The position numbers were made by a program, and so were the translations under genes. This document shows positions 1-64,000 of a stretch of 64,000 nucleotides of DNA, in pieces (position 1 is the first letter of the stretch; every line of letters begins with the position of its first letter). The stretch is taken from positions 372,001 through 436,000 of the forward strand of contig NZ_JACLZF010000001.1 in the NCBI RefSeq assembly GCF_014243345.1. The letters run 5' to 3'. This DNA comes from Robiginitalea sp. SC105. GTDB taxonomy: Bacteria > Bacteroidota > Bacteroidia > Flavobacteriales > Flavobacteriaceae. Below the pieces are notes generated by a model. That model searched no databases, had not been told where the DNA came from, and saw only the letters and a list, made by a program, of their open reading frames with translations.

Positions 1-84
1 GATGTGCTCCGCTTTCCAGAACCGGAGGATTTCATCGGCAACCTCCGGCAGGTCCAGTTGTTTGTGCTCGGTGAACTTCATCAT
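1..84 (-). CDS. ileS: Isoleucyl-tRNA synthetase, N-terminal fragment
   Basis: The minus strand opens with ATGATG at 84-79 and reads 28 codons to the window edge without a stop. The peptide begins MMKFTEHKQLDLPEVADEIL and continues into a FWK motif, the typical start of Bacteroidota isoleucyl-tRNA synthetase, which charges tRNA-Ile in the cytosol. The second ATG (81) could be the real start. A TAATTTTG box lies 33 nt upstream. Only the first few percent of the protein is present, so no catalytic motif can be checked. Confidence 0.8.
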   Translation of the reverse strand, partial: MMKFTEHKQLDLPEVADEILRFWKAEHI

Positions 85-117
85 ATACTGAAAGCTGCTT
101 CGTGCTGTTAAAGTGCG

Positions 118-125
118 CAAAATTA
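118..125 (-). promoter_or_regulatory. -7 promoter box for ileS
   Basis: The minus strand reads TAATTTTG here, matching the Bacteroidota -7 consensus TAnnTTTG, 33 nt before the ileS start. No good TTTG element is visible about 19 nt further upstream. The 13 bases GTGCGCAAAATTA around the box are repeated at the gdhA promoter. Confidence 0.5.
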
Positions 126-244
126 GTGAATTTAGCCATAAGCACGGCGCTGAGGCGGGTTGAAAATCCCGGTTTGGGGATGACATCGGTACCTTCGCGC
201 CGGAATTTGCCCCCGGAATACCCCGGAATCCCAATCTTTATCGG

Positions 245-2677
245 TTAAAAACGCACATTGAGGCCGGCGACCACGTTGAGTCCCGGAGCTGCAATCCCGG
301 AGGAATAAGTCCGGTACCGCTGGTCGGTGATATTTTCAACGGCCAGGGTCAGCCGGTAATCCCCCAGGAAGGTATAGGACGACCTGAAATTCAGGGTATA
401 CCAGGAAGGGCTGAACGGGTTGCCCTGCGCATCGGCCGCATAGATGAAGGTCTTGCTCCGCTCCGAAAAGGCCAGGTCCTCGAAAGGAACCTCCCCGTTG
501 TAGTTCAGGAACAGTGCTGCCCTGAAGGGATAGCTGGAATAGGTCAGTTGCAGGTCGGCAAAATCAGGGGCGGCGTGCCGGGCGGGGGATTCGCTGCCGT
601 CTTCCTCCTCTTCGGTCCCCTGGGTGATCGTATAATTCCCGGCTAAACTCCAGTGTTCGGACAGAGTGGCGTCGAAGCCGAGCTCCAGCCCGTATACAAA
701 GGCGCGGGCCGCATTCTGGATCGCCTGCACATTGCTGGTTTCCCCGTTGTACTCGATGGTCTGCTGGCCGTTGAAAGTAAAATCCCGGCGCACCAGGGCG
801 TCGACCAGGTAGGTATAGTAAGCCGCTCCTTTGAGCACCAGCCGGTCCCGGATGTTCTGCCGGAGGCCGATTTCGGCATTGTAGGCGTATTCGGGTTCCA
901 GGTCCGGATTGGGGACCACCACCGATCCGGGCTCCGAATCGAATATCTTGCCGATATCGTCGATATTCGGGGCGCGGAAACCGGTGGAACCATTGAGGGT
1001 GACCTGGGTATTCCGACCGGGGAACCAGCTCAGGCCCAGGCTTCCCGAAAGGGCGCCATTATCCAGGTTGGCCTGGTCAAAGGGTAAATTGTAATAGTCC
1101 GTTTCAAATTCCGCGGCGATCCAAACGTGGCTGTAGCGCAAACCCGCCAGCATGGTCAGGTTGGGCTTGATGCGGTAGGACGCGCTTGCATAGGCCGCTG
1201 CCGATTGCCAGCTCGAACCGTCGGGATAACGGGAGGGCCCGCCGATTACGTCCCCGGTCCGGATATCTTCCTCCGAACCGTCAGATTGAATGGTGTTCCC
1301 GATGTATTCCGCCCCGTAATAGAGGCGCAGGTCCCCCATCTTCTTTGTTTCAAAATCCAGGTTGAGGGAGTAGGCCCCGACCCTTTCGCGGGTCCTGAAC
1401 AGGATGTCGTCCCCGAAGCCCCGGTCGTTGCGGCTCTCTTCGAAAAACTGGTAGGCCGCACTTACCTTCAGGCCCTGGTAGAAGCGGCTGCCACCGGTAT
1501 GTGCCATACGGAGGTTCCCCATGAACCACTTCTGGGGCCCGTAATACCACTCGGCCGAACGGAGGCCGTCCCCGTCCCGGGACGGGCGGATGAGCCGGTC
1601 GTAGCGCGAATAATCCGAGGTCTCGCTGTAATGGAGCCCCATGTTGAATTCCAGTTGCCTGTCTGGCCGGTATTTGAATTTCTGCATCAGGCTGACCTGG
1701 TCGTAGCCACTGGGTACCTGCCTGCGCGGGTTGTCGTTTTCCACCAGTCGGTCCGTACCATTCTCTGTGACCACGTAGTTGGGCCGCAGGTAGGAATCCG
1801 GACCGTGGCTCCCCATCCGCAGGTCCCCGAAGCGGTTATAGGTGATGCTGGTCAGGGACCCCCATTGATCAAAGCCCAGATTCACATCTCCGTGGAGGGT
1901 TTGCTCCCCGGATGCGGTAGCCGTCCGGTAAGCCACATTGCCCATCACCAGGAGGGAATCCCCCTGGGAGGTATGGGCATCCCGCGTGTAGAAGTTCATC
2001 ACCCCCCCGATGGCATCGCTGCCGTAGATAACAGAGCCCGGCCCGAAAAGGACCTCGGTCTTCCGGACCACAAACGGGTCGATGGACAATACGTTCTGCA
2101 GGTTACCGCCCCGGAAGATCGCATTGTTCATCCGGACCCCGTCGACGGCCAGCAGGACCCGGTTGGTCGCAAATCCCCGGATCATCGGGCTGCCCCCGCC
2201 GTACTGGCTTTTCTGGACAAACACCTTGCCGGACTGCTGCAGCAGGTCGGCCGAGGTCTGCGGGTTGCCGAAGGCCACATCGGAGGCCCCGATGGTCTCA
2301 ATCTTCTGGGGGACCTCCCTTTTTTGCTGCTCCCATTTGGAGACGGACATCACCACCTCCTGTAATTGCTCGGCCTGCAATTCCAGGAACACCCTGCCGC
2401 CCTGGGCGAGGATGGTGCTCCGCACCAGGTTCAGGGGCTGGTAGCCGATATGCTTGAAAAAGATACGTTCCCGGCGGTCAAATCCTGCGATGCTGACCTG
2501 CCCGGCAGCATCCGACACCCCGGTGGTGGTCCGGTCGGCGTTGAAGACCGCCACATCGGCAAGGGGCTCCCCGGTTTCCCGGTCGTAGATGCCGATTTGC
2601 TGGGCGCCCAGCGAAAGGGGTGCCCAGATCAGGAATAATAAAACGGGCAATAGCTGGTTAGGAAAAAACTTCATCAA
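245..2677 (-). CDS. TonB-dependent outer-membrane receptor, heme/hemoglobin-receptor-like
   Basis: This 810-residue protein has a signal peptide (about 1-25), a carboxypeptidase-regulatory-like domain (about 27-105), a plug domain (about 125-235) and a C-terminal 22-strand-type barrel ending in Phe (LNVRF). The plug contains GSPMIRGFATNRVLLAVDGV followed by RGGNLQNV, a signature shared with TonB-dependent hemoglobin/heme receptors, so heme or siderophore uptake is plausible but the ligand is not determined by sequence. The start overlaps the last 20 bases of recO, which suggests cotranscription and perhaps translational coupling. An alternative start at the second Met changes one residue only. 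Confidence 0.9.
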   Translation of the reverse strand: MMKFFPNQLLPVLLFLIWAPLSLGAQQIGIYDRETGEPLADVAVFNADRTTTGVSDAAGQVSIAGFDRRERIFFKHIGYQPLNLVRSTILAQGGRVFLELQAEQLQEVVMSVSKWEQQKREVPQKIETIGASDVAFGNPQTSADLLQQSGKVFVQKSQYGGGSPMIRGFATNRVLLAVDGVRMNNAIFRGGNLQNVLSIDPFVVRKTEVLFGPGSVIYGSDAIGGVMNFYTRDAHTSQGDSLLVMGNVAYRTATASGEQTLHGDVNLGFDQWGSLTSITYNRFGDLRMGSHGPDSYLRPNYVVTENGTDRLVENDNPRRQVPSGYDQVSLMQKFKYRPDRQLEFNMGLHYSETSDYSRYDRLIRPSRDGDGLRSAEWYYGPQKWFMGNLRMAHTGGSRFYQGLKVSAAYQFFEESRNDRGFGDDILFRTRERVGAYSLNLDFETKKMGDLRLYYGAEYIGNTIQSDGSEEDIRTGDVIGGPSRYPDGSSWQSAAAYASASYRIKPNLTMLAGLRYSHVWIAAEFETDYYNLPFDQANLDNGALSGSLGLSWFPGRNTQVTLNGSTGFRAPNIDDIGKIFDSEPGSVVVPNPDLEPEYAYNAEIGLRQNIRDRLVLKGAAYYTYLVDALVRRDFTFNGQQTIEYNGETSNVQAIQNAARAFVYGLELGFDATLSEHWSLAGNYTITQGTEEEEDGSESPARHAAPDFADLQLTYSSYPFRAALFLNYNGEVPFEDLAFSERSKTFIYAADAQGNPFSPSWYTLNFRSSYTFLGDYRLTLAVENITDQRYRTYSSGIAAPGLNVVAGLNVRF

Positions 2678-3377
2678 ATACAGTTAACGACCGTGGTTGC
2701 TTAAATCCTTGCAGGTGAATCTCGTAGTACAGGAGCAGCGATTTCAATAGTTCACGCCGCCGTCCCTGCGTCAATTCAACTTCGTGAATTGCATCAAAAT
2801 TTATGCCCAAAATTTTCCGGAAAGATTCCAGGTTCGGGCCCGACAATACCGGATTCAGCCCCGGCTTCCGGCAAAACGCCCCTTCGGCCAGGTCAAAGTA
2901 TGGGGCCCCGGGGTCCGTCTGGTCGGGATAGAACCCGAGGTAACGCGTAAGGCCCAACAGGAAACGCAGGTGGAAGTTGGCGACCTGCCCATGCTGGTCC
3001 AACCACTGCAGGGTGTGCTCCAGGTAGCTGTATAGTTCGGAATTGGGCTCTTCTTCCCGGATGCTCTCCGACAATACCTCCGAGAGGAACAGGGCAATCG
3101 CCCCTTTGCGAACATCGCTGTGGATACTTGCATACGGGTAGCCGATCAGTGCCTCCTTCAGGTAGCCCAATTTGCCGCTGCGGGAGTTTCCGGCCACCAC
3201 CTCCAGTTGCGTAAGGGGTTGGAAAAACCCGGCGCGCAACCCACCCTTCCGGCGGCCCAGCACACCTTTCAGCAGATAGGCCTGACGGCCTGCCTGTTCC
3301 GTGTACATCCGGACAATCAGGCTGGTATCCCCGTATTTCAGGGAATTCAGGACAATGGCTTTGGTCGCGGTGGGCAT
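2658..3377 (-). CDS. recO: DNA repair protein RecO
   Basis: The 239-residue product starts MPTATKAIVLNSLKYGDTSL, the OB-fold N-terminus of RecO, and has the family's usual length. RecO loads RecA onto SSB-coated single-stranded DNA in the RecFOR pathway. The reading frame stays open 142 codons further upstream, but that part is low-complexity read-through of the gdhA 3' end. The ATG at 3377 is preferred because homology begins there and a promoter box sits 17 nt before it. The cysteine zinc site of some RecO proteins is not evident. It overlaps the downstream TonB receptor gene by 20 bp. Confidence 0.92.
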   Translation of the reverse strand: MPTATKAIVLNSLKYGDTSLIVRMYTEQAGRQAYLLKGVLGRRKGGLRAGFFQPLTQLEVVAGNSRSGKLGYLKEALIGYPYASIHSDVRKGAIALFLSEVLSESIREEEPNSELYSYLEHTLQWLDQHGQVANFHLRFLLGLTRYLGFYPDQTDPGAPYFDLAEGAFCRKPGLNPVLSGPNLESFRKILGINFDAIHEVELTQGRRRELLKSLLLYYEIHLQGFKQPRSLTVFDEVFS

Positions 3378-3394
3378 GAATCGCTTTATAGCGG

Positions 3395-3425
3395 CAAAGA
3401 TACTGCGCCCGTCACACATGCAAAA
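3395..3425 (-). promoter_or_regulatory. recO promoter (TTTG-N18-TATCTTTG)
   Basis: On the minus strand a TTTTG (3425-3421) is followed after 18 nt by TATCTTTG (3402-3395), close to the Bacteroidota consensus TTTG-N19-TAnnTTTG. The recO ATG lies 17 nt downstream. The TTTTG is also the T-tract of the gdhA terminator. Confidence 0.65.
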
Positions 3426-3455
3426 CGCCCCCCGGACACATTGCCGGGGGGCGTT
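3421..3455 (-). terminator. Rho-independent terminator of gdhA
   Basis: A perfect 12-bp GC-rich stem (3424-3435 with 3444-3455, 8-nt loop) lies 23 nt after the gdhA stop. It is followed on the minus strand by a short T-run. Confidence 0.85.
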
Positions 3456-3478
3456 GGGATTTTTGAGCCGGATCCGGG

Positions 3479-4855
<1,377 letters not shown>

Positions 4856-4870
4856 TTAAGAATATGTGCG

Positions 4871-4878
4871 CAAAATTA
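4871..4878 (-). promoter_or_regulatory. -7 promoter box for gdhA
   Basis: The minus strand reads TAATTTTG, matching TAnnTTTG, 39 nt before the gdhA ATG. The flanking bases are the same as at the ileS box (118-125). No convincing -33 element is seen. Confidence 0.5.
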
Positions 4879-4968
4879 TAGGTTTTCCGTAATTTGGCGT
4901 ACACATTTTTATAAAATCGGTAATTCTGCCGGGGGGCACCGGCCGAAATTGCAAATCTTTTAATCGGA

Positions 4969-6126
4969 TCAGGATGCTTCGAGGGCATTCTGCAGGTCCT
5001 CAATGAGGTCGGCCGCATCTTCAATCCCCACGCTGAGGCGGATCAGTGCATCGGTGACCCCGCTTTTCTCGCGTTCCTCCCTGGGAATGCTGGCGTGGGT
5101 CATGCTCGCCGGATGGCCCGCAAGGCTCTCCACCCCGCCGAGGGATTCGGCCAGCGTAAATACCTTCAGGTGCTCCACGATCCGGACGGCATCCCTGAAC
5201 TGTGCCCCTTTGGGGATGAAGGAAATCATCCCCCCGAAACCGGACATCTGTTCCGAGGCTATATCGTGGTTGGGATGGGTGGGAAAGCCTGGCCAGTAAA
5301 CCTTTTCCACCCCCGGGTGCCCGGCGAGATACCTCGCGACCGCCTCCCCGTTTTCACAATGGCGCTGCATGCGGACATGCAGGGTTTTGATCCCCCGGAG
5401 TACCAGGTAGCTGTCCATGGGGCCGCAAACCGCGCCGCTGGCATTCTGGATGAAATACAGGCGCTCTGCCAGCTTTTCGTCGGATACGACGAGCCCTCCG
5501 GCCACCACGTCGCTATGGCCCCCCAGGTATTTGGTAGCCGAATGCATGACGATATCCGCCCCGAGTTCCAGGGGTCGCTGCAGGTAGGGTGTGGCAAAGG
5601 TGTTGTCCACCGCCAGAAGGATACCGCGCGAGCGGCAGATCTCCGCTACGGCCCGGATATCAATCACATTCATCATGGGGTTGGTAGGGGTCTCCACCCA
5701 CAGCAGGCGGGTATCCGGGCCGATGGCAGCCCCGATATCCGCTGCATCCTGCATCCCCATAAAACGGAACCGGATCCCAAGGGGCTCGAATACCTTGCGG
5801 AAGAGGCGGTAGCTGCCCCCGTACAGGTCGTTCGTCGCCAGCACCTCATCGCCCGGGCTGAGTAATTTCATCACGGCATCCATGGCAGCCAGTCCACTGG
5901 CAAACGCCAGGCCGTAGCGGCCGCTTTCGATACTCGCCAGGGACTCCTCCAGGGCATGCCGGGTAGGGTTCCCGCTGCGGGAATACTCATACCCGCGGTG
6001 CTCCCCGGGAGAGGTCTGGGCAAAGGTGGAAGTCTGGTAAATCGGGGGCATCACCGCCCCGTACGCCTTATCGGGTTGTTGTCCGCCGTGAATGGTCCGG
6101 GAATTGAAGCGCAGTTCTTTTTTCAT
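4969..6126 (-). CDS. metB: Cystathionine gamma-synthase / gamma-lyase family PLP enzyme
   Basis: This 385-residue protein belongs to the Cys/Met-metabolism PLP family. It has the N-terminal [11 protein letters not shown] substrate/PLP-phosphate region, [20 protein letters not shown], and the Schiff-base lysine in [13 protein letters not shown] (Lys199). It is a cytosolic enzyme acting on O-acylhomoserine plus cysteine, or cleaving cystathionine. Sequence alone separates the synthase from the lyase poorly, so the symbol is tentative. It is transcribed alone from a clear TAGCTTTG box, and no other methionine genes are adjacent. Confidence 0.85.
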
Positions 6127-6145
6127 AGGTTATATGCTGGATGCA

Positions 6146-6153
6146 CAAAGCTA
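6146..6153 (-). promoter_or_regulatory. -7 promoter box for the cystathionine gamma-synthase gene
   Basis: The minus strand reads TAGCTTTG, an exact match to TAnnTTTG, 19 nt before the start codon. A GTTG 20 nt upstream is a weak -33 candidate. Confidence 0.55.
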
Positions 6154-6210
6154 GCATTATCTGCCTGTCAAAACAACCGCTGCAGTTGTGGGATGTTTCG
6201 CCCCGGATGA

Positions 6211-6241
6211 TTGGGTTACGATTTGGGAAATCGTACTTTTA
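6211..6241 (+). promoter_or_regulatory. Promoter of the DUF3298 lipoprotein gene
   Basis: TTGG (6211-6214), 19 nt, then TACTTTTA (6234-6241) match the Bacteroidota promoter layout with one mismatch in the -7 box. The start codon is at 6264. Confidence 0.45.
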
Positions 6242-6263
6242 AGCCCTAAATCGATACGCCCGG

Positions 6264-7016
6264 ATGAAACACTGCACCCGCCTGCTGCTTTTGCTGACCT
6301 TCCTCGGATGCGCGGAAGGGGAGGAACTCCGGATCCAACCCAGGGAATACCTGGGGGAGGCCTGTGCAGACTGCCCGGTTGTCCGGGTGGATATCCCGGA
6401 GGCCTCCGAAGACAGGGCCCTTGGGCGGGTGGTCAATACCAGCGTGCGGGAGGAAGTCATCGAATGGCTCGACTACGACGAAGAGGCGGGTGCCTCAGAT
6501 ATCCCGGAAGCGATCCGGGCATTCGGGGCCGGCTACCGCAACCTCAAAACCGAATTCCCGGACGAACTGGTCGGCTGGGAAGCCACTGTGGAAGGATCCG
6601 TGACCTACGAGAGTTCGGAATTGCTCAGCCTGAAACTCGAAGGTTACATTTTTACCGGGGGGGCCCACGGGTTTTCGAGAATCCGCTACCTGAATTTCGA
6701 TAAAGATGGGGCCCGGGAACTGGACAACCGGGACCTGTTCAGGAACCTCCCCGACCTGGAGGCCCTGGCGGAAAAACACTTCCGGGAAACCCAGGGTATT
6801 TCCCCTGAGGTTCCCATCAACAGTACCGGGTTCATGTTCGAGGAGAATACCTTCAGCCTGCCAGAGAATATCGGGTTTGAACCGGAAGGTCTGGTCCTCC
6901 TCTACAACCCCTACGAGGTCGCCTCCTATGCAGACGGGCCGGTACGCATCCTCATCCCCTACCGGGAAGCAGCCCCTTATATCGTCCTTTCCGACGGCAT
7001 GCTTCCCCCCTCTTAA
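6264..7016 (+). CDS. DUF3298-type (RsiV/PdaC-like) lipoprotein
   Basis: The 250-residue protein starts with a lipoprotein signal peptide ending in the lipobox LTFLGC (Cys16), so it is probably membrane-anchored in the cell envelope. The C-terminal half contains FTGGAHGFSRIRYLNF followed by a predicted alpha/beta domain, typical of DUF3298 proteins related to the extracytoplasmic parts of RsiV and the deacetylase PdaC. No catalytic deacetylase domain is present, so its function is unknown. It is followed 29 nt later by the ArsC-like gene, probably in one transcript. Confidence 0.75.
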   Translation: MKHCTRLLLLLTFLGCAEGEELRIQPREYLGEACADCPVVRVDIPEASEDRALGRVVNTSVREEVIEWLDYDEEAGASDIPEAIRAFGAGYRNLKTEFPDELVGWEATVEGSVTYESSELLSLKLEGYIFTGGAHGFSRIRYLNFDKDGARELDNRDLFRNLPDLEALAEKHFRETQGISPEVPINSTGFMFEENTFSLPENIGFEPEGLVLLYNPYEVASYADGPVRILIPYREAAPYIVLSDGMLPPS

Positions 7017-7045
7017 CCATCAGCCAAACGCCTTAACCCAGCGCA

Positions 7046-7399
7046 ATGAAGAAAATCTACCACCTAAGCACCTGTGACACCTGCCGGAAGATCCTCAGGG
7101 AACTCGACCCGCCCCCGGGCACGGTCCTGCAGGATATCAAAACCGAACCGCTAACCCCGGCCCAGCTGGAGGAACTGAAACAGGCTGCCGGAAGTTACGA
7201 GGCACTTTTCAGCAAACGCGCACGCCTCTACAAGGAGCGGAACCTCCGGGAAGCGAACCTGCAGGAATCCGATTTCAGGGCCCTGCTCCTGGAGCACTAT
7301 ACCTTTTTAAAACGACCGGTGACCCTGGCAAACGGGGCCGTATTCATCGGGAATTCGGCTGCAACCACGGCTGCCGCCGCCGAAGCCCTGCACCGGTGA
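7046..7399 (+). CDS. ArsC/Spx-family thioredoxin-fold protein
   Basis: This is a 117-residue small protein with an N-terminal CxxC (STCDTCRK, Cys10 and Cys13) and the ArsC-like conserved segments around the R-x-x-x-Y and F-L-K-R-P-V motifs. Family members include glutaredoxin-dependent arsenate reductases, the redox regulator Spx and the YffB/MgsR group. It has no ars neighbours, so a general redox role is as likely as arsenate reduction. The stop codon overlaps the GTG start of the next gene. Confidence 0.75.
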   Translation: MKKIYHLSTCDTCRKILRELDPPPGTVLQDIKTEPLTPAQLEELKQAAGSYEALFSKRARLYKERNLREANLQESDFRALLLEHYTFLKRPVTLANGAVFIGNSAATTAAAAEALHR

Positions 7400-8289
7400 G
7401 CAGCCGCAACCTCGCATTTTTGGCCGCCATTGGCGCCACCGTGATATACGGGCTCAACCATACGATCGCCAAGGGGGTGATGCCCCAGTATGTAAAGCCT
7501 TTCGGGTTTATCCTGCTGCGCGTATCCGGAGCAGCCATCCTCTTCTGGGTCATCTCGATTGCCGGGCCCCGGCAGGCCATCGAAAAACGGGACTGGCTGC
7601 GCCTGCTGCTCTGCGCCTTCCTTGGGATGGTGGTAAACATGCTGGCCTTTTTCAAGGGGTTGCAACTCTCCACCCCCGTCAACAGTTCGGTCCTCGTTAC
7701 CCTGACCCCCATCATCGTGGCGGTGTTTTCCTTTTTCCTGATCCGGGAACACCTGACGAGGATCCGGAGCCTCGGGATCCTGCTGGGTTTCCTGGGCGCG
7801 CTTTCGCTAATCTTCCTGAACAAAACCACAGGGATGAATGCCCCGAACATCCCCCTGGGGAATTTCCTGTTCCTGGTGAATGCGACCAGTTATGGCCTGT
7901 ACCTGATCCTGGTAAAAAAACTGATTGAAAAATACCACCCTTTTGTCCTGATGCGCTGGCTCTTTACAGTGGCTTTCCTGATCAACCTGCCCATCACCCT
8001 GCCCGAATACCTCGAGATCGAATGGTCGGGCATCCCTGCCTGGGGGCTGGCCTCCATTGCCTTCGTGGTTATCGGCACCACGTTCCTCACCTACCTGTTC
8101 AATGTATTTGCCCTGACGCAGCTCAAGGCCTCTACGGTTAGTGCCTTTATCTATGGGCAGCCGGTAATCGGGATCGCCTTTGCCCTGATGGCCGGGAAGG
8201 ATACCCTGAGCCTGCTGGAGGTCCTTGCCATGCTGCTGGTGATGGGGGGCGTCTACCTGGTCAGCAGGCGGTCTATTCCAGGTCCCTGA
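7396..8289 (+). CDS. EamA/DMT-family membrane transporter
   Basis: The 297-residue inner-membrane protein has about ten hydrophobic segments in two homologous EamA halves, for example ATVIYGLNHTIAKGVM near the N-terminus and ALTQLKASTVSAFIYGQPV in the second half. Such drug/metabolite transporters export amino acids, nucleosides or other small metabolites; the substrate here is unknown. The start is GTG at 7396, overlapping the TGA of the preceding gene (GTGA), which points to translational coupling. The 3' end overlaps the convergent thioesterase gene by 17 bp. Confidence 0.85.
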   Translation: MSSRNLAFLAAIGATVIYGLNHTIAKGVMPQYVKPFGFILLRVSGAAILFWVISIAGPRQAIEKRDWLRLLLCAFLGMVVNMLAFFKGLQLSTPVNSSVLVTLTPIIVAVFSFFLIREHLTRIRSLGILLGFLGALSLIFLNKTTGMNAPNIPLGNFLFLVNATSYGLYLILVKKLIEKYHPFVLMRWLFTVAFLINLPITLPEYLEIEWSGIPAWGLASIAFVVIGTTFLTYLFNVFALTQLKASTVSAFIYGQPVIGIAFALMAGKDTLSLLEVLAMLLVMGGVYLVSRRSIPGP

Positions 8290-8749
8290 CCGGCACCGGG
8301 TGCCGCCGGGTGTCCTCCCGGGTCAGTTCCCGGAACCCTTCGGCTTTATCGGCTTTATCAAACGCCTGCAGGAATTCCCCGGGGAGCACGGTTAGTTTCC
8401 GTGTTTCCATGTCGATCCAGCCGCCCATCATCTTGCAATGGGCGATGTGCTTCCCCAGGGGATCGTAGAAATTCTGGTGGAATTCAAAAAACCTGCCGTC
8501 TGCACTGAGTCCGGCAACCTCGAGGGATACCCGGATTCGCGCACCCGGGAGCACCTCGCGCAGGTAGTGCATGTGTTCAAAAAAGACCACCGGCCCCAGG
8601 TTGTTTTCCGCCATGGCCGGGAGCGTTAAACCCAGGTCCGACAGGTAGGCCATGCGGGTATGGCTCATGAAATTGGTGTAGGCGCTGTTCGCCAGGTGGC
8701 GGTTCGCATCCAGGTCGCTCCAGCGAACTTCAAATTCCTTCAGGTACAT
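8273..8749 (-). CDS. Hotdog-fold acyl-CoA thioesterase
   Basis: The 158-residue product starts MYLKEFEVRWSDLDANRHLA. WSDLDANRHL matches the 4-hydroxybenzoyl-CoA thioesterase/YbgC active-site region (Asp plus N-x-H). It is a cytosolic enzyme likely to hydrolyse short or medium acyl-CoA, but the substrate is not predictable. The frame is open further upstream, but homology begins at 8749 and a TATTTTTG box lies 44 nt before it. It is divergent from the nitronate monooxygenase gene and convergent with EamA. Confidence 0.85.
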   Translation of the reverse strand: MYLKEFEVRWSDLDANRHLANSAYTNFMSHTRMAYLSDLGLTLPAMAENNLGPVVFFEHMHYLREVLPGARIRVSLEVAGLSADGRFFEFHQNFYDPLGKHIAHCKMMGGWIDMETRKLTVLPGEFLQAFDKADKAEGFRELTREDTRRHPVPVRDLE

Positions 8750-8793
8750 AGTACGGTTTTGATGGGCCCGGGCTGTTAAAGGGTCCCGGGGAC

Positions 8794-8853
8794 CAAAAAT
8801 AACGGAATTCCCCAAACACCTTCGGGCCCCTTTTGGATTAATGTGTACTTTTA
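8794..8853. promoter_or_regulatory. Divergent promoter region, thioesterase / nitronate monooxygenase
   Basis: The minus strand carries TATTTTTG at 8801-8794 for the thioesterase, an exact TAnnTTTG. The plus strand carries TACTTTTA at 8846-8853, with one mismatch, 17 nt before the nitronate monooxygenase ATG. No clear -33 elements are seen. Confidence 0.4.
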
Positions 8854-8870
8854 TCGGATAACCCAGGACC

Positions 8871-9851
8871 ATGGCCCAGAAAGCATCTTTTATCAATCGC
8901 CTCAGCCTGCCGGTTGTGGCGGCCCCCATGTTTTTAATATCCAACCCGGAACTCGTGATCGCCTGCTGCAAACAGGGGGTCGTCGGGACCTTTCCCGCGC
9001 TGAACCAGCGGACCAGCGAGGGGTTCGAGCAGTGGCTACGGCAAATCACCGGGGAACTGGAGGCCTTTGAAAAAGAAACCGGCCGGAAGGCTGCACCATT
9101 CGGGGTCAACCTGATCGTCCACCCGACCAACCCGAGGCTCCGCGCAGACCTGGAGCTCTGTGTCCGCTATCGCGTACCCCTGGTAATCACCTCCCTTGGA
9201 GCCGTATCCGACGTAGTCGATGCCGTGCACAGCTACGGCGGGCTTGTCTTCCACGACATCATCAAAAAACGCCATGCCGAAAAGGCGGCTGAAGCCGGGG
9301 TGGACGGGTTGATCCTGGTGGCGGCAGGCGCGGGCGGGCACGCGGGCACCCTGAACCCGATGTCCCTGATTTCCGAGGTGCGGACAGTCTTTGACAAAAC
9401 CATCCTCCTCTCCGGGTGCATCAGCACCGGCAGGGATGTGGCGGCCGCCCTGCAGATGGGTGCGGACCTCGCGTACATGGGGACGCGCTTTATCAACACC
9501 AAGGAGAGCCACGCCCCGGAGGCCTACCGGCAGATGATCGTGGAAGCCGGGGCTTCCGATATCGTCTATACCGCAGCCATCTCAGGGGTCCCGGCCAATT
9601 TTCTAGGGCCCAGCCTGCGGGCTGCCGGCCTGACCGAAGAGGACCTCCAACGGAATACGAAAATCGATTTCGGTAAGGAACTGGATACGGAAGCCAAAGC
9701 CTGGAAAACCATCTGGTCGGCCGGGCAGGGCGTTACCAGTATCCACGACGTGTTGCCCGTGGCCGAACTCATCGAACGCCTGAAGGAAGAATTCCGGGTA
9801 GCGGTCACTGAGCAGGCCGAGTTACTGGACAAATACTGCCATGGGGGCTAG
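8871..9851 (+). CDS. Nitronate monooxygenase (2-nitropropane dioxygenase family)
   Basis: This 326-residue FMN-dependent TIM-barrel enzyme contains the family motifs PVVAAPMFLISNPEL at the N-terminus and GAGGHAG, which holds the catalytic histidine, near residue 145. The phosphate-binding AALQMGADLAYMGTRFI follows near 190. The family detoxifies propionate 3-nitronate and related nitronates using O2, and the exact substrate is inferred from the family. It is probably monocistronic, followed by an imperfect hairpin and T-run at 9880-9907. Confidence 0.88.
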   Translation: MAQKASFINRLSLPVVAAPMFLISNPELVIACCKQGVVGTFPALNQRTSEGFEQWLRQITGELEAFEKETGRKAAPFGVNLIVHPTNPRLRADLELCVRYRVPLVITSLGAVSDVVDAVHSYGGLVFHDIIKKRHAEKAAEAGVDGLILVAAGAGGHAGTLNPMSLISEVRTVFDKTILLSGCISTGRDVAAALQMGADLAYMGTRFINTKESHAPEAYRQMIVEAGASDIVYTAAISGVPANFLGPSLRAAGLTEEDLQRNTKIDFGKELDTEAKAWKTIWSAGQGVTSIHDVLPVAELIERLKEEFRVAVTEQAELLDKYCHGG

Positions 9852-9879
9852 TTTTAGAGCACACGGTTCCAAAACACCC

Positions 9880-9907
9880 AACCGGCTGGCGGGAAGCCAG
9901 CGGTTTT
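9880..9907 (+). terminator. Probable Rho-independent terminator after nitronate monooxygenase
   Basis: AACCGGCTGGC (9880-9890) pairs with GCCAGCGGTT (9896-9905) with one bulged G. Four T residues follow. Confidence 0.55.
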
Positions 9908-9948
9908 CCGTACAACCCGGGGTGGCTCCTCCCCGGAAATAGCAACAC

Positions 9949-10911
9949 ATGCCCCTGCAACAAGCCACATACCATCCCCCTGCCCTCTGGCAAAACGGCC
10001 ATATTTCGACGATTTATTCCGCCCTTTTCCGCCAGGTTCCGAACCCCGGATACCAGCGGGAACGACTGGAGCTGCCGGACGGGGACTTCCTGGACCTCGA
10101 CTGGCTGCCGTCATGGGGGGAAACCGATAAAGTGGCCCTGTTGGTGCATGGCCTGGAGGGGGACACCCGTCGTCCCTACATGGTGGGCAGCGCCAAATTA
10201 TTCTCCGGCGAGGGATATGCAGTCTGCGCCATGAACCTGCGCGGTTGCAGCGGGGAACCCAACCGACGCTACCGCTCTTACCATTCCGGGGCCACGGAAG
10301 ACCTGGACGAAGTCATCCGGCATATCCGGAAAGTGCGGCCCGGGCACAGGATCTACCTCAACGGGTTCAGCCTGGGGGGCAACCTGATCCTGAAATACCT
10401 GGGGGAAACAGGTGGTGCTCCGGCAGGGATTGCCGCTGCGGCAGCCATTTCGGTGCCCGTGGACCTGTACGATTCCCTCCGGCAGCTGCAGCAGCCCAAA
10501 AACTGGGTATATTCCACACATTTCCTCCGCAACCTGCGCGGGAAACTGAGGCAGAAAAAGCGGCTCTTCCCGGAACGGATCACCGACGCCCTGATACGTC
10601 AGGTACGTACCCTTAAGGATTTCGACGACCTGTATACCAGCAAGGCCCACGGGTTCCGGGATGCCCTGGATTATTATGCCCGCTGCAGCAGTTTGCCCGT
10701 ACTGCCCAATATTGGCGTACCCACCCTCATCCTGAATGCTGAGAACGACAGTTTCCTGGGACCGGCCTGTTACCCGGAAGCTGTTTGCCGGATGCACCCG
10801 AACCTGTTTTTCGAAAGCCCGCGCCATGGCGGGCATGTGGGTTTTGTCCTCCCGGGAGGTGCCTATTACAACGAAGAACGGACGATTCGTTTTTTCAGGG
10901 ACCTCACATAA
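9949..10911 (+). CDS. YheT-type alpha/beta hydrolase
   Basis: The 320-residue protein has the YheT/ABHD1-3 layout: a short N-terminal region with HISTIYSALFR, the oxyanion segment LLVHGLEGD near 67-75, RGCSGEPNR, and the nucleophile elbow GFSLGG near 142-147. Acid and histidine residues follow in LNAENDSFL and PRHGGHVGF. Bacterial members are cytosolic esterases or carboxylesterases of poorly known substrate. The gene sits between the nitronate monooxygenase and a cytochrome gene with no evident functional link. Confidence 0.85.
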   Translation: MPLQQATYHPPALWQNGHISTIYSALFRQVPNPGYQRERLELPDGDFLDLDWLPSWGETDKVALLVHGLEGDTRRPYMVGSAKLFSGEGYAVCAMNLRGCSGEPNRRYRSYHSGATEDLDEVIRHIRKVRPGHRIYLNGFSLGGNLILKYLGETGGAPAGIAAAAAISVPVDLYDSLRQLQQPKNWVYSTHFLRNLRGKLRQKKRLFPERITDALIRQVRTLKDFDDLYTSKAHGFRDALDYYARCSSLPVLPNIGVPTLILNAENDSFLGPACYPEAVCRMHPNLFFESPRHGGHVGFVLPGGAYYNEERTIRFFRDLT

Positions 10912-10952
10912 AGGTCTAATTTGTATATTAGTCCTTCATAAGAATCTGAAAC

Positions 10953-11438
10953 ATGAAAAAAATCTTGACTTTATGCGCCGCTATGGCCCTGGCCATCGGT
11001 TGTGGCGAAAAAAAGGAGGAGAAAAAAGAAGACGGCTTCGAAATGAGCCGCACCAAGCAGGAAGCCCCTGCTGAAAAGGCAGCCTCGGACGGGGTGCCCG
11101 TGGATTTGTCCAACAAGGGGGTCGGACCCGTCGACTCTATTGACCTGCCGGACGAAATCGATTCGGAACTGGCCGCTGCCGGCGAAACAAAATTCAACAC
11201 CATTTGTATTGCCTGCCACCAGGTGGAAAAGCGCATGATTGGCCCGGCCATGGCCGGTGTCATGGAGCGCCGGAGCCCGGAGTGGGTGATGAACATGATG
11301 CTCAACCCGGATGGCATGCTCAAGGAGGACCCGATCGCGAAGGCCCTGCTGAAGGAGTATAACAACATGATCATGACCAACCAGAACCTGTCGCAGGAAG
11401 ATGCACGGGCACTGCTGGAATACCTGAGGACCCTGTAG
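10953..11438 (+). CDS. Lipoprotein c-type cytochrome
   Basis: The 161-residue protein has a lipoprotein signal with lipobox-like ALAIGC (Cys17), a lysine/glutamate-rich linker, and one heme-binding CIACH motif near residue 88. The following conserved Gly-Pro (MIGPAMAGVM) and several Met residues could supply the axial ligand. It is expected on the periplasmic side, carrying electrons in respiration or delivering them to an oxidase or reductase that is not encoded nearby. It ends just before a strong bidirectional terminator. Confidence 0.85.
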   Translation: MKKILTLCAAMALAIGCGEKKEEKKEDGFEMSRTKQEAPAEKAASDGVPVDLSNKGVGPVDSIDLPDEIDSELAAAGETKFNTICIACHQVEKRMIGPAMAGVMERRSPEWVMNMMLNPDGMLKEDPIAKALLKEYNNMIMTNQNLSQEDARALLEYLRTL

Positions 11439-11454
11439 GGGATCTGCATCAGGT

Positions 11455-11497
11455 AAAAAAAGCCGCGGCCGGAGTTATCCGGCCGCGGCTTTTTTTT
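11455..11497. terminator. Bidirectional Rho-independent terminator
   Basis: A perfect 13-bp stem (11461-11473 with 11478-11490, loop GTTA) is flanked by an A-run on the left and a T-run on the right. It can serve both the cytochrome gene and the convergent SulP gene. Confidence 0.92.
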
Positions 11498-11515
11498 GCC
11501 AGGGCCCGCCCGCTG

Positions 11516-13045
11516 TCAAACCCGGTCTGTGAGCACCTTATAGGTAGGGTCCTCCAGGACGTTGATCTCGATGATATCGTCAGCGTCCCCCAACAGCCTC
11601 CGGCAGTCCCGGCTCAGGTGTTTCAGGTGCACCTTCTTGCCCACCCGTTTGTAACGTTCGGTGAGTTTGTTCAATGCCTCGATGGCCGACATGTCCACCA
11701 CCCGGCTTTCCCGGAAGTCAATGACCACTTCGTCCGGGTCCCCGGGCACATCGAATTTTTCATTGAACAGGGTCGTGGAACCGAAAAAGAGCGGGCCGTA
11801 GATCTCATAGTGTTTCACCCCATTTTCATCCACATGTTTCCGGGCCCGGATGCGCTTGGCGTTATCCCAGGAGAAAACCAGGGCCGAGATGATCACCCCG
11901 ACCAGTACGGCCAGGGCGAGGTTGTGCAGGAAAACCGTTACCAGGGTCACCAGGACCATTACCAGTACGTCCGATTTGGGCATGCGGCGGAAGGTGCGCA
12001 GGCTGGCCCACTCAAAGGTGCCCAGGGCCACCATGATCATCAGCCCGGTGAGGGCGGCCATTGGGACACGTTCTATCAGGCCCGAACCGTAGACCACAAA
12101 CGTCAGCAGCATCAGGGAGGCAACGATCCCGGACAGCCGGGCACGGGCACCATTGGAGGTGTTGATCAGGCTCTGGCCGATCATGGCGCACCCCCCCATC
12201 CCCGAGAAGAGCCCGGATAAAATGTTCCCCGCACCCTGGGCCACCGCTTCCTTGTTGCCCCTTCCGCGGGTCTCGGTGATTTCATCCACGATATTGAGGG
12301 TCAGCAGGCTTTCGATCAGGCCCACTCCGGCCACGATGGCCGCATAGGGGAAAATAATGCGCAGGGTCTCCAGGGTCCAGGGGAGGTCGGGCAGGTGGAA
12401 TGGCGGGAATCCCCCGGAGATGGAAGCGATATCCCCGATGCTCCGGGTGGGTATGTCCAGTGCCAGCACCAGTCCGAAGATCACCAGGATGGCCACCAGG
12501 GAAGCCGGCACGGCCCTGCTCAGTTTTGGCAGGCCCCAGATGATGGCCATGGTGAGCAACACCAGACCCCCGAAGGTCCAGAGAGCCGGTCCCTGCATCC
12601 AGGACCCGTCCGGGGTCTTGAACTGGGTGAGCTGCGACATGAAGATGATGATGGCCAGGCCGTTGACAAAGCCGAAGATGACCGGGTGGGGCACCAGGCG
12701 CATGAACTTGCCCAGGCGCAGGACCCCGGCCGCGACCTGCAGGAGGCCCGCCAGGATCACGGTTGCAAACACGTATTCCACCCCGTGGTCTGCCACCAGG
12801 GAGACAATCACGACCGCCACGGCTCCGGTTGCCCCAGAGATCATGCCGGGCCTGCCCCCGAATACAGAGGTCACCAGGCCCATTACGAACGCGGCGTAAA
12901 GTCCCGTCAGGGGCGACAGTCCGGCTATCAGGGCAAAGGCGATCGCTTCGGGTACCAGGGCGAGGGCTACCGTTATCCCCGATAGGATCTCGGTGCGGTA
13001 GTTGACGCTTTGTGAAAAATCGAATAGGTTCAGATACTTTTTCAA
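11516..13045 (-). CDS. SulP-family anion permease with STAS domain
   Basis: The 509-residue inner-membrane protein has the SulP fold: LSGITVALALVPEAIAFALI in TM1, about twelve hydrophobic segments, the conserved GGCAMIGQSLINTSNGARARLSG region and a C-terminal STAS domain (about 400-500) with VVDMSAIEALNKL. Substrates in the family are sulfate, bicarbonate or other anions. No sulfate-assimilation or carbonic-anhydrase gene is next to it, so the anion is open. It has its own TAATTTTG box and shares the downstream terminator. Confidence 0.9.
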   Translation of the reverse strand: MKKYLNLFDFSQSVNYRTEILSGITVALALVPEAIAFALIAGLSPLTGLYAAFVMGLVTSVFGGRPGMISGATGAVAVVIVSLVADHGVEYVFATVILAGLLQVAAGVLRLGKFMRLVPHPVIFGFVNGLAIIIFMSQLTQFKTPDGSWMQGPALWTFGGLVLLTMAIIWGLPKLSRAVPASLVAILVIFGLVLALDIPTRSIGDIASISGGFPPFHLPDLPWTLETLRIIFPYAAIVAGVGLIESLLTLNIVDEITETRGRGNKEAVAQGAGNILSGLFSGMGGCAMIGQSLINTSNGARARLSGIVASLMLLTFVVYGSGLIERVPMAALTGLMIMVALGTFEWASLRTFRRMPKSDVLVMVLVTLVTVFLHNLALAVLVGVIISALVFSWDNAKRIRARKHVDENGVKHYEIYGPLFFGSTTLFNEKFDVPGDPDEVVIDFRESRVVDMSAIEALNKLTERYKRVGKKVHLKHLSRDCRRLLGDADDIIEINVLEDPTYKVLTDRV

Positions 13046-13063
13046 ATTCCTGTTTTAAGCCGG

Positions 13064-13071
13064 CAAAATTA
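13064..13071 (-). promoter_or_regulatory. -7 promoter box for the SulP gene
   Basis: The minus strand reads TAATTTTG, an exact TAnnTTTG match, 18 nt before the SulP ATG at 13045. Confidence 0.5.
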
Positions 13072-13243
13072 CCAAAAAGCCCGGGCCTGACCGATTGAAA
13101 GGCCCGATTTCAGAAATCCTCAGTATCCCGGGCCATCCTTCAGGAATCCGCAAAGAATCGCAGTTTCGCTCACCAACCTGGCATTTGAAACTCACAAAAA
13201 CGGGGCTGTCGGGAAGAGGTAGGCACTGGCCCTCGCTGGCCGA

Positions 13244-13287
13244 CAAAAGAGAAACCGCCCGGGACCTTACGGGATCCGGGCGGTTTC
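13244..13287 (-). terminator. Rho-independent terminator after the flavobacterial lipoprotein gene
   Basis: A perfect 12-bp stem GAAACCGCCCGG (13251-13262) pairs with 13276-13287 across a 14-nt loop. It is followed on the minus strand by TCTTTTG. Between it and the stop codon lies a TTGG-repeat stretch, whose plus-strand complement contains AACTAACCAA at 13289-13298. Confidence 0.8.
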
Positions 13288-13320
13288 CAACTAACCAACC
13301 AACCAAAATTTTCAGGGGGC

Positions 13321-14247
13321 TTAGTGCGGGCGCTTCCGCTCAACGTCCATGTCCGGCAACTGTATTGCCCGACGTTTCCTGCCGGTATCGGCGCCCTCTT
13401 TCAGGAACTGCCGGAAACCCCTGCCGGCGAACTCATAAACTGTCCCGCTGTCCGGGTGGTAGAGTTCAATCGTCCCGTCATCAATAACGTATAACTCAAA
13501 ATAGTCATTGCCCATAAAGTCATAATCCAGTGTTAAAGTTTTCAGGCTGGGATCGCCGGGCACATTATACACGGTATACCGCCCCTGGTAGTCCCAGAGG
13601 ATGCCGCCGAGGGGGGTGCCGGGCACATCGGTCGAGGACCTGAATTCATCCGCGTCAAATCCTGCCGGGAATTGCAGGTAATGCTCCTGGTCAAAATCAT
13701 TCAGGGCTCCCGTTTCGCTGGTATATACCTTTTCCCAGGCGGTGTACTCCTGCAGGAAATAATGGATGTTGTCGTAGAACAGCTGATCATAGTCAAAATT
13801 GCCCTGCTGATAGCCCCTGAGGAAATAGGAGGTGTCGGAACGGGGGTCGTAGAGTTCCACGGAACCCCCGCCCAGGACATAAACATCCAGGTCCCAGTAG
13901 CCGTCGATGTCGTGGTCGATTTCCAGTATGCCCCCCGGGGCTTCGTACCAACCCACCTGTATGCCAAGGCCAGCACCCGTCTTGCCGATACCGACCAGGT
14001 TGTTGTTGGCCAGGAGTGCACCCCGGTCAAAGGAAAGGGTAAATGCATTTTGGAGGAAGGGCACTTCCCCGTTTCCCCGCGTGGCGTGGACATCCACATA
14101 CCAGAGGTCGTAGGTTTCCAGCACCTGGGCGGCACGGAAAGGGGTATCGGTCACGATTACCTCTTCTTCCACCCACAATTCGGAATAGCAGGACTGCAGG
14201 AGGAAAGCGAAGAGAAATACCGGGAGTATGCTGATTTTTGTTCTCAT
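13321..14247 (-). CDS. Conserved Flavobacteriaceae lipoprotein of unknown function
   Basis: The 308-residue product starts MRTKISILPVFLFAFLLQSC, a lipoprotein signal with Cys20, so it is an envelope protein. It continues with a mostly beta-type domain rich in Tyr, Asp and Gly (DLWYVDVHATRGNGEVPFLQ near 47-66, and SFDRGALLANNNLVGIGKTG). To my knowledge, relatives in flavobacterial genomes are often labelled nicotinic acid mononucleotide adenylyltransferase, but no nucleotidyltransferase motif (HxGH, ISSTxxR) is visible. The start is set at 14247 because the signal peptide begins there. It is divergent from gpsA. Confidence 0.75.
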   Translation of the reverse strand: MRTKISILPVFLFAFLLQSCYSELWVEEEVIVTDTPFRAAQVLETYDLWYVDVHATRGNGEVPFLQNAFTLSFDRGALLANNNLVGIGKTGAGLGIQVGWYEAPGGILEIDHDIDGYWDLDVYVLGGGSVELYDPRSDTSYFLRGYQQGNFDYDQLFYDNIHYFLQEYTAWEKVYTSETGALNDFDQEHYLQFPAGFDADEFRSSTDVPGTPLGGILWDYQGRYTVYNVPGDPSLKTLTLDYDFMGNDYFELYVIDDGTIELYHPDSGTVYEFAGRGFRQFLKEGADTGRKRRAIQLPDMDVERKRPH

Positions 14248-14322
14248 GGCTGTGGGCTTTGGTTCCTGCCATAGAGTATGCAATCGGCATGCCAAAAACA
14301 TAATTGCCTGGTTTACTGAAAC

Positions 14323-14351
14323 TTGATCCAGGTATTTTTTAAGTAATTTTG
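14323..14351 (+). promoter_or_regulatory. gpsA promoter
   Basis: TTG at 14323-14325, 18 nt, then TAATTTTG at 14344-14351 (exact TAnnTTTG). The gpsA ATG follows 16 nt later. Confidence 0.6.
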
Positions 14352-14367
14352 GGCTAAAATCAATTTG

Positions 14368-15372
14368 ATGTCAAAGCAGCGTTTGCGGTTTGCCGTCCTT
14401 GGGGGCGGTAGTTGGGCAACGGCCATTGTGAAGATGTTGTGCGAGAACCTGGAGCAGGTAACCTGGTATATGCGCAGCAGCGAGGCCATCGCCCATATCC
14501 TCAGGGAAGGGCACAACCCGAATTATTTGAGTTCCGTTGAATTCGACACCAGCCAGCTGCGGCTGACCGACTCCATCGACGAGGCGGTACGGGAAGCCGA
14601 CCTGCTGATTTTTGCCGTGCCGTCGGCCTTCCTGGTACGGGAAATGCAGAAGCTTACCGAGTCGCTCAAAGGGAAAATACTCTTTTCTGCCATCAAGGGG
14701 ATTGTCCCGGAAACGGGCAAAATCGTCGGGGAGCACCTGCACGAAACCTATGACATCCCATTCGACGACATCGGCGTAATTACCGGTCCCTGCCACGCGG
14801 AAGAGGTAGCCCTGGAACGCCTTTCCTACCTGACCATCGCCTGCTCGGATAAATCCAAGGCGCGGAAAGTGGCCCGGGCCCTGAGCAGTTCCTATATCAA
14901 AACCAAGGTAACCAAGGACATCATCGGCACCGAATACGCCGCGATGCTCAAAAACATCTATGCAATTGCTGCAGGTATTGCACATGGCCTGGGGTATGGG
15001 GACAACTTTCAATCCGTGTTGATGAGCAATGCCATCCGGGAGATGAAGCGCTATACCAAAAGGCTGTACAACATCGACCGGAACATCAACCACTCCGCCT
15101 ACCTGGGCGACCTGCTCGTCACCGGCTATTCCACGTTCAGCCGGAACCGGATGTTCGGGAACATGATCGGCAAGGGATATACCGTAAAAAGTGCCATGAT
15201 GGAAATGAGTATGGTTGCCGAGGGCTATTATGCGGTCAAAAGCGCCTACGCCATCAAGGAGGGGTTTTCCAAAAAGGTCAAGACCCCCATCATCGATGCG
15301 GTATACAAAGTGCTTTACGAACAGAAAAATGCCAAGAAAGTCTTTGCCGGCCTGGCAGACCAGATGAGTTAG
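14368..15372 (+). CDS. gpsA: Glycerol-3-phosphate dehydrogenase [NAD(P)+]
   Basis: The 334-residue protein starts MSKQRLRFAVLGGGSWATAI, with the Rossmann GxGxxxxA pattern at residues 12-18. It carries the GpsA motifs ITGPCHAEEV and TEYAAMLKNIYAIAAGIAHG, which contains the catalytic lysine. It makes sn-glycerol 3-phosphate from dihydroxyacetone phosphate for phospholipid synthesis in the cytosol. The frame is open three bases upstream (TTG), but ATG 14368 is the natural start. It converges on glpD, which catalyses the opposite, quinone-linked oxidation of the same metabolite. Confidence 0.93.
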   Translation: MSKQRLRFAVLGGGSWATAIVKMLCENLEQVTWYMRSSEAIAHILREGHNPNYLSSVEFDTSQLRLTDSIDEAVREADLLIFAVPSAFLVREMQKLTESLKGKILFSAIKGIVPETGKIVGEHLHETYDIPFDDIGVITGPCHAEEVALERLSYLTIACSDKSKARKVARALSSSYIKTKVTKDIIGTEYAAMLKNIYAIAAGIAHGLGYGDNFQSVLMSNAIREMKRYTKRLYNIDRNINHSAYLGDLLVTGYSTFSRNRMFGNMIGKGYTVKSAMMEMSMVAEGYYAVKSAYAIKEGFSKKVKTPIIDAVYKVLYEQKNAKKVFAGLADQMS

Positions 15373-15433
15373 TCACGCCAGCGCGCCCTGTCTAAGGCCT
15401 GGCTCCAGGGCGGTTATACCGTTTCCCGCACAA

Positions 15434-17101
15434 TTACACGGGTTCCAGGCTGAAGGTGCTGTGGCGGGCAATTTCTTCTTCCATGGTCTCCTTCCAACCG
15501 GCAGCGGTCTCCGGATCCGCTTGCAGCAAACGGGCACATTCGGCCACCACCTGATCCAGGTAGTCCTTTACCACGCCTATGTCGAAATACAACCGGCCGG
15601 TCCGCCGGATCAGGAAATCCATGGGGTTCTGGACCATTTCAAATCCGACCCCAAACTCCAGTTCAGCCTTCAGCAAACGCCATTGCGGATCCTTATCCTC
15701 CAGGGCATCGAACCGTTCGAGGATGACCTCGGACTGGTCCCCGTAGGTCGTTACCAGCTTCCAGGCAGCATGCCGGTCCAGGCCATCCCGTTTGAGGCGT
15801 TTGGCCAGCTTGTCCACGTAGGCAGAAACCTCCCGTGCGTTTTTGAACCCATTGCCGCAAAGGGGGAGTTGCTCTGTCCGGCAGGGTTTGAGCTCCCGCC
15901 CCCCGGTCTCTTCCATCCGCCGCGCGATTCGGTTAACGGTGCGCTCCGCCATCTTCCGGTACCCGGTAAGCTTGCCCCCTGCAATGCTGATCAGCCCGGT
16001 GTCAGAGGTGAAAATCTCGTCCTTTCGGGAGAGCTCGGAGGCGGATTTCCCCTCTTCATGTATCAGCGGGCGGAGGCCTGCCCAGGACGATTCGATATCG
16101 GCCATATCCAAATCGATGGAAGGGAACATGTTATTGACTGCGGAAATGAGATAGATGGCATCCGCCAGGTCGGTGCGGACATCGTCCTTGTCCCCTTCGT
16201 AGTTGGTATCGGTGGTCCCCACATAGGTGACCTTGCCCCTGGGGATCGCGAACATCATCCGGCCATCCGGGACGTCGAAATACACAGACTGGTTCACCGG
16301 CAGCTTTTCGTGCGGGAAGACCAGGTGGACCCCTTTGGTCAGGTGCAACCGTTTGCCCTTCCGGCTCTTGTTTACACCGCGGAGTTCGTCTACCCAGGGA
16401 CCCGCTGCACTGATCACGTGGTCGGCCCGGATTTCAATGGCCCCGCCGCCCAGCAGGTCCTCGGCAACCACCCCGTTTACCTGTCCGTCCTTATAAAGGA
16501 AATCCTCCACGCGCATATAATTAAGGGCCGTAGCCCCGAAGGCCAGGCTGCTCTTGATGATTTCCAGGGTCAGGCGGGCGTCGTCCGTCCGGTATTCCGC
16601 GTAATATCCGGCCCCCTTGAGTTTCTTTTTCGGCAGGAGGGGTTCTATTTTCAGTGCCTCTTTTTTCTCGAGCATCTTGCGCTTGTCGTCCCCCCCAACC
16701 TGGGCGAGGATGTCGTACACCTTGAGGCCGATGGAGGTGAGCCATTTCCCGTAGGATCCCCCCTCGATAAGCGGCAAAAGCATTTTTTCCGGGAGTACCA
16801 GGTGGGGCGCCAGCTTATGGACAATCGCCCGCTCGGAGCCCACTTCCTTTACCAGCCAGAAATCGAATTGCTTCAGGTACCGCAGCCCGCCGTGTATCAG
16901 TTTGGTGGATTTGCTACTGGTCCCCGAGGCAAAATCCCCCTTTTCCAGCAACACGGTCCGCAGCCCGCGGGAAGCGGCATCCAGGGCTATCCCGGCACCG
17001 GTGATCCCCCCGCCGATCACGATGAGGTCTGCAGGTTCCGCGCTGAGTTTTTCGAGGTCCGATTTTCGGTTGCGGCCCGTAAAGGCATGTGGTTTTTTCA
17101 T
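15434..17101 (-). CDS. glpD: Aerobic glycerol-3-phosphate dehydrogenase (FAD)
   Basis: The 555-residue protein has an N-terminal FAD-binding motif DLIVIGGGITGAGIALDAAS (about 25-44), the GlpD signatures SSKSTKLIHGGLRYLKQFDF and SAAGPWVDELRG, and a C-terminal helical DAO_C domain. It oxidises glycerol 3-phosphate to dihydroxyacetone phosphate and passes electrons to quinone at the membrane. The frame is open 68 codons upstream, but homology starts at MKKPHAF. It has a promoter-like TATTTTTA box just upstream and also lies 67 nt behind the ABM gene. No glpF or glpK is adjacent. Confidence 0.92.
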   Translation of the reverse strand: MKKPHAFTGRNRKSDLEKLSAEPADLIVIGGGITGAGIALDAASRGLRTVLLEKGDFASGTSSKSTKLIHGGLRYLKQFDFWLVKEVGSERAIVHKLAPHLVLPEKMLLPLIEGGSYGKWLTSIGLKVYDILAQVGGDDKRKMLEKKEALKIEPLLPKKKLKGAGYYAEYRTDDARLTLEIIKSSLAFGATALNYMRVEDFLYKDGQVNGVVAEDLLGGGAIEIRADHVISAAGPWVDELRGVNKSRKGKRLHLTKGVHLVFPHEKLPVNQSVYFDVPDGRMMFAIPRGKVTYVGTTDTNYEGDKDDVRTDLADAIYLISAVNNMFPSIDLDMADIESSWAGLRPLIHEEGKSASELSRKDEIFTSDTGLISIAGGKLTGYRKMAERTVNRIARRMEETGGRELKPCRTEQLPLCGNGFKNAREVSAYVDKLAKRLKRDGLDRHAAWKLVTTYGDQSEVILERFDALEDKDPQWRLLKAELEFGVGFEMVQNPMDFLIRRTGRLYFDIGVVKDYLDQVVAECARLLQADPETAAGWKETMEEEIARHSTFSLEPV

Positions 17102-17121
17102 AGCAAAAACATTTATCCCCT

Positions 17122-17151
17122 TAAAAATACAACGAAAAAACCGGCTTCCAA
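17122..17151 (-). promoter_or_regulatory. Putative glpD promoter
   Basis: On the minus strand TTGG (17151-17148), 18 nt, then TATTTTTA (17129-17122) fit the Bacteroidota layout with one -7 mismatch. The ATG lies 20 nt further. Confidence 0.4.
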
Positions 17152-17168
17152 TAGAGGCGGGAACGGGC

Positions 17169-17492
17169 TCAGGCAGGCGTGTCGTCGCTGGAAAAGGCAT
17201 ATTCCTTTTCCACGCGGCAGATCCGCACCCGGTATTCGGAATACCAGGTTTCGCGGCCCTTTTTCTGGGCCAGCAGGTGGTCGGCCTGGGCCTTCCAGTC
17301 CGCAATGGCCCTGAGGGATTCCCAGTAGCTGATCGTGATCCCGGTTTCTTCCCTTGCGTGATCCACCCCCAGGTAGCCGGGCTGTTGCGCGGCCAGTTCC
17401 ATCATACGTTCGGAGGTTTGCTGATACCCGTTGTCACCAGCTGTCCGGTAGTTGGTGAATATGACGGCGTAATAGGGGAATTTGGGTTTCAT
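17169..17492 (-). CDS. ABM-domain (antibiotic biosynthesis monooxygenase-like) protein
   Basis: The 107-residue protein has the ferredoxin-like dimeric alpha/beta barrel pattern of the ABM/YgiN superfamily: YYAVIFTNYR as strand 1, MMELAAQQPGYLGVDHARE, and ISYWESLRAIADWKAQADH. Members include heme-degrading and quinol monooxygenases, and the small YbaK-like stress proteins often annotated simply as ABM. Heme-ligand residues of IsdG are not evident, so the substrate is unknown. It overlaps the upstream gene by ATGA (17489-17492), suggesting translational coupling. Confidence 0.75.
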   Translation of the reverse strand: MKPKFPYYAVIFTNYRTAGDNGYQQTSERMMELAAQQPGYLGVDHAREETGITISYWESLRAIADWKAQADHLLAQKKGRETWYSEYRVRICRVEKEYAFSSDDTPA

Positions 17493-17845
17493 ATCGGGTA
17501 GTCTTTTTCCAGGAAGTAGGTAACAATCGCCTCCTTCATGAGTACCGATTGTTCTCCGGCCTTAAGCACGGGCAGGGCCTCCACCAGCCGGTAATGCGGC
17601 CAGCCCTCCTGGTCGAAGTATTCAAATTCGTAATACCCGTAGGGTTCCAGCAGACGGCAGATGGCAATGTGCATCAGGTCCAGTTTCTCCTCCTTCCGGA
17701 AGCGCCGGTGCAACTGCCCCAACTCCTGCACCCCCACCAGGTAGATGATCGCATCCAGGTCCAGCAGGTCCCCGTCCGCAAACTGTGCGGACAGCTTTTG
17801 CTGCAAACGTTCCCATCGTTCTTTTAAAAGAGTATCTCTCGCCAT
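17489..17845 (-). CDS. Conserved hypothetical protein, 118 residues
   Basis: This is a small soluble protein without signal or membrane segment. Its start is acidic and helical, followed by LLDLDAIIYLVGVQELGQLH and EEKLDLMHIAICRLLEPYGY. I recognise it as a type conserved in flavobacteria but can assign no function. It is the first gene of an apparent operon (this gene, ABM protein, possibly glpD), with a TACCTTTG box at 17889-17882 divergent from cvpA. Confidence 0.6.
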   Translation of the reverse strand: MARDTLLKERWERLQQKLSAQFADGDLLDLDAIIYLVGVQELGQLHRRFRKEEKLDLMHIAICRLLEPYGYYEFEYFDQEGWPHYRLVEALPVLKAGEQSVLMKEAIVTYFLEKDYPI

Positions 17846-17881
17846 GGCAAAAAGGCCCGGAAGGGGCCGGGATTATTCCCC

Positions 17882-17910
17882 CAAAGGTACAAACCAATGC
17901 GCTATATTTG
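17882..17910. promoter_or_regulatory. Back-to-back promoter boxes, hypothetical protein / cvpA
   Basis: TACCTTTG on the minus strand (17889-17882) and TATATTTG on the plus strand (17903-17910) are both exact TAnnTTTG matches, only 13 nt apart. The plus box is 12 nt from the cvpA ATG. The two -33 regions must overlap the opposite promoter. Confidence 0.5.
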
Positions 17911-17922
17911 TGACGTATCCGA

Positions 17923-18429
17923 ATGGGGTTTCTCGACATCATACTCGCCTTGCTGCTTGCCTATGGACTCTACAAAGGGTTCCGAAACGGGCTGATCCTG
18001 GAGGTTGCCTCCATCATTGCCCTGATTGCCGGCATCTACGGGGCCATACATTTTTCGTATCTGGCGGCCGATTACCTGGGCGAACGCCTCCTATGGGATC
18101 CCTACTATATCAAACTGTCGGCCTTTATAATCACCTTCCTGGGGATCGTCATCGCCGTACACCTGTTGGGCAAATTGCTTACGCAGGTAGCCGAGCTCGT
18201 CCTGGTGGGGTTCCTGAACCGGTTGAGCGGGGCGGTCTTTGGGGTCGTAAAGGTCGCTGTCATCCTCGGGGCCCTGCTGATCTTTTTTGAGCGCGCCAAC
18301 CGGTCGCTCGGGATGGAACCCGGGGATTTTGTCAAGGACTCCGTCCTGTATGCCCCGATACGGGAGGTGGGGGCCTTTGTGTTCAGCCGGGTCCTTGAAC
18401 CGGATCCTGCCGCCACGGATATGCATTGA
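17923..18429 (+). CDS. CvpA family inner-membrane protein
   Basis: The 168-residue protein has four hydrophobic helices: MGFLDIILALLLAYGLYKGF at the N-terminus, then LILEVASIIALIAGIYGAI, the IITFLGIVIAVHLLGKLL segment, and VVKVAVILGALLIFF. The GF+NG motif after helix 1 is typical of CvpA proteins. The family is linked to colicin V production in E. coli and to envelope or bile stress elsewhere; its mechanism is unsettled. It is apparently monocistronic with a short leader. Confidence 0.85.
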   Translation: MGFLDIILALLLAYGLYKGFRNGLILEVASIIALIAGIYGAIHFSYLAADYLGERLLWDPYYIKLSAFIITFLGIVIAVHLLGKLLTQVAELVLVGFLNRLSGAVFGVVKVAVILGALLIFFERANRSLGMEPGDFVKDSVLYAPIREVGAFVFSRVLEPDPAATDMH

Positions 18430-18467
18430 CGGGAAAATGCCGGCCTGGCTACAGGAAGCCACAGGCC

Positions 18468-18497
18468 TTTGAAGCCGGGGTAAACAGGGTATTTTTG
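18468..18497 (+). promoter_or_regulatory. Strong promoter upstream of the CAP-domain lipoprotein
   Basis: TTTG (18468-18471), 18 nt, then TATTTTTG (18490-18497) is a near-perfect Bacteroidota promoter. The next start codon is 152 nt away, so the leader would be long. That leader contains short inverted repeats such as CCGATATTCGG (18498-18508). Confidence 0.6.
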
Positions 18498-18649
18498 CCG
18501 ATATTCGGAAGAATTCCACATTTGGTCGAAAATCGGCAACCGCTAAAAGGAAACCCGGCAATTTTCTGTATTATTATCCTCCGGTCTCCGCCGGATATTT
18601 GAAGAACCCCCATTCTTCCCTACTTGCCTGCTTGCAGATAGAACACTGT

Positions 18650-19129
18650 ATGAAAATGAGAATGCAATGCGCATTCCTGCTTTTCATCTTGCTGGCAGTC
18701 ACCTCCTGTTCCAAAGAATCGGTTGCACCTGCAGTAACGATCGAAGCCGAGAATGTCCAGGCCGTAGAAGGTGCCCTTTTACAACTCGTAAATGAGCACC
18801 GCCAGGCGATTGGGGCCGCACCGCTGGCCTTCAGCGAACTCGCCTATTCCTATGCCAATGAGCATACCGAATACATGATTGCCACCGGTAATACCAGCCA
18901 CCACGATTTTAATACCCGGGCATCCAAAATCGCCGAGGCCGTCGATGCCAAGGCCGTTGCCGAAAACGTCGCCAAGGATTACGACACCGCCAAACAGGCC
19001 TTCGAAGGCTGGTTCGCCAGCCCGGACCACCGGAGCACCATGGAAGGCACCTTCAGCCATACAGCCGTAAGCGTGAAGCGCGCGCCGGACGGGCAACTCT
19101 ATTTTACACAGCTCTTTTACCTCCAGTAA
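18650..19129 (+). CDS. CAP/SCP-domain lipoprotein
   Basis: The 159-residue protein has a lipoprotein signal with lipobox LAVTSC and a single CAP (SCP/PR1) domain. Visible elements are LLQLVNEHRQAIGAAPLAFS, NEHTEYMIATGNTSHHDF with the conserved HHDF, AENVAK, and FEGWFASPDHRSTMEG. The family includes extracellular stress and lipid-binding proteins; bacterial roles are little known. ATG 18650 is chosen because it opens the signal peptide, although the frame is open slightly further upstream. Confidence 0.82.
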   Translation: MKMRMQCAFLLFILLAVTSCSKESVAPAVTIEAENVQAVEGALLQLVNEHRQAIGAAPLAFSELAYSYANEHTEYMIATGNTSHHDFNTRASKIAEAVDAKAVAENVAKDYDTAKQAFEGWFASPDHRSTMEGTFSHTAVSVKRAPDGQLYFTQLFYLQ

Positions 19130-19218
19130 CCCATCGATTCCCGGGGATTCCGAAAGTCTTTCCCGGGCAATTTTCTTACCTTTAAAGGCTGCAAAAACTG
19201 CGGACTTTACCTAAATCG

Positions 19219-19770
19219 ATGAATATGCCGATAGCACCCCCTTTCAATCTGAACGAATGGCTGGAAAAAAACCGGGACCAGCTCAGGCCCCCGGTAGGAA
19301 ACAAGAATCTCTATAAGGATGCCGACGACTATATCGTCATGGTTGTAGCCGGCCCCAATGCGCGGAAAGACTACCATTATAACGAAACCGAAGAGTTGTT
19401 CTACCAGCTCGAGGGGAGCATCGAGGTGCACATACAGGAGGACGGACAAAAGAAAACCTTTACGCTGGGCCCGGGCGATATGTACCTCCACCCGGCAGGC
19501 GTACCCCATTCCCCGGTCCGGCATGAAGGTTCCATCGGCCTGGTGGTGGAAAGGCGGCGGGAAGACCTGGACCTGCAGGATGGCCTCCTCTGGTTCTGCG
19601 AAAACTGCAACCATAAATTATACGAGGCGTATTTTACCCTTAACGATATCGAGAAGGATTTCCTGCCGCACTTCGAGGCCTTTTACGGGTCCCGTGCACT
19701 CCGAACCTGCGGGGCGTGCGGAACTGTCATGGAAGCAGATCCCCGCTTTGTGGCAGACGCCCCGGAATAA
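19219..19770 (+). CDS. nbaC: 3-hydroxyanthranilate 3,4-dioxygenase
   Basis: The 183-residue cupin has the iron ligands of this enzyme (DYHYNETEELFYQLEG, with His and Glu, and LHPAGVPHSP). Its C-terminal rubredoxin-like cysteine pairs are FCENC and CGAC, as in bacterial homodimeric HAAO. It opens the ring of 3-hydroxyanthranilate to 2-amino-3-carboxymuconate semialdehyde, the precursor of quinolinate/NAD or of the catabolic branch. The following ALDH gene suggests a link to semialdehyde oxidation, but no kynureninase or kynurenine monooxygenase is in the window. Confidence 0.92.
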   Translation: MNMPIAPPFNLNEWLEKNRDQLRPPVGNKNLYKDADDYIVMVVAGPNARKDYHYNETEELFYQLEGSIEVHIQEDGQKKTFTLGPGDMYLHPAGVPHSPVRHEGSIGLVVERRREDLDLQDGLLWFCENCNHKLYEAYFTLNDIEKDFLPHFEAFYGSRALRTCGACGTVMEADPRFVADAPE

Positions 19771-19872
19771 CCTCCCGTGAGCTCCCCGGAGCCCCTTTGG
19801 AAGCCCCCCGTGGCCGCCTCAAGAGGCCGGTAGAAAGTTCGGGAATGGCCGGGTTAATGCATTTGGAATTCG

Positions 19873-19880
19873 TATTTTTG
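19873..19880 (+). promoter_or_regulatory. -7 promoter box for the ALDH7 gene
   Basis: TATTTTTG is an exact TAnnTTTG match, 37 nt before the ATG at 19918. Confidence 0.45.
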
Positions 19881-19917
19881 TCAGATATATAACATCTCAG
19901 CATAAAAAAGTTACAAA

Positions 19918-21471
19918 ATGACAGAAGTTGCCCTGGATTTTGGTATTGAAAAAGCCCTTGAACAATTGGGCGTAGCGGCCGTTAACCCCGGAAGTTCCAC
20001 CGGGATGGAGCACTTCGGCTCCGGCGAAGAAATCGCCTCCGTTTCCCCTGTGGACGGAGCCCTCATCGCGAAAGTCCGCACCACAACGGCTGCAGACTAC
20101 AAGCGCGTCGCCGAAACGGCTTCCCGCGCCTTTACCACCTGGCGGTCCGTCCCTGCCCCTCAGCGGGGCGAAATCGTGCGCCAGTTCTCCGACCGGCTCC
20201 GGGAGTTGAAGGAACCCCTGGGAAAACTGGTTTCCTACGAGATGGGCAAATCCTACCAGGAAGGCCTTGGGGAAGTGCAGGAGATGATCGACATCTGTGA
20301 TTTTGCCGTTGGCCTGTCCCGCCAGTTGCACGGGCTCACCATGCATTCGGAACGACCCGGGCACAGGATGTATGAACAATACCATCCGCTGGGGATTGTC
20401 GGGATTATTTCCGCCTTTAATTTCCCGGTGGCCGTCTGGGCCTGGAACACTGCCCTGGCCTGGGTATGCGGCGATGTCTGCATCTGGAAACCCAGTGAAA
20501 AAACACCGCTCTGCGGGATTGCCTGCCAGAACATTGCCGCCGAGGTTTTCCATCGCAATGGCATGCCCGAGGGCATCAGCTGCCTGATAAACGGCGATTA
20601 CCGGGTGGGGGAATACCTGACCGGAGACGGCAACATCCAGCTGGTATCCGCCACCGGCTCCATCCGGATGGGCAAGATCGTCGCCCAGGCGGTTGCAGCC
20701 CGTCTTGGGCGTTCCCTCCTCGAACTCGGCGGGAACAACGCAATCATCGTTACCCCGGACGCAGACATCAAAATGACGGTGATCGGAGCCGTCTTCGGCG
20801 CAGTGGGTACCTGCGGCCAGCGCTGTACCTCAACCCGCAGGCTTATTGTCCATGAAGCCGTTTACGACGAAGTGAAACTGGCGCTGAAACAGGCTTACGG
20901 CCAGCTCCGCATTGGCAACCCTTTGGATGAGGAAAACCATATCGGCCCGCTGATCGACAAACAGGCTGTGGAAATGTACCGCAAGGCTCTGGCAAAGGTG
21001 GTCGAAGAGGGGGGTGAGATCCTGGTCCCTGGCGGGACGCTGGACGGACCCGGTTACGAAAGCGGATGTTATGTAAAACCTGCCATAGCCGAAGCGAAAA
21101 ACGAATTTGAAATTGTCCAGGAAGAAACCTTTGCGCCCATCCTGTACCTGCTGAAATACTCCGGGGACGTGCGGAATGCCATTGAAATCCAGAATGGGGT
21201 CCGGCAGGGGCTGTCTTCGGCCATCATGACCACGAACCTCCGGGAGGCTGAGGCCTTCCTGTCTGTTGCCGGTAGCGACTGCGGCATTGCCAATGTGAAT
21301 ATCGGTACTTCCGGTGCCGAGATCGGTGGTGCATTCGGGGGCGAAAAGGAAACCGGCGGGGGCCGCGAGTCCGGGTCGGATGCCTGGAAGGTGTATATGC
21401 GGCGCCAGACCAATACGATCAACTACAGCAACGAACTACCCCTTGCCCAGGGGATCCGCTTTGACCTGTAA
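19918..21471 (+). CDS. ALDH7-family aldehyde dehydrogenase (aminoadipate-semialdehyde type)
   Basis: The 517-residue NAD-dependent dehydrogenase resembles ALDH7A1/antiquitin. It has the substrate-pocket sequence IISAFNFPVAVWAWNTALAW, general base Glu269 in LLELGGNNA and nucleophile Cys303 in GTCGQRCTS. The long N-terminus and the C-terminal FGGEKETGGGRESGSDAWK are typical. ALDH7 enzymes oxidise alpha-aminoadipate semialdehyde or betaine/other semialdehydes. Its position after 3-hydroxyanthranilate dioxygenase raises the possibility that it oxidises 2-aminomuconate semialdehyde, but its own box at 19873 allows separate expression. Confidence 0.88.
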   Translation: MTEVALDFGIEKALEQLGVAAVNPGSSTGMEHFGSGEEIASVSPVDGALIAKVRTTTAADYKRVAETASRAFTTWRSVPAPQRGEIVRQFSDRLRELKEPLGKLVSYEMGKSYQEGLGEVQEMIDICDFAVGLSRQLHGLTMHSERPGHRMYEQYHPLGIVGIISAFNFPVAVWAWNTALAWVCGDVCIWKPSEKTPLCGIACQNIAAEVFHRNGMPEGISCLINGDYRVGEYLTGDGNIQLVSATGSIRMGKIVAQAVAARLGRSLLELGGNNAIIVTPDADIKMTVIGAVFGAVGTCGQRCTSTRRLIVHEAVYDEVKLALKQAYGQLRIGNPLDEENHIGPLIDKQAVEMYRKALAKVVEEGGEILVPGGTLDGPGYESGCYVKPAIAEAKNEFEIVQEETFAPILYLLKYSGDVRNAIEIQNGVRQGLSSAIMTTNLREAEAFLSVAGSDCGIANVNIGTSGAEIGGAFGGEKETGGGRESGSDAWKVYMRRQTNTINYSNELPLAQGIRFDL

Positions 21472-21478
21472 GGAGAAA

Positions 21479-21598
21479 TCAGTTGGCGTTCTGGGTACCG
21501 GAATGCCAGCTGCCCTCAAACAGGCGTTGCAGGCCCAGCAGGAAAACCATGGCAACCCAACGGGCAGCGTTCCTCAGGGCGTGATAGATCATTTTCAT
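21479..21598 (-). CDS. Possible small protein, 39 residues
   Basis: The minus-strand ORF begins MKMIYHALRNAARWVAMVFL, has one amphipathic/hydrophobic helix, and ends shortly before the ALDH7 stop. A box-like TATACTTTG lies about 23 nt upstream (21629-21621), which is some support for expression. I do not recognise a family. It may be a small membrane-associated protein or a chance ORF. Confidence 0.3.
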   Translation of the reverse strand: MKMIYHALRNAARWVAMVFLLGLQRLFEGSWHSGTQNAN

Positions 21599-22077
21599 TT
21601 TTGAAGTGCTTTTGCTTTTGCAAAGTATATTGCCGCAGGCTGCAGGGACCCTGCAAAATGTAAAAACCCGCACCGCTGGCTTAGCACAGACGACACGGAT
21701 TTTTAACTAACCAAACTAATCCAAAACAATTTACTCAAGTGAGTGCCGCCTGGCTTTTGGAAGCAATTCCGGCCAGGTCAGGCCTCTTTTTTAAGCCTTT
21801 CACTAAAATAATTTACACAGGAGGAAGGTGGCAATGGTTTTGTATGGCTTGCATAAATATCTGTATAATTGGCAAGCCCGCCCCTGTGATCCCCTGCTCG
21901 TGATTGCTTCCTGACGGCGTTGCGAAACGGTGCGCCTGGCTTTCACAGAATATTAGGGAATTTTGTACCTTGTTGGAGGTGCCGCTGCCTGCCCGCACGC
22001 AGTACGGATGCACCAGAACCGCGGCACCACCGGCAAATGCCTGCCTGCCCGGTTGTCAACCCTTAAAATTGCAGCCT
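21599..22077. other. Gene-poor stretch with hairpins
   Basis: No convincing gene is seen in this stretch. It holds the hairpin GCAGG/CCTGC near 21643-21654 and an A/C-rich stretch containing AACTAACCAA (21705-21714), which is also found near 13289. A two-part stem follows at 21749-21777 (CCTGGC with GCCAGG enclosing GGAA/TTCC), with six T residues at 21787-21792. This could be the 3' end of the ALDH7 transcript or a small RNA; the sequence does not decide. Confidence 0.35.
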
Positions 22078-22599
22078 ATGGATCTTCCCGGTATGAGTGT
22101 GTGGTATTGGATCATCCCGTTGCTGACAGGGGTGATAGGTGGGATTGTCGGTTTCCTGATGGGGCGTCGGAACCGGGGCCTGGAAACACACCAGCAGGTA
22201 AGGTCCCTTACGGAATCCTGCCAAAAGGCAAAGGAGGAACTGGAGGCATGCCGGAAACAGCTCGCCGCAGCCAACTCGGAAGCGGTATTGGAAGAAATCC
22301 CCTATGATTATAAGGCAGCCAGGACGGTTTTCGGGGAAACCGTGCAAAAAGACGACCTCAAGATCATCGAAGGGATCGGGCCCAAGATCGAGAGCCTGTT
22401 CCACAACTACGATATCAAGACCTGGAGGTCACTGGCAGAAACGTCGGTTGCCAAATGCCAGGAAGTACTGGATTCGGGCGGTGACCGGTATAAAATCCAC
22501 GATCCCTCCTCCTGGCCGCTGCAGGCCCGGATGGCACATGAAAACAAATGGAAGGAGTTGTCGCGCTGGCAGGACGAGCACAAGCGGGGCAAACTCTGA
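22078..22599 (+). CDS. Membrane-anchored helix-hairpin-helix protein
   Basis: The 173-residue protein starts MDLPGMSVWYWIIPLLTGVI, with one transmembrane helix (about 7-28). A coiled-coil-like segment rich in Glu/Lys follows. The C-terminal module is DDLKIIEGIGPKIESLFHNY and then DPSSWPLQARMAHENKW, the helix-hairpin-helix domain common at the C-termini of Bacteroidota proteins. The domain resembles nucleic-acid-binding HhH units, but function is unknown. The start was chosen at 22078 because upstream codons look non-coding. Confidence 0.7.
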   Translation: MDLPGMSVWYWIIPLLTGVIGGIVGFLMGRRNRGLETHQQVRSLTESCQKAKEELEACRKQLAAANSEAVLEEIPYDYKAARTVFGETVQKDDLKIIEGIGPKIESLFHNYDIKTWRSLAETSVAKCQEVLDSGGDRYKIHDPSSWPLQARMAHENKWKELSRWQDEHKRGKL

Positions 22600-22621
22600 G
22601 GTCCCCGCAGCCGGATGCCTT

Positions 22622-23347
22622 TCAGTTCCGCCCGGATTCCCCGGGGTAAAACAAATGCACCGGGTCGCTTTGCCAGACTTCCTTCGAATGGGCCTCCAGG
22701 GCTGAGAGCGGCCCTTTGAATGCGGCACCCGTATCCACATTCCAGACATTGGCGGCGCGATGGGGCCGGTCCTTCCCGATCCGGATAACCGGGGTATGGC
22801 CGATAAAGATTTCGCGGTAGTTGCGCAGGCGGGGCGGGTAAACCGGGTCCGACGAATCCAGTTCGGGATTCAGTGAGAGGGCGGTTTCCCAGAGGGTCCG
22901 GTCCCAATAAAAGCTCTTCTCGAAATATTCGTTCTCCACCCCCCGCTGGTTAGTGAATCCTGCATGCAGGAATAGCCGGTTGTCCCCGTCCAGGTAATAG
23001 TGTTCCAGGTTCCGGTAAAACTCCAGGTGGCGGTTCCGGGTTGCCTGCCCCACCCCGGCGTAGGACTTTTTGGTCGCTTCACCCCCGTGCCGCAGCCAGA
23101 GTTCCCGGTCTTCCCCTGTGGTGAGCCATTCCTCACAGAGTTCGTCGTGGTTCCCCTTTAGGAAGAGGCACTGGTGTTCCTTCCCAAAGCCGATGAGGAA
23201 ATCAACGGTTTCAGCCGCCTCGCTCCAGCCATCGACATAGTCCCCAAGGAAGATGAAAAAATCCTTCTTATCCGGCCCGATACGCTCCAGCAACTGGAGC
23301 AATCCCTGAAGGCCGCCGTGTATGTCCCCGATTACAAGTTTTCTCAT
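22622..23347 (-). CDS. Metallophosphoesterase / Ser-Thr protein phosphatase family protein
   Basis: The 241-residue protein starts MRKLVIGDIHGGLQGLLQLL. It has the PPP-family metal motifs GDIHG (near 7-11), GDYVDGW (near 36) and GNHDE (near 70), with a later conserved His region FIGHTPV. Bacterial members dephosphorylate proteins, or hydrolyse diadenosine tetraphosphate in the PrpA/ApaH-like group. It is probably cytosolic. A TACCTTTG box lies 9 nt before this ATG, which supports the start over the in-frame upstream ATG. Confidence 0.85.
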   Translation of the reverse strand: MRKLVIGDIHGGLQGLLQLLERIGPDKKDFFIFLGDYVDGWSEAAETVDFLIGFGKEHQCLFLKGNHDELCEEWLTTGEDRELWLRHGGEATKKSYAGVGQATRNRHLEFYRNLEHYYLDGDNRLFLHAGFTNQRGVENEYFEKSFYWDRTLWETALSLNPELDSSDPVYPPRLRNYREIFIGHTPVIRIGKDRPHRAANVWNVDTGAAFKGPLSALEAHSKEVWQSDPVHLFYPGESGRN

Positions 23348-23356
23348 AGCAGGCCC

Positions 23357-23364
23357 CAAAGGTA
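23357..23364 (-). promoter_or_regulatory. -7 promoter box for the phosphatase gene
   Basis: The minus strand reads TACCTTTG, exact TAnnTTTG, only 9 nt before the start codon. A TTTT 19 nt upstream could be the -33 element. Confidence 0.5.
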
Positions 23365-23495
23365 CTGCCTGCTGGCCTTTTGTAAAAGCCGGGCAGAGAT
23401 TAATCCCTTAAAATTTGGGGAGAAACTTTAATTCTGACTACATTTCACTTAGGGATTTGAATCATCCTCCAATAGCGCCAAACGATCCGCTGCAC

Positions 23496-24449
23496 ATGAA
23501 ACAAATTTTCTGCATAGGGGAACTTCTTATCGATTTTGTGGGAGAGAACCAGGGAAGCGACCTGTCGAAGGCCCTGGTATTTACCAAGAAAGCGGGGGGT
23601 GCCCCTGCCAATGTTTCCTGCGCCATTGCCCGGCTGGGGGGCAGTAGCGCTTTTATCGGATGTATCGGGGAGGACCCTTTTGGCGCCTTCCTGCTGGATG
23701 TCCTGCAAAGGAATAACGTGGATACCAGCTATGTCCAGCGCAGCGAAACCTTCACCACCCTTGCGTTTGTTTCTCTGGCTGAGGACGGGGAACGGGATTT
23801 TGTATTCAGCAGGGGGGCCGACCGCGAACTGGCCTATGAAGCGCATGTGAAAAAATCCTTCAAAGGGAACATGATTCACCTGGGGGCCGCCACGGCCTTG
23901 CTCGGGGGTCCCCTGGAAGCCGCCTACGGGCATTATTTCTTCGACGCCCTTACCCAACGCTCCTTTATCAGCTTCGACCCGAATTACCGGCACGACCTCT
24001 GGAAGCATAAGGAGGACATCTTTAAAAAGAAGTGCATCCCGTTTATCGAAAAAGCCAACCTCTGCAAATTCAGCCTTGAGGAAGCCCTGCTCCTGAGCGG
24101 GAAGGAGGATCCTGAAGAGGCCTGCGCCGTGCTCCACGCCATGGGCACGGAAATGATCGTTATTACGCTGGGCGAGGACGGCACCTACCTAAGTACCCCC
24201 GGTGCGAGCGGGACCATCCCCAGCATCCCTGTAAATCCCGTAGACACCACCGGTGCCGGGGATGCCTTTATCGGCTGCCTGCTGTGGCAATTGTCCCAAC
24301 AGGCCAACCCGGAATCCATGGCCGGCAACTTCGGGGAGTTGTCCGAAATGGTCCGCGTGGCGAATGCTGCAGGCGCTCTCACCACTACACAGTTCGGGGC
24401 CATCGAATCCCTCCCGGACCAGGAAAAACTGAAGGAAGCCCTGGCATGA
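23496..24449 (+). CDS. PfkB-family fructokinase
   Basis: The 317-residue ribokinase-fold sugar kinase starts MKQIFCIGELLIDFVGENQG. It has the first PfkB signature around GGAPANVSCAIARLGG and the C-terminal catalytic signature DTTGAGDAFIGCLLW. It probably phosphorylates fructose to fructose 6-phosphate. The assignment to fructose rests on the next gene, an amylosucrase that releases fructose from sucrose, and the two overlap by ATGA (24446-24449). Homology starts at 23496 rather than at the longer open frame. Confidence 0.85.
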   Translation: MKQIFCIGELLIDFVGENQGSDLSKALVFTKKAGGAPANVSCAIARLGGSSAFIGCIGEDPFGAFLLDVLQRNNVDTSYVQRSETFTTLAFVSLAEDGERDFVFSRGADRELAYEAHVKKSFKGNMIHLGAATALLGGPLEAAYGHYFFDALTQRSFISFDPNYRHDLWKHKEDIFKKKCIPFIEKANLCKFSLEEALLLSGKEDPEEACAVLHAMGTEMIVITLGEDGTYLSTPGASGTIPSIPVNPVDTTGAGDAFIGCLLWQLSQQANPESMAGNFGELSEMVRVANAAGALTTTQFGAIESLPDQEKLKEALA

Positions 24450-26392
24450 ATCAACTCGCCATACATCAGTTGCTCGCAGGCACTTACCTGGAATCCCCCG
24501 CCAAAAAAGACCTGAAGCCGCTCTTCGACAAGCGGCTTGCCGCCAACCTGGGACTGATACAGGAATTGTTTTTTGCCCTGTATCCCGGGCGGGAGGATTC
24601 CTTCGGGGACCTGCTGTCCATCCTGGGGGCCCTTTTCCGGAAACGACCGGAAGAACTTCGGTTCCAGGACCTGGAACGGCTCAGGGAAGGAGCCTGGTAC
24701 CAGTCCGAAAAATGGGTCGGCATGCAGCTGTATGCAGACCGGTTCAACGGGGATATCCCGGGGCTGGAGGAAAAGATCCCCTATTTCGAGAAGCTCGGGA
24801 TCAACTTCCTCCACATTATGCCGCTGACGCGCCGGCCGGCGGGGGAGAATGACGGCGGGTACGCCGTGAGCAGCTACACGGAGATCGACCCGGTGTTCGG
24901 TACGGAGGCGGATTTTAAACGCCTGACTTCCCGATTCAGGGAAAAAGGCATCTGCCTGATGCTCGATTTTGTGGTGAACCACACCTCGGACGAATTCCCC
25001 TGGGCGCAAAAAGCCCGTGCCGGGGAACCCGGGTATGCTGACTATTACTACACCTACCCGGACCGGACCATTCCGGACCTGTTCGAGGAATCCCTGCCGG
25101 AAGTTTTCCCTGAAACCTCCCCGGGGAATTTTACCTGGATCCCGGAAATGGACCGTTGGGTGATGACGGTTTTCAACGATTACCAGTGGGACCTGAACTA
25201 TTCCAACCCGAAGGTCTTCCTGGCCATGCTCGAAAACATGGTTGCCCTGGCCAACAAAGGCGTGGATGTGCTGCGCTTCGACGCCCTGGCCTTCCTCTGG
25301 AAAAAAATCGGGACGGATTCCCAGAACCTGCCCGAGGCACACATGCTGATCTCCCTTTTCCGGCTTTGCCTGCAGGTGATAGCACCGGGGGTGGCCATCC
25401 TGGCCGAGGCCATCGTGGCCCCCCATGAAATTGTCCGGTATTTCGGGGAAGGCCGCTTTAAGGGAAACGAATGCGAGATTGCCTACAATGCCACCTTCAT
25501 GGCGTGCCTGTGGAATTCGGTGGCCACCAAAAAAACAAACCTGCTCAACAAGAGCCTCCGGAGCATCCCGCCCATCCCCCCGGGGTGCAGCTGGGTCAAT
25601 TACATCCGGTGCCATGACGACATCGGCCTGGGCTTCGACGACCGGCATATCGAGGAACTGGGTTGGGATCCCGGGGCGCACCGGAGGTTCCTGATCGATT
25701 ACTACTGCCAAAGACTGGATTGGTCCCCTGCCCGGGGGGCGGTTTTCATGTTCAACCCCCTGACCGGGGACGGCCGCATCACCGGGAGCACGGCTTCCCT
25801 CCTGGGACTGGAGGCGGCCCTGGAAAGCGGGGATGCAGAGGCTGCCGAAGGGGTGCTGGACAAAATCGTCATGATGTACGGCATCATCCTTGCCTCTGCC
25901 GGCATCCCCCTGATCTACGCCGGGGATGAAATCGGGATGCTCAACGACTATTCCTACCTCCGGGACAAAAACAAGGAAAACGACAGCCGGTGGATAAACC
26001 GCCCCTTCCACGACTGGGAATCCGTGGCCGCCCTGGATGACAAAGGCAAACTGACTTCCCGGATTTTCGACCATATCAGCCACCTGATCCGGTTGCGCAG
26101 GGCCAACCCGGCCCTGGGAGGTCGGGGTGCTACCGTCCTGCACCAGTCGGGCAATGAACACCTTTTTGTTTTTGAACGGCGGGCAGGCATCCGGTCCATC
26201 CTGGTCATTGCGAACTTCGATGAGAACCCCCAGGTGCTAAATGCCTCCTGGGCAAGCGGAGCCGGCTACCTGGAAGGAGGGAAATACCGCAACCTGATCG
26301 ACGGGAAGGAATCGGCCGTTCAGAGCGGCCTGCTCGAAATACCCCCCTACGGCTTATTCTGGCTGGAACACAAGGGGGGAGCCCCGGCTTAA
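24446..26392 (+). CDS. Amylosucrase-type glycoside hydrolase (GH13_4)
   Basis: The 648-residue protein has an N-terminal helical domain, then a GH13 (beta/alpha)8 domain. Catalytic candidates are nucleophile Asp279 (GVDVLRFDALAFLWKK), acid/base Glu321 (AILAEAI) and the Asp in HDD (390-392, YIRCHDDIGLGF). They line up with Asp286, Glu328 and Asp393 known in Neisseria polysaccharea amylosucrase. The enzyme transfers glucose from sucrose to an alpha-1,4-glucan and releases fructose. There is no signal peptide, so it is cytosolic. Sucrose hydrolase activity is an alternative. It is coupled to fructokinase and converges with the next gene. Confidence 0.85.
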   Translation: MNQLAIHQLLAGTYLESPAKKDLKPLFDKRLAANLGLIQELFFALYPGREDSFGDLLSILGALFRKRPEELRFQDLERLREGAWYQSEKWVGMQLYADRFNGDIPGLEEKIPYFEKLGINFLHIMPLTRRPAGENDGGYAVSSYTEIDPVFGTEADFKRLTSRFREKGICLMLDFVVNHTSDEFPWAQKARAGEPGYADYYYTYPDRTIPDLFEESLPEVFPETSPGNFTWIPEMDRWVMTVFNDYQWDLNYSNPKVFLAMLENMVALANKGVDVLRFDALAFLWKKIGTDSQNLPEAHMLISLFRLCLQVIAPGVAILAEAIVAPHEIVRYFGEGRFKGNECEIAYNATFMACLWNSVATKKTNLLNKSLRSIPPIPPGCSWVNYIRCHDDIGLGFDDRHIEELGWDPGAHRRFLIDYYCQRLDWSPARGAVFMFNPLTGDGRITGSTASLLGLEAALESGDAEAAEGVLDKIVMMYGIILASAGIPLIYAGDEIGMLNDYSYLRDKNKENDSRWINRPFHDWESVAALDDKGKLTSRIFDHISHLIRLRRANPALGGRGATVLHQSGNEHLFVFERRAGIRSILVIANFDENPQVLNASWASGAGYLEGGKYRNLIDGKESAVQSGLLEIPPYGLFWLEHKGGAPA

Positions 26393-27525
26393 CTGTACCG
26401 GACCTTCCGCAGGATCCGGATGGCTTCCTTCAGGGATTCGTATGCCTGCTCGTTCCTGCCCCGGATCCAGTCCCGTGCCTGATACATTAGTTCCCCGGCA
26501 CTTTCAAACCCGTTCAGGAAACAGATGAGGAGGGTTGCGGGAAATTGGAGCAGGTCCTTTTCCTCGGCGGGTTTCAGCGGGCTGCCTTTCTCCAGCTTTA
26601 AAGCGAGAGCTTTGTTGGCGTTGAATATGTGATGCAGGGTTTTGCGGTCGTACTCCGGGGGCTCGAAGATCAGTTCGCCCAGGATCTGGTAGGTCCCGTT
26701 GTCGGCAAAGCGGATCGAAACCTTTTCCAGGGGGTAGTATTTCTTCTGGTCTGCCAGGCCCAGGTGGACGTACTCCACGATATCGAAGGAATCTTCGTCA
26801 AAATCAATCGACACCTCGTCCAGGGCCGAATAAAATAGCTTGACCTGTTCGTTGATCAGTTCAATATCCACCCGTGAATAATAGGTTTCCTCCCCCACAT
26901 GCTTCCGGTTTCCGGCCCAGCAAAGGACGAACTGCTCCTTGAAAACCTTGTAATGGCTAGGCAGGTCGCGGTGGCGGTGGTTGATAAAATCGATCACCCC
27001 GTCCAGGGTGAGCTCAATATTGTTCCGGGCGTGCTGTTCGATTTCGGCGACCACCCCGGAATTCACATCCCGGAGCTCCAGGTCAAAATTCTTGGGCATG
27101 CTGATGCTTCCTTCCCGGAAAAAGACCGCACCCCCGTAGTATTTCCAGATATTCTTGCGCAGTGCGCAGATTCTCCCGGAGGAGGTGATGGTGACCAACC
27201 CAACCACCTTGCCTTCCTTCAGGTGTGGGAAGAGCACGTTTTCGTAGGTGATACGGGGCGGGTTTTCCAGGTAGGCATTTACCAGGTTCTGGATCTTGCT
27301 GTCGTCAAAAAAGTCGACCCCGTGGATTTCATTGTCCTCGTCTTCCACCCCGATGACGATATAGGAGCGGTTGGCGGGGTTGCTGTTCGCCAGGGCACAG
27401 ACGTGCTTGAGGAACTTGGCCTTCCCTTCCCGCGGGCCGATATCTATCGATCGCTTTTTATCGTAGAAGCTGTTTTCGTCGTTGTGGGCCAGCAGGTTTT
27501 TTATCAGCAGGCGCTTATTGATCAT
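26389..27525 (-). CDS. AlbA_2 (Schlafen-type) domain protein
   Basis: This 378-residue cytosolic protein has an N-terminal AlbA_2 domain (about 10-150). Its pattern ENSFYDKKRSIDIG, KFLKHVCALANSN and YIVIGVEDEDNEIHGVDFFD is typical of that putative nucleic-acid- or nucleotide-binding domain shared with Schlafen proteins. The C-terminal 230 residues are unassigned. It is the last gene of an AKR-SDR-AlbA_2 run, overlaps the SDR stop by ATGA (27522-27525) and overlaps amylosucrase tail-to-tail by 4 bp. Its function is unknown. Confidence 0.75.
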   Translation of the reverse strand: MINKRLLIKNLLAHNDENSFYDKKRSIDIGPREGKAKFLKHVCALANSNPANRSYIVIGVEDEDNEIHGVDFFDDSKIQNLVNAYLENPPRITYENVLFPHLKEGKVVGLVTITSSGRICALRKNIWKYYGGAVFFREGSISMPKNFDLELRDVNSGVVAEIEQHARNNIELTLDGVIDFINHRHRDLPSHYKVFKEQFVLCWAGNRKHVGEETYYSRVDIELINEQVKLFYSALDEVSIDFDEDSFDIVEYVHLGLADQKKYYPLEKVSIRFADNGTYQILGELIFEPPEYDRKTLHHIFNANKALALKLEKGSPLKPAEEKDLLQFPATLLICFLNGFESAGELMYQARDWIRGRNEQAYESLKEAIRILRKVRYS

Positions 27526-28271
27526 AACTCCTTTCGTACTTGGGTGCTGCTGGCCTGGGCTGTGGGCATGACCACCAGGTCGGCGATGTTGACATGGGCC
27601 GGCCGGCTCAGGGCAAACCAGATCAGTTCGGCAATATCACCGGCCCTGAGGGGCTCGTATCCCTGGTAAACGGTTTCCGCCCGGGCCTCATCCCCCTTGA
27701 AGCGGACCTTGCTGAATTCGGTTTCCACCAGCCCGGGGTTGATGGCCCCCACCCGCAATCCTTCCGCATTCAGGTCAATACGGAGCGCCTGGTTCAGGGC
27801 ATCCACGGCGTGTTTGCTGGCGCAGTACACGTTGCCCCTTGGATATACCTCCTTGCCGGCGGTAGAACCGATATTGAGGATGTGCCCACGGCCACTGGCA
27901 ATGAGGGACGGCAAAAGTGCCCGGGTAACGTACAGCAACCCCTTGACGTTGATGTCGATCATGGCGTCCCAGTCGTCCGGGTCCCCGTCCTGAATGGGGT
28001 CCAGGCCATGGGCATTGCCGGCGTTGTTTATCAGGGTGTCCACCGCAGTGAACCGGTCCGGTATCGCCGCCACGGCAGCCTCGACGGCTTTCCGGTCCCG
28101 CACGTCAAAGGTAAGGGTATGCACCTGGTCCCCCAGTTTTTCCTTTAATTCGGCCAGGCGCTCTTCCCGTCGGCCGCAGGCGATGATGCGACAGCCTTTT
28201 TCGGCCAGCAAAAGCGCCGTGGCACGCCCGATGCCGCTGGTAGCCCCGGTTATAAATACAATTCGATCCAT
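27522..28271 (-). CDS. Short-chain dehydrogenase/reductase (YdfG-like)
   Basis: The 249-residue classical SDR has the cofactor motif TGATSGIGRA (about 8-17), NNAGN (near 84) and the catalytic Ser plus YxxxK (YCASKHAVDA near 150). Its sequence resembles YdfG-type 3-hydroxy acid / serine dehydrogenases and malonic semialdehyde reductases, NADP-dependent and cytosolic. The frame is open upstream, but MDRIVFITGATSG begins the fold. It lies 50 nt after the aldo-keto reductase and overlaps the AlbA_2 gene. Confidence 0.88.
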   Translation of the reverse strand: MDRIVFITGATSGIGRATALLLAEKGCRIIACGRREERLAELKEKLGDQVHTLTFDVRDRKAVEAAVAAIPDRFTAVDTLINNAGNAHGLDPIQDGDPDDWDAMIDINVKGLLYVTRALLPSLIASGRGHILNIGSTAGKEVYPRGNVYCASKHAVDALNQALRIDLNAEGLRVGAINPGLVETEFSKVRFKGDEARAETVYQGYEPLRAGDIAELIWFALSRPAHVNIADLVVMPTAQASSTQVRKEL

Positions 28272-28321
28272 GATTTTTTCATTTTGTGGAGCAGGATCCC
28301 CCGTCGGGGCCCTTCTCCGGT

Positions 28322-29197
28322 TTAAGGCACCTTGTGCCCCTGGGCCGCCACCAGAAGGGCAAACCAGTCTTCCCGTTCCAACCGGATGTCTGCGGCCGCC
28401 ACCGCATCGGTGAGTCGTTCGGGCCGGGTGGTCCCCACCACCGGGCGGATGCCCGCCGGGTGCCCCATAAGCCAAGCCAGCAGCAACTGGCTTTCATCGG
28501 CCCCGTATTTGGGTTTCAGGCTTTGCATACAGGCGGCGAGCCGTTCCTGTTCAGGCCCCTGTTCCCGGAAGAAATTCCCCAGCGGGCTCCAGGCCATGGC
28601 CTCCCTGCCGCCGATCAGGCAGTCATCCAGGGTCCCGTCGGTAAGCGGGCCACGGGCCGAGAGGGAGCACTCAAACTGGTGCGCCTCCACCGGCACCGCC
28701 GTTTCGATCAATCGGATCTGGGAAGGGGTAAAATTGGAAACGCCGAACCGGCGGACCTTTCCCGACGTTTTCAGCTTGTCAAATGCCGCGGCAACTTCCC
28801 GGGGTTCCATCAGCGGGCTGGGCCGGTGCAGCAGGAGCAGGTCCAGGTATTCGGTCTGCAGGCCGGAAAGGGACCGCTCCGCCGACCAAACGATGTAGTC
28901 CGCGTCGTACTGGTAATGCTTGATGCCGACCGGCCGCGCATCGCACACATACTGTATGCCGCATTTACTGATCAGCCGGATATCCTCCCGCCGGATACCG
29001 CTCGAGGCAAAGGCCTTCCCGAAAGCCGCTTCGGTGGTGTATCCCCCGTATATGTCGGCATGGTCGAAGGTATGTATACCGGCTTCCAGGCAGTGATGCA
29101 TCAACCCTTCCATCCCGGAGGTATCCAGGTTCCTTCCCCATACCCCCCAGGTCATGGTCCCGGCTATGACCGGGACATCTTTGAATGCTTCTTCCAT
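28322..29197 (-). CDS. Aldo/keto reductase (YdhF-like)
   Basis: The 291-residue TIM-barrel oxidoreductase has the catalytic Asp-Tyr region DHADIYGGYTTEAAFGKAF (about 40-58), an Ile-Ser-Lys (LISKCG) and a His (LLLHRPSPL), the usual D-Y-K-H set. It reduces carbonyls with NADPH; the substrate is unknown. It is the first gene of the AKR-SDR-AlbA_2 run. Upstream, a weak TACTTTAA could serve as the -7 element, and the next gene on the other side is moxR. Confidence 0.87.
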   Translation of the reverse strand: MEEAFKDVPVIAGTMTWGVWGRNLDTSGMEGLMHHCLEAGIHTFDHADIYGGYTTEAAFGKAFASSGIRREDIRLISKCGIQYVCDARPVGIKHYQYDADYIVWSAERSLSGLQTEYLDLLLLHRPSPLMEPREVAAAFDKLKTSGKVRRFGVSNFTPSQIRLIETAVPVEAHQFECSLSARGPLTDGTLDDCLIGGREAMAWSPLGNFFREQGPEQERLAACMQSLKPKYGADESQLLLAWLMGHPAGIRPVVGTTRPERLTDAVAAADIRLEREDWFALLVAAQGHKVP

Positions 29198-29357
29198 AGG
29201 CCGATTAAAGTAAACAGAAAATCCCTTAAAACCATCATAAAACTAGGGGTTTCCAAACATTTTTAACCAATCGTTAACAGGCTGTCACTAAATTAATTTT
29301 CAATTTGCGGGGTACAACTAAACTGGCTTATTGACAACAATTTACTAAACCATTTTT

Positions 29358-30359
29358 ATGGAAGATACCAAGGCAGTGGACATCAGCGCCGTGAATGAGA
29401 AAATTGCAGAAGAGAGCGCTTTTATCGATCTACTGGTTCAGGAAATGAATAAGGCAATCGTCGGCCAGCGCCACATGGTCGAACGTTTGTTGATCGGGCT
29501 GCTCGGGAGGGGGCATATCCTCCTCGAAGGGGTTCCGGGACTGGCCAAAACCCTGGCCATCAATACGCTTTCCCGCGCGGTCAAGGGAGACTTCTCCAGG
29601 ATTCAGTTTACCCCCGACCTGCTCCCGGCCGACGTGATCGGGACGCTGATCTACAATATCAAGGAAAACGATTTCTCCATCAAGAAAGGGCCGATCTTCG
29701 CCAACTTTGTCCTGGCAGACGAGATCAACCGGGCCCCCGCCAAGGTGCAGTCCGCCTTGCTGGAAGCCATGCAGGAACGGCAGGTGACCATCGGGGACGA
29801 AACCTTCATCCTGGACGAGCCCTTCCTGGTCATGGCCACCCAGAACCCGGTGGAACAGGAAGGCACCTATCCCCTGCCGGAAGCACAGATAGACCGTTTT
29901 ATGCTTAAAACCGTCATCGACTACCCGAAGATGAACGAAGAGCAACTCATCATCCGCCAGAACCTCCAGGGGGGGCAGCCCCAGATACGGCCGGTGGTGA
30001 GCCTGAAGCAGATCCTCGCGGCCCAGCAGGCCGTACGGGAGGTCTATATGGACGAAAAAATCGAAAAATATATCCTCGACATCGTGTTTGCCACGCGATT
30101 CCCGGAAAAGTACCAGCTCGGCGGGCTCAAGCCGCTTATCAGCTTCGGGGCATCCCCCAGGGGGAGCATCAACATGGCGAATGCCGCCAAATGCTATGCC
30201 TTTATCAAGCGCCGGGGGTACGTGATTCCCGAGGACGTGCGGGCGGTTGTCCACGATGTGCTGCGCCACCGTATCGGCATCACCTATGAGGCCGAGGCGG
30301 AGAACGTCACTTCCGAGGAAATCATCAACCGGATCGTAAACGAGGTGGAAGTCCCCTAG
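29358..30359 (+). CDS. moxR: MoxR-family AAA+ ATPase
   Basis: The 333-residue ATPase has Walker A GVPGLAKT (58-65), Walker B VLADEINRAP (near 118-127), sensor 1 ATQNP and an arginine-containing AQIDRF. MoxR ATPases act as chaperones with VWA-domain partners, and here the DUF58 and BatA/BatB proteins follow. It is the first gene of the Bat (Bacteroides aerotolerance) operon. A TAATTTTC at 29294-29301 is a possible -7 box. Confidence 0.92.
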   Translation: MEDTKAVDISAVNEKIAEESAFIDLLVQEMNKAIVGQRHMVERLLIGLLGRGHILLEGVPGLAKTLAINTLSRAVKGDFSRIQFTPDLLPADVIGTLIYNIKENDFSIKKGPIFANFVLADEINRAPAKVQSALLEAMQERQVTIGDETFILDEPFLVMATQNPVEQEGTYPLPEAQIDRFMLKTVIDYPKMNEEQLIIRQNLQGGQPQIRPVVSLKQILAAQQAVREVYMDEKIEKYILDIVFATRFPEKYQLGGLKPLISFGASPRGSINMANAAKCYAFIKRRGYVIPEDVRAVVHDVLRHRIGITYEAEAENVTSEEIINRIVNEVEVP

Positions 30360-30426
30360 GGCACTGACTCTGGGCTGACCGTTTCATCAGGCCGCTCCGG
30401 GGCCAGCTCCTTATTCCCGTACCATT

Positions 30427-31293
30427 ATGGACACCAAGGAACTTTTAAAGAAAGTACGGAAGATCGAGATCAAGACGCGTCGCTTGTCCGATCATATCTT
30501 CGGGGGGGAATACCATTCCACCTTCAAGGGGCGGGGCATGACTTTCAGCGAGGTCCGGCAGTACCAGTACGGGGATGACGTGCGTTCGATCGACTGGAAC
30601 GTAACGGCCCGCTACAACGAGCCCTTTGTCAAGGTTTTCGAGGAGGAGCGGGAACTTACGATGATGCTGCTGGTGGATGTCAGCGGTTCGGAGTTTTTCG
30701 GCACCGTGGAGCAGTTCAAGCGGGACGTGCTTACGGAAATTTCAGCTACCCTGGCCTTTTCCGCCATGCAGAACAACGACAAGGTGGGGCTGATCCTTTT
30801 CTCGGACGAGGTGGAGCTCTACATCCCCCCGAAGAAGGGGAAGAGCCATGTGCTGCGGATCATCCGCGAATTGCTGGAATTTGAGCCGCAAAGCCATAAA
30901 ACAGACCTTTCCGAGGCGCTGAAATTCCTGTCCAACGTCATCAAGAAAAAATCAATCGTGTTTGTCCTCTCCGATTTCATGGCGGACGATTACGAAAAAA
31001 CGCTCCGGATCACCGGCAACAAACACGACCTTACCGGGATCCGCATCTTCGACCCCATGGAAACCGAAATCCCCAACCTGGGGATGGTGCAGATGCTGGA
31101 CGCGGAAACGGGCCAACTCCGGTTGGTCAACACCCATTCCCGGCAAACCCGACGGGCGTATTCGGAGAACTACCGGGACCGCGTGGCGTACTACAGGGAT
31201 ACGTTTACCCGCGCGGGATGTGGTACGCTGGATTGCCGCGTGGATGAGAGCTATGTGAAAAAATTACTGGGATATTTTAAAAGAAGGGGATAA
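30427..31293 (+). CDS. DUF58 domain protein of the Bat operon
   Basis: The 288-residue protein carries the DUF58 signature GRGMTFSEVRQYQYGDDVRS (36-55) followed by a VWA-like fold with DVSGS (84-88). There is no signal or membrane helix. DUF58 proteins are standard partners of MoxR ATPases. The gene sits 67 nt after moxR and one base before the next gene. Confidence 0.9.
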   Translation: MDTKELLKKVRKIEIKTRRLSDHIFGGEYHSTFKGRGMTFSEVRQYQYGDDVRSIDWNVTARYNEPFVKVFEEERELTMMLLVDVSGSEFFGTVEQFKRDVLTEISATLAFSAMQNNDKVGLILFSDEVELYIPPKKGKSHVLRIIRELLEFEPQSHKTDLSEALKFLSNVIKKKSIVFVLSDFMADDYEKTLRITGNKHDLTGIRIFDPMETEIPNLGMVQMLDAETGQLRLVNTHSRQTRRAYSENYRDRVAYYRDTFTRAGCGTLDCRVDESYVKKLLGYFKRRG

Positions 31294-31294
31294 C

Positions 31295-32956
31295 ATGCCT
31301 GGAGAACAGCACATTCGGACAGCACTGAACAAGGCCCTGCGCGGGGCCCTGGTCCTGCTTTGCCTGATCGTCGCCGGGCAGTCCGGGATTTCCCAGTCCC
31401 TGCCGGAAGTTACCTCCGGGGTGGACACCACCTCCATCCGCATTGGGGAGCAGATCCGCTTTACGGTGCGGGTGGCTGCCGATACCACGGCCCAGGTGAT
31501 TTTTCCGGAGGGCCAGACCTTTTCCCCCCTCGAAACGGTAGAAGCCTTTAAAACGGATTCCACCCGCAGGGACAACCGCCTGGAACTCATCAAGACCTAC
31601 GCCCTGACCCAGTTCGATTCAGGGGCTTACCTGCTGCCCGCCCAGCGGATTGAAATTGACGGAAAGGGGTATTTTACGGATTCCCTATTTGTGTCCGTGG
31701 CAACCATCCCGGTGGACACCCTGGAGCAAAGCCTGTACGATATCAAGCCGATGGCCGAGGTGGATGGCATGAGCCTGCGATGGCTGCGATGGCTGGGATG
31801 GACACTCCTTTTCCTGTTGCTAGCAGGAGGGGCGCTGTACTGGTTTGTTTTCCGCAAAAAGCCCCTGAGCGAAGCGGAACAGGAGGCCCTCCTGCCCCCT
31901 TTTGACCGGGCGATGAAAGAGCTCGAACGCCTGGAAAACACCCGCTACCTGATACAGGACGATTTCAAAGGCTATTACACGGAACTCACGACCATCGTCA
32001 GGGCCTACCTGGAGGAAGAGGTACACGTGAGCGCCCTGGAAAGCACTACCGAAGAACTGATTACCAAGCTGGAGTTGCTGCGGGATGCTGGACAGCTGAA
32101 CCTGGAAACCGAAACCCTCAGCCGCTTTCGGCGGATCCTGCAAACGGCGGATTTGGTGAAGTTTGCCAGGTCCACGCCCCCGGTGCGCGATGCCGAAGCC
32201 GACCGCGACCAGGTGCGGGATATCGTGGTCCGCACCCACGACGCCCTCCCCGAACCCACGGAGGAAGAACTGATGGAGCAGGAGGAATACCGGCAGGAAG
32301 TGCTGCAGCAAAAGCGCAGGAAGCGCATCCGCATCGGACTGGCAACGGCAGCCGGGGTACTGGTTGTCGGGATTGCCTCGACCGTGGCGTACTTCGGCTA
32401 CGCCGAGGTCCGGGACGCCGTCTTCGGCACCCCGACCAAGTCGCTGCTGGAAGGCGAATGGATTTCCAGTTCCTACGGGTACCCGCCCATCCTGATGGAA
32501 ACCCCGGAAGTCCTTTACCGCAAAGAGGTGGAACTCCCGCCCGAGGCCAGGGGCACCATCCGGGACATGGATGTGTTCGGGTACGACAACCCCCGGGCCA
32601 ACCTCTCGATCATGGCGAGCTCCACCCTGTTTGCCGACCCGAAAACCGAGCCCGATTTTGAGCAGAGCATTGAAAAGGTGCTCGAGCAGTTCGAAGCCTC
32701 CGGGGCGCGGAACATCATAACGAAGCAGGAGACATTTACCACCATATCGGGTGTGGAAGGCGTGCGGGTTTACGGAAAAGGAACCTTTGATGTCCCGGAT
32801 TCCTACGGGAGCATGGAAGGCGCCTACACCATCCTGGTTTTCGGGGGGAATGGATTTATCCAGCAAGTGGTGCTGTCCTGGGAAGATGGGGACACGTACT
32901 CCGAGGCCATCGTGGAACGCATTATCAAAACCCTGGAAGTTAAAACCACTGTATGA
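31295..32956 (+). CDS. BatD-like membrane protein with C-terminal extension
   Basis: This 553-residue protein lies between DUF58 and batA. It has an N-terminal signal anchor (about 13-29), a beta-rich extracytoplasmic domain (38-150), a transmembrane helix (167-187), and a cytosolic helical part with charged segments. A second helix (347-367) and a C-terminal extracytoplasmic domain of about 185 residues follow. The first half resembles BatD-type architecture; the last domain is not recognised. It overlaps batA by ATGA. Function in the Bat complex is inferred from position only. Confidence 0.7.
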   Translation: MPGEQHIRTALNKALRGALVLLCLIVAGQSGISQSLPEVTSGVDTTSIRIGEQIRFTVRVAADTTAQVIFPEGQTFSPLETVEAFKTDSTRRDNRLELIKTYALTQFDSGAYLLPAQRIEIDGKGYFTDSLFVSVATIPVDTLEQSLYDIKPMAEVDGMSLRWLRWLGWTLLFLLLAGGALYWFVFRKKPLSEAEQEALLPPFDRAMKELERLENTRYLIQDDFKGYYTELTTIVRAYLEEEVHVSALESTTEELITKLELLRDAGQLNLETETLSRFRRILQTADLVKFARSTPPVRDAEADRDQVRDIVVRTHDALPEPTEEELMEQEEYRQEVLQQKRRKRIRIGLATAAGVLVVGIASTVAYFGYAEVRDAVFGTPTKSLLEGEWISSSYGYPPILMETPEVLYRKEVELPPEARGTIRDMDVFGYDNPRANLSIMASSTLFADPKTEPDFEQSIEKVLEQFEASGARNIITKQETFTTISGVEGVRVYGKGTFDVPDSYGSMEGAYTILVFGGNGFIQQVVLSWEDGDTYSEAIVERIIKTLEVKTTV

Positions 32957-33954
32957 TTGGGCCTGAGATAGCATTTGCGAACCCTGAGTTTTTCTGGCTG
33001 CTGCTGGGGCTGCCCCTGGCCGTGCTGTGGTATTTCCTCCGCAAGAAAAAGCAGGGGGCCAGCCTGCGGGTGCCTTCCCTGAAAGGTTTTGGCAAGCCCG
33101 GCCTGCTCAGCCGCCTGCAGCCGCTACCCTTTGTCCTTCGGTTACTCGCACTCGCCGCGGTCATCACGGCCATGGCCAGGCCGCAGACGCAGGATATTTC
33201 CACCCGCACCAAGACCACCAAGGGGATCGACATCGTTATGGCCATTGACGTTTCGTCCAGTATGCTGGCGCGGGACCTCCGGCCCAACCGGCTATCGGCC
33301 CTCAAGGAAGTGGCGGCCGAATTTATCCGCAAACGGCCCAATGACCGCATCGGGCTGGTCGCCTATGCCGGGGAAAGCTATACCAAGACACCGATCACCA
33401 GCGATAAATCCATTGTGCTCAACGCGCTCAGGGAAATTACCTACGGGCAGCTCAACGACGGCACGGCCATCGGGATGGGGCTGGCCACCTCGGTGAACCG
33501 GCTCAAGGAGAGCACGGCAATCTCCAAGGTGATCATCCTCCTGACAGACGGGGTGAACAACGCCGGCTTTATCGAACCCCAGACCGCTGCCGACCTGGCA
33601 CTGGAATACGGGATCAAAACGTATACCATCGGGCTCGGGACCAACGGGAATGCCCTGTCGCCCATTGGCTACAACCCGGATGGCTCCTTCCGGTACGGGA
33701 TGCGGCAGGTCGAAATCGACGAAGACCTGCTGACCGCTATTGCCTCGGCCACCGGCGGGCAGTATTTCCGTGCAACGGACAATGAAAAACTGGAGGCGAT
33801 CTACGACGAGATCAACAAGCTCGAAAAAACGGAAGTGGAAGAATTCAAATATTACCGGTACGAGGAAAAATTCAGGGGCTGGGTGCTGCTTGCCGGGGGA
33901 TTGCTCCTGTTGGAGTGGGCCCTCAGGTTCACCCTGTTCCGGAGTTTTATATAA
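32953..33954 (+). CDS. batA: BatA, VWA-domain membrane protein
   Basis: The 333-residue protein has an N-terminal membrane hairpin (about 10-30 and 60-75), a VWA domain with the MIDAS DVSSS at 99-103, and a C-terminal transmembrane helix. The MIDAS loop should bind a divalent metal and a partner protein. In Bacteroides the Bat proteins were linked to oxygen tolerance; the mechanism is unresolved. It overlaps the upstream gene, and batB follows six bases later. Confidence 0.9.
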   Translation: MIGPEIAFANPEFFWLLLGLPLAVLWYFLRKKKQGASLRVPSLKGFGKPGLLSRLQPLPFVLRLLALAAVITAMARPQTQDISTRTKTTKGIDIVMAIDVSSSMLARDLRPNRLSALKEVAAEFIRKRPNDRIGLVAYAGESYTKTPITSDKSIVLNALREITYGQLNDGTAIGMGLATSVNRLKESTAISKVIILLTDGVNNAGFIEPQTAADLALEYGIKTYTIGLGTNGNALSPIGYNPDGSFRYGMRQVEIDEDLLTAIASATGGQYFRATDNEKLEAIYDEINKLEKTEVEEFKYYRYEEKFRGWVLLAGGLLLLEWALRFTLFRSFI

Positions 33955-33960
33955 CGCATC

Positions 33961-35007
33961 ATGATACAGTTGGATCAACCGATATACTTTTACCTGCTGC
34001 TGGCTTTGCCGGCATTGCTGCTGTTATATATCGCCCACCATATCTGGAAAAAACGCACCCAGCGGAAATTTGCGGACCCCCGCCTCCTGATGCGGCTTGC
34101 CCCGGACCGCTCCCTGTTCAAACCGCAACTGAAACTGCTGTTATTCCTGCTGGGACTGGCCTTCCTGACCCTGGGACTGGTCAACCCGAAGATGGGGACC
34201 AAACTGGAAACCGTGAAGCGGGAAGGGGTGGACATCGTTTTTGCCGTAGATGTATCCAAAAGCATGCTGGCCGAGGATATTGCCCCGAACCGTCTGGAAA
34301 AATCCAAGCGGCTGGTTTCTGAGATCATCAACGAGCTCGCCAGCGACCGGGTGGGGATCATTGCCTATGCCGCACAGGCCTTCCCCCAGTTACCCATCAC
34401 CACGGATTACGGGGCTGCCAAGATGTTCCTGCAGAGCATGAACACAGACATGCTCTCTTCCCAGGGAACCGCCATACACGAAGCCATCGAGCTTGCCGCC
34501 ACCTATTTTGACGACGAACAACAGACCAACCGCATCCTGTTTATCATTTCCGACGGGGAGGACCATGAAGAAGACCAGGCAATGGATGCTGTGGAAATGG
34601 CTACCGAGCAGGGCATCCGGATTTATACCATAGGCGTGGGCAGCACCAAGGGCGCACCCATCCCCATCAAGCGCAACGGGGTGCTGGAAAGCCTTAAAAA
34701 GGACGCCCAGGGCGAGGTGGTCATCACCCGCCTCAACGAACAAATCCTTTCCGATATCGCATCGGAAGGCAATGGCGAATATATTTCGGGGTCCAATACG
34801 GCAGCCGCCGTGGAACAGATCAGCGAAACCCTGCAGCAGATGGATAAGATGGAATTCGAAGCCAAGCAATTTGCAGAATTCAAAGACCAGTTCCAGTGGT
34901 TCCTGGGCGCAGCATTCCTCCTGCTCTTCCTTGACATTTTCGTCCTGGAGCGCAAAACGGCGTGGCTGCGAAAACTGAATTTGTTTAATGAAAGGAAAGC
35001 AGCTTGA
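33961..35007 (+). CDS. batB: BatB, VWA-domain membrane protein
   Basis: The 348-residue paralogue of BatA has two N-terminal membrane helices, a VWA domain with DVSKS at 97-101 and a C-terminal helix (FLGAAFLLLFLDIFVLE) followed by basic residues. BatA and BatB are thought to form a membrane complex through their MIDAS sites. Its stop overlaps the batC start (TGATG). Confidence 0.9.
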   Translation: MIQLDQPIYFYLLLALPALLLLYIAHHIWKKRTQRKFADPRLLMRLAPDRSLFKPQLKLLLFLLGLAFLTLGLVNPKMGTKLETVKREGVDIVFAVDVSKSMLAEDIAPNRLEKSKRLVSEIINELASDRVGIIAYAAQAFPQLPITTDYGAAKMFLQSMNTDMLSSQGTAIHEAIELAATYFDDEQQTNRILFIISDGEDHEEDQAMDAVEMATEQGIRIYTIGVGSTKGAPIPIKRNGVLESLKKDAQGEVVITRLNEQILSDIASEGNGEYISGSNTAAAVEQISETLQQMDKMEFEAKQFAEFKDQFQWFLGAAFLLLFLDIFVLERKTAWLRKLNLFNERKAA

Positions 35008-35828
35008 TGAAAAAGATTCTATTATTTGCGATGGGCCTGCTCGCTGTCTCCGGCTACGGACAGGAGCAGGAAGCCCCCGACCCGAAGGCAGTGGATGCCT
35101 CCAGGGAATTGACCCGTGAAGCAAACCAGGAACTGGCCGAGGACGATTTCGTGAACGCCGAGGCCAACTATCGCAGGGCCATTGCCAAAAGCCCGGAAAA
35201 TACGGTAGCCCCCTATAACCTGGGTCATGCCTATTACCGGAAGGACAGCTACGGGGAAGCCTTTGGACGGTTTAAGGAAGCGGGGGAAAAAGCGGGGGAA
35301 AAACCCCAGAAACACAAGGCCTTCCATAATATGGGCAATGTGTATATGAAACAGAAGGACTACCAGAAGGCGGTGGAGGCGTATAAGGAAGCCCTGAGGA
35401 ACAACCCATCCGACGAGGAAACCCGCTACAACCTCGCCCTGGCAAAGGAGCTGCTCAAAAAAGACCAGGAGCAGCAGAAACAGGACGAGGATAACCAGGA
35501 GCAGGAGCAGGAGGACCAGAAAGAGGAAGAGCAGGAGAACCAGGACCAGAACGAAGGGGATAAGGGGGAACAGGAAAACGAGGAAGACCAGCAGCAAAGC
35601 GGGGGCGAGGACGAGAAGGAAGAAAACCAGGAGGGGGACGGCGACCGCAAGGAAGAACAGGACCGCAAACCGGAGGAAAACCCCGAGCAGCCCCGGCCCA
35701 ACCAATTGTCACCCCAGCAGATCCAGAACCTCCTGCAGGCCATGGAAAACGAAGAGCGGAAAGTGAAGGAAAAGATCGATGCCCAGAAGGTCAAGGGGGC
35801 ACCGGTAAAAACGGAAAAGGACTGGTAG
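35007..35828 (+). CDS. batC: BatC, TPR protein with long acidic Gln/Glu-rich tail
   Basis: The 273-residue protein has a signal peptide (about 1-20), two to three TPR repeats (VNAEANYRRAIAKSPENTVA, KAFHNMGNVYMKQKDYQKAV) to about residue 150, then a low-complexity stretch of Gln, Glu, Asp and Lys (about 150-240). The end is short and basic. TPRs suggest protein binding on the periplasmic side. The tail looks disordered. The ATG at 35007 overlaps the batB stop, and batD abuts directly. Confidence 0.87.
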   Translation: MKKILLFAMGLLAVSGYGQEQEAPDPKAVDASRELTREANQELAEDDFVNAEANYRRAIAKSPENTVAPYNLGHAYYRKDSYGEAFGRFKEAGEKAGEKPQKHKAFHNMGNVYMKQKDYQKAVEAYKEALRNNPSDEETRYNLALAKELLKKDQEQQKQDEDNQEQEQEDQKEEEQENQDQNEGDKGEQENEEDQQQSGGEDEKEENQEGDGDRKEEQDRKPEENPEQPRPNQLSPQQIQNLLQAMENEERKVKEKIDAQKVKGAPVKTEKDW

Positions 35829-37604
35829 ATGAAGCTTCGGCGTTTGTTCATATTCCTCTTTGTGGCCTTTTCGGCCTGCGGCCTGTTGGCCCAGGAAGCC
35901 GAAGGGGTCACCTTTGAGCTCAAGCTGAGCAAGGACCGACTTGGCGTCAACGAACGCCTGCGCGCCGATTTCATCATGAACAAGGACGGGGACAATTTTG
36001 TCCCGCCGGACTTTGAGGGGTTCCGCGTGCTGATGGGGCCTTCCCAATCCATCAGTTCGTCCTGGATCAACGGGGTGCGCTCCTATTCCAAGACCTATAC
36101 CTATATGCTGGCGCCGGAGGCCACCGGCCAATTCACCATTGGGCAGGGGACCATCGTGATCTCCGGGGAGGTGTATAAAACCATCCCCAGGCAGGTTACC
36201 GTCACCGAGGCGGTAGACAACCCGAACGGGGCCCCCTCCGTGGACGAGATTGCCGACCAGAACCTCCACCTCGTCGCCGAGGTATCCAAAACCCAGCCCT
36301 ATATGAACGAGCCGGTAAGCGTCGTTTACAAGCTCTACTTCAGTTCTTCGGTAGGTGTGTCCAATTTCCGTCCCCTGGACAACCCCAAATACAACAACTT
36401 CTGGAGCCAGGAGATCCCCTTCAGCAAATACAGTATCGAGAACGGCACGTTTGGCGGGCAGCCCTACCGGTATGTGGTCCTGAAGCGGGTAGTGCTCTAC
36501 CCCCAGAAAAGCGGGGAACTCGAAATCGAACCCCTGGCCCTGGAGGTATCCCTCGAGGTACCTACGGATAAGCGGAATTTCTTTGGGGAGCGGATCTATG
36601 CCTCTACCAACAAAACGGTTTCCGCCGGCAAACGGACCCTTCAGGTCCGGCCCCTCCCGGAAGCCGGCAAACCCGCTGATTTCAGCGGGGCAGTGGGGGA
36701 CCTGGAGCTGAAGGTGGAGACGAGCAAATCCAGCCTGAATGCCTCCGAATCCCTGCGGGCCACTGTGACGGTCAGCGGCAAGGGGAACCTGAAATTGTTC
36801 CAGCTCCCGAAACTCACCCTGCCCAGTTCCCTGGAAGTATACGACCCCGAATTCAGCGAAGATGTCCGGACGACGATCAGTGGCATGCAGGGGAGCGTCT
36901 CCGAGGAATATACCATCGTCCCGGGGTTCCAGGGCAAATACCCCATCCCCCCCATCAGCTTTTCCTGGTTCAACCCCAGTACGGGGAAATATGAAAGTAC
37001 GCGCTCGCGGGAGATAACCATCAATGTCCTGGAGGGGCCAACGGCAACGTCACCCGGGGCGCCTGCCATCCCGGCCACGCCCAAATCGCCCGTGGCTACC
37101 GGCAGCCAGTTCTATTTCCTGAAACTAAAACCGGAATTGCAGGATAAGGTGTGGAATCCATTTTTTGGCAGCCGTGCCCATATCATCTGGTTGCTGGCCC
37201 CGCTCCTGTTCATCCCGCTTTTCATCGTGCTGCGCAAAAAGCAGGCAGCCCTGGAGAGGGATGTAGTGGGCAACCGGGTCAAAAAAGCCAACCGGCTTGC
37301 ACGCCGGTACCTGTCCCGGGCGCGAAAGCTCCTCGGGCAGAAGGAAGAATTCTATGTGGCCCTGGAAAAAGCCCTGCACAATTACCTGAAGGCGAAGCTC
37401 AAGATCGTAACCTCCGAATTCAGCAAGGACAAAATCAGGGAATTGCTGGCGGGAAGGGGTGTTGAAGCAGAATCGGTCGAGGGCTTTACCCGCCTTCTGG
37501 AAAATTGCGAAATGGCCCGTTACAGCCCCTTTTCCCGCGTGCAAATGCAGCAGGATTACGATAAGGCCAGCCAGGTTATCGCTGAATTGGATAAAACCCT
37601 CTGA
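35829..37604 (+). CDS. batD: BatD oxygen-tolerance family protein
   Basis: The 591-residue protein has a signal peptide (about 1-21), tandem beta-sandwich domains typical of BatD (FELKLSKDRLGVNERLRADF, NEPVSVVYKLYFSSSVGVSN) and a transmembrane helix near 453-470. A cytosolic helical tail contains ALHNYLKAKLKI and ARYSPFS. It is an extracytoplasmic anchor component of the Bat system. It starts immediately after the batC stop, and batE begins one base after its own stop. Confidence 0.9.
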   Translation: MKLRRLFIFLFVAFSACGLLAQEAEGVTFELKLSKDRLGVNERLRADFIMNKDGDNFVPPDFEGFRVLMGPSQSISSSWINGVRSYSKTYTYMLAPEATGQFTIGQGTIVISGEVYKTIPRQVTVTEAVDNPNGAPSVDEIADQNLHLVAEVSKTQPYMNEPVSVVYKLYFSSSVGVSNFRPLDNPKYNNFWSQEIPFSKYSIENGTFGGQPYRYVVLKRVVLYPQKSGELEIEPLALEVSLEVPTDKRNFFGERIYASTNKTVSAGKRTLQVRPLPEAGKPADFSGAVGDLELKVETSKSSLNASESLRATVTVSGKGNLKLFQLPKLTLPSSLEVYDPEFSEDVRTTISGMQGSVSEEYTIVPGFQGKYPIPPISFSWFNPSTGKYESTRSREITINVLEGPTATSPGAPAIPATPKSPVATGSQFYFLKLKPELQDKVWNPFFGSRAHIIWLLAPLLFIPLFIVLRKKQAALERDVVGNRVKKANRLARRYLSRARKLLGQKEEFYVALEKALHNYLKAKLKIVTSEFSKDKIRELLAGRGVEAESVEGFTRLLENCEMARYSPFSRVQMQQDYDKASQVIAELDKTL

Positions 37605-37605
37605 C

Positions 37606-38376
37606 ATGAAACCGAGCCGTCCGCTTCTCTTCCTGGTCCTTTTCCTCCTGGCCGCGCCCGCAGCCCTGCCCCAGGCGGATTCGTTGTTCTACCGGGCAAC
37701 CGATGCCTATAACGAGGGGGCGTATCAGCAAGCCGTGGACAATTACCAGCAGATCCTGGAATCGGATCAGCATTCCGCGGCCCTGTACTACAACCTCGGG
37801 AACGCGTATTACAAACTCGGGCAGATTGCCCCGAGCATTTACTACTACGAGAAGGCGCTTCTGCTCAAGCCGGGCGACCCGGAAATCCGGAACAACCTGG
37901 CCTTTGCCCGGAACATGACCCTGGATGCAATCCAGCCATTGCCCGAAACCCAGATATCCCGGTGGTACAATGGGCTGCTCTATCGATTCAGCATTGACCA
38001 GTGGGCCTACATGGGTATCGTATGCATGTTCCTTTTCGTGATGGCCTATCTGGCTTTCTACCGCCTGTACCAGCCCAACCAAAAACGCATCGCCTTGATA
38101 TCCAGCCTGCTGTTTCTCGGGCTTTGCATCGTTACCACCGCCCTGGCCTACCTGCAGCGCCTGGAGTACCGTGCAGACCAGCCCGCTATCATCTTTGCCG
38201 GCGAGGTGACGGTCCGGTCCGAACCCAACCGGGGGGCGTCCGAGGCCTTTAAACTTCACGAAGGCACCCGGGTGCAGGTAAGGGACTCCCTGGCCGACTG
38301 GCGCAAGATCCTCCTGGCCGACGGGCAATCCGGTTGGATGCCCGCCGAAGACCTGAAACTGTTAAAAAAGTTTTAA
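37606..38376 (+). CDS. batE: BatE, TPR and SH3b protein
   Basis: The 256-residue protein has a signal peptide (about 1-23), TPR repeats (YNEGAYQQAVDNYQQIL, AALYYNLGNAYYKLGQIAPS) and two membrane helices (about 132-150 and 162-180). A C-terminal bacterial SH3 domain (about 195-250) contains GEVTVRSEPNRGASEAFKLH and the closing LADGQSGWMPAEDL. It ends the Bat operon. The 5' open frame is shadow; ATG 37606 opens the signal peptide. Confidence 0.9.
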   Translation: MKPSRPLLFLVLFLLAAPAALPQADSLFYRATDAYNEGAYQQAVDNYQQILESDQHSAALYYNLGNAYYKLGQIAPSIYYYEKALLLKPGDPEIRNNLAFARNMTLDAIQPLPETQISRWYNGLLYRFSIDQWAYMGIVCMFLFVMAYLAFYRLYQPNQKRIALISSLLFLGLCIVTTALAYLQRLEYRADQPAIIFAGEVTVRSEPNRGASEAFKLHEGTRVQVRDSLADWRKILLADGQSGWMPAEDLKLLKKF

Positions 38377-38434
38377 AATTTTGTTAACAGAATTTTCGGG
38401 CAGAACGGGTTATTTTTACAGTATTCCACAGTCT

Positions 38435-38734
38435 ATGCGGTCGAAACATCTCCTTGTTGGCTTGTTGAGCTTCTGGGCGCTGTCCATTGTCGGATCGCCC
38501 CTGGCCTGGCTATGCCAATCCGAGGATACTATCGCCATTGCCCTGAACCCGGCCGAAGAGGAATCGGGAAAAACCTTCAAGTTGGACCCCCTCGAAGAAA
38601 AGCTGATCGTCCACACCAGCATCCCGTTTGATTCCGGTAAAGCCTCCCCCGAAAAGGATCCTGCTTTCAGGCCTACCCCTGCCCTTTCGGATTTCATCGG
38701 TGAAATCTTGCTCCCTCCCCCGAAACGGGCTTGA
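38435..38734 (+). CDS. Small secreted or membrane-anchored hypothetical protein
   Basis: The 99-residue ORF starts MRSKHLLVGLLSFWALSIVG, a plausible signal peptide or anchor, followed by an acidic, proline-containing tail with no recognised domain. It lies between batE and a SulP permease, all on the same strand. A TATTTTTA at 38411-38418 could be its -7 box, but no spaced TTTG is present. Function is unknown; the signal peptide makes a real gene likely. Confidence 0.5.
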   Translation: MRSKHLLVGLLSFWALSIVGSPLAWLCQSEDTIAIALNPAEEESGKTFKLDPLEEKLIVHTSIPFDSGKASPEKDPAFRPTPALSDFIGEILLPPPKRA

Positions 38735-38810
38735 CTTTCTGATCTTTTAATCCCCAAACAACTCACTAACCGGCGTGTTCCCGCATCGGACGCGTCCAAT
38801 AAACAACTCT

Positions 38811-40403
38811 ATGTTCAAACACCTGAAGCAGGACCTTCCTGCAAGTATCGTCGTATTTTTCGTCGCCATCCCCTTGTGCCTGGGAATTGCCCTGGCCAGT
38901 GGGGCACCCCTGTTTTCCGGCCTTATTGCCGGGATCATCGGGGGGATCGTGGTAGGCGCTATCAGCGGGTCAGCGATAGGGGTCAGCGGGCCGGCAGCCG
39001 GCCTGGTTGCCATCGTCCTGTCGGCCATTGCAACCCTCGGGGGCTGGGAGAATTTCCTGGTTGCCGTAGTGCTCAGCGGGGTGATACAAATAGTATTTGG
39101 GCTCCTCAGGGCAGGGATCATTGCCTATTATTTCCCCTCCTCCGTGATCAAGGGGATGCTCACCGGGATCGGGATCATCATCATCCTCAAACAGATCCCC
39201 CATTTCTTCGGTTACGACGCCGACCCGGAGGGCGACTGGGCCTTTTTCCAGGTAGATGGTGAAAATACTTTTTCGGAATTGTTCAACACCGTCAACAACA
39301 TCTCGCCTGGGGCCACGCTGATTGCCCTGATCGGTCTGGGCATCCTGATCCTCTGGGATAAAGTGCTCACCAAAAAAGCCCGGTTTTTCCAATTGGTACA
39401 GGGGCCCCTGGTTGCCGTGGTAGCCGGTATCGTCTTCTTCCTGCTGACCAGGGGCAACGACGCATTGCGCATTTCCGCAGAACACCTGGTCAATATACCG
39501 GTCCCGGAGGATACCGCCTCTTTTGTCGCCCAGTTCAGTTTTCCGAATTTTGGGGTCATCGGCCAGCCGGAAGTCTGGATAGCGGCCTTCACCATAGCCC
39601 TGGTGGCGAGCCTCGAAACCCTCCTCTGCGTGGAAGCAACGGATAAGCTCGATCCTGAGAAGCGGGTAACCCCCACCAATCGGGAGCTGCTTGCGCAGGG
39701 ATCCGGCAACATCCTGTCCGGCCTGGTCGGCGGGCTGCCCATTACCCAGGTGATCGTGCGCAGTTCTGCAAATATCCAGTCGGGCGGGAAAACGAAGATG
39801 TCCGCCATCATCCACGGTTTTTTATTGCTGATATCCGTTATCCTGATCCCCACCCTCCTCAACATGGTCCCCCTTTCCGTACTGGCGGCCATCCTGTTCC
39901 TGGTGGGTTACAAACTGGCCAAGCCGTCCCTTTTCAGGGAAATGTACCTCAAGGGATGGAAGCAATTCGTCCCCTTTATGGTCACTGTTGTGGGAATCAT
40001 TTTTACGGACCTGCTGATCGGCATCTCCCTGGGCCTTGCCGTCGGTATCGTGATAATCCTGATAAAGAGCTACCAGAATTCCCACTTCCTGCACATTGAG
40101 GAAGAGGGCAACGGCGGCACCCGGTTTAAGATGACCCTGGCGGAAGAAGTGACCTTTATCAACAAGGGGGCCATCCTGAGGTCACTGGACAATCTGCCCG
40201 AAAACTCCTATCTTGAGCTGGATGTACGCAAAACCCGGTACCTGGATAACGACATCATCGAGATCCTGGACGACTTTACCCTGAAGGCCAAAAACCGGAA
40301 CATCGACATCCTGTTGATCTCGGAGCGCGGTGAAACAAAAAATCCGGATAGCTACATCGAATTCTTCAGGCTGACGCCCAAAAAAGAACTCTACAAACCC
40401 TAA
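38811..40403 (+). CDS. SulP-family permease, probable bicarbonate transporter
   Basis: The 530-residue inner-membrane protein starts MFKHLKQDLPASIVVFFVAI. It has about twelve transmembrane helices and the SulP core motif LVGGLPITQVIVRSSANIQS. A short C-terminal STAS-like domain ends with DVRKTRYLDNDIIEIL. It is followed 9 nt later by a beta-carbonic anhydrase. SulP-carbonic anhydrase pairs in bacteria are associated with bicarbonate uptake, so bicarbonate is the likely substrate by inference. Homology starts at ATG 38811. Confidence 0.87.
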   Translation: MFKHLKQDLPASIVVFFVAIPLCLGIALASGAPLFSGLIAGIIGGIVVGAISGSAIGVSGPAAGLVAIVLSAIATLGGWENFLVAVVLSGVIQIVFGLLRAGIIAYYFPSSVIKGMLTGIGIIIILKQIPHFFGYDADPEGDWAFFQVDGENTFSELFNTVNNISPGATLIALIGLGILILWDKVLTKKARFFQLVQGPLVAVVAGIVFFLLTRGNDALRISAEHLVNIPVPEDTASFVAQFSFPNFGVIGQPEVWIAAFTIALVASLETLLCVEATDKLDPEKRVTPTNRELLAQGSGNILSGLVGGLPITQVIVRSSANIQSGGKTKMSAIIHGFLLLISVILIPTLLNMVPLSVLAAILFLVGYKLAKPSLFREMYLKGWKQFVPFMVTVVGIIFTDLLIGISLGLAVGIVIILIKSYQNSHFLHIEEEGNGGTRFKMTLAEEVTFINKGAILRSLDNLPENSYLELDVRKTRYLDNDIIEILDDFTLKAKNRNIDILLISERGETKNPDSYIEFFRLTPKKELYKP

Positions 40404-40412
40404 AATCTACCT

Positions 40413-41042
40413 ATGAAAGCACATACCAAGGAAACACAGGCTACCATGACGCCTGCTAAAGCACTGAATTTCCTCAAGGAGGGAAACCAGCGGTTCCAGC
40501 ATAACCTGAAGGCCAACCGCAACCTGCTGGAACAGGTAAACGATACGGCCGACGGGCAATTCCCGTTTGCCACCATCCTGAGCTGCATCGACTCCAGGGT
40601 ATCCGCGGAACTGGTCTTCGACCAGGGGCTGGGGGATATCTTCAGCATCCGGATTGCCGGGAATTTCATCAACCAGGACATCCTGGGAAGCATGGAATTT
40701 GCCTGCAAACTGGCCGGGACCAAATTGCTGGTGGTCCTGGGGCATACCAGCTGCGGGGCCGTCAAGGGCGCCTGCGACCATGCCCGCCTGGGCCACCTGA
40801 CCGCCCTGATCAACAAGATCGAGCCGGCCGTAGCCGCCGTGAAGGAACCCCGGGACGAGTCCCTCCGGAATTCCAGGAACCTGGATTTCGTGGATGCGGT
40901 TTCGGAGGCCAATGTCAAAATGGCCATCGACCACATCCGGTCGCAGAGTAAAATCCTTTGCGAAATGGAGGAGGCGGGGGAAATCGCCATCGTGGGGGCG
41001 ATGTACGACATCAGCACCGGGGAGGTCTCCTTTTACGAGTAG
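40413..41042 (+). CDS. Beta-class carbonic anhydrase
   Basis: The 209-residue enzyme has the zinc ligands of beta-carbonic anhydrases in CIDSR (with the Asp-Arg dyad, near 53-57) and HTSCGAVKG (near 111). It interconverts CO2 and bicarbonate in the cytosol. It lies 9 nt after one SulP gene and 100 nt before another, with a strong terminator immediately after it. It could hydrate or dehydrate the bicarbonate moved by the neighbouring permeases. No signal peptide is visible. Confidence 0.93.
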   Translation: MKAHTKETQATMTPAKALNFLKEGNQRFQHNLKANRNLLEQVNDTADGQFPFATILSCIDSRVSAELVFDQGLGDIFSIRIAGNFINQDILGSMEFACKLAGTKLLVVLGHTSCGAVKGACDHARLGHLTALINKIEPAVAAVKEPRDESLRNSRNLDFVDAVSEANVKMAIDHIRSQSKILCEMEEAGEIAIVGAMYDISTGEVSFYE

Positions 41043-41066
41043 CAGTACCCGGACACGTTCCAATGC

Positions 41067-41100
41067 AAGCCGCCATACCATTTGTATGGCGGCTTCATTA
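41067..41100 (+). terminator. Rho-independent terminator after carbonic anhydrase
   Basis: A perfect 12-bp stem AAGCCGCCATAC (41067-41078) pairs with 41084-41095 across a 5-nt loop. A T-rich CATTATTTATT follows. It separates the carbonic anhydrase from the next SulP gene. Confidence 0.85.
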
Positions 41101-41142
41101 TTTATTGTCGTATCTTCTATGTTCCAAAACGAGCAATATCCT

Positions 41143-43008
41143 ATGAAATCCATTTTCGCGCATTTCAGAGGAGATCTTTTAGGCGGGGTTACGGCTGGAA
41201 TTGTGGCACTCCCGCTGGCTCTTGCTTTTGGTGTCAGTTCGGGCCTTGGTCCCAGTTCCGGTTTATACGGAGCTATCTTCATCAGTATTTTTGCTGCCAT
41301 GTTTGGGGGCACCCCTACCCAGATTTCAGGGCCTACCGCACCGATGACAGCCGTTAGCATGGTGGTGATCGCCGGCATCATTTCGGTAAATGACGGCAGT
41401 GTCGAGCAGGCCCTGCCTGCTATCCTGACGATATTCCTGCTGGCCGGGATCATGCAGATCTTGCTCGGCCTGATTGGCCTGGGCAAATACATACGATATA
41501 TCCCCTACCCGGTGGTATCAGGGTTCATGACTGCCATCGGCCTGATCATTGTCGTCACACAAATACTTCCCGCTGTGGGTTATTATCCAAGGGAGGATTC
41601 CGAATATGTCAGTCAGTTCAAACCCCGGGCGGAAGAGCTCATCCTGGAAAATATCCTGAGAGAAGAGGCTGGCGAAGGCATCCTGGTCCTCGAGGATTTT
41701 GAGGAAACCATTAACCGGTCACATGAAATCACCCCGGAAGCCATCCTCAAGGAGTCCCGGACCCTGGCCGCCAAGGAAGCCAGCGGTGTCCTGGGAGCCA
41801 TTCAGTTAATGAATCGCGCCATCTCGAATATCCACTGGCTGGAACTTATACTGACCCTAACCACCATTGCCATCATTTATGGATTTAAATGCATTACCTC
41901 CTTCATTCCCAGCACCTTGGTATCCTTGTTGGCGGTGTCCGGGGCTGCCATTGCCTTTGGCCTCGACTACCGACCCATCGAGCAAATCCCCAGGGCCTTT
42001 CCGCTCCCCAACCTGGAAATCTTCACAGCGTTCCGTCTGGACCAGATAACCCCTTATATCTTTACCGCCCTTACCCTGGCCTTACTGGGTGCGATTGATT
42101 CACTCCTGACTTCAGTGGTTGCCGATAACATGACCAAGACCAAACACGAGCCAAACAAGGAATTGGTGGGGCAGGGAATTGGAAACGGCATTGCTGCCTT
42201 ATTTGGCGGCATCCCTGGGGCCGGAGCTACGATCCGGACGGTCGTAAATATCAATTCCGGAGGAAAAACCCGGCTTTCCGGTATTATCGCAGGTCTGCTG
42301 CTACTGGTGATACTTCTGGCACTTGGGCCAATTGCTTCGCGCATCCCGGCAGCCGTTCTTGCAGGGATCCTGATCACCGTAGGGTTCAGCGTCATGGACT
42401 ACAAGGGACTGCGCGCCATCCCGAGCCTGCCCAGGGATATTGTACTCGGGCCGCTCAGGCTGAGCTCGGAAGTAATTATTATGGTGGTAGTTCTCGTCCT
42501 ATCGACATTCTGGAACCTGATTTATGCAGTTGGCATCGGCCTGGTAATCGCCTCGTTGATGTTTATGAAGAAGATCGGCGACCTGACCGCCAAGCGTTCG
42601 GATGTAAAATCGCTACAGGACGAAAAAGCTTGGCCCGACGAGACGAATTTTCCCTTAAAGCTCCGGGAAGAAGTATTTATCAAACATATCAAAGGCCCGC
42701 TGTTTTTTGGCACGACCAGCGATTTCCAAAGCCTGGCGGACCAGATTCCCCAGACGGCCAAGGCAGTCATCATCCGGCTGGGCCGGATGCAGTATATGGA
42801 CCAATCCGGCCTTTATGCCATGGAAGATGTGTTGCAGGAACTCCGTAAAAAGGATGTGACCGTACTCTTTGAGGATGTTCAGGAACAACCCCGTTACCTG
42901 ATGACCCGAATCGACATCATTCCGGACCTGGTCCCAGAGGAAAATATATTCAAATCGTTCCGGGCTTGTATAGAATGGGTTAGGGAAAACATTCGCGATA
43001 CAGACTGA
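41143..43008 (+). CDS. SulP-family permease with large hydrophilic insertion
   Basis: The 621-residue protein starts MKSIFAHFRGDLLGGVTAGI and has SulP helices including GGTPTQISGPTAPMTAVSMV and the core GGIPGAGATIRTVVNINSGG. A C-terminal STAS domain has GRMQYMDQSGLYAMEDVL. Between transmembrane segments there is an acidic, helical stretch of about 85 residues (about 150-235) not usual in the family. ATG 41119 would add eight residues. Its base composition and codon choice look less GC-rich than its neighbours. The anion is unknown; bicarbonate is possible. Confidence 0.85.
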   Translation: MKSIFAHFRGDLLGGVTAGIVALPLALAFGVSSGLGPSSGLYGAIFISIFAAMFGGTPTQISGPTAPMTAVSMVVIAGIISVNDGSVEQALPAILTIFLLAGIMQILLGLIGLGKYIRYIPYPVVSGFMTAIGLIIVVTQILPAVGYYPREDSEYVSQFKPRAEELILENILREEAGEGILVLEDFEETINRSHEITPEAILKESRTLAAKEASGVLGAIQLMNRAISNIHWLELILTLTTIAIIYGFKCITSFIPSTLVSLLAVSGAAIAFGLDYRPIEQIPRAFPLPNLEIFTAFRLDQITPYIFTALTLALLGAIDSLLTSVVADNMTKTKHEPNKELVGQGIGNGIAALFGGIPGAGATIRTVVNINSGGKTRLSGIIAGLLLLVILLALGPIASRIPAAVLAGILITVGFSVMDYKGLRAIPSLPRDIVLGPLRLSSEVIIMVVVLVLSTFWNLIYAVGIGLVIASLMFMKKIGDLTAKRSDVKSLQDEKAWPDETNFPLKLREEVFIKHIKGPLFFGTTSDFQSLADQIPQTAKAVIIRLGRMQYMDQSGLYAMEDVLQELRKKDVTVLFEDVQEQPRYLMTRIDIIPDLVPEENIFKSFRACIEWVRENIRDTD

Positions 43009-43067
43009 CAAGGGGTTTCCATTGATTTTTTGCTGGTGTAAATACAATCCCGGTTGCCGGAATTGTG

Positions 43068-43075
43068 TACCTTTG
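43068..43075 (+). promoter_or_regulatory. -7 promoter box for pheS
   Basis: TACCTTTG is an exact TAnnTTTG match, 51 nt before the pheS ATG. No good -33 element is visible. Confidence 0.45.
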
Positions 43076-43126
43076 TCCCTGCTTACAGGGCTTTTCGGCC
43101 TATGCCATGCCCAAGTTTCCAGCAGC

Positions 43127-44146
43127 ATGATCGACCAACTGAAACAACACCTCCAAGAGGTCCGGGACTTCCAGGCAGATACCCAGGATGCCATCGAAGC
43201 CTTCCGTATCAAGTACCTCGGGAAAAAAGGCCTGATGACTACCTTTTTCGCCGAGCTCAAGAACGTGCCGGCGGCGGAAAAACGGGAATTTGGCCAGACG
43301 GTCAACGAATTGAAAAACGCGGCCCAGGAAAAGGTGGAGGCCCTCAGGTCCTCCCTGGAGGCCGGGGCGCAGGCCAAGGCCCGGTACGGCGACCTGACCC
43401 GTCCCGGCCTGCCGCTGGACGTAGGGTCGCGACACCCGATTTCCCAGGTGAAATACCGGATCATCGATATTTTCTCCCAGATCGGTTTTACCGTATCCGA
43501 AGGCCCCGAAATTGAAGATGACTGGCATAATTTTACGGCCCTGAACCTGCCCGAATACCACCCGGCACGGGATATGCAGGACACCTTTTTTATCCAGACG
43601 GATCCCGACATCCTCCTGCGCACCCATACTTCTTCCGTACAGGTCCGCTACATGGAAGACCACAAACCCCCCATCCGCACCATCTCCCCGGGCAGGGTTT
43701 ACAGGAACGAGGCCATCTCGGCCCGGTCCCATTGCTTCTTCCACCAGGTGGAAGGGCTCTACATAGACAAAGGCGTTTCATTTGCAGACCTGAAACAGAC
43801 CCTGCGGTACTTTACCACTGCCCTTTTCGGCAAGTCAAAAATCCGGCTCAGGCCCTCCTACTTCCCGTTTACCGAGCCGAGTGCCGAGGTAGACGTATAC
43901 TGGGGGCTGGAAACGGAGACCGACTACCGGATGACCAAGGGCACGGGATGGCTGGAAATCATGGGTTGCGGCATGGTGGACCCGAACGTCCTGGAAAACT
44001 GCGGCATCGATTCCAAAACGTACTCGGGATTTGCCTTCGGGATGGGGATTGACCGCATTGCCCTGTTGCTCCACCAGATTCCCGATATCCGACTGCTCAG
44101 CGAAAACGATGTCCGGTTCCTGCGCCAGTTCCGCACCCTGGGCTGA
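43127..44146 (+). CDS. pheS: Phenylalanyl-tRNA synthetase alpha subunit
   Basis: The 339-residue protein has an N-terminal coiled-coil tRNA-binding arm (MIDQLKQHLQEVRDFQADTQ onward), then the class II core with motif 2 around SPGRVYRNEAISARSH and motif 3 in GFAFGMGIDRIALLLHQIPD. It forms the alpha2beta2 enzyme with PheT, which is not encoded nearby, so pheS is separate from pheT. The start at 43127 is where homology begins; the frame upstream contains a Cys-rich non-homologous stretch. Its stop abuts the convergent lipoprotein gene with no spacer. Confidence 0.95.
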   Translation: MIDQLKQHLQEVRDFQADTQDAIEAFRIKYLGKKGLMTTFFAELKNVPAAEKREFGQTVNELKNAAQEKVEALRSSLEAGAQAKARYGDLTRPGLPLDVGSRHPISQVKYRIIDIFSQIGFTVSEGPEIEDDWHNFTALNLPEYHPARDMQDTFFIQTDPDILLRTHTSSVQVRYMEDHKPPIRTISPGRVYRNEAISARSHCFFHQVEGLYIDKGVSFADLKQTLRYFTTALFGKSKIRLRPSYFPFTEPSAEVDVYWGLETETDYRMTKGTGWLEIMGCGMVDPNVLENCGIDSKTYSGFAFGMGIDRIALLLHQIPDIRLLSENDVRFLRQFRTLG

Positions 44147-44680
44147 TCAGCGGAGCGGAAACCCTTTTGCAGCCCACCAGGGGTGTATTTCAATCACCAG
44201 CCGGCCAGCCTTTACTGACGGGTCCAGGTTCGCCAGACTATCCGCCATTTCCAGGGTCGGCACATTGTAAATGGTAATCCCGCGGATTTCCCCGTCGTCC
44301 CCGAAGGGTCCTGAAATATCTGCATAACCCAGTTCGTACATGCGCCCCAGGTGGGCCAGGTGCAGGCGCTGGAGGCTGTCTGCTTCCGTCTGGTTCTGGG
44401 ATCGGATGGGGCCGCTTTTGAGGAATGCCATAAAATACTGTTGCATCAGGATGGTATCCCCGGTCTGCTCATCCACATAATCGAACACCTCAAAACCCGC
44501 GGAGGTCAGGCGCTCCCGGAGGGCAGCCACCGAGGGCTGCGGTTCGTCTGTCTTGTCAGGGTTCCCTGCGGTCCCGTCGGTGTTACCTGACCCGGGGATC
44601 CCGGGGTCTTTTTGAGGCCCCCCGCATGCTGCAAGCAAAAACAGCGCGACCAAGGGTAGTAATTTTCTCAATCGTTCCAT
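44147..44680 (-). CDS. YciI-like lipoprotein
   Basis: The 177-residue protein has a lipoprotein signal with lipobox LLAACG, a Gly/Thr/Pro-rich linker, and a YciI-type ferredoxin-like domain (about 70-175). Visible elements are MQQYFMAFLKSGP, HLAHLGRMYELGYADISGPF and VKAGRLVIEIHPWWAAKG, with the conserved His in LAHL. YciI proteins are small, sometimes dehydrochlorinase-like; an envelope version has no known role. It overlaps the upstream CYTH gene by 13 bp, so the two are probably cotranscribed. Confidence 0.72.
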   Translation of the reverse strand: MERLRKLLPLVALFLLAACGGPQKDPGIPGSGNTDGTAGNPDKTDEPQPSVAALRERLTSAGFEVFDYVDEQTGDTILMQQYFMAFLKSGPIRSQNQTEADSLQRLHLAHLGRMYELGYADISGPFGDDGEIRGITIYNVPTLEMADSLANLDPSVKAGRLVIEIHPWWAAKGFPLR

Positions 44681-45141
44681 GTGCCAAAGGGTTTAATACT
44701 CAGTTGCGAATTGTAGTACGCGGGGTTGCCGGTTACCTCCTCCCCCAACCAGTCCGGCCTGGGAAAGGCCTCCGAAACATCCTCCAACTCCACCTCAGCC
44801 AGGGTCAGGCCCAAATTGGCTTCCAGGAATTCATCCACCTCAAAAAGGTGGGCCCCTTCGGCCACCTCGTAGCGCACCTTGCGGATAGGCGGTTCCGGAC
44901 ATAGTCCGAGCAATTCTTCAGCTTCGGCAACCGGGATCGGGTATTCCCATTCCGGGCGGGTCGTTCCCGAATCACGGGTCCGCCCCTTGATGGTTATCCA
45001 TGCCCGGTCCCCGGATCGCCGGACCCGGATGGTACGTTCCGGGTCGGTACAGAGGAAGCCCTGGACAATCTCGGTCCGGGAACGGGCGGCGTCCCGGTAG
45101 GCGGTGGAGGATACGAGGAATTTACGTTCGATTTCGAGCAT
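44668..45141 (-). CDS. CYTH-domain phosphohydrolase-like protein
   Basis: The 157-residue protein starts MLEIERKFLV with the ExExK metal-binding motif (E3, E5, K7). Further acidic/basic pairs such as RTIRVRRSGD, AWITIKGR and LAEVELEDVSEAFP are typical of the CYTH tunnel fold. Family members hydrolyse inorganic tripolyphosphate or act on triphosphorylated substrates. The short bacterial form fits a triphosphatase, but activity is inferred. It is divergent from dinB with only 64 nt between starts. Confidence 0.85.
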   Translation of the reverse strand: MLEIERKFLVSSTAYRDAARSRTEIVQGFLCTDPERTIRVRRSGDRAWITIKGRTRDSGTTRPEWEYPIPVAEAEELLGLCPEPPIRKVRYEVAEGAHLFEVDEFLEANLGLTLAEVELEDVSEAFPRPDWLGEEVTGNPAYYNSQLSIKPFGTWND

Positions 45142-45194
45142 GCCGATAGATGGTTGCAGCGGGCCCGCAGGGGCCCCTGCGCCTAAATATACCG

Positions 45195-45202
45195 TAAATT
45201 TG
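45195..45202 (+). promoter_or_regulatory. -7-like box immediately before dinB
   Basis: TAAATTTG is an exact TAnnTTTG match ending only 3 nt before the dinB ATG. It implies a leaderless transcript, a downstream start codon, or a chance match. Confidence 0.35.
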
Positions 45203-45205
45203 GGT

Positions 45206-46306
45206 ATGGGAACTCCCGCCGGTTTGCGAAAAATCATCCACGTGGACATGGACGCGTTTTACGCGTCGGTGGAACAGCGGGACAACCCTGAACTGAAAGG
45301 AAAACCCATCGCCGTGGGGGGTGGTGCCAAAAGGGGCGTTGTGGCAGCGGCCAGCTATGAAGCGCGCCGGTTCGGGGTACGGTCGGCCATGAGCGGCGTA
45401 CAGGCCAGGCGCAATTGCCCGGAGTTGATCTTTGTCAGGCCGCGGTTTGAGCGCTATCGGGAAGTCTCCGGTCAAATCCGGTCCATCTTCCTGGAATACA
45501 CCGACCTGGTAGAACCCCTGTCCCTGGACGAGGCCTACCTGGACGTTACCGCAAACCGGAAGGGGCCGCCCTCTGCGACGCTGATCGCACGGGAAATCCG
45601 CGCGCGTATCCTGGAGGAAACGGGCCTTACCGCTTCCGCCGGTATCTCCGTCAACAAATTCATCGCCAAGGTAGCCAGCGATATGAACAAACCGAACGGA
45701 CAGAAAACCGTACCCCCGGAGGCCGTTTCTGATTTCCTGGAAGCCCTGGAAATACGAAAATTCCACGGGGTCGGCAAGGTGACTGCCGAAAAGATGAACG
45801 CCCTTGGGATCTTTACCGGGGCAGACCTCAAAAAGCGGAGTGAGGCATTCCTCACGGAGCACTTTGGTAAAGGGGGACACCATTACTACCAGGTGGTGCG
45901 CGGCATCCACGACAGCCCGGTGCAACCCAGCCGCATCCCCAAATCCGTCGGGGCCGAGCGGACGTTCAGTGAAAACCTCAGCAGCGAGGTTTTTATGATG
46001 GAAAAACTCTCCCAGATATCCGACGAACTGGAAAAGCGGCTGAAGCCCAGGGAAAGGGCGGGAAAAACGGTAACCCTGAAGATCAAGTACAGCGATTTCA
46101 GCCTGCAGACCCGCAGCCGTACCCTGCCGGATTTCGTGGATTCCGCGGCACGAATACTGGCAGTGGCCCGTGAGTTGCTCTACCAGCAGCCCCTGGAGAA
46201 TTCCGTCAGGTTGCTGGGTATCTCCCTCTCCAACCTCAACACGGGGAATGAAAAAACCGAACCTGTGGAAGATTCGGTTTCCGTACAGTTGCGGTTTGAG
46301 TTCTGA
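45206..46306 (+). CDS. dinB: DNA polymerase IV
   Basis: The 366-residue Y-family translesion polymerase starts MGTPAGLRKIIHVDMDAFYA with the catalytic DMD. It continues with GVVAAASYEARRFGVRSAMS and PLSLDEAYLDVT, which hold the other carboxylates. The helix-hairpin-helix and little-finger domains follow. The C-terminus VQLRFEF resembles a beta-clamp-binding motif. The next in-frame Met is within HVDMDAF, too late for function. It converges on pyk with a 13-nt gap, and a minus-strand terminator lies inside its 3' end. Confidence 0.93.
   Translation: MGTPAGLRKIIHVDMDAFYASVEQRDNPELKGKPIAVGGGAKRGVVAAASYEARRFGVRSAMSGVQARRNCPELIFVRPRFERYREVSGQIRSIFLEYTDLVEPLSLDEAYLDVTANRKGPPSATLIAREIRARILEETGLTASAGISVNKFIAKVASDMNKPNGQKTVPPEAVSDFLEALEIRKFHGVGKVTAEKMNALGIFTGADLKKRSEAFLTEHFGKGGHHYYQVVRGIHDSPVQPSRIPKSVGAERTFSENLSSEVFMMEKLSQISDELEKRLKPRERAGKTVTLKIKYSDFSLQTRSRTLPDFVDSAARILAVARELLYQQPLENSVRLLGISLSNLNTGNEKTEPVEDSVSVQLRFEF
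46251..46280 (-). terminator. pyk terminator embedded in the dinB coding region
   Basis: An 8-bp stem (46254-46261 with 46273-46280, 11-nt loop) is followed on the minus strand by more T residues, giving TTCGGTTTTTTC. It lies 40-66 nt beyond the pyk stop. Confidence 0.65.
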
Positions 46307-46319
46307 ACCCCGGCGGGAA

Positions 46320-47762
46320 TCAGAAATTACAGCTGTCTATTTCAGTGACCCGCAGGGTGTTGACCATCCCCTTATCCTTGATGGGCATGGCCGCCAGGCT
46401 GATCAGCATATCGCCGGCCTCCAGGAATCCCTTCTGGCAGGCGATCTTGTTCACGTCCTCGATGGTCTCATCCGTGGACACGAACCGGTCGTAATAGAAT
46501 GCCTTGACCCCCCAGAGCAGGTTCAGCTGCGACAGGATCCTTTTGTTGGAGGTAAACACCAGGATATGTGCCGCTGGCCGCCAGGCAGATATCTGGAAGG
46601 CGGTATATCCGCTGTTGGTCAGGGTGGAAATGGCCTTTGCCTTGATCTCGTTTGCCATCAGTGCCGCATGGTAACAAACACTTTTGGTAATGTATCGTTT
46701 GGTGCGCACGTGGGGCGGGTCGTGGGGTACCTTGATCAGTTCTGACCCCTCGACGCTTTTCAGGATGCTGGTCATCCGTTCGATGACCTGAACCGGATAA
46801 TTCCCCACAGAGGTCTCCCCGGAAAGCATCACGGCATCGGCCCCGTCCATCACCGAATTGGCGACATCGTTCACTTCGGCCCGGGTGGGGGTGAGGCTGG
46901 TGATCATCGTCTCCATCATCTGGGTGGCAATGATTACGGGGATCCGCGCTTTTTTGGCGCGGAGCACGAGTTTTTTCTGGATCAGGGGTACTTCCTGGGC
47001 AGGGACTTCCACCCCCAGGTCACCCCGGGCCACCATCAGGCCGTCGCAATAGGCGACGATCTTGTCGATATTCTCCACGGCCTCGGGCTTTTCGATTTTG
47101 GCGATGATCGGGATCTTGTGGTCCGTGTGCTTGGCGATCAGCTCCTGCAGGTCCATGAGGTCCTGGCTGTGGCGCACAAAAGACAGGGCAAGCCAGTCCA
47201 CCTCTTGCGAGATGGCGAATTCTGCATCCTTGATATCCTTCTTGGTCAGTGCAGGCAGGGAGATGTTGGTGTTCGGGAGGTTGACCCCCTTCTTGGATTT
47301 GAGCGGACCGCCCTGTATGACCCTGGCCTTTACACTGTCTTCCCCGTTGGTCTCCAGGATTTCGAAGATCAGCTTGCCGTCGTCCAGCAGGATGCGTTCC
47401 CCGGGTTTCACGTCCCTCGGGAAATTCTCATAGTTCATGTACACGGCCTCCGCTGTCCCCTCAAAGGGTTTGCCCGTTTTGAAGAACAGTTCGTCCCCGG
47501 GTGCCACAACGACCTCGCCGGACATTACCCCCACCCGGAGTTTGGGCCCCTGCAGATCCGCCAGGATAGCCGTATAGGTGCCCAGTTCCTCACTCAACTC
47601 CCGGATCATTCGGATCCGGTTGGCGACGTCCTCGTAATTGGCATGGGAGAAATTGATCCGGAAAACGTCCACCCCGGCTTCCACCATTTTGCGCAATACT
47701 TCCTTGTCGCTGGTGGCCGGGCCGAGTGTGGCCACAATTTTGGTCTTTTTATGGCTTGGCAT
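46320..47762 (-). CDS. pyk: Pyruvate kinase
   Basis: The 480-residue protein starts MPSHKKTKIVATLGPATSDK. It has the substrate/metal-binding RINFSHAN near 33-40, GDLGVEVPAQEVPLIQKKLV, and the signature IPIIAKIEKPEAVEN with the catalytic lysine. It transfers phosphate from PEP to ADP in glycolysis. The length fits a bacterial enzyme without a C-terminal extra domain. It is the last gene of the acpP-fabF-rnc-IPExxxVDY-pyk run, 7 nt after the preceding stop. Confidence 0.96.
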   Translation of the reverse strand: MPSHKKTKIVATLGPATSDKEVLRKMVEAGVDVFRINFSHANYEDVANRIRMIRELSEELGTYTAILADLQGPKLRVGVMSGEVVVAPGDELFFKTGKPFEGTAEAVYMNYENFPRDVKPGERILLDDGKLIFEILETNGEDSVKARVIQGGPLKSKKGVNLPNTNISLPALTKKDIKDAEFAISQEVDWLALSFVRHSQDLMDLQELIAKHTDHKIPIIAKIEKPEAVENIDKIVAYCDGLMVARGDLGVEVPAQEVPLIQKKLVLRAKKARIPVIIATQMMETMITSLTPTRAEVNDVANSVMDGADAVMLSGETSVGNYPVQVIERMTSILKSVEGSELIKVPHDPPHVRTKRYITKSVCYHAALMANEIKAKAISTLTNSGYTAFQISAWRPAAHILVFTSNKRILSQLNLLWGVKAFYYDRFVSTDETIEDVNKIACQKGFLEAGDMLISLAAMPIKDKGMVNTLRVTEIDSCNF

Positions 47763-47769
47763 GTCGGTT

Positions 47770-48237
47770 CTAAAAAATTAAATTTTGTTTGGATTTCAGT
47801 TTGGAGGCCTCCAGTCGGTAGGCCGTAATAATCTTTGATATGGACAGCAGACTGGATACCAGGTTTTGTTCGGCATCCTCCCCTTCCAGTTTCAGGAAGA
47901 AATCAACTTCCTTTTTTTCCGGGATCAGGAAATGCTTCCTGTGGCTGGGTTCATCAGGAAAAAGCCCTGCGGCGGTGCCGCTGCCGGTACTTATCCCCGA
48001 ATTGCGGGCAAGGGTCCACTCCCGTTGGTTTGCCTCGTCCTTATATTGAAACAGGGGGAAATAAACCTGCTGATCGAGTTCCAGATCGTCCGGAAGGCGT
48101 CGCAATTTAATCCCGCATGCCTGGTTCAGGGCATAGGCCAGTGCATAGTCTTCCAGCTGGCTGTGGATTGCGAATAGCCCGAATGAGGTGTCCTCCAAAA
48201 GGTCTTCCCAAATATTCAGCAATGCGCCCATTCCCAT
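47770..48237 (-). CDS. IPExxxVDY family protein
   Basis: The 155-residue protein contains the family motif as LIPEKKEVDFFLKLEGE near 108-124 (here with VDF rather than VDY). Earlier segments include DYALAYALNQACGIKLRRLP. The family is restricted to Bacteroidota and sits between rnc and pyk. Its function is unknown. Two closely spaced ATGs (48237 and 48231) are possible starts. The frame runs further upstream into rnc, but that part is not homologous. A TATATTTA box lies just before the start, so it may have its own promoter. Confidence 0.85.
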   Translation of the reverse strand: MGMGALLNIWEDLLEDTSFGLFAIHSQLEDYALAYALNQACGIKLRRLPDDLELDQQVYFPLFQYKDEANQREWTLARNSGISTGSGTAAGLFPDEPSHRKHFLIPEKKEVDFFLKLEGEDAEQNLVSSLLSISKIITAYRLEASKLKSKQNLIF

Positions 48238-48340
48238 TTTTGACGAATCGTAAATATAACGGTTCTGCCCGAATCCACCTAGTTCTGCAGGCCTAAACCT
48301 CTCCCGGCCGCCCTCGTATCCCCGTCTGCGCCAGAGGCTC

Positions 48341-49078
48341 TTACTCGTTCTCAATCTTGTTCTGAAGTGCAAAAAAAGCGCGACGGGAGGCCTTTTCCTC
48401 GGCTTTCTTTTTGGAGGTGGCCCGGGCCTTGGCCAGGACGCGCCCGTCGATGTTCAGCTTGACCGCAAAATGCTTGACAGGATCATTGCCGGTGTCCTCA
48501 TAGACGTCGTAGTTGAACTCCTTCTTCTGCTTCTGGCACCATTCGATCACCAGGCTCTTATAGCTGATCACCTGCCCTTCCAGTTGTTCGATGTCCACAT
48601 AGGGTTCGATGACCCGGCTCCCGATGAACTTTTCGCAATACTTGTAGCCGCGGTCCAGGTAGATAGCCCCGATAAGGGCCTCAAACACGTTGCCGTGGAT
48701 ATTCTCCCCGAAATGCGATTTGGGGATCCGGCTTTCCACAAACTTGAGCAGGTTCAGGTCCTTGCCCAGTTCGTTCAGGTGCTTCCTGCTCACGATCTTT
48801 GAACGCATCTTGGTCAGGTATCCTTCGTCCCCCGCGGGCACTTCGTTGTACAGGTGTTTGGAAATGATGGTGCCGAGCATGGAATCCCCGAGGAACTCGA
48901 GGCGTTCGTAATTCATCGGGTTCCCTTTATTGTCCTTTTTATTGGCCGATCGATGCAGGAAGGCGCGCTTGTAGATTTCCAGGTTCTTGGGTTTGAACCC
49001 GAGGATTGCCGAGATGCCCAAAAAAAAATCCCCATCCTCCTTAGGATGGGAATTGAATATATTTCCGGGAAATGTCAT
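48341..49078 (-). CDS. rnc: Ribonuclease III
   Basis: The 245-residue protein has the RNase III signature NYERLEFLGDSMLG (near 55-68), the second metal site in HGNVFEALIGAIYLD, and a C-terminal dsRNA-binding domain ending with KARATSKKKAEEKASRRAFF. It processes rRNA precursors and other double-stranded RNA. It lies 7 nt after fabF in the same operon, a Bacteroidota-wide arrangement. Confidence 0.95.
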   Translation of the reverse strand: MTFPGNIFNSHPKEDGDFFLGISAILGFKPKNLEIYKRAFLHRSANKKDNKGNPMNYERLEFLGDSMLGTIISKHLYNEVPAGDEGYLTKMRSKIVSRKHLNELGKDLNLLKFVESRIPKSHFGENIHGNVFEALIGAIYLDRGYKYCEKFIGSRVIEPYVDIEQLEGQVISYKSLVIEWCQKQKKEFNYDVYEDTGNDPVKHFAVKLNIDGRVLAKARATSKKKAEEKASRRAFFALQNKIENE

Positions 49079-49085
49079 ACGGGGT

Positions 49086-50336
49086 TCAGCTTAGCTTTTT
49101 AAACAATACGCAGGCGTTGTGCCCTCCGAAACCGAAGGTGTTGCTCATCGCCACCCGCACATCCCGTTTTTGTGCTTTGTTGAGTGTCAGATTGAGTTTC
49201 GGGTCGATATTTTCATCGACCACGGAATGGTTGATGGTAGGGGGAACGATCCCGTGTTCCATGGCCAGTATGGAGGCGATGGCCTCGATGGCCCCCGCTG
49301 CGCCCAGCAGGTGCCCCGTCATGGACTTGGTGGAATTGATGTTGATTTCCGGGGCGTGCTTCCCGAAAACCTGTGAGATCGCCTTGAGTTCCGCCACATC
49401 CCCCAGGGGTGTAGACGTCCCGTGGGTGTTGATGGCGTCCACTTCTTCAGGAGCCACCCCGGCATCCCGCAGGCAGTTCTCCATAACCCGAACCACCCCG
49501 ATTCCATCCGGGTGGGGGGCCGTCATATGGTAAGCGTCGCTGCTGAGGCCGCCCCCGGCCACCTCGGCGTAGATCTTGGCGCCCCGGGCCTTGGCGTGTT
49601 CGTACTCCTCCAGGATCAGCGACCCGGCACCCTCGCCCAGTACGAAGCCGTCCCGGGTGGCGTCAAAAGGACGCGAAGCGGTTGCAGGGCTGTCGTTCCG
49701 GGTAGACAGGGCATGCATGGCGTTGAACCCGCCCATGCCCGCAATGGTAACCGCGGCCTCGCTCCCCCCCGTGACCACCACGTCGCAGTGGCCGAGGCGG
49801 ATATAATTCAGCGCATCGATCATCGCATTGGCCGAGCTGGCGCAGGCGGAAACGGTGGTGTAGTTCGGCCCCATAAAGCCGTGTTTGATGGAAATGTTCC
49901 CCGGGGCAATATCCGCAATCATCTTGGGGATAAAGAAAGGGTTGAACCGGGGGGTGCCGTCACCCGCCGCAAAATTCAGCACCTCGGTCTGGAAGGTCTC
50001 CAGGCCACCGATCCCGGCGCCCCAGATCACGCCCACCCGGAACTTGTCTACCGTATCGAGGTCCAGGCCGGAATCGGCAATCGCCTCGTCCGAGGATACC
50101 AGGGCATATTGTGCAAACGGGTCCAGCTTCCGGACCTCTTTCCTGTCGAAAAACTCCATGGGGTCATACCCCTTGAGCTCACAGGCAAATTTGGTTTTGA
50201 ATTTTTCAGTATCGAAATAGGTGATGGGAGCACATCCGCTTTTGCCACTTCTGAGGCCTTCCCAATATGCGTCCTTGGTGTTGCCAATGGGGGTAAGGGC
50301 TCCCAGACCGGTAACTACTACTCGTTTTAATTGCAT
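49086..50336 (-). CDS. fabF: Beta-ketoacyl-ACP synthase II
   Basis: The 416-residue thiolase-fold enzyme starts MQLKRVVVTGLGALTPIGNT. Its catalytic Cys165 is in TVSACASSAN, with histidines in NTHGTSTPLGD and SMTGHLLGAAG. It condenses malonyl-ACP with acyl-ACP in fatty-acid elongation, with the ACP encoded just upstream. A terminator-like hairpin separates acpP from fabF. The in-frame upstream Met is not needed. Confidence 0.96.
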   Translation of the reverse strand: MQLKRVVVTGLGALTPIGNTKDAYWEGLRSGKSGCAPITYFDTEKFKTKFACELKGYDPMEFFDRKEVRKLDPFAQYALVSSDEAIADSGLDLDTVDKFRVGVIWGAGIGGLETFQTEVLNFAAGDGTPRFNPFFIPKMIADIAPGNISIKHGFMGPNYTTVSACASSANAMIDALNYIRLGHCDVVVTGGSEAAVTIAGMGGFNAMHALSTRNDSPATASRPFDATRDGFVLGEGAGSLILEEYEHAKARGAKIYAEVAGGGLSSDAYHMTAPHPDGIGVVRVMENCLRDAGVAPEEVDAINTHGTSTPLGDVAELKAISQVFGKHAPEININSTKSMTGHLLGAAGAIEAIASILAMEHGIVPPTINHSVVDENIDPKLNLTLNKAQKRDVRVAMSNTFGFGGHNACVLFKKLS

Positions 50337-50378
50337 GTAAGGAAACTGTTTGTCTGCTGTGTAACCCAAGCGTAAATT

Positions 50379-50420
50379 AAAAAAAATTATCCATGCAGCC
50401 CGATTACCACATGGATAATT
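50379..50420 (-). terminator. Terminator or attenuator between acpP and fabF
   Basis: AATTATCCATG (50385-50395) pairs with CATGGATAATT (50410-50420), an 11-bp stem with 14-nt loop. It is followed on the minus strand by eight T residues (50386-50379). It would let acpP be made in excess of the downstream enzymes. Confidence 0.8.
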
Positions 50421-50448
50421 TCAATTCGATTGAATGAATATCATGTAC

Positions 50449-50682
50449 TTACTTGGCCTCCTCTATATAGCTAATAGCCTGGCCTACAGTAGCAATATTT
50501 TCTGCTTGATCGTCAGGGATCTGGATATCAAATTCCTTTTCAAATTCCATTATCAACTCTACCGTATCCAAGGAATCCGCCCCCAGGTCGTTGGTAAAGC
50601 TCGCTTCAGCAACCACCTCATTTTCGTCAACACCCAGCTTATCAACAATGATAGCTTTTACTCTTGATGCAATGTCTGACAT
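50449..50682 (-). CDS. acpP: Acyl carrier protein
   Basis: The 77-residue acidic four-helix protein starts [20 protein letters not shown]. Ser37 in [10 protein letters not shown] is the 4'-phosphopantetheine attachment site. It carries growing acyl chains for FabF and the other fatty-acid synthesis enzymes. The frame is open upstream, but the AT-rich leader and a TATTTTTG box show that the start is at 50682. Confidence 0.97.
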
Positions 50683-50711
50683 ATTGTTTGGTTTTAAATT
50701 TAAATTGATGG

Positions 50712-50719
50712 CAAAAATA
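50712..50719 (-). promoter_or_regulatory. -7 promoter box for acpP
   Basis: The minus strand reads TATTTTTG, an exact TAnnTTTG match, 29 nt before the acpP start in an AT-rich leader. The -33 element is unclear. Confidence 0.55.
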
Positions 50720-50792
50720 TAAAACTTTGGATTAATTACCTTAAATCCCGATAAAATGTACTCCAAAATACCGATATATCCAACAGCCATTG

Positions 50793-50800
50793 TACTTTTA
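50793..50800 (+). promoter_or_regulatory. -7-like box for purN
   Basis: TACTTTTA matches TAnnTTTG with one change, 34 nt before the purN ATG. The same TGTACTTTTAT sequence occurs before the nitronate monooxygenase gene. Confidence 0.4.
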
Positions 50801-50834
50801 TTCCAAACTCCGGCCCCCGGACACAACAGCCAAA

Positions 50835-51413
50835 ATGCCTAAAAATATTCTTTTATTTGCCTCAGGATCAGGCTCAAACGTTGAGAACATTGCGAATTAC
50901 TTTCAGGACGACTCCCGGGTGGTCATACGGGCCGTATTCGGCAACAACCTGAGTGCCGGGGTGGTGGAACGCTGCAAGCGCCTCGGCATCCCTTTCTACG
51001 GTTTCAACCGGGCAGCCTTATCGGATACAACCGGCATGGCAGGCGTCCTGAGGTCTTTTGAACCGGACCTGGTGGTACTGGCCGGTTTCCTGTGGAAGGT
51101 TCCCGCAGAGATAGTCCGGGCCTTCGAGGGCCGGATGATCAACATCCACCCTGCCCTGCTCCCCTCCCACGGAGGGAAGGGGATGTACGGCATGCGCGTC
51201 CATGAGGCCGTGGTCCGGGACGGGGATGCGCGCACCGGGATTACCATACACTATGTAAACGAGGCCTACGACGACGGGGCAGTCATCCTTCAGGAATCCG
51301 TCGTGGTGGCAAAAGGGGATACCCCGGAAACCGTAGCCGGGAAGGTCCACGCCCTGGAATACGAGTTTTTCCCCAGGGCCATCGAATCCCTGTTATTCCC
51401 CGCCAATGGCTGA
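50835..51413 (+). CDS. purN: Phosphoribosylglycinamide formyltransferase
   Basis: The 192-residue enzyme starts [20 protein letters not shown]. It has the catalytic [18 protein letters not shown] (Asn, His) and the Asp in [10 protein letters not shown], as in 10-formyl-THF-dependent PurN (GART). It formylates GAR in purine synthesis. purF lies 1.7 kb further on the same strand, with RNase H and a PfkB kinase between, so this may be a loose purine cluster. It is divergent from acpP and overlaps the RNase H gene by 8 bp. Confidence 0.94.
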
Positions 51414-52041
51414 AAAGAATAAATTCTATGTAGTCTGGAAGGGAAAGAAACCCGGGGTCTATACCAGCTGGGATGCCTGCAAAAAGCAGATAACCGGTGT
51501 CAAGGGCGCCCAGTATATGGGCTTCCCCTCCCGGGGCCAGGCGGAAATGGCCTACCGGTCCGGCTACCGGGAAGCAGTGGCGCAAAAGAAAAAGTCCAAA
51601 TCGGTACCCGCCTCCCAGCTGGCGAGGCTGGGCAAACCGAACCCGAACTCCATTTCGGTGGACGCCGCCTCGAGCGGCAACCCGGGCAGGATGGAATACC
51701 AGGGGGTGGACACCCGGACGAAAAAACGCCTGTTCCACAAAGGCCCCTTTGAGCAGGGCACCAACAACATCGGGGAATTCCTCGCCATTGTCCATGCGCT
51801 GGCCTACCTTAAGAAGGCCGGTGTGGACTGCGTCATTTATTCCGATTCCCGTACGGCCATGAGCTGGGTGCGCAAGAAACACTGCAACACCAAACTGGAG
51901 GAAACCGAAGCCAACCGGGAACTCTTCGACCTGGTGCGCCGGGCAGTGCGCTGGCTGGAGACGAATTCCTATAAGACCCCCATCGTAAAATGGGAAACCC
52001 GGGCTTGGGGCGAAATCCCCGCGGACTTCGGGCGCAAGTAG
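51406..52041 (+). CDS. rnhA: Ribonuclease H with viroplasmin N-terminal domain
   Basis: The 211-residue protein has an N-terminal caulimovirus viroplasmin / RNase H1 hybrid-binding domain (KFYVVWKGKKPGVYTSWDAC, and GFPSRGQAEMAY). The catalytic RNase H domain has the acidic residues in SVDAASSGNPG, NNIGEFLAIVHA, IYSDSRTAMSW and WGEIPADFGRK. It cleaves the RNA strand of RNA-DNA hybrids. The viroplasmin-RNase H form is common in Bacteroidota. It is translationally coupled to purN. Confidence 0.9.
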   Translation: MAEKNKFYVVWKGKKPGVYTSWDACKKQITGVKGAQYMGFPSRGQAEMAYRSGYREAVAQKKKSKSVPASQLARLGKPNPNSISVDAASSGNPGRMEYQGVDTRTKKRLFHKGPFEQGTNNIGEFLAIVHALAYLKKAGVDCVIYSDSRTAMSWVRKKHCNTKLEETEANRELFDLVRRAVRWLETNSYKTPIVKWETRAWGEIPADFGRK

Positions 52042-52087
52042 CGTAAGTTTCCCGCCCGAAGCCCGACTGTATCGCCATGCAAAAGCG

Positions 52088-52095
52088 TATATTTG
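52088..52095 (+). promoter_or_regulatory. -7 promoter box for the PfkB kinase
   Basis: TATATTTG is an exact TAnnTTTG match, 24 nt before the kinase ATG. No clear -33 element is seen. Confidence 0.5.
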
Positions 52096-52119
52096 CACCA
52101 CAATCGGGAAAAAGGCCCT

Positions 52120-53046
52120 ATGGGGAAATTATTGATAGTGGGAACCGTGGCATTTGATGCCATCGAAACCCCCTTCGGAAAGACAGACAAGATACTCGGC
52201 GGCGCCGCCACCTTCATCGCCCTGGCTGCGTCGCATTACAGAACGGATTCCGCCATCGTTTCGGTGGTCGGGGACGATTTCCCGAAAAAATACCTGGAGG
52301 GCTTCCGCCAACGGGGGATTGACACCTCCGGCATCGAGGTGGTCCCCGGGGGGAAAACCTTTTTCTGGAAGGGACGCTACCACAACGACCTCAACATGCG
52401 GGATACGCTGGCTACCGAACTGAATGTCCTGGCCGACTTCAAGCCGGTAGTGCCCGGTGCGCACCGGAGTGCGGATATCCTGATGCTCGGGAACCTCCAC
52501 CCCGATATACAGCTCAGCGTCATCGACCAGATGGAAGACCGCCCGAAACTTACGGTGCTCGACACCATGAATTACTGGATGGACCACACCCCGGATGAAC
52601 TGGCCCGGGTAATCGGGAAGGTGGATGTGATCACCATCAACGACGAAGAGGCGCGGCAGCTGAGCGGGGAATATTCCCTGGTCCGCGCCGCAAAGGCCAT
52701 CCATCAGATGGGGCCCAGGTATGTGGTCATCAAAAAAGGCGAAAACGGGGCACTGCTCTTCCACGACGGACAGATCTTCTTTGCCCCTGCCCTGCCGCTG
52801 GAAGAAATATTCGACCCTACAGGGGCCGGGGACACGTTTGCCGGCGGGTTTACCGGATACCTCGCCCAGACAAAAAACATCTCCTTCAACAATCTGCGCA
52901 ATGCGGTGATCCACGGTTCCAACCTGGCGTCGTTCTGCGTGGAGCGTTTTGGGACGGAGCGCCTGACCCATTTAAACAGGCAGGAAATCGATGAGCGACT
53001 CGACCGGTTCCGGGAACTGACGCAATTCGATATAGAAGTAAAATAA
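52120..53046 (+). CDS. PfkB-family sugar/nucleoside kinase
   Basis: The 308-residue ribokinase-like protein starts MGKLLIVGTVAFDAIETPFG and has GGAATFIALAASHY. The C-terminal active site is DPTGAGDTFAGGFTGYLAQ with the catalytic Asp. The substrate cannot be read from sequence. Its closest feel is the adenosine/ribokinase group, and position just before purF is compatible with a nucleoside or ribose role. It ends at a terminator, so it is probably separate from purF. Confidence 0.85.
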   Translation: MGKLLIVGTVAFDAIETPFGKTDKILGGAATFIALAASHYRTDSAIVSVVGDDFPKKYLEGFRQRGIDTSGIEVVPGGKTFFWKGRYHNDLNMRDTLATELNVLADFKPVVPGAHRSADILMLGNLHPDIQLSVIDQMEDRPKLTVLDTMNYWMDHTPDELARVIGKVDVITINDEEARQLSGEYSLVRAAKAIHQMGPRYVVIKKGENGALLFHDGQIFFAPALPLEEIFDPTGAGDTFAGGFTGYLAQTKNISFNNLRNAVIHGSNLASFCVERFGTERLTHLNRQEIDERLDRFRELTQFDIEVK

Positions 53047-53067
53047 GCCCGGTATGCGGGCTTTTAT
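53045..53067 (+). terminator. Rho-independent terminator after the PfkB kinase
   Basis: AAGCCCG (53045-53051) pairs with CGGGCTT (53057-53063) over a 5-nt loop and is followed by TTATT. It begins within the kinase stop codon and ends at the purF promoter box. Confidence 0.7.
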
Positions 53068-53075
53068 TAATTTTG
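53068..53075 (+). promoter_or_regulatory. -7 promoter box for purF
   Basis: TAATTTTG is an exact TAnnTTTG match only 7 nt before the purF ATG, so the mRNA leader would be a few bases at most. Confidence 0.5.
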
Positions 53076-53082
53076 CGATCCT

Positions 53083-54981
53083 ATGAGTGATGCCATCAAG
53101 CACGAATGCGGGATTTCCCTCATTCGCCTCCTCAAACCCCTGGAGTACTACCAGGAGAAATACGGCTCTGCCTTCTACGGGGTAAACAAGATGTACCTCA
53201 TGATGGAGAAACAGCACAACCGCGGGCAGGACGGGGCCGGTTTCGCGAGCATCAAATTGGACATGCACCCGGGGGAACGCTACATGAGCCGTGTCCGTTC
53301 GAACGCCTCCCAGCCCATACAGGATATCTTTGACCAGATCAATGCCCGCATCAACACCGCCCTAAAGGAACATCCGGAGGCCGTGGACGATGTGGCATGG
53401 CAAAAGAAAAACATCCCCTACGTGGGCGAACTGCTTCTGGGCCATGTCCGGTACGGGACCTTTGGCAAGAACAGCATCGAAAGCGTCCACCCCTTCCTCC
53501 GGCAAAACAACTGGATGCACCGGAACCTGATCGTGGCAGGCAACTTCAACATGACCAACGTCAACGAGTTGTTCGACAACCTCGTGCAACTCGGGCAGCA
53601 TCCCAAGGAACTGGCCGATACGGTTACAGTGATGGAAAAAATCGGGCACTTCCTGGATGATGCCGTTTCCAAGATCTACAAGCAGATCAAGAAGGAGGGC
53701 TATACTAAAATTGAAGCCTCGCCCAAGATCGCCGAAAGGCTCAAAGTTTCCAAGATCCTGAGGAAATCGTCCAAGAACTGGGATGGCGGCTACGCCATGG
53801 CGGGATTGCTCGGGCATGGGGATTCCTTTGTCCTACGGGACCCATCGGGGATCAGGCCGGTTTACTATTACGCCGACGACGAAGTGGTGGTGGTGGCTTC
53901 GGAGCGGCCTGCCATCCAGACCGTCTTCAATACGGCTTACGAAGAGGTGAAGGAACTCCCCCCTGGAAACGCCATCATCATCAAGAAAAGCGGGGAGGTA
54001 CGCATACGGGAAATCCAGGAGCCCCGGGAGCGAAAGGCCTGTTCCTTTGAGCGCATCTATTTTTCCCGCGGCAACGACAAGGAAATCTACCAGGAGCGGA
54101 AAGAACTCGGGAAGCTGTTGTTCCCCCAGATCCTGGAGGCGATCAACCACGATATCAAGAATACGGTCTTTTCCTATATCCCCAACACGGCAGAGACCTC
54201 CTTCCTGGGGATGCTGCGGGAGGCGCAGAATTACCTGAACGCCAAAAAAGAAGAACAGATCCTCGCCCTGGGGCCGGATATCACCCGGGAAGAACTCCAC
54301 AATATCCTCGAGGTGCGGCCCCGTATTGAGAAGGTGGCGATCAAGGATGCCAAGCTCAGGACCTTCATCACCCAGGACAGCAGCCGGGACGACCTGGTTG
54401 CACACGTATACGACATCTCCTACGGCTCGGTGGCCAAAGGCGATTACCTGGCCATTATCGACGACAGTATCGTCCGGGGGACGACCCTTAAAAAAAGCAT
54501 CCTCCGCATACTGGACCGCCTGGAGCCCCGCAAGATCATCGTGATCTCCTCGGCCCCCCAGATCCGCTACCCGGATTGCTATGGCATCGACATGGCCAAA
54601 CTGGAGGATTTTATCGCCTTCCGCGCTGCCCTGGAACTCCACAGGGAACGGGGGACCATGCACGTGGTAGAGGATATCTACAGGAAGTGCAAGGCGCAGG
54701 TAACCAACAAGGATAAGGAAGCCATTAACCACGTAAAGGAATTTTATGCCGCTTTCAAGACGCAGGAGCTCTCCGACAAGATCGCAGAATTGCTGAGCCC
54801 GCCCGAGATCCGAGCCGAAGTCCAGATCATCTACCAGACCATCAGCAATCTGCACAAGGCCTGCCCGGACAACCTTGGAGACTGGTATTTTACCGGCGAC
54901 TACCCCACCCCTGGGGGAAACCGCGTCGTAAACCAGGCATTCATCAACTTTTACGAGGGGAAAAACCAACGGGCCTATTAG
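53083..54981 (+). CDS. purF: Amidophosphoribosyltransferase, long Bacteroidota form
   Basis: The 632-residue protein has an N-terminal class II glutamine amidotransferase domain (CGISLIRLLKP, with Cys9 as the likely mature N-terminus, and RGQDGAGFAS). A phosphoribosyltransferase domain follows with the PRPP loop LAIIDDSIVRGTTLKKS (about 460-476). It makes 5-phosphoribosylamine, the first step of purine synthesis. It is longer than the roughly 500-residue E. coli enzyme; extra residues lie between and after the domains. A related long form is usual in flavobacteria, often beside a canonical purF. Confidence 0.88.
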   Translation: MSDAIKHECGISLIRLLKPLEYYQEKYGSAFYGVNKMYLMMEKQHNRGQDGAGFASIKLDMHPGERYMSRVRSNASQPIQDIFDQINARINTALKEHPEAVDDVAWQKKNIPYVGELLLGHVRYGTFGKNSIESVHPFLRQNNWMHRNLIVAGNFNMTNVNELFDNLVQLGQHPKELADTVTVMEKIGHFLDDAVSKIYKQIKKEGYTKIEASPKIAERLKVSKILRKSSKNWDGGYAMAGLLGHGDSFVLRDPSGIRPVYYYADDEVVVVASERPAIQTVFNTAYEEVKELPPGNAIIIKKSGEVRIREIQEPRERKACSFERIYFSRGNDKEIYQERKELGKLLFPQILEAINHDIKNTVFSYIPNTAETSFLGMLREAQNYLNAKKEEQILALGPDITREELHNILEVRPRIEKVAIKDAKLRTFITQDSSRDDLVAHVYDISYGSVAKGDYLAIIDDSIVRGTTLKKSILRILDRLEPRKIIVISSAPQIRYPDCYGIDMAKLEDFIAFRAALELHRERGTMHVVEDIYRKCKAQVTNKDKEAINHVKEFYAAFKTQELSDKIAELLSPPEIRAEVQIIYQTISNLHKACPDNLGDWYFTGDYPTPGGNRVVNQAFINFYEGKNQRAY

Positions 54982-54988
54982 TGTATAA

Positions 54989-55024
54989 ATCGATGAAATG
55001 CATAAAAAAGTGCATTTCATCGAT
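54989..55024 (+). terminator. 14-bp hairpin after purF
   Basis: ATCGATGAAATGCA (54989-55002) pairs perfectly with 55011-55024 across TAAAAAAG. No T-run follows, so it may be a processing or stability element rather than a true terminator. Confidence 0.55.
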
Positions 55025-55073
55025 AATTTGGGTATTTCAGCGGGTTTCTCAGCGGGGGCGACAGGAACCCCAC

Positions 55074-55086
55074 TACTTTAGATTCG
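55074..55086 (+). promoter_or_regulatory. Promoter box region, sRNA copy 1
   Basis: Two overlapping candidates are present: TACTTTAG (55074-55081), ending 5 nt before the conserved block, and TAGATTCG (55079-55086), directly adjoining it. No good -33 element is visible 19 nt upstream. GGAACCCC at 55064-55071 is repeated before copy 2. Confidence 0.4.
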
Positions 55087-55158
55087 CCATAGCATAAGTA
55101 GGTTAAGTTCATGGTAAGATTTGGGGCAAAAAAGGTGGATTCTTATCCACCTTTTTTA
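55087..55158 (+). ncRNA. Putative small RNA, tandem copy 1
   Basis: The 40-nt conserved block (55087-55126) starts CCATAGCATAAGTAGG and ends ATGGTAAGATTTGGGG. It is followed by an intrinsic terminator: AAAAAA, stem GGTGGAT (55134-55140) with ATCCACC (55145-55151), then TTTTTT. The block is identical to that of copy 2. No translated product is apparent, and function is unknown. A 4-bp CCAT/ATGG pairing could close a loop around the most conserved part. Confidence 0.75.
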
Positions 55159-55293
55159 TTTCCCCCCATCGGGTTCCAGTCCATACAAGGGAGAAAGTTC
55201 GCACAGCGGGCGCACTTCCCTTTATCCACACGTAAGAAGCTTCCACTCCCCCTTGCATTTCAACGGATTTAACCGGTGTTCAACCGATTCATT

Positions 55294-55324
55294 TTTCCCG
55301 GTGGAACCCCCTGCATTATATTCG
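55294..55324 (+). promoter_or_regulatory. Promoter, sRNA copy 2
   Basis: TTTC (55294-55297), 19 nt, then TATATTCG (55317-55324) follow the Bacteroidota promoter layout with mismatches. The box ends 5 nt before the conserved block. Confidence 0.5.
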
Positions 55325-55329
55325 TAGGA

Positions 55330-55401
55330 CCATAGCATAAGTAGGTTAAGTTCATGGTAAGATTTGGGGAAAAAGGCAGAGTTTCTACTCTGCCTTTTTT
55401 A
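55330..55401 (+). ncRNA. Putative small RNA, tandem copy 2
   Basis: The 40-nt block at 55330-55369 is identical to copy 1. It is followed by its own terminator: AAAAAGGCAGAG (55370-55381) pairs with CTCTGCCTTTTT (55388-55399), loop TTTCTA. The stem sequence is entirely different from copies 1 and 3, but the architecture (A-run, stem, T-run directly after the block) is the same. Confidence 0.78.
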
Positions 55402-55498
55402 TGTTGAGCGTCAAACGTTTATCCTTCCAAACCTCAGTATTCCTCCCCTTTTGGCCCCCGTTTTTGGGCATCTGCTCCTTAAATAATTGTCAATTTTC

Positions 55499-55529
55499 TT
55501 TGTTATTTCTCTTTATACCAGTAATTTAG
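55499..55529 (+). promoter_or_regulatory. Promoter, sRNA copy 3
   Basis: TTTG (55499-55502), exactly 19 nt, then TAATTTAG (55522-55529) is the best consensus match of the three. The box ends 6 nt before the conserved block. Confidence 0.6.
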
Positions 55530-55535
55530 TATTTG

Positions 55536-55606
55536 CCATAGCATAAGTAGGTTAAGTTTATGGTAAGATTTGGGATGAAAAGGGCAGGGTTTCTCTGCCC
55601 TTTTCT
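55536..55606 (+). ncRNA. Putative small RNA, tandem copy 3
   Basis: The block at 55536-55575 differs from copies 1 and 2 at only two positions (C to T at block position 24, G to A at 40). Its terminator pairs AAAAGGGCAG (55578-55587) with CTGCCCTTTT (55595-55604), loop GGTTTCT. It has the best promoter match of the set. Confidence 0.78.
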
Positions 55607-55639
55607 GTTTCCCGCCGGCAGCCGATTTTACGCCGGGCC

Positions 55640-55667
55640 AAAAAAAAACCCCGGCTCAGGGCCGGGG
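55640..55667 (-). terminator. Rho-independent terminator of the superoxide dismutase gene
   Basis: CCCCGGC (55649-55655) pairs with GCCGGGG (55661-55667). It is followed on the minus strand by nine T residues (55648-55640). Confidence 0.9.
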
Positions 55668-55688
55668 CTCGTTTACGAGACGGGGATA

Positions 55689-56297
55689 TTATTTATGCGC
55701 TGCATAATTCTTCGCCACTTCTCCCCAGTTGATCAGGTTAAAGAACGCTTCGATATACTCCGGGCGCCGGTTCTGGTAATGCAGGTAATAGGCATGCTCC
55801 CAGACATCGATCCCCAGAATCGGGTATCCGCCGCAACCCACTCCGGGCATCAACGGTACATCCTGGTTCGGGGTGGAACAAATTTCCACCTTTCCGCCGG
55901 GGTGGACACAGAGCCATGCCCAACCGGATCCGAAACGGGTGGCTGCCGCGTTGCTGAAAGCGTCTTTGAATTTTTCATAGGATCCGAAAGCGCTGTCGAT
56001 GGCTTTGCCGAGGTCACCGGAAGGCTTTCCTCCCCCGTCCGGGGAAAGGATTTTCCAGAACAGGGAGTGGTTGAAAAAGCCACCTCCGTTATTCCGGACC
56101 GCCGTATTGTTCATATCGAGGTTCTTCAGGATATCCTCTATGGATTTTCCCGCAAGGCCGGTCCCCTCTATCGCCGCATTCAGCTTTGAGGTGTAGCCGT
56201 TATGGTGCTTTGTATGGTGGATTTCCATGGTGCGCGCATCGATATGCGGCTCCAGGGCGTCGTACGCATAAGGTAAATTCGGAAGTTGAAATGACAT
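55689..56297 (-). CDS. sodA: Fe/Mn superoxide dismutase, probably Mn type
   Basis: The 202-residue protein starts [20 protein letters not shown]. Metal ligands are visible in [11 protein letters not shown] (His), NHSLFW (His) and [15 protein letters not shown] (Asp, His). The sequence [11 protein letters not shown] resembles the TPNQDNPLM of Mn or cambialistic enzymes, so manganese is favoured, though not proven. No signal peptide is present, so it is cytosolic. It has a TAGTTTTG box upstream and a strong terminator. Confidence 0.94.
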
Positions 56298-56334
56298 ATG
56301 TTTTCAGGTTTTTGCGTTAGAAATCGTTGTCTAC

Positions 56335-56342
56335 CAAAACTA
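56335..56342 (-). promoter_or_regulatory. -7 promoter box for superoxide dismutase
   Basis: The minus strand reads TAGTTTTG, an exact TAnnTTTG match, 37 nt before the ATG. Confidence 0.5.
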
Positions 56343-56411
56343 CGGATTTTAACAAACACTTTCCGCTAATTATTTGTTAAGAACCCTGCGGTATTGCTTA
56401 TTTTGCAGGCT

Positions 56412-59400
56412 ATGACGTCTGATTTGGAACCATTCCGGATATACAGTGCATCGGCCGGGTCCGGTAAGACCTACACGCTGACGCGGGAGTACCTGCGATT
56501 GCTTCTCGGGGGCAGGGGCGGCCAGCCTTTCCGCGAAATCCTGGCCATTACTTTTACCAACAAGGCGGTAGGAGAACTGAAAAACCGGATCCTGGACAGC
56601 CTGGAAGCATTTGCGGCAACCCGCACTGACCAGGAGCGTCCCAGCCTTTTCCGCGACCTGCAGGCAGACCTGGGTACCGACCGGGAAACCCTGGCGCGGA
56701 GGTCCGCCCGGGTCCTGCAGGAAATCCTGCATAACTACGCTTTTTTCGATGTCTCTACCATCGATAAATTCAACCACCGGATCCTGAGGACCTTTTCCCG
56801 GGACCTCCAGCTTCCCGCGGGTTTTGAGGTGGTGCTGGATTCGGATGCCCTGCTGGAGCGGGCCGTCGACAACCTGATCATGCAGGCCGGAGAGGCCCCG
56901 GAACTCACCCGGGTACTCATCGATTTTGCACTCGAAAAATCCGCCGATGACCGCAGTTGGGATATTGGCCGGGACCTGGCAGAAACCGGGAAACTGCTAT
57001 TCAATGAAAACCACGCGGCCTACCTGAAAACCTTTGACGGGAAAGGGATATCCGATTTTCTGCGGCTCCGGGAAAAGCTCGCAGGGGGGCAGGCAGCCTG
57101 TAAGGCCCGCCTGCTGGAGCTGACCGCGGAGATACTGGCCGAAATTGAAGGGAACGGTTTGGAAACCACCGATTTTCACGCGGGGTATTTCCCGAAGTTC
57201 ATCCAAAAAATCCACGACGGGGATTTTGACCAGGATTTCGACGCGGCCTGGAAAAGGGATTTTGCCGACCGGCCGCTCTACAGCAAATCCAACAAGGAAG
57301 CCCCCCGGGAAATCCTGGACCGCCTGCATCCGGCATTTATCGGAAAATTTGAGGAGATCCGGACACTGGTCCTGCATCGTGCCTTTTTAAAGAACGCCTA
57401 TACCAACTGTGCCCCGTTTACCGTCCTGGGCCTGCTGCAACTCGAACTCAAACGGATCGAACAGGCCGAGAGCCTGCTGCCGGTTGCAAAATTCAACAGC
57501 ATTATTTCCGAAGAACTTGCGGACCAGCCGGCTCCCTATATCTATGAGCGGTTGGGTGAAAAGTACCGGCATTACTTCATCGACGAATTCCAGGATACCT
57601 CCGAACTGCAGTGGAAAAACCTGGTACCCCTCATAGGCAATGCCCTGGAAGGGGAAGATGAGCAGGGACAGCGCGGATCCCTCGTCCTGGTGGGGGATGC
57701 CAAACAGGCCATCTACCGCTGGAGGGGCGGCTATGCCGAACAGTTCCTCGGGCTGATCCGCGGGCCCGGGAACCCCTTCTCGGTGCAGGCCAAGGGCTAT
57801 GAGCTCCCCGTCAATTACCGGAGCTGCGAGACGATCGTCCGGTTCAACAACGATTTCTTTTCGGAGTTAAGCCAGAAACTCAGCAACCCGGATTACGAAC
57901 GGCTCTTCCGGGACGGGAACCGCCAACTGCCTAATTCCCGGGATCCCGGACTGGTGGAAATCGGTTTCCTGCATGCTGACCCTCCGGACCGGGAAGCCGC
58001 CTACCTGGACCGGACCGTCGAAATCCTCGCCCGCCTGCGGCAGGCCGGGTACGCCTACGGGTCTGTCTGCGTGCTGACCCGCAGGCGGCGGGATGGGGTG
58101 GTACTCTCCGAGCGCCTGCTGGCCGAGGGCATCCCGGTCATCTCCTCGGAAACCCTGCTGCTGAAAAACCACCCGGCCGTGGCGTTTCTCATTGACCTGT
58201 TGCACTTCCTGGAGGAGCCGGAAGACCGCAACCATCGTTTTGGCATCCTCTCGTTTTTAGCCCCTGACGGGGTGGAAACCCATAGCTGGATTCACCGGCA
58301 CCTGGAGGATACCGGCAGGCTGCTCCGACAGGAGTGGTCTTTTTTCGCCAGCGAAATGGCCCTGAAACCCGCCTACGATATCCTGGAAACGGCCATCCGC
58401 CAGTTCCGCCTCGGGGAAGAGTCCGAAGCCTACCTTTTTGCGCTCCTGGAATATGCCCTGGAGGCAGCCCGGCATGGGGATGTATCCCTGGGCACCTTCC
58501 TGGAATACTGGGAGTCGAAAAAGGACAAGCTGAGCATTGCCGCCCCCGAAAGCCCGGATGCCCTGCGCCTGATGACCATCCACAGCGCCAAAGGGCTGGA
58601 ATTCCCCGTGGTCATCTTCCCCTTTGCGGACTCTTCCATCTATGCGGAGAAGAACCCGAAACTCTGGGTCCCCGTGGACCCCGGAACCTACTGTGGTTTT
58701 TCATACCTGCAGATCAATTCCCGCAGGGAGGTGGAAGCGTACGGGGAAATGGAAGCAGCCCTGTACCGGGAGGAGCGGGGGAAGCTGGAACTGGACGCCT
58801 ACAATGTCCTGTACGTTGCCCATACCCGTGCCGTCGAGGCGCTTTTCGTGCTCACTGGTCCCATGACTGAAAAGGAGGTTGCCGAGCCCCGCCGCTATAC
58901 GGACCTGTACCGGCAGTATCTGAAGCACCTCGGAAAATGGGATGGCAATACCACCACCTATTCCTTTGGCAGACTGGGCCAGGGCCGGGCCGTGGCGGAA
59001 ACGGCCGGCAGGGATCCACTGGCCTTCGCGTATTCGTCCCGGGAGTCGGCCCAACTCCATATCGTGACCCAATCGGGCCGGCTCTGGGACAGCCCCCTGG
59101 AGACCGCCAAAAAGTACGGGAATACCCTCCACCTGGCTCTCAGCATGATCCGGACCGCGGGTGACCTGCCCGGGGTGGTCCCCCGCCTGATCGGGGAAGG
59201 CCTCGTCCCCGATGGCCAGCGCGGGCCATTGGAAAACACGCTCCGCCAGATTGTGGGCCACCCGGAATTAAGCCCGTATTTCAGGGAAGGCCCGGAGATT
59301 TACAACGAACGGGGCATCATTCTCAGAAATAAGGTAATTTTGAGGCCCGACCGCCTGGTGGTCGACGGGGGCAGTGCCGTGGTCATCGACTACAAAACCG

Positions 59401-59531
59401 CCCTGCCCGCTGCCAGCCACCGCGACCAGGTGCAGGCCTATGCAGGGGCCGTCTCAGAAATGGGGCTCCGCCTCGAACGCGCACTGCTGGTCTACATCTC
59501 GGATAACGGAATCAAAATAGAAACACTATAA
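56412..59531 (+). CDS. AddA-like UvrD/REP helicase with C-terminal nuclease
   Basis: The 1039-residue protein begins with the Walker [13 protein letters not shown] (about 12-23) and has superfamily I motifs [13 protein letters not shown] (motif II), [15 protein letters not shown] (motif III) and [20 protein letters not shown] (motif V). The C-terminus carries a PD-(D/E)XK nuclease: RPDRLVV, then VVIDYKT and DQVQAYAG. It is the RecB/AddA-type subunit that resects double-strand breaks. The likely partner (AddB-like) is at 62267 onward, separated by kbl and ompA. The stop is 2 nt from the kbl start. Confidence 0.88.
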
Positions 59532-59533
59532 CT

Positions 59534-60727
59534 ATGTACGGTAAAATAAAAGATCACCTGAAAGAAGAACTGGAGGATATCCGTGAAGCCGGGCTCTTTA
59601 AGGAAGAGCGCATCATCACATCCCCCCAGGGACCCGTCATTAAAATTTCCACGGGGCAGGAGGTATTGAATTTCTGCGCGAACAACTACCTCGGGCTGTC
59701 CGCCCACCCGGAAGTAGTGCAGGCCGCAAAGGATGCCCTGGACAGCCACGGGTTTGGCATGTCTTCCGTGCGTTTTATCTGCGGGACCCAGGACATCCAT
59801 AAGAAACTGGAAAACACGATTGCGGAATTTTACGGGACGGAGGATACCATATTATACGCAGCCTGCTTCGACGCCAACGGCGGGGTTTTCGAACCCCTGC
59901 TCGGGCCGGAGGATGCCATTATATCGGATTCGCTCAACCACGCCTCCATCATCGACGGCGTTAGGCTCTGCAAAGCCGGGAGGTACCGGTACGACAACGG
60001 GAACATGGCATCCCTGGAGGAGCAGCTCAAAAAGGCCAACGCAGACGGCGCCCGGTTTAAGCTCATCGTCACCGACGGAGTGTTCTCCATGGACGGCCTG
60101 CTGGCCCCCCTTGACAAAATTTGTGACCTGGCCGAGCAATACGATGCCCTGGTGATGATCGACGAATGCCATGCAACCGGTTTCATCGGGGAGCACGGCA
60201 TAGGCACCCTGGAGGAAAAAGGGGTGCTGGGCCGCATCGATATCATTACCGGGACCCTGGGCAAGGCGCTCGGGGGTGCGATGGGCGGCTATACCACCGG
60301 CAAGCGGGAAATCATCGAAATGCTGCGGCAGCGTTCCCGCCCCTACCTCTTCTCCAACAGCCTGGCCCCGGCCATCGTCGGTGCTTCGATCCGCGTTTTC
60401 GAGCTCCTTTCGGCCGATACCTCCCTGAAGGAAAAGCTGGACCGGAATACCACCTATTTCAAAAAAGGCATGAAAGCCCTGGGGTTTGACATTGTGGACG
60501 GGGATTCGGCCATTGTGCCGGTGATGCTGTACGACGCGAAACTGTCCCAGGATATGGCTTCCCGCCTGCTGGAAAAGGGCATCTATGTCATCGGGTTCTT
60601 CTACCCGGTGGTGCCCAAGGGCAAGGCGCGGATCCGGGTGCAGTTATCGGCCGCCCACGAGCTGGAACACCTGGATAAAGCCATCCGGGCATTCCGGGAA
60701 GTAGGCACAGAACTCGGGGTCATCTGA
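59534..60727 (+). CDS. kbl: Glycine C-acetyltransferase (2-amino-3-ketobutyrate CoA ligase)
   Basis: The 397-residue PLP enzyme of the alpha-oxoamine synthase family has [15 protein letters not shown] near 48, [18 protein letters not shown] with the PLP aspartate, and [13 protein letters not shown] with the Schiff-base lysine. It cleaves 2-amino-3-ketobutyrate with CoA to glycine and acetyl-CoA in threonine breakdown. No threonine dehydrogenase is adjacent. It begins 2 nt after the AddA-like stop, and a 6-bp hairpin lies just after it. Confidence 0.9.
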
Positions 60728-60774
60728 GGCCTGTAAAGACAGGCGATTGAGCATGAAAAAAATGGGAATATGAT

Positions 60775-60805
60775 TTTGTTAATAAACTTTAACAACTTAC
60801 ATTTG
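60775..60805 (+). promoter_or_regulatory. ompA promoter (perfect Bacteroidota consensus)
   Basis: TTTG (60775-60778), exactly 19 nt, then TACATTTG (60798-60805): a full match to TTTG-N19-TAnnTTTG. An A-rich leader leads to the ATG at 60840. This is the best promoter in the window. Confidence 0.85.
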
Positions 60806-60839
60806 CCTCTGATAAACACTTAAACTTAAAAATTTGAAC

Positions 60840-62201
60840 ATGAAACAGCTTAGCAGATTATTGGTTGTTGGCCTACTCCTCTTAGGGTTTAACAACATAC
60901 AAGCACAGGATGAGAATAATCCCTGGCAAATAAGCTTTGGTATGAACGCCATTGACGTTTATCCTACCAATGATTCGGATGCGGCCTACCCAACTGGTAC
61001 GCTTTTCAGTGAGTACTTCAACCTGAACGACCACTGGAACATCCTGCCTTCCATTTCTTACGTGAATGTTTCCAAGTACGTGGGCGATGGTTTCTCAGTG
61101 GGAGTCCGCGGATCTCTGAACCGCATTTCCAAGCTGGGGGATGTAGAAGCCGACGATCTTTCTCACTATGCTGTTGATGGTACAATCAAATACAACATTC
61201 TGAAGAACACCAAACTCGATCCTTTTGTTGAAATAGGTGGTGGTTACACCTGGGTTGACGAAATCGGAGCCGGTACCGTAAACGGTGGTATTGGTTTGAA
61301 CTACTGGTTCAACGATTTCCTTGGTTTGACCGTTCAGACCCAATACAAGCACGCCTTTGAAGATTACGGCGTGAAGCACTTCCAGCACCTGGCCGGTGTT
61401 TCGATCCGCTTCGGTGGAACCGATACCGACGGTGACGGAATTTACGACAAAGACGATGCGTGTCCGGAAGTAGCCGGTCTGGAAGCCTTTAACGGTTGCC
61501 CGGATTCTGACGGCGATGGTATCGAAGATGCCAAGGATGCCTGCCCGAACGAGGCCGGTTCCATGGAAATGAATGGTTGCCCGGATTCTGACGGCGACGG
61601 TGTTGCGGATAAGGACGATGCCTGCCCGAACGAAGCTGGCCTGCCTGCCCTTTCCGGATGCCCCGATGCTGACGGCGACGGTGTAGCAGACAAGGATGAC
61701 GAGTGTCCTTCTGAAGCAGGTCCTGCTGAAAACAACGGATGCCCCTGGCCGGATACCGACGGTGACGGAGTCCTCGACAAAGACGACCAGTGTCCCGATG
61801 TTGCCGGAACAGTAGCCAACAACGGTTGCCCCGAGGTAACAGAAGAAGTACAGGCCCAGCTCAACGAGTATGCCCGTACCATCCTGTTCGACACCGGTAA
61901 AGCTTCCCTGAAGCCTGAGTCAACCCGTGTGTTTGTGGACATCATCCGCATCCTGGATCAGTATCCGAACAGCAACTTCACCGTTGAAGGTCACACCGAC
62001 AGCGTTGGAAGCAACGAGCTGAACCAAAAACTGTCAGAGGAGCGCGCGAACTCTGTACGCGACTTCCTGATCAGCGAAGGAATCGATGCCTCCCGCCTGC
62101 GGGCCGTGGGTTATGGTGAAGAGCGTCCGATCGCCACCAACAACACCCGTGCCGGTCGTACGCAGAACCGTCGGGTTGAGATCAACCTCGTGAAGAACTA
62201 A
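60840..62201 (+). CDS. OmpA-family porin-like protein with TSP3 repeats
   Basis: The 453-residue protein has a signal peptide (about 1-22), a beta-barrel N-terminal domain (to about 190), and five Asp-rich thrombospondin type 3 calcium-binding repeats such as [15 protein letters not shown] (194-330). A C-terminal OmpA peptidoglycan-binding domain follows (340-453; [20 protein letters not shown]). It links outer membrane and cell wall. Codon use is more uniform (many GGT, GTT) than its neighbours, as in highly expressed genes. It has a perfect promoter and a strong terminator. Confidence 0.93.
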
Positions 62202-62223
62202 GTTCAATAACCGATAATCTTGG

Positions 62224-62256
62224 AAAAGCCCTGGCAGAAATGCCGGGGCTTTTTTA
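62224..62256 (+). terminator. Rho-independent terminator after ompA
   Basis: AAAAGCCCTGGCA (62224-62236) pairs with 62241-62253 over a GAAA tetraloop with one G-U pair. It is followed by TTTATTTTT. Confidence 0.9.
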
Positions 62257-62266
62257 TTTTTAGGCT

Positions 62267-64000
62267 ATGCAGTCATTCCTGGATTCCGTTTTGGACGACC
62301 TTCCCGAGTGGCAGGCGGATCCCACTTCCTTTGTGTTTATCCTTCCCAGCAAACGTGCGGGATTTTTCCTGAGAAGCCGGATGGCGCAGCGGGCTCAAAA
62401 GACCTTTATTTCCCCCCGTATCTGGAGTATAGAAGACTTTGTAGCCGATATCTCCGGATTGCGGTATGCCGGGCAGCTGCATTTGATTTTTCGTCTCTAC
62501 GAGGCCTATCTGGACCAGGATGGGGTGGAAAACGAATCATTTTCCGATTTTGCCAAATGGGCTCCCCTCCTCTTGCAGGATTTCAATGAAATCGACCGGT
62601 ATTTGGTCGCTACCGACCGCCTTTTTGAAACCCTCGCCGCGCTGAAGGAAATCCGCAATTGGACCCCGGACGGGACCAGTACCCCGATGATTGACCGGCA
62701 GCTGGCCTTCTGGAAAAACCTTCGCCCGGTGTACACGCGCTTTCGCACCCGCCTGGCAGAGGAGGGCCTGGGTTATCAGGGCATGGTCTACCGCAGGGCG
62801 GCAGGCAGTCTGCCCGAATACCTGCGGGAACGGGGAGCCGCTAATTATGTCTTTGTCGGATTCAATGCGCTGAATACGGCCGAGAGCCAACTGATCCAGT
62901 ATATGCTGGAACATTCCGGGGCACGCATCTATTGGGATGCCGACCCCCATTATATTGAAAACCCCCTCCACGACGCAGGGCATTTTATGCGAAAGCACCT
63001 GAGGGAATGGCCTTCATTAAAAGGCGGTCTCAGGGGGATTCAGCGGCATTTCGGCGAACCAAAAAAGATTGAGTTGACAGGTATCCCCAAATCGGTTACC
63101 CAGGCCAAATTCTGTGGCGAACTACTCGGCAGGCTCCACCGCAAAAACCCGGATACCCTGGACCGGACAGCCCTGGTCCTTGGGGACGAAACCCTGTTAA
63201 ACCCCATCCTGCATGCCCTCCCGGCCGGTTTGCCGGCAGTGAACGTAACCATGAGCTACCCGATCCGTAACAGTCCCCTGGCCCAACTCTTCGATCTGCT
63301 GCTGGATATGCGGATAGAAAAGGGATCATCCGGGTGGAAGGTGCAGCAACTGATGACCCTTCTCGGGCATCCCTTCCTGCAGGGGTGGTTTGCCGGGAAT
63401 GGCTTCGACCCGCGGGCGGCCCGGGCCATGCTGATCCGCGAAAACCTGTTTTTCGCCGATGCGGCCACTATCGGGGCCATGGGATTCCCCAAAGCCATAA
63501 AGGACCTGTTATTGCCCGATGGCCCGCTCGCCCCCTTGCCTACAGCTGAAAACCTCGAAGACATCACCCTGGCCCTGAAACCCATTTACCAGGAAGCTGG
63601 CGACCCGTTGCGCCTGGAATACCTCTTCCATTTCAACAAACTGTTCAACCAGTTAATCCAGCTTACCAGCGCCTATCCATTTATTACGGACCTCAAGTCG
63701 CTCCAGTTGCTCTTCCGGCAATTGCTGGCAGACGAAAAAGTGGATTTCGAGGGCGAACCCCTGGAAGGACTGCAGGTTATGGGGATGCTGGAAAGCCGGA
63801 ACCTGGATTACGAGACCGTCATCATCACCTCGGTGAACGAGGGGATCCTCCCTTCCGGGAAATCCAATGCTTCTTTTATCCCCTTCGATGTGAAAAAGGA
63901 ATTTGGCCTGCCCACCTACAAGGAGAAGGATGCGGTCTACACCTACCACTTCTACCGGCTGTTGCAACGGGCCAGGGAGATCTATATCTGCTACAATACG
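62267..64000 (+). CDS. AddB-like PD-(D/E)XK nuclease family protein, 5' part
   Basis: The frame runs 578 codons from ATG 62267 to the window end without a stop, so the C-terminus is missing. The start MQSFLDSVLDDLPEW and the segments VFILPSKRAGFFLRSRM, AESQLIQYMLEHSGARIYW and GLQVMGMLESRNLDYETVII are typical of Bacteroidota AddB-like proteins, an inactivated helicase domain. The usual Walker A is replaced by PSKRAG. The nuclease domain would lie beyond the window. It likely partners the AddA-like protein at 56412-59531 in double-strand break repair. Confidence 0.8.
   Translation, partial: MQSFLDSVLDDLPEWQADPTSFVFILPSKRAGFFLRSRMAQRAQKTFISPRIWSIEDFVADISGLRYAGQLHLIFRLYEAYLDQDGVENESFSDFAKWAPLLLQDFNEIDRYLVATDRLFETLAALKEIRNWTPDGTSTPMIDRQLAFWKNLRPVYTRFRTRLAEEGLGYQGMVYRRAAGSLPEYLRERGAANYVFVGFNALNTAESQLIQYMLEHSGARIYWDADPHYIENPLHDAGHFMRKHLREWPSLKGGLRGIQRHFGEPKKIELTGIPKSVTQAKFCGELLGRLHRKNPDTLDRTALVLGDETLLNPILHALPAGLPAVNVTMSYPIRNSPLAQLFDLLLDMRIEKGSSGWKVQQLMTLLGHPFLQGWFAGNGFDPRAARAMLIRENLFFADAATIGAMGFPKAIKDLLLPDGPLAPLPTAENLEDITLALKPIYQEAGDPLRLEYLFHFNKLFNQLIQLTSAYPFITDLKSLQLLFRQLLADEKVDFEGEPLEGLQVMGMLESRNLDYETVIITSVNEGILPSGKSNASFIPFDVKKEFGLPTYKEKDAVYTYHFYRLLQRAREIYICYNT

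Follow-up and report, generated by a model that had tools for sequence, protein, structure and literature searches.

A conserved tandem small RNA array between purF and sod in Flavobacteriaceae with predicted LytTR control and a putative antisense sponge

PrrF1 and PrrF2 are tandem duplicate small RNAs (sRNAs) of Pseudomonas under iron/Fur control, the Qrr RNAs are controlled by sigma-54 and LuxO and are represented by a family in Rfam, and the protein-titrating RNAs CsrB and RsmZ carry repeated GGA motifs in their loops. According to the description in PMC9732341, Vibrio cholerae possesses four homologous Qrr sRNAs within a signaling pathway, and a separately encoded sponge RNA with its own transcription regulator, QrrX, pairs with the conserved pairing domain of the Qrr RNAs. 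For Flavobacterium psychrophilum, 85 newly described RNAs are reported in PMC9723704; in the same account Rfp18 and other Rfp RNAs are conserved beyond one species and are thought to pair, in the case of Rfp18 via the third stem-loop. LytTR regulators are described as binding two direct or inverse repeats of 9-11 nt that are 11-13 nt apart, and the YpdB-type site of Escherichia coli as a direct repeat of GGCATTTCAT (PMC4847170). Post-transcriptional control in Flavobacteriaceae is little explored. Here we describe an sRNA array in a window of 64,000 nucleotides, the whole stretch of DNA that was analyzed. Judged from its sequence and that of its relatives, the array likely provides multicopy, LytTR-controlled, trans-acting regulatory RNAs which are counteracted by an antisense sponge, resembling Qrr and QrrX in its working and unrelated to them in sequence.

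Three units between purF and sod

Three complete units were found on the plus strand at positions 55074-55606, in each of which a 40-nt block stands between a -7 promoter box and an intrinsic terminator (Table 1). This composition supports the proposal of a preceding sequence-only reading that three tandem paralogous sRNA genes are located here, and its details on the blocks were confirmed: copies 1 and 2 are letter-identical at the given coordinates, while copy 3 carries two changes (C to T, G to A). Allowing up to three mismatches, the genome contained exactly these three block copies and no match to the reversed pattern. As also stated before, every block is followed by an A-run/stem/T-run terminator, and the stem sequences differ between the units. 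The predicted transcript begins with a weak hairpin, in which CCAUAGC pairs with GUUCAUGG around the loop AUAAGUAGGUUAA, continues with the single-stranded linker GGUAAGAUUUGGGG and ends in a strong terminator hairpin of drifting sequence. Copy 1 scored 98 bits against the covariance model R1, which was built from relatives. On 16 distinct variants 95.5% of the cells of the 5' stem were paired. The search for compensatory changes across species, which had been suggested as a check, yielded no two-sided change in the 5' stem on these 16 variants; all pair-keeping changes were one-sided, and the 5' stem is not proven as a conserved structure.

Table 1. Features of the purF-sod locus in the window
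Feature	Position	Strand	Basis or remark
Upstream neighbor, glutamine amidotransferase domain (purF)	53083..54981	+	ORF; Pfam GATase_7 4.8e-07
Inverted pair ATCGATGAAATGCA / TGCATTTCATCGAT upstream of copy 1	54989..55024	.	14 nt, 100% complementary
LytTR-like direct repeat, copy 1, half-sites TTCATC-N14-TTCAGC	55016..55041 (55016/55036)	+	
-7 promoter box TACTTTAG, copy 1	55074..55081	+	Sequence and aligned-consensus position
sRNA copy 1: 5' hairpin region, linker GGTAAGATTTGGGG, terminator	55087..55158	+	Ends inferred
40-nt block, copy 1	55087-55126	+	
Terminator arms, copy 1	55128-55140/55145-55157		Computed
LytTR-like direct repeat, copy 2, half-sites TTCAAC-N14-TTCAAC	55259..55284 (55259/55279)	+	
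-7 promoter box TATATTCG, copy 2	55317..55324	+	Sequence and consensus
sRNA copy 2	55330..55400	+	Ends inferred; R1 model match
40-nt block, copy 2	55330-55369	+	
Terminator arms, copy 2	55370-55382/55387-55399		Computed
-33 TTTG element, copy 3	55499..55502	+	19 bp before -7 box; last-copy consensus
-7 promoter box TAATTTAG, copy 3	55522..55529	+	Sequence and consensus
sRNA copy 3, last-copy type (AAGTTT, GGGA)	55536..55605	+	Ends inferred; R1 model match
40-nt block, copy 3	55536-55575	+	
Terminator arms, copy 3	55578-55587/55595-55604		By eye
sod, iron/manganese superoxide dismutase, convergent, downstream	55689..56297	-	ORF; Pfam Sod_Fe_C 1.1e-40

The sequence-only reading had left open whether the block exists beyond this one locus. 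Using a 34-nt core with up to three mismatches, it was found in 100 of 299 Flavobacteriaceae genomes, representing 84 of 236 genera, in one to seven copies, and the reversed core gave no match among the matches listed. Because of these counts, and of three copies versus no reversed match in the own genome, the block is not a chance occurrence. A scan with genus names returned, among the matches listed, Maribacter, Zobellia, Muricauda/Flagellimonas, Arenibacter and Cellulophaga, and furthermore Eudoraea, Kordia, Lacinutrix and Robiginitalea. A total of 364 copies were collected from loci L001 and L004-L152, and 338 distinct copies with at least 80 nt of upstream sequence, from 141 loci, were kept. 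One 34-letter core is common to 216 of them, 77 carry the last-copy variant and 25 a third form. The terminators vary between copies while the core stays constant, in agreement with the earlier suggestion that the conserved 5' block would be the active part and that the terminator stems drift. When the model R1 was run on 296 genomes of the order, E-values below 1e-8 were obtained, among the matches listed, for 40 of 50 genomes of the family, including 23 of 25 genomes of one large genus, probably Flavobacterium; nothing better than 7.6e-4 was observed in the other families of the order represented among the 296 genomes. By this model, diverged forms of the array reach further within Flavobacteriaceae than the 34-nt core does.

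The chromosomal setting is conserved as well. A purF homologue was present upstream in 130 and a convergent sod homologue downstream in 116 of 150 loci, a set which includes some loci cut short and a few genomes twice; after merging of identical contexts the numbers were 124 and 111 of 144. The recurrent array neighbors in the matches listed included no conspicuous LytTR gene. Two plus-strand ORFs of at least 60 amino acids overlap the units (55121-55327 and 55560-56189). A match to a protein-coding family, which would have spoken against the RNA genes, was looked for in both, and no Pfam family was found at E-values up to 0.001. We consider it very improbable that the units represent a repeated DNA element, an attenuator or a small ORF instead of a regulatory RNA. 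The sequence ATG-GTA-AGA-TTT-GGG follows the hairpin region in most copies and would fit such an interpretation; however, inspection by eye indicated that the frame past the block is not preserved between copies. The missing Pfam family, the own promoter and terminator of each unit, the fixed locus and the lack of an exact match to the block in the viral contigs searched also argue against it.

The sequence-only reading did not recognize the family of the block, and neither did Rfam 15, with no match at the gathering threshold for the whole window and exclusively below-threshold matches for 4 kb around the array. The latter (SorY, DapZ, STnc40 and others) were rejected, since they rest largely on the terminator hairpins. 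The Qrr family was not among the Rfam matches of the whole window or of the 4-kb region. A search of the main texts of the open-licence literature with the block sequence returned no paper, and nothing recognizable as the purF-sod locus appeared among the matches listed from the open-licence literature on flavobacterial, tandem or sponge sRNAs and on LytTR.

Promoter types and LytTR-like repeats

The spacers between the blocks had been regarded as free of repeats. This did not hold, as half-site pairs precede copies 1 and 2 and an inverted ATCGATGAAATGCA pair precedes copy 1 (Table 1); both these regulatory repeats and the distinct promoter of copy 3 were missed by the first reading. In the 338-copy set the upstream regions sorted into groups. 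For first and middle copies, TT(C/T)A(A/T)C half-sites piled up around positions -75 and -55 relative to the core, in most cases at a spacing of 20 bp. Using slightly relaxed 6-nt cores and a period of 19-21, a half-site pair was scored in 167 of 262 copies (75 of 138 first copies, 92 of 124 middle copies); averaged over twenty dinucleotide shuffles, the expectation was 0.8 first and 1.1 middle copies. Under the definition used the pair was not present in 95 of the 262 first and middle copies and in none of 76 last copies. Flavobacterium-like copies carried it in 13 of 20 cases (L171-L190, duplicates retained). Last copies share a different, fixed promoter, represented in the window by the TTTG element of copy 3, and first copies often carry additional inverted sites, for which ATCGATGAAATGCA and its inverse are the example in the window. 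Compared with the described LytTR sites, copies 1 and 2 of the window possess the repeats and copy 3 does not. The array repeats, TGCATTTCATCGAT and similar sequences with a period of about 20, resemble the YpdB-type site as it is described for E. coli and are putative binding sites of a LytTR regulator. A Pho-type box, considered for the array promoters, was dropped in favor of the LytTR-like spacing of 20 bp. When TTYAWC-N14-TTYAWC was used to look for a regulon in this genome, 8 matches were obtained versus 7 controls, and beyond the array site none of them indicated a shared regulon.

The motif ATCGATGAAATGCA was found enriched, with 112 matches versus 8 reversed controls in eight genomes (G000 and seven others) at up to one mismatch. 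Among 30 loci inspected (L305-L334) it occurred near a 5-formyltetrahydrofolate cyclo-ligase gene in three genomes (own-genome protein, Pfam 3.5e-32), and also near genes named by eye as encoding fasciclin-like and TPR proteins. These genes form a candidate ATCGATGAAATGCA regulon.

A complementary RNA encoded near yidC

Searching 10 Robiginitalea genomes with the complement of the linker, 25 non-array matches were obtained versus 9 controls. Inspection of 20 of the 25 led to a partner RNA and not to mRNAs: five represent one intergenic site, adjoining yidC or one small gene away, with the own-genome site at G000:C2:747720, outside the window. At these sites the antisense stretch is preceded by a -7-like box and followed by a terminator, and at one locus the yidC product was matched to Pfam 60KD_IMP (6.1e-53). 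A pattern excluding the array gave 52 matches in 31 of 59 array-bearing genomes of other genera, versus 4 controls. All 52 were inspected; 19 genomes contained the same kind of gene, and in 14 of these the convergent ORF that comes next is a YidC-like tail. Many of the remaining matches were ends of repeated elements. Four tandem partner copies were found in genome G129. The partner RNA is complementary to the linker of the array and to the 5' hairpin of the block, and four of its loci had no Rfam match up to an E-value of 0.1. As a conserved, block-complementary RNA is encoded elsewhere in the genome, the antisense option among those offered by the sequence-only reading is favored.

A recurrent mRNA target was not found with the complements of loop and linker in the 10 Robiginitalea genomes. 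The hairpin-loop complement was not enriched (8 non-array versus 35 control matches, a control count that may be inflated by the LytTR-like TTCATCC in the reversed loop), and the only 5'-leader-like linker-complement matches among the 20 loci inspected were single ones at L200 and L201 of one genome. At L202 and L207, from two Robiginitalea genomes, a match to the linker complement with one mismatch shares its sequence with the last part of an ORF and with the beginning of a large ORF downstream, which may reflect coding constraint only.

The 13-mer CCCAAATCTTACC was additionally observed in other surroundings. In many genomes it stands at the edge of a repeated hairpin element (CTTTGCGCATGGATCCTGT...ATAGGGCGCA; L211, L213, L214, L216, L217, L221, L228, L239, L242, L243, L250, L251, L253, L258), by coincidence or mimicry; a 157-aa ORF adjoining this element at L243 matches Pfam DUF6730 (7.5e-25). 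Related CCCAAATCTTACC-AAAACTAA sequences were seen at L192, L193, L197, L220, L227 and L230. They precede a tyrosine recombinase gene at L193 (Pfam Phage_integrase 3e-40), end in GCGAGG-type repeats at L220, L227 and L230, and are possibly integron-like recombination sites.

Because the earlier partner copies had been chosen by the 13-mer, a promoter-only model was built from the 72 nt upstream; it was trained on the copies found by the 13-mer and contains none of the 13 letters. At E-values up to 1e-5 it detected 42 of 299 family genomes, all of them within the 54 with at least three array copies, and none of 46 genomes with one or two copies or of 199 without array. No partner match at this cutoff was obtained for 12 of the 54. 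Extending the list to an E-value of 0.01 gave 101 genomes, which beyond the 42 were mostly at chance level. The weaker matches in G150 (7.2e-5) and G225 (1.9e-4), where the antisense is present with two mismatches, look real. G150 has two array copies, so that with weak matches counted the partner occurs in 1 of the 46, and G225 is among the 12 of the 54.

Having been found through the exact 13-mer, 21 of the 42 genomes match it by construction. In the other 21, scored with a slide of up to 8 nt, mismatches to the linker complement numbered 0 in one genome, 1 in twelve, 2 in four, 3 in three and 6 in one; thus, 13 showed at most one and 20 at most three, while the reversed 13-mer never had fewer than four. 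The next 22 nt of the partner, never used for selection, paired with the array hairpin region better than shuffles in 18 of the 21 (p below 0.05; mean z -3.92), compared to 1 of 21 for the reversed hairpin (mean z +0.27). For all 42 genomes the number was 34 with a mean z of -3.72 (33 and -3.78 in a first run), versus 3 of 42 and +0.09 for the reversed hairpin; the 27 partner copies collected first had given 18 with a mean z of -3.3, versus -0.15. G126 is an exception, as its linker block is lost and its hairpin block pairs strongly (z -7.5). The full duplex of the own genome reached -38.4 kcal/mol versus -14.3 for shuffles, with the selected 13-mer included. With G126 excluded, 19 altered sponge 13-mers show 29 single departures, 16 of which keep a G-U pair; this is no more than suggestive. 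We regard this complementarity, observed in two blocks and conserved between genomes, as the strongest evidence for the predicted base pairing of the array RNA.

In the Flavobacterium-like lineage an attempt to find compensatory co-change of array and antisense failed, with matches to a fitting antisense in 4 of 30 genomes versus 12 control matches. A partial check of the yidC locus in 30 genomes (12 loci scored in one pass) revealed the antisense RNA in G011 only.

Two other assignments of roles have to be weighed here. An unlikely one reverses them, with the yidC-side RNA regulating mRNAs and the purF-sod array acting as its multicopy sponge. The complementarity itself is symmetric, and array copies usually outnumber partner copies, though G129 has four of each; yet the array occurs in one- and two-copy genomes where the model found no partner (apart from the weaker match in G150), Flavobacterium-like genomes keep arrays without matching antisense, and the array sequence is more constrained than the 3' part of the partner. 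Somewhat less probable still is that the block binds and titrates a protein in the manner of CsrB or RsmZ and that the antisense RNA merely tunes its amount. A short block in several copies with extreme conservation would suit this role, but the 40-nt block, as read from its sequence, contains no repeated GGA, and the partner RNA, with its complementarity in two blocks, is conserved. The array RNA as the regulator and the yidC-side RNA as its sponge remain our preferred assignment.

A second locus with linker complement lies beside a LytTR regulator. Robiginitalea and others encode a REC-LytTR protein (Pfam Response_reg 1.9e-20, LytTR 2.3e-18), and in the intergenic stretch 3' of its gene, CACAACA-type repeats with a spacing of about 21 bp are accompanied by ATCGATGAAATGCA-like sites; some genomes additionally have the linker complement there. 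At E-values up to 1e-60 each of 10 sponge-bearing genomes contained a single copy of this regulator, and 20 other genomes had none; 14 of these 20 had been searched with the partner model without a match up to 1e-5. The co-occurrence may reflect one shared clade. Since arrays with half-sites exist without this regulator, the activator of the array is probably another LytTR protein. In the intergenic region between the REC-LytTR gene and a TPR-protein gene (L199, L203, L205, L248, L295-L304; for L248 the downstream gene side alone was inspected) CACAACA repeats were observed, in some cases with a short terminated linker complement. The antisense stretch of 10 such loci had no mismatch in one, two in three, three in one and four or more in five. 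It is weakly kept and was therefore left outside the main claim.

Proposed regulation and comparison with known systems

We propose that the three units redundantly encode one small regulatory RNA of about 70 nt that acts in trans, and that each unit is transcribed from its own promoter to its own terminator as read from the sequence. Their motifs suggest that the earlier copies would be switched on by a LytTR-type response regulator at the direct repeats upstream of the -7 box, and that the last copy, having a separate fixed promoter, would be controlled differently. Two stretches of the array RNA would engage in base pairing, the linker GGUAAGAUUUGGG, which is single-stranded, and the hairpin-loop sequence AGUAGGUUAAG. 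In many lineages with at least three copies, the yidC-side RNA, predicted to be expressed from its own conserved promoter, would bind the array RNAs and neutralize them as a sponge. A much more tentative extension, which we consider rather doubtful, is a two-RNA switch across this Bacteroidota family, in which tandem sRNAs driven by one LytTR system would be opposed by an antisense sponge under another, perhaps the REC-LytTR one, the antisense at the regulator locus would close a feedback loop, and copy number and sponge would have coevolved. A conserved RNA at one locus in dozens of genera, together with a promoter code and a partner, offers a way into signal, regulator and targets.

Compared with described systems, the array shares with PrrF1 and PrrF2 the tandem duplication of sRNAs; it differs in having up to seven copies and no sign of iron/Fur control, the neighboring sod being merely a matter of location. 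The Rfp RNAs, as far as described, are likewise flavobacterial sRNAs conserved beyond one species and presumed to pair, and a relative of the array RNA may be among the 85 RNAs reported with them. By the same description Rfp18 uses a third stem-loop, whereas an array unit has two predicted hairpins. The comparison with Qrr, made already in the sequence-only reading, holds on the sequence evidence collected here. Control differs, with LytTR-like sites at the array and sigma-54/LuxO for Qrr. Measured against the published description of Qrr and QrrX, several sRNA copies and a conserved complementary RNA encoded apart, here with predicted sponging, are common to both, while the sequences are unrelated and the present copies stand in tandem at one locus in another phylum. 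Should the sponge interpretation be correct, the array would add a second, independent example, from outside Vibrio, of a multicopy sRNA family that has a dedicated sponge; in this example the sponge was observed only in genomes with several copies of the sRNA.
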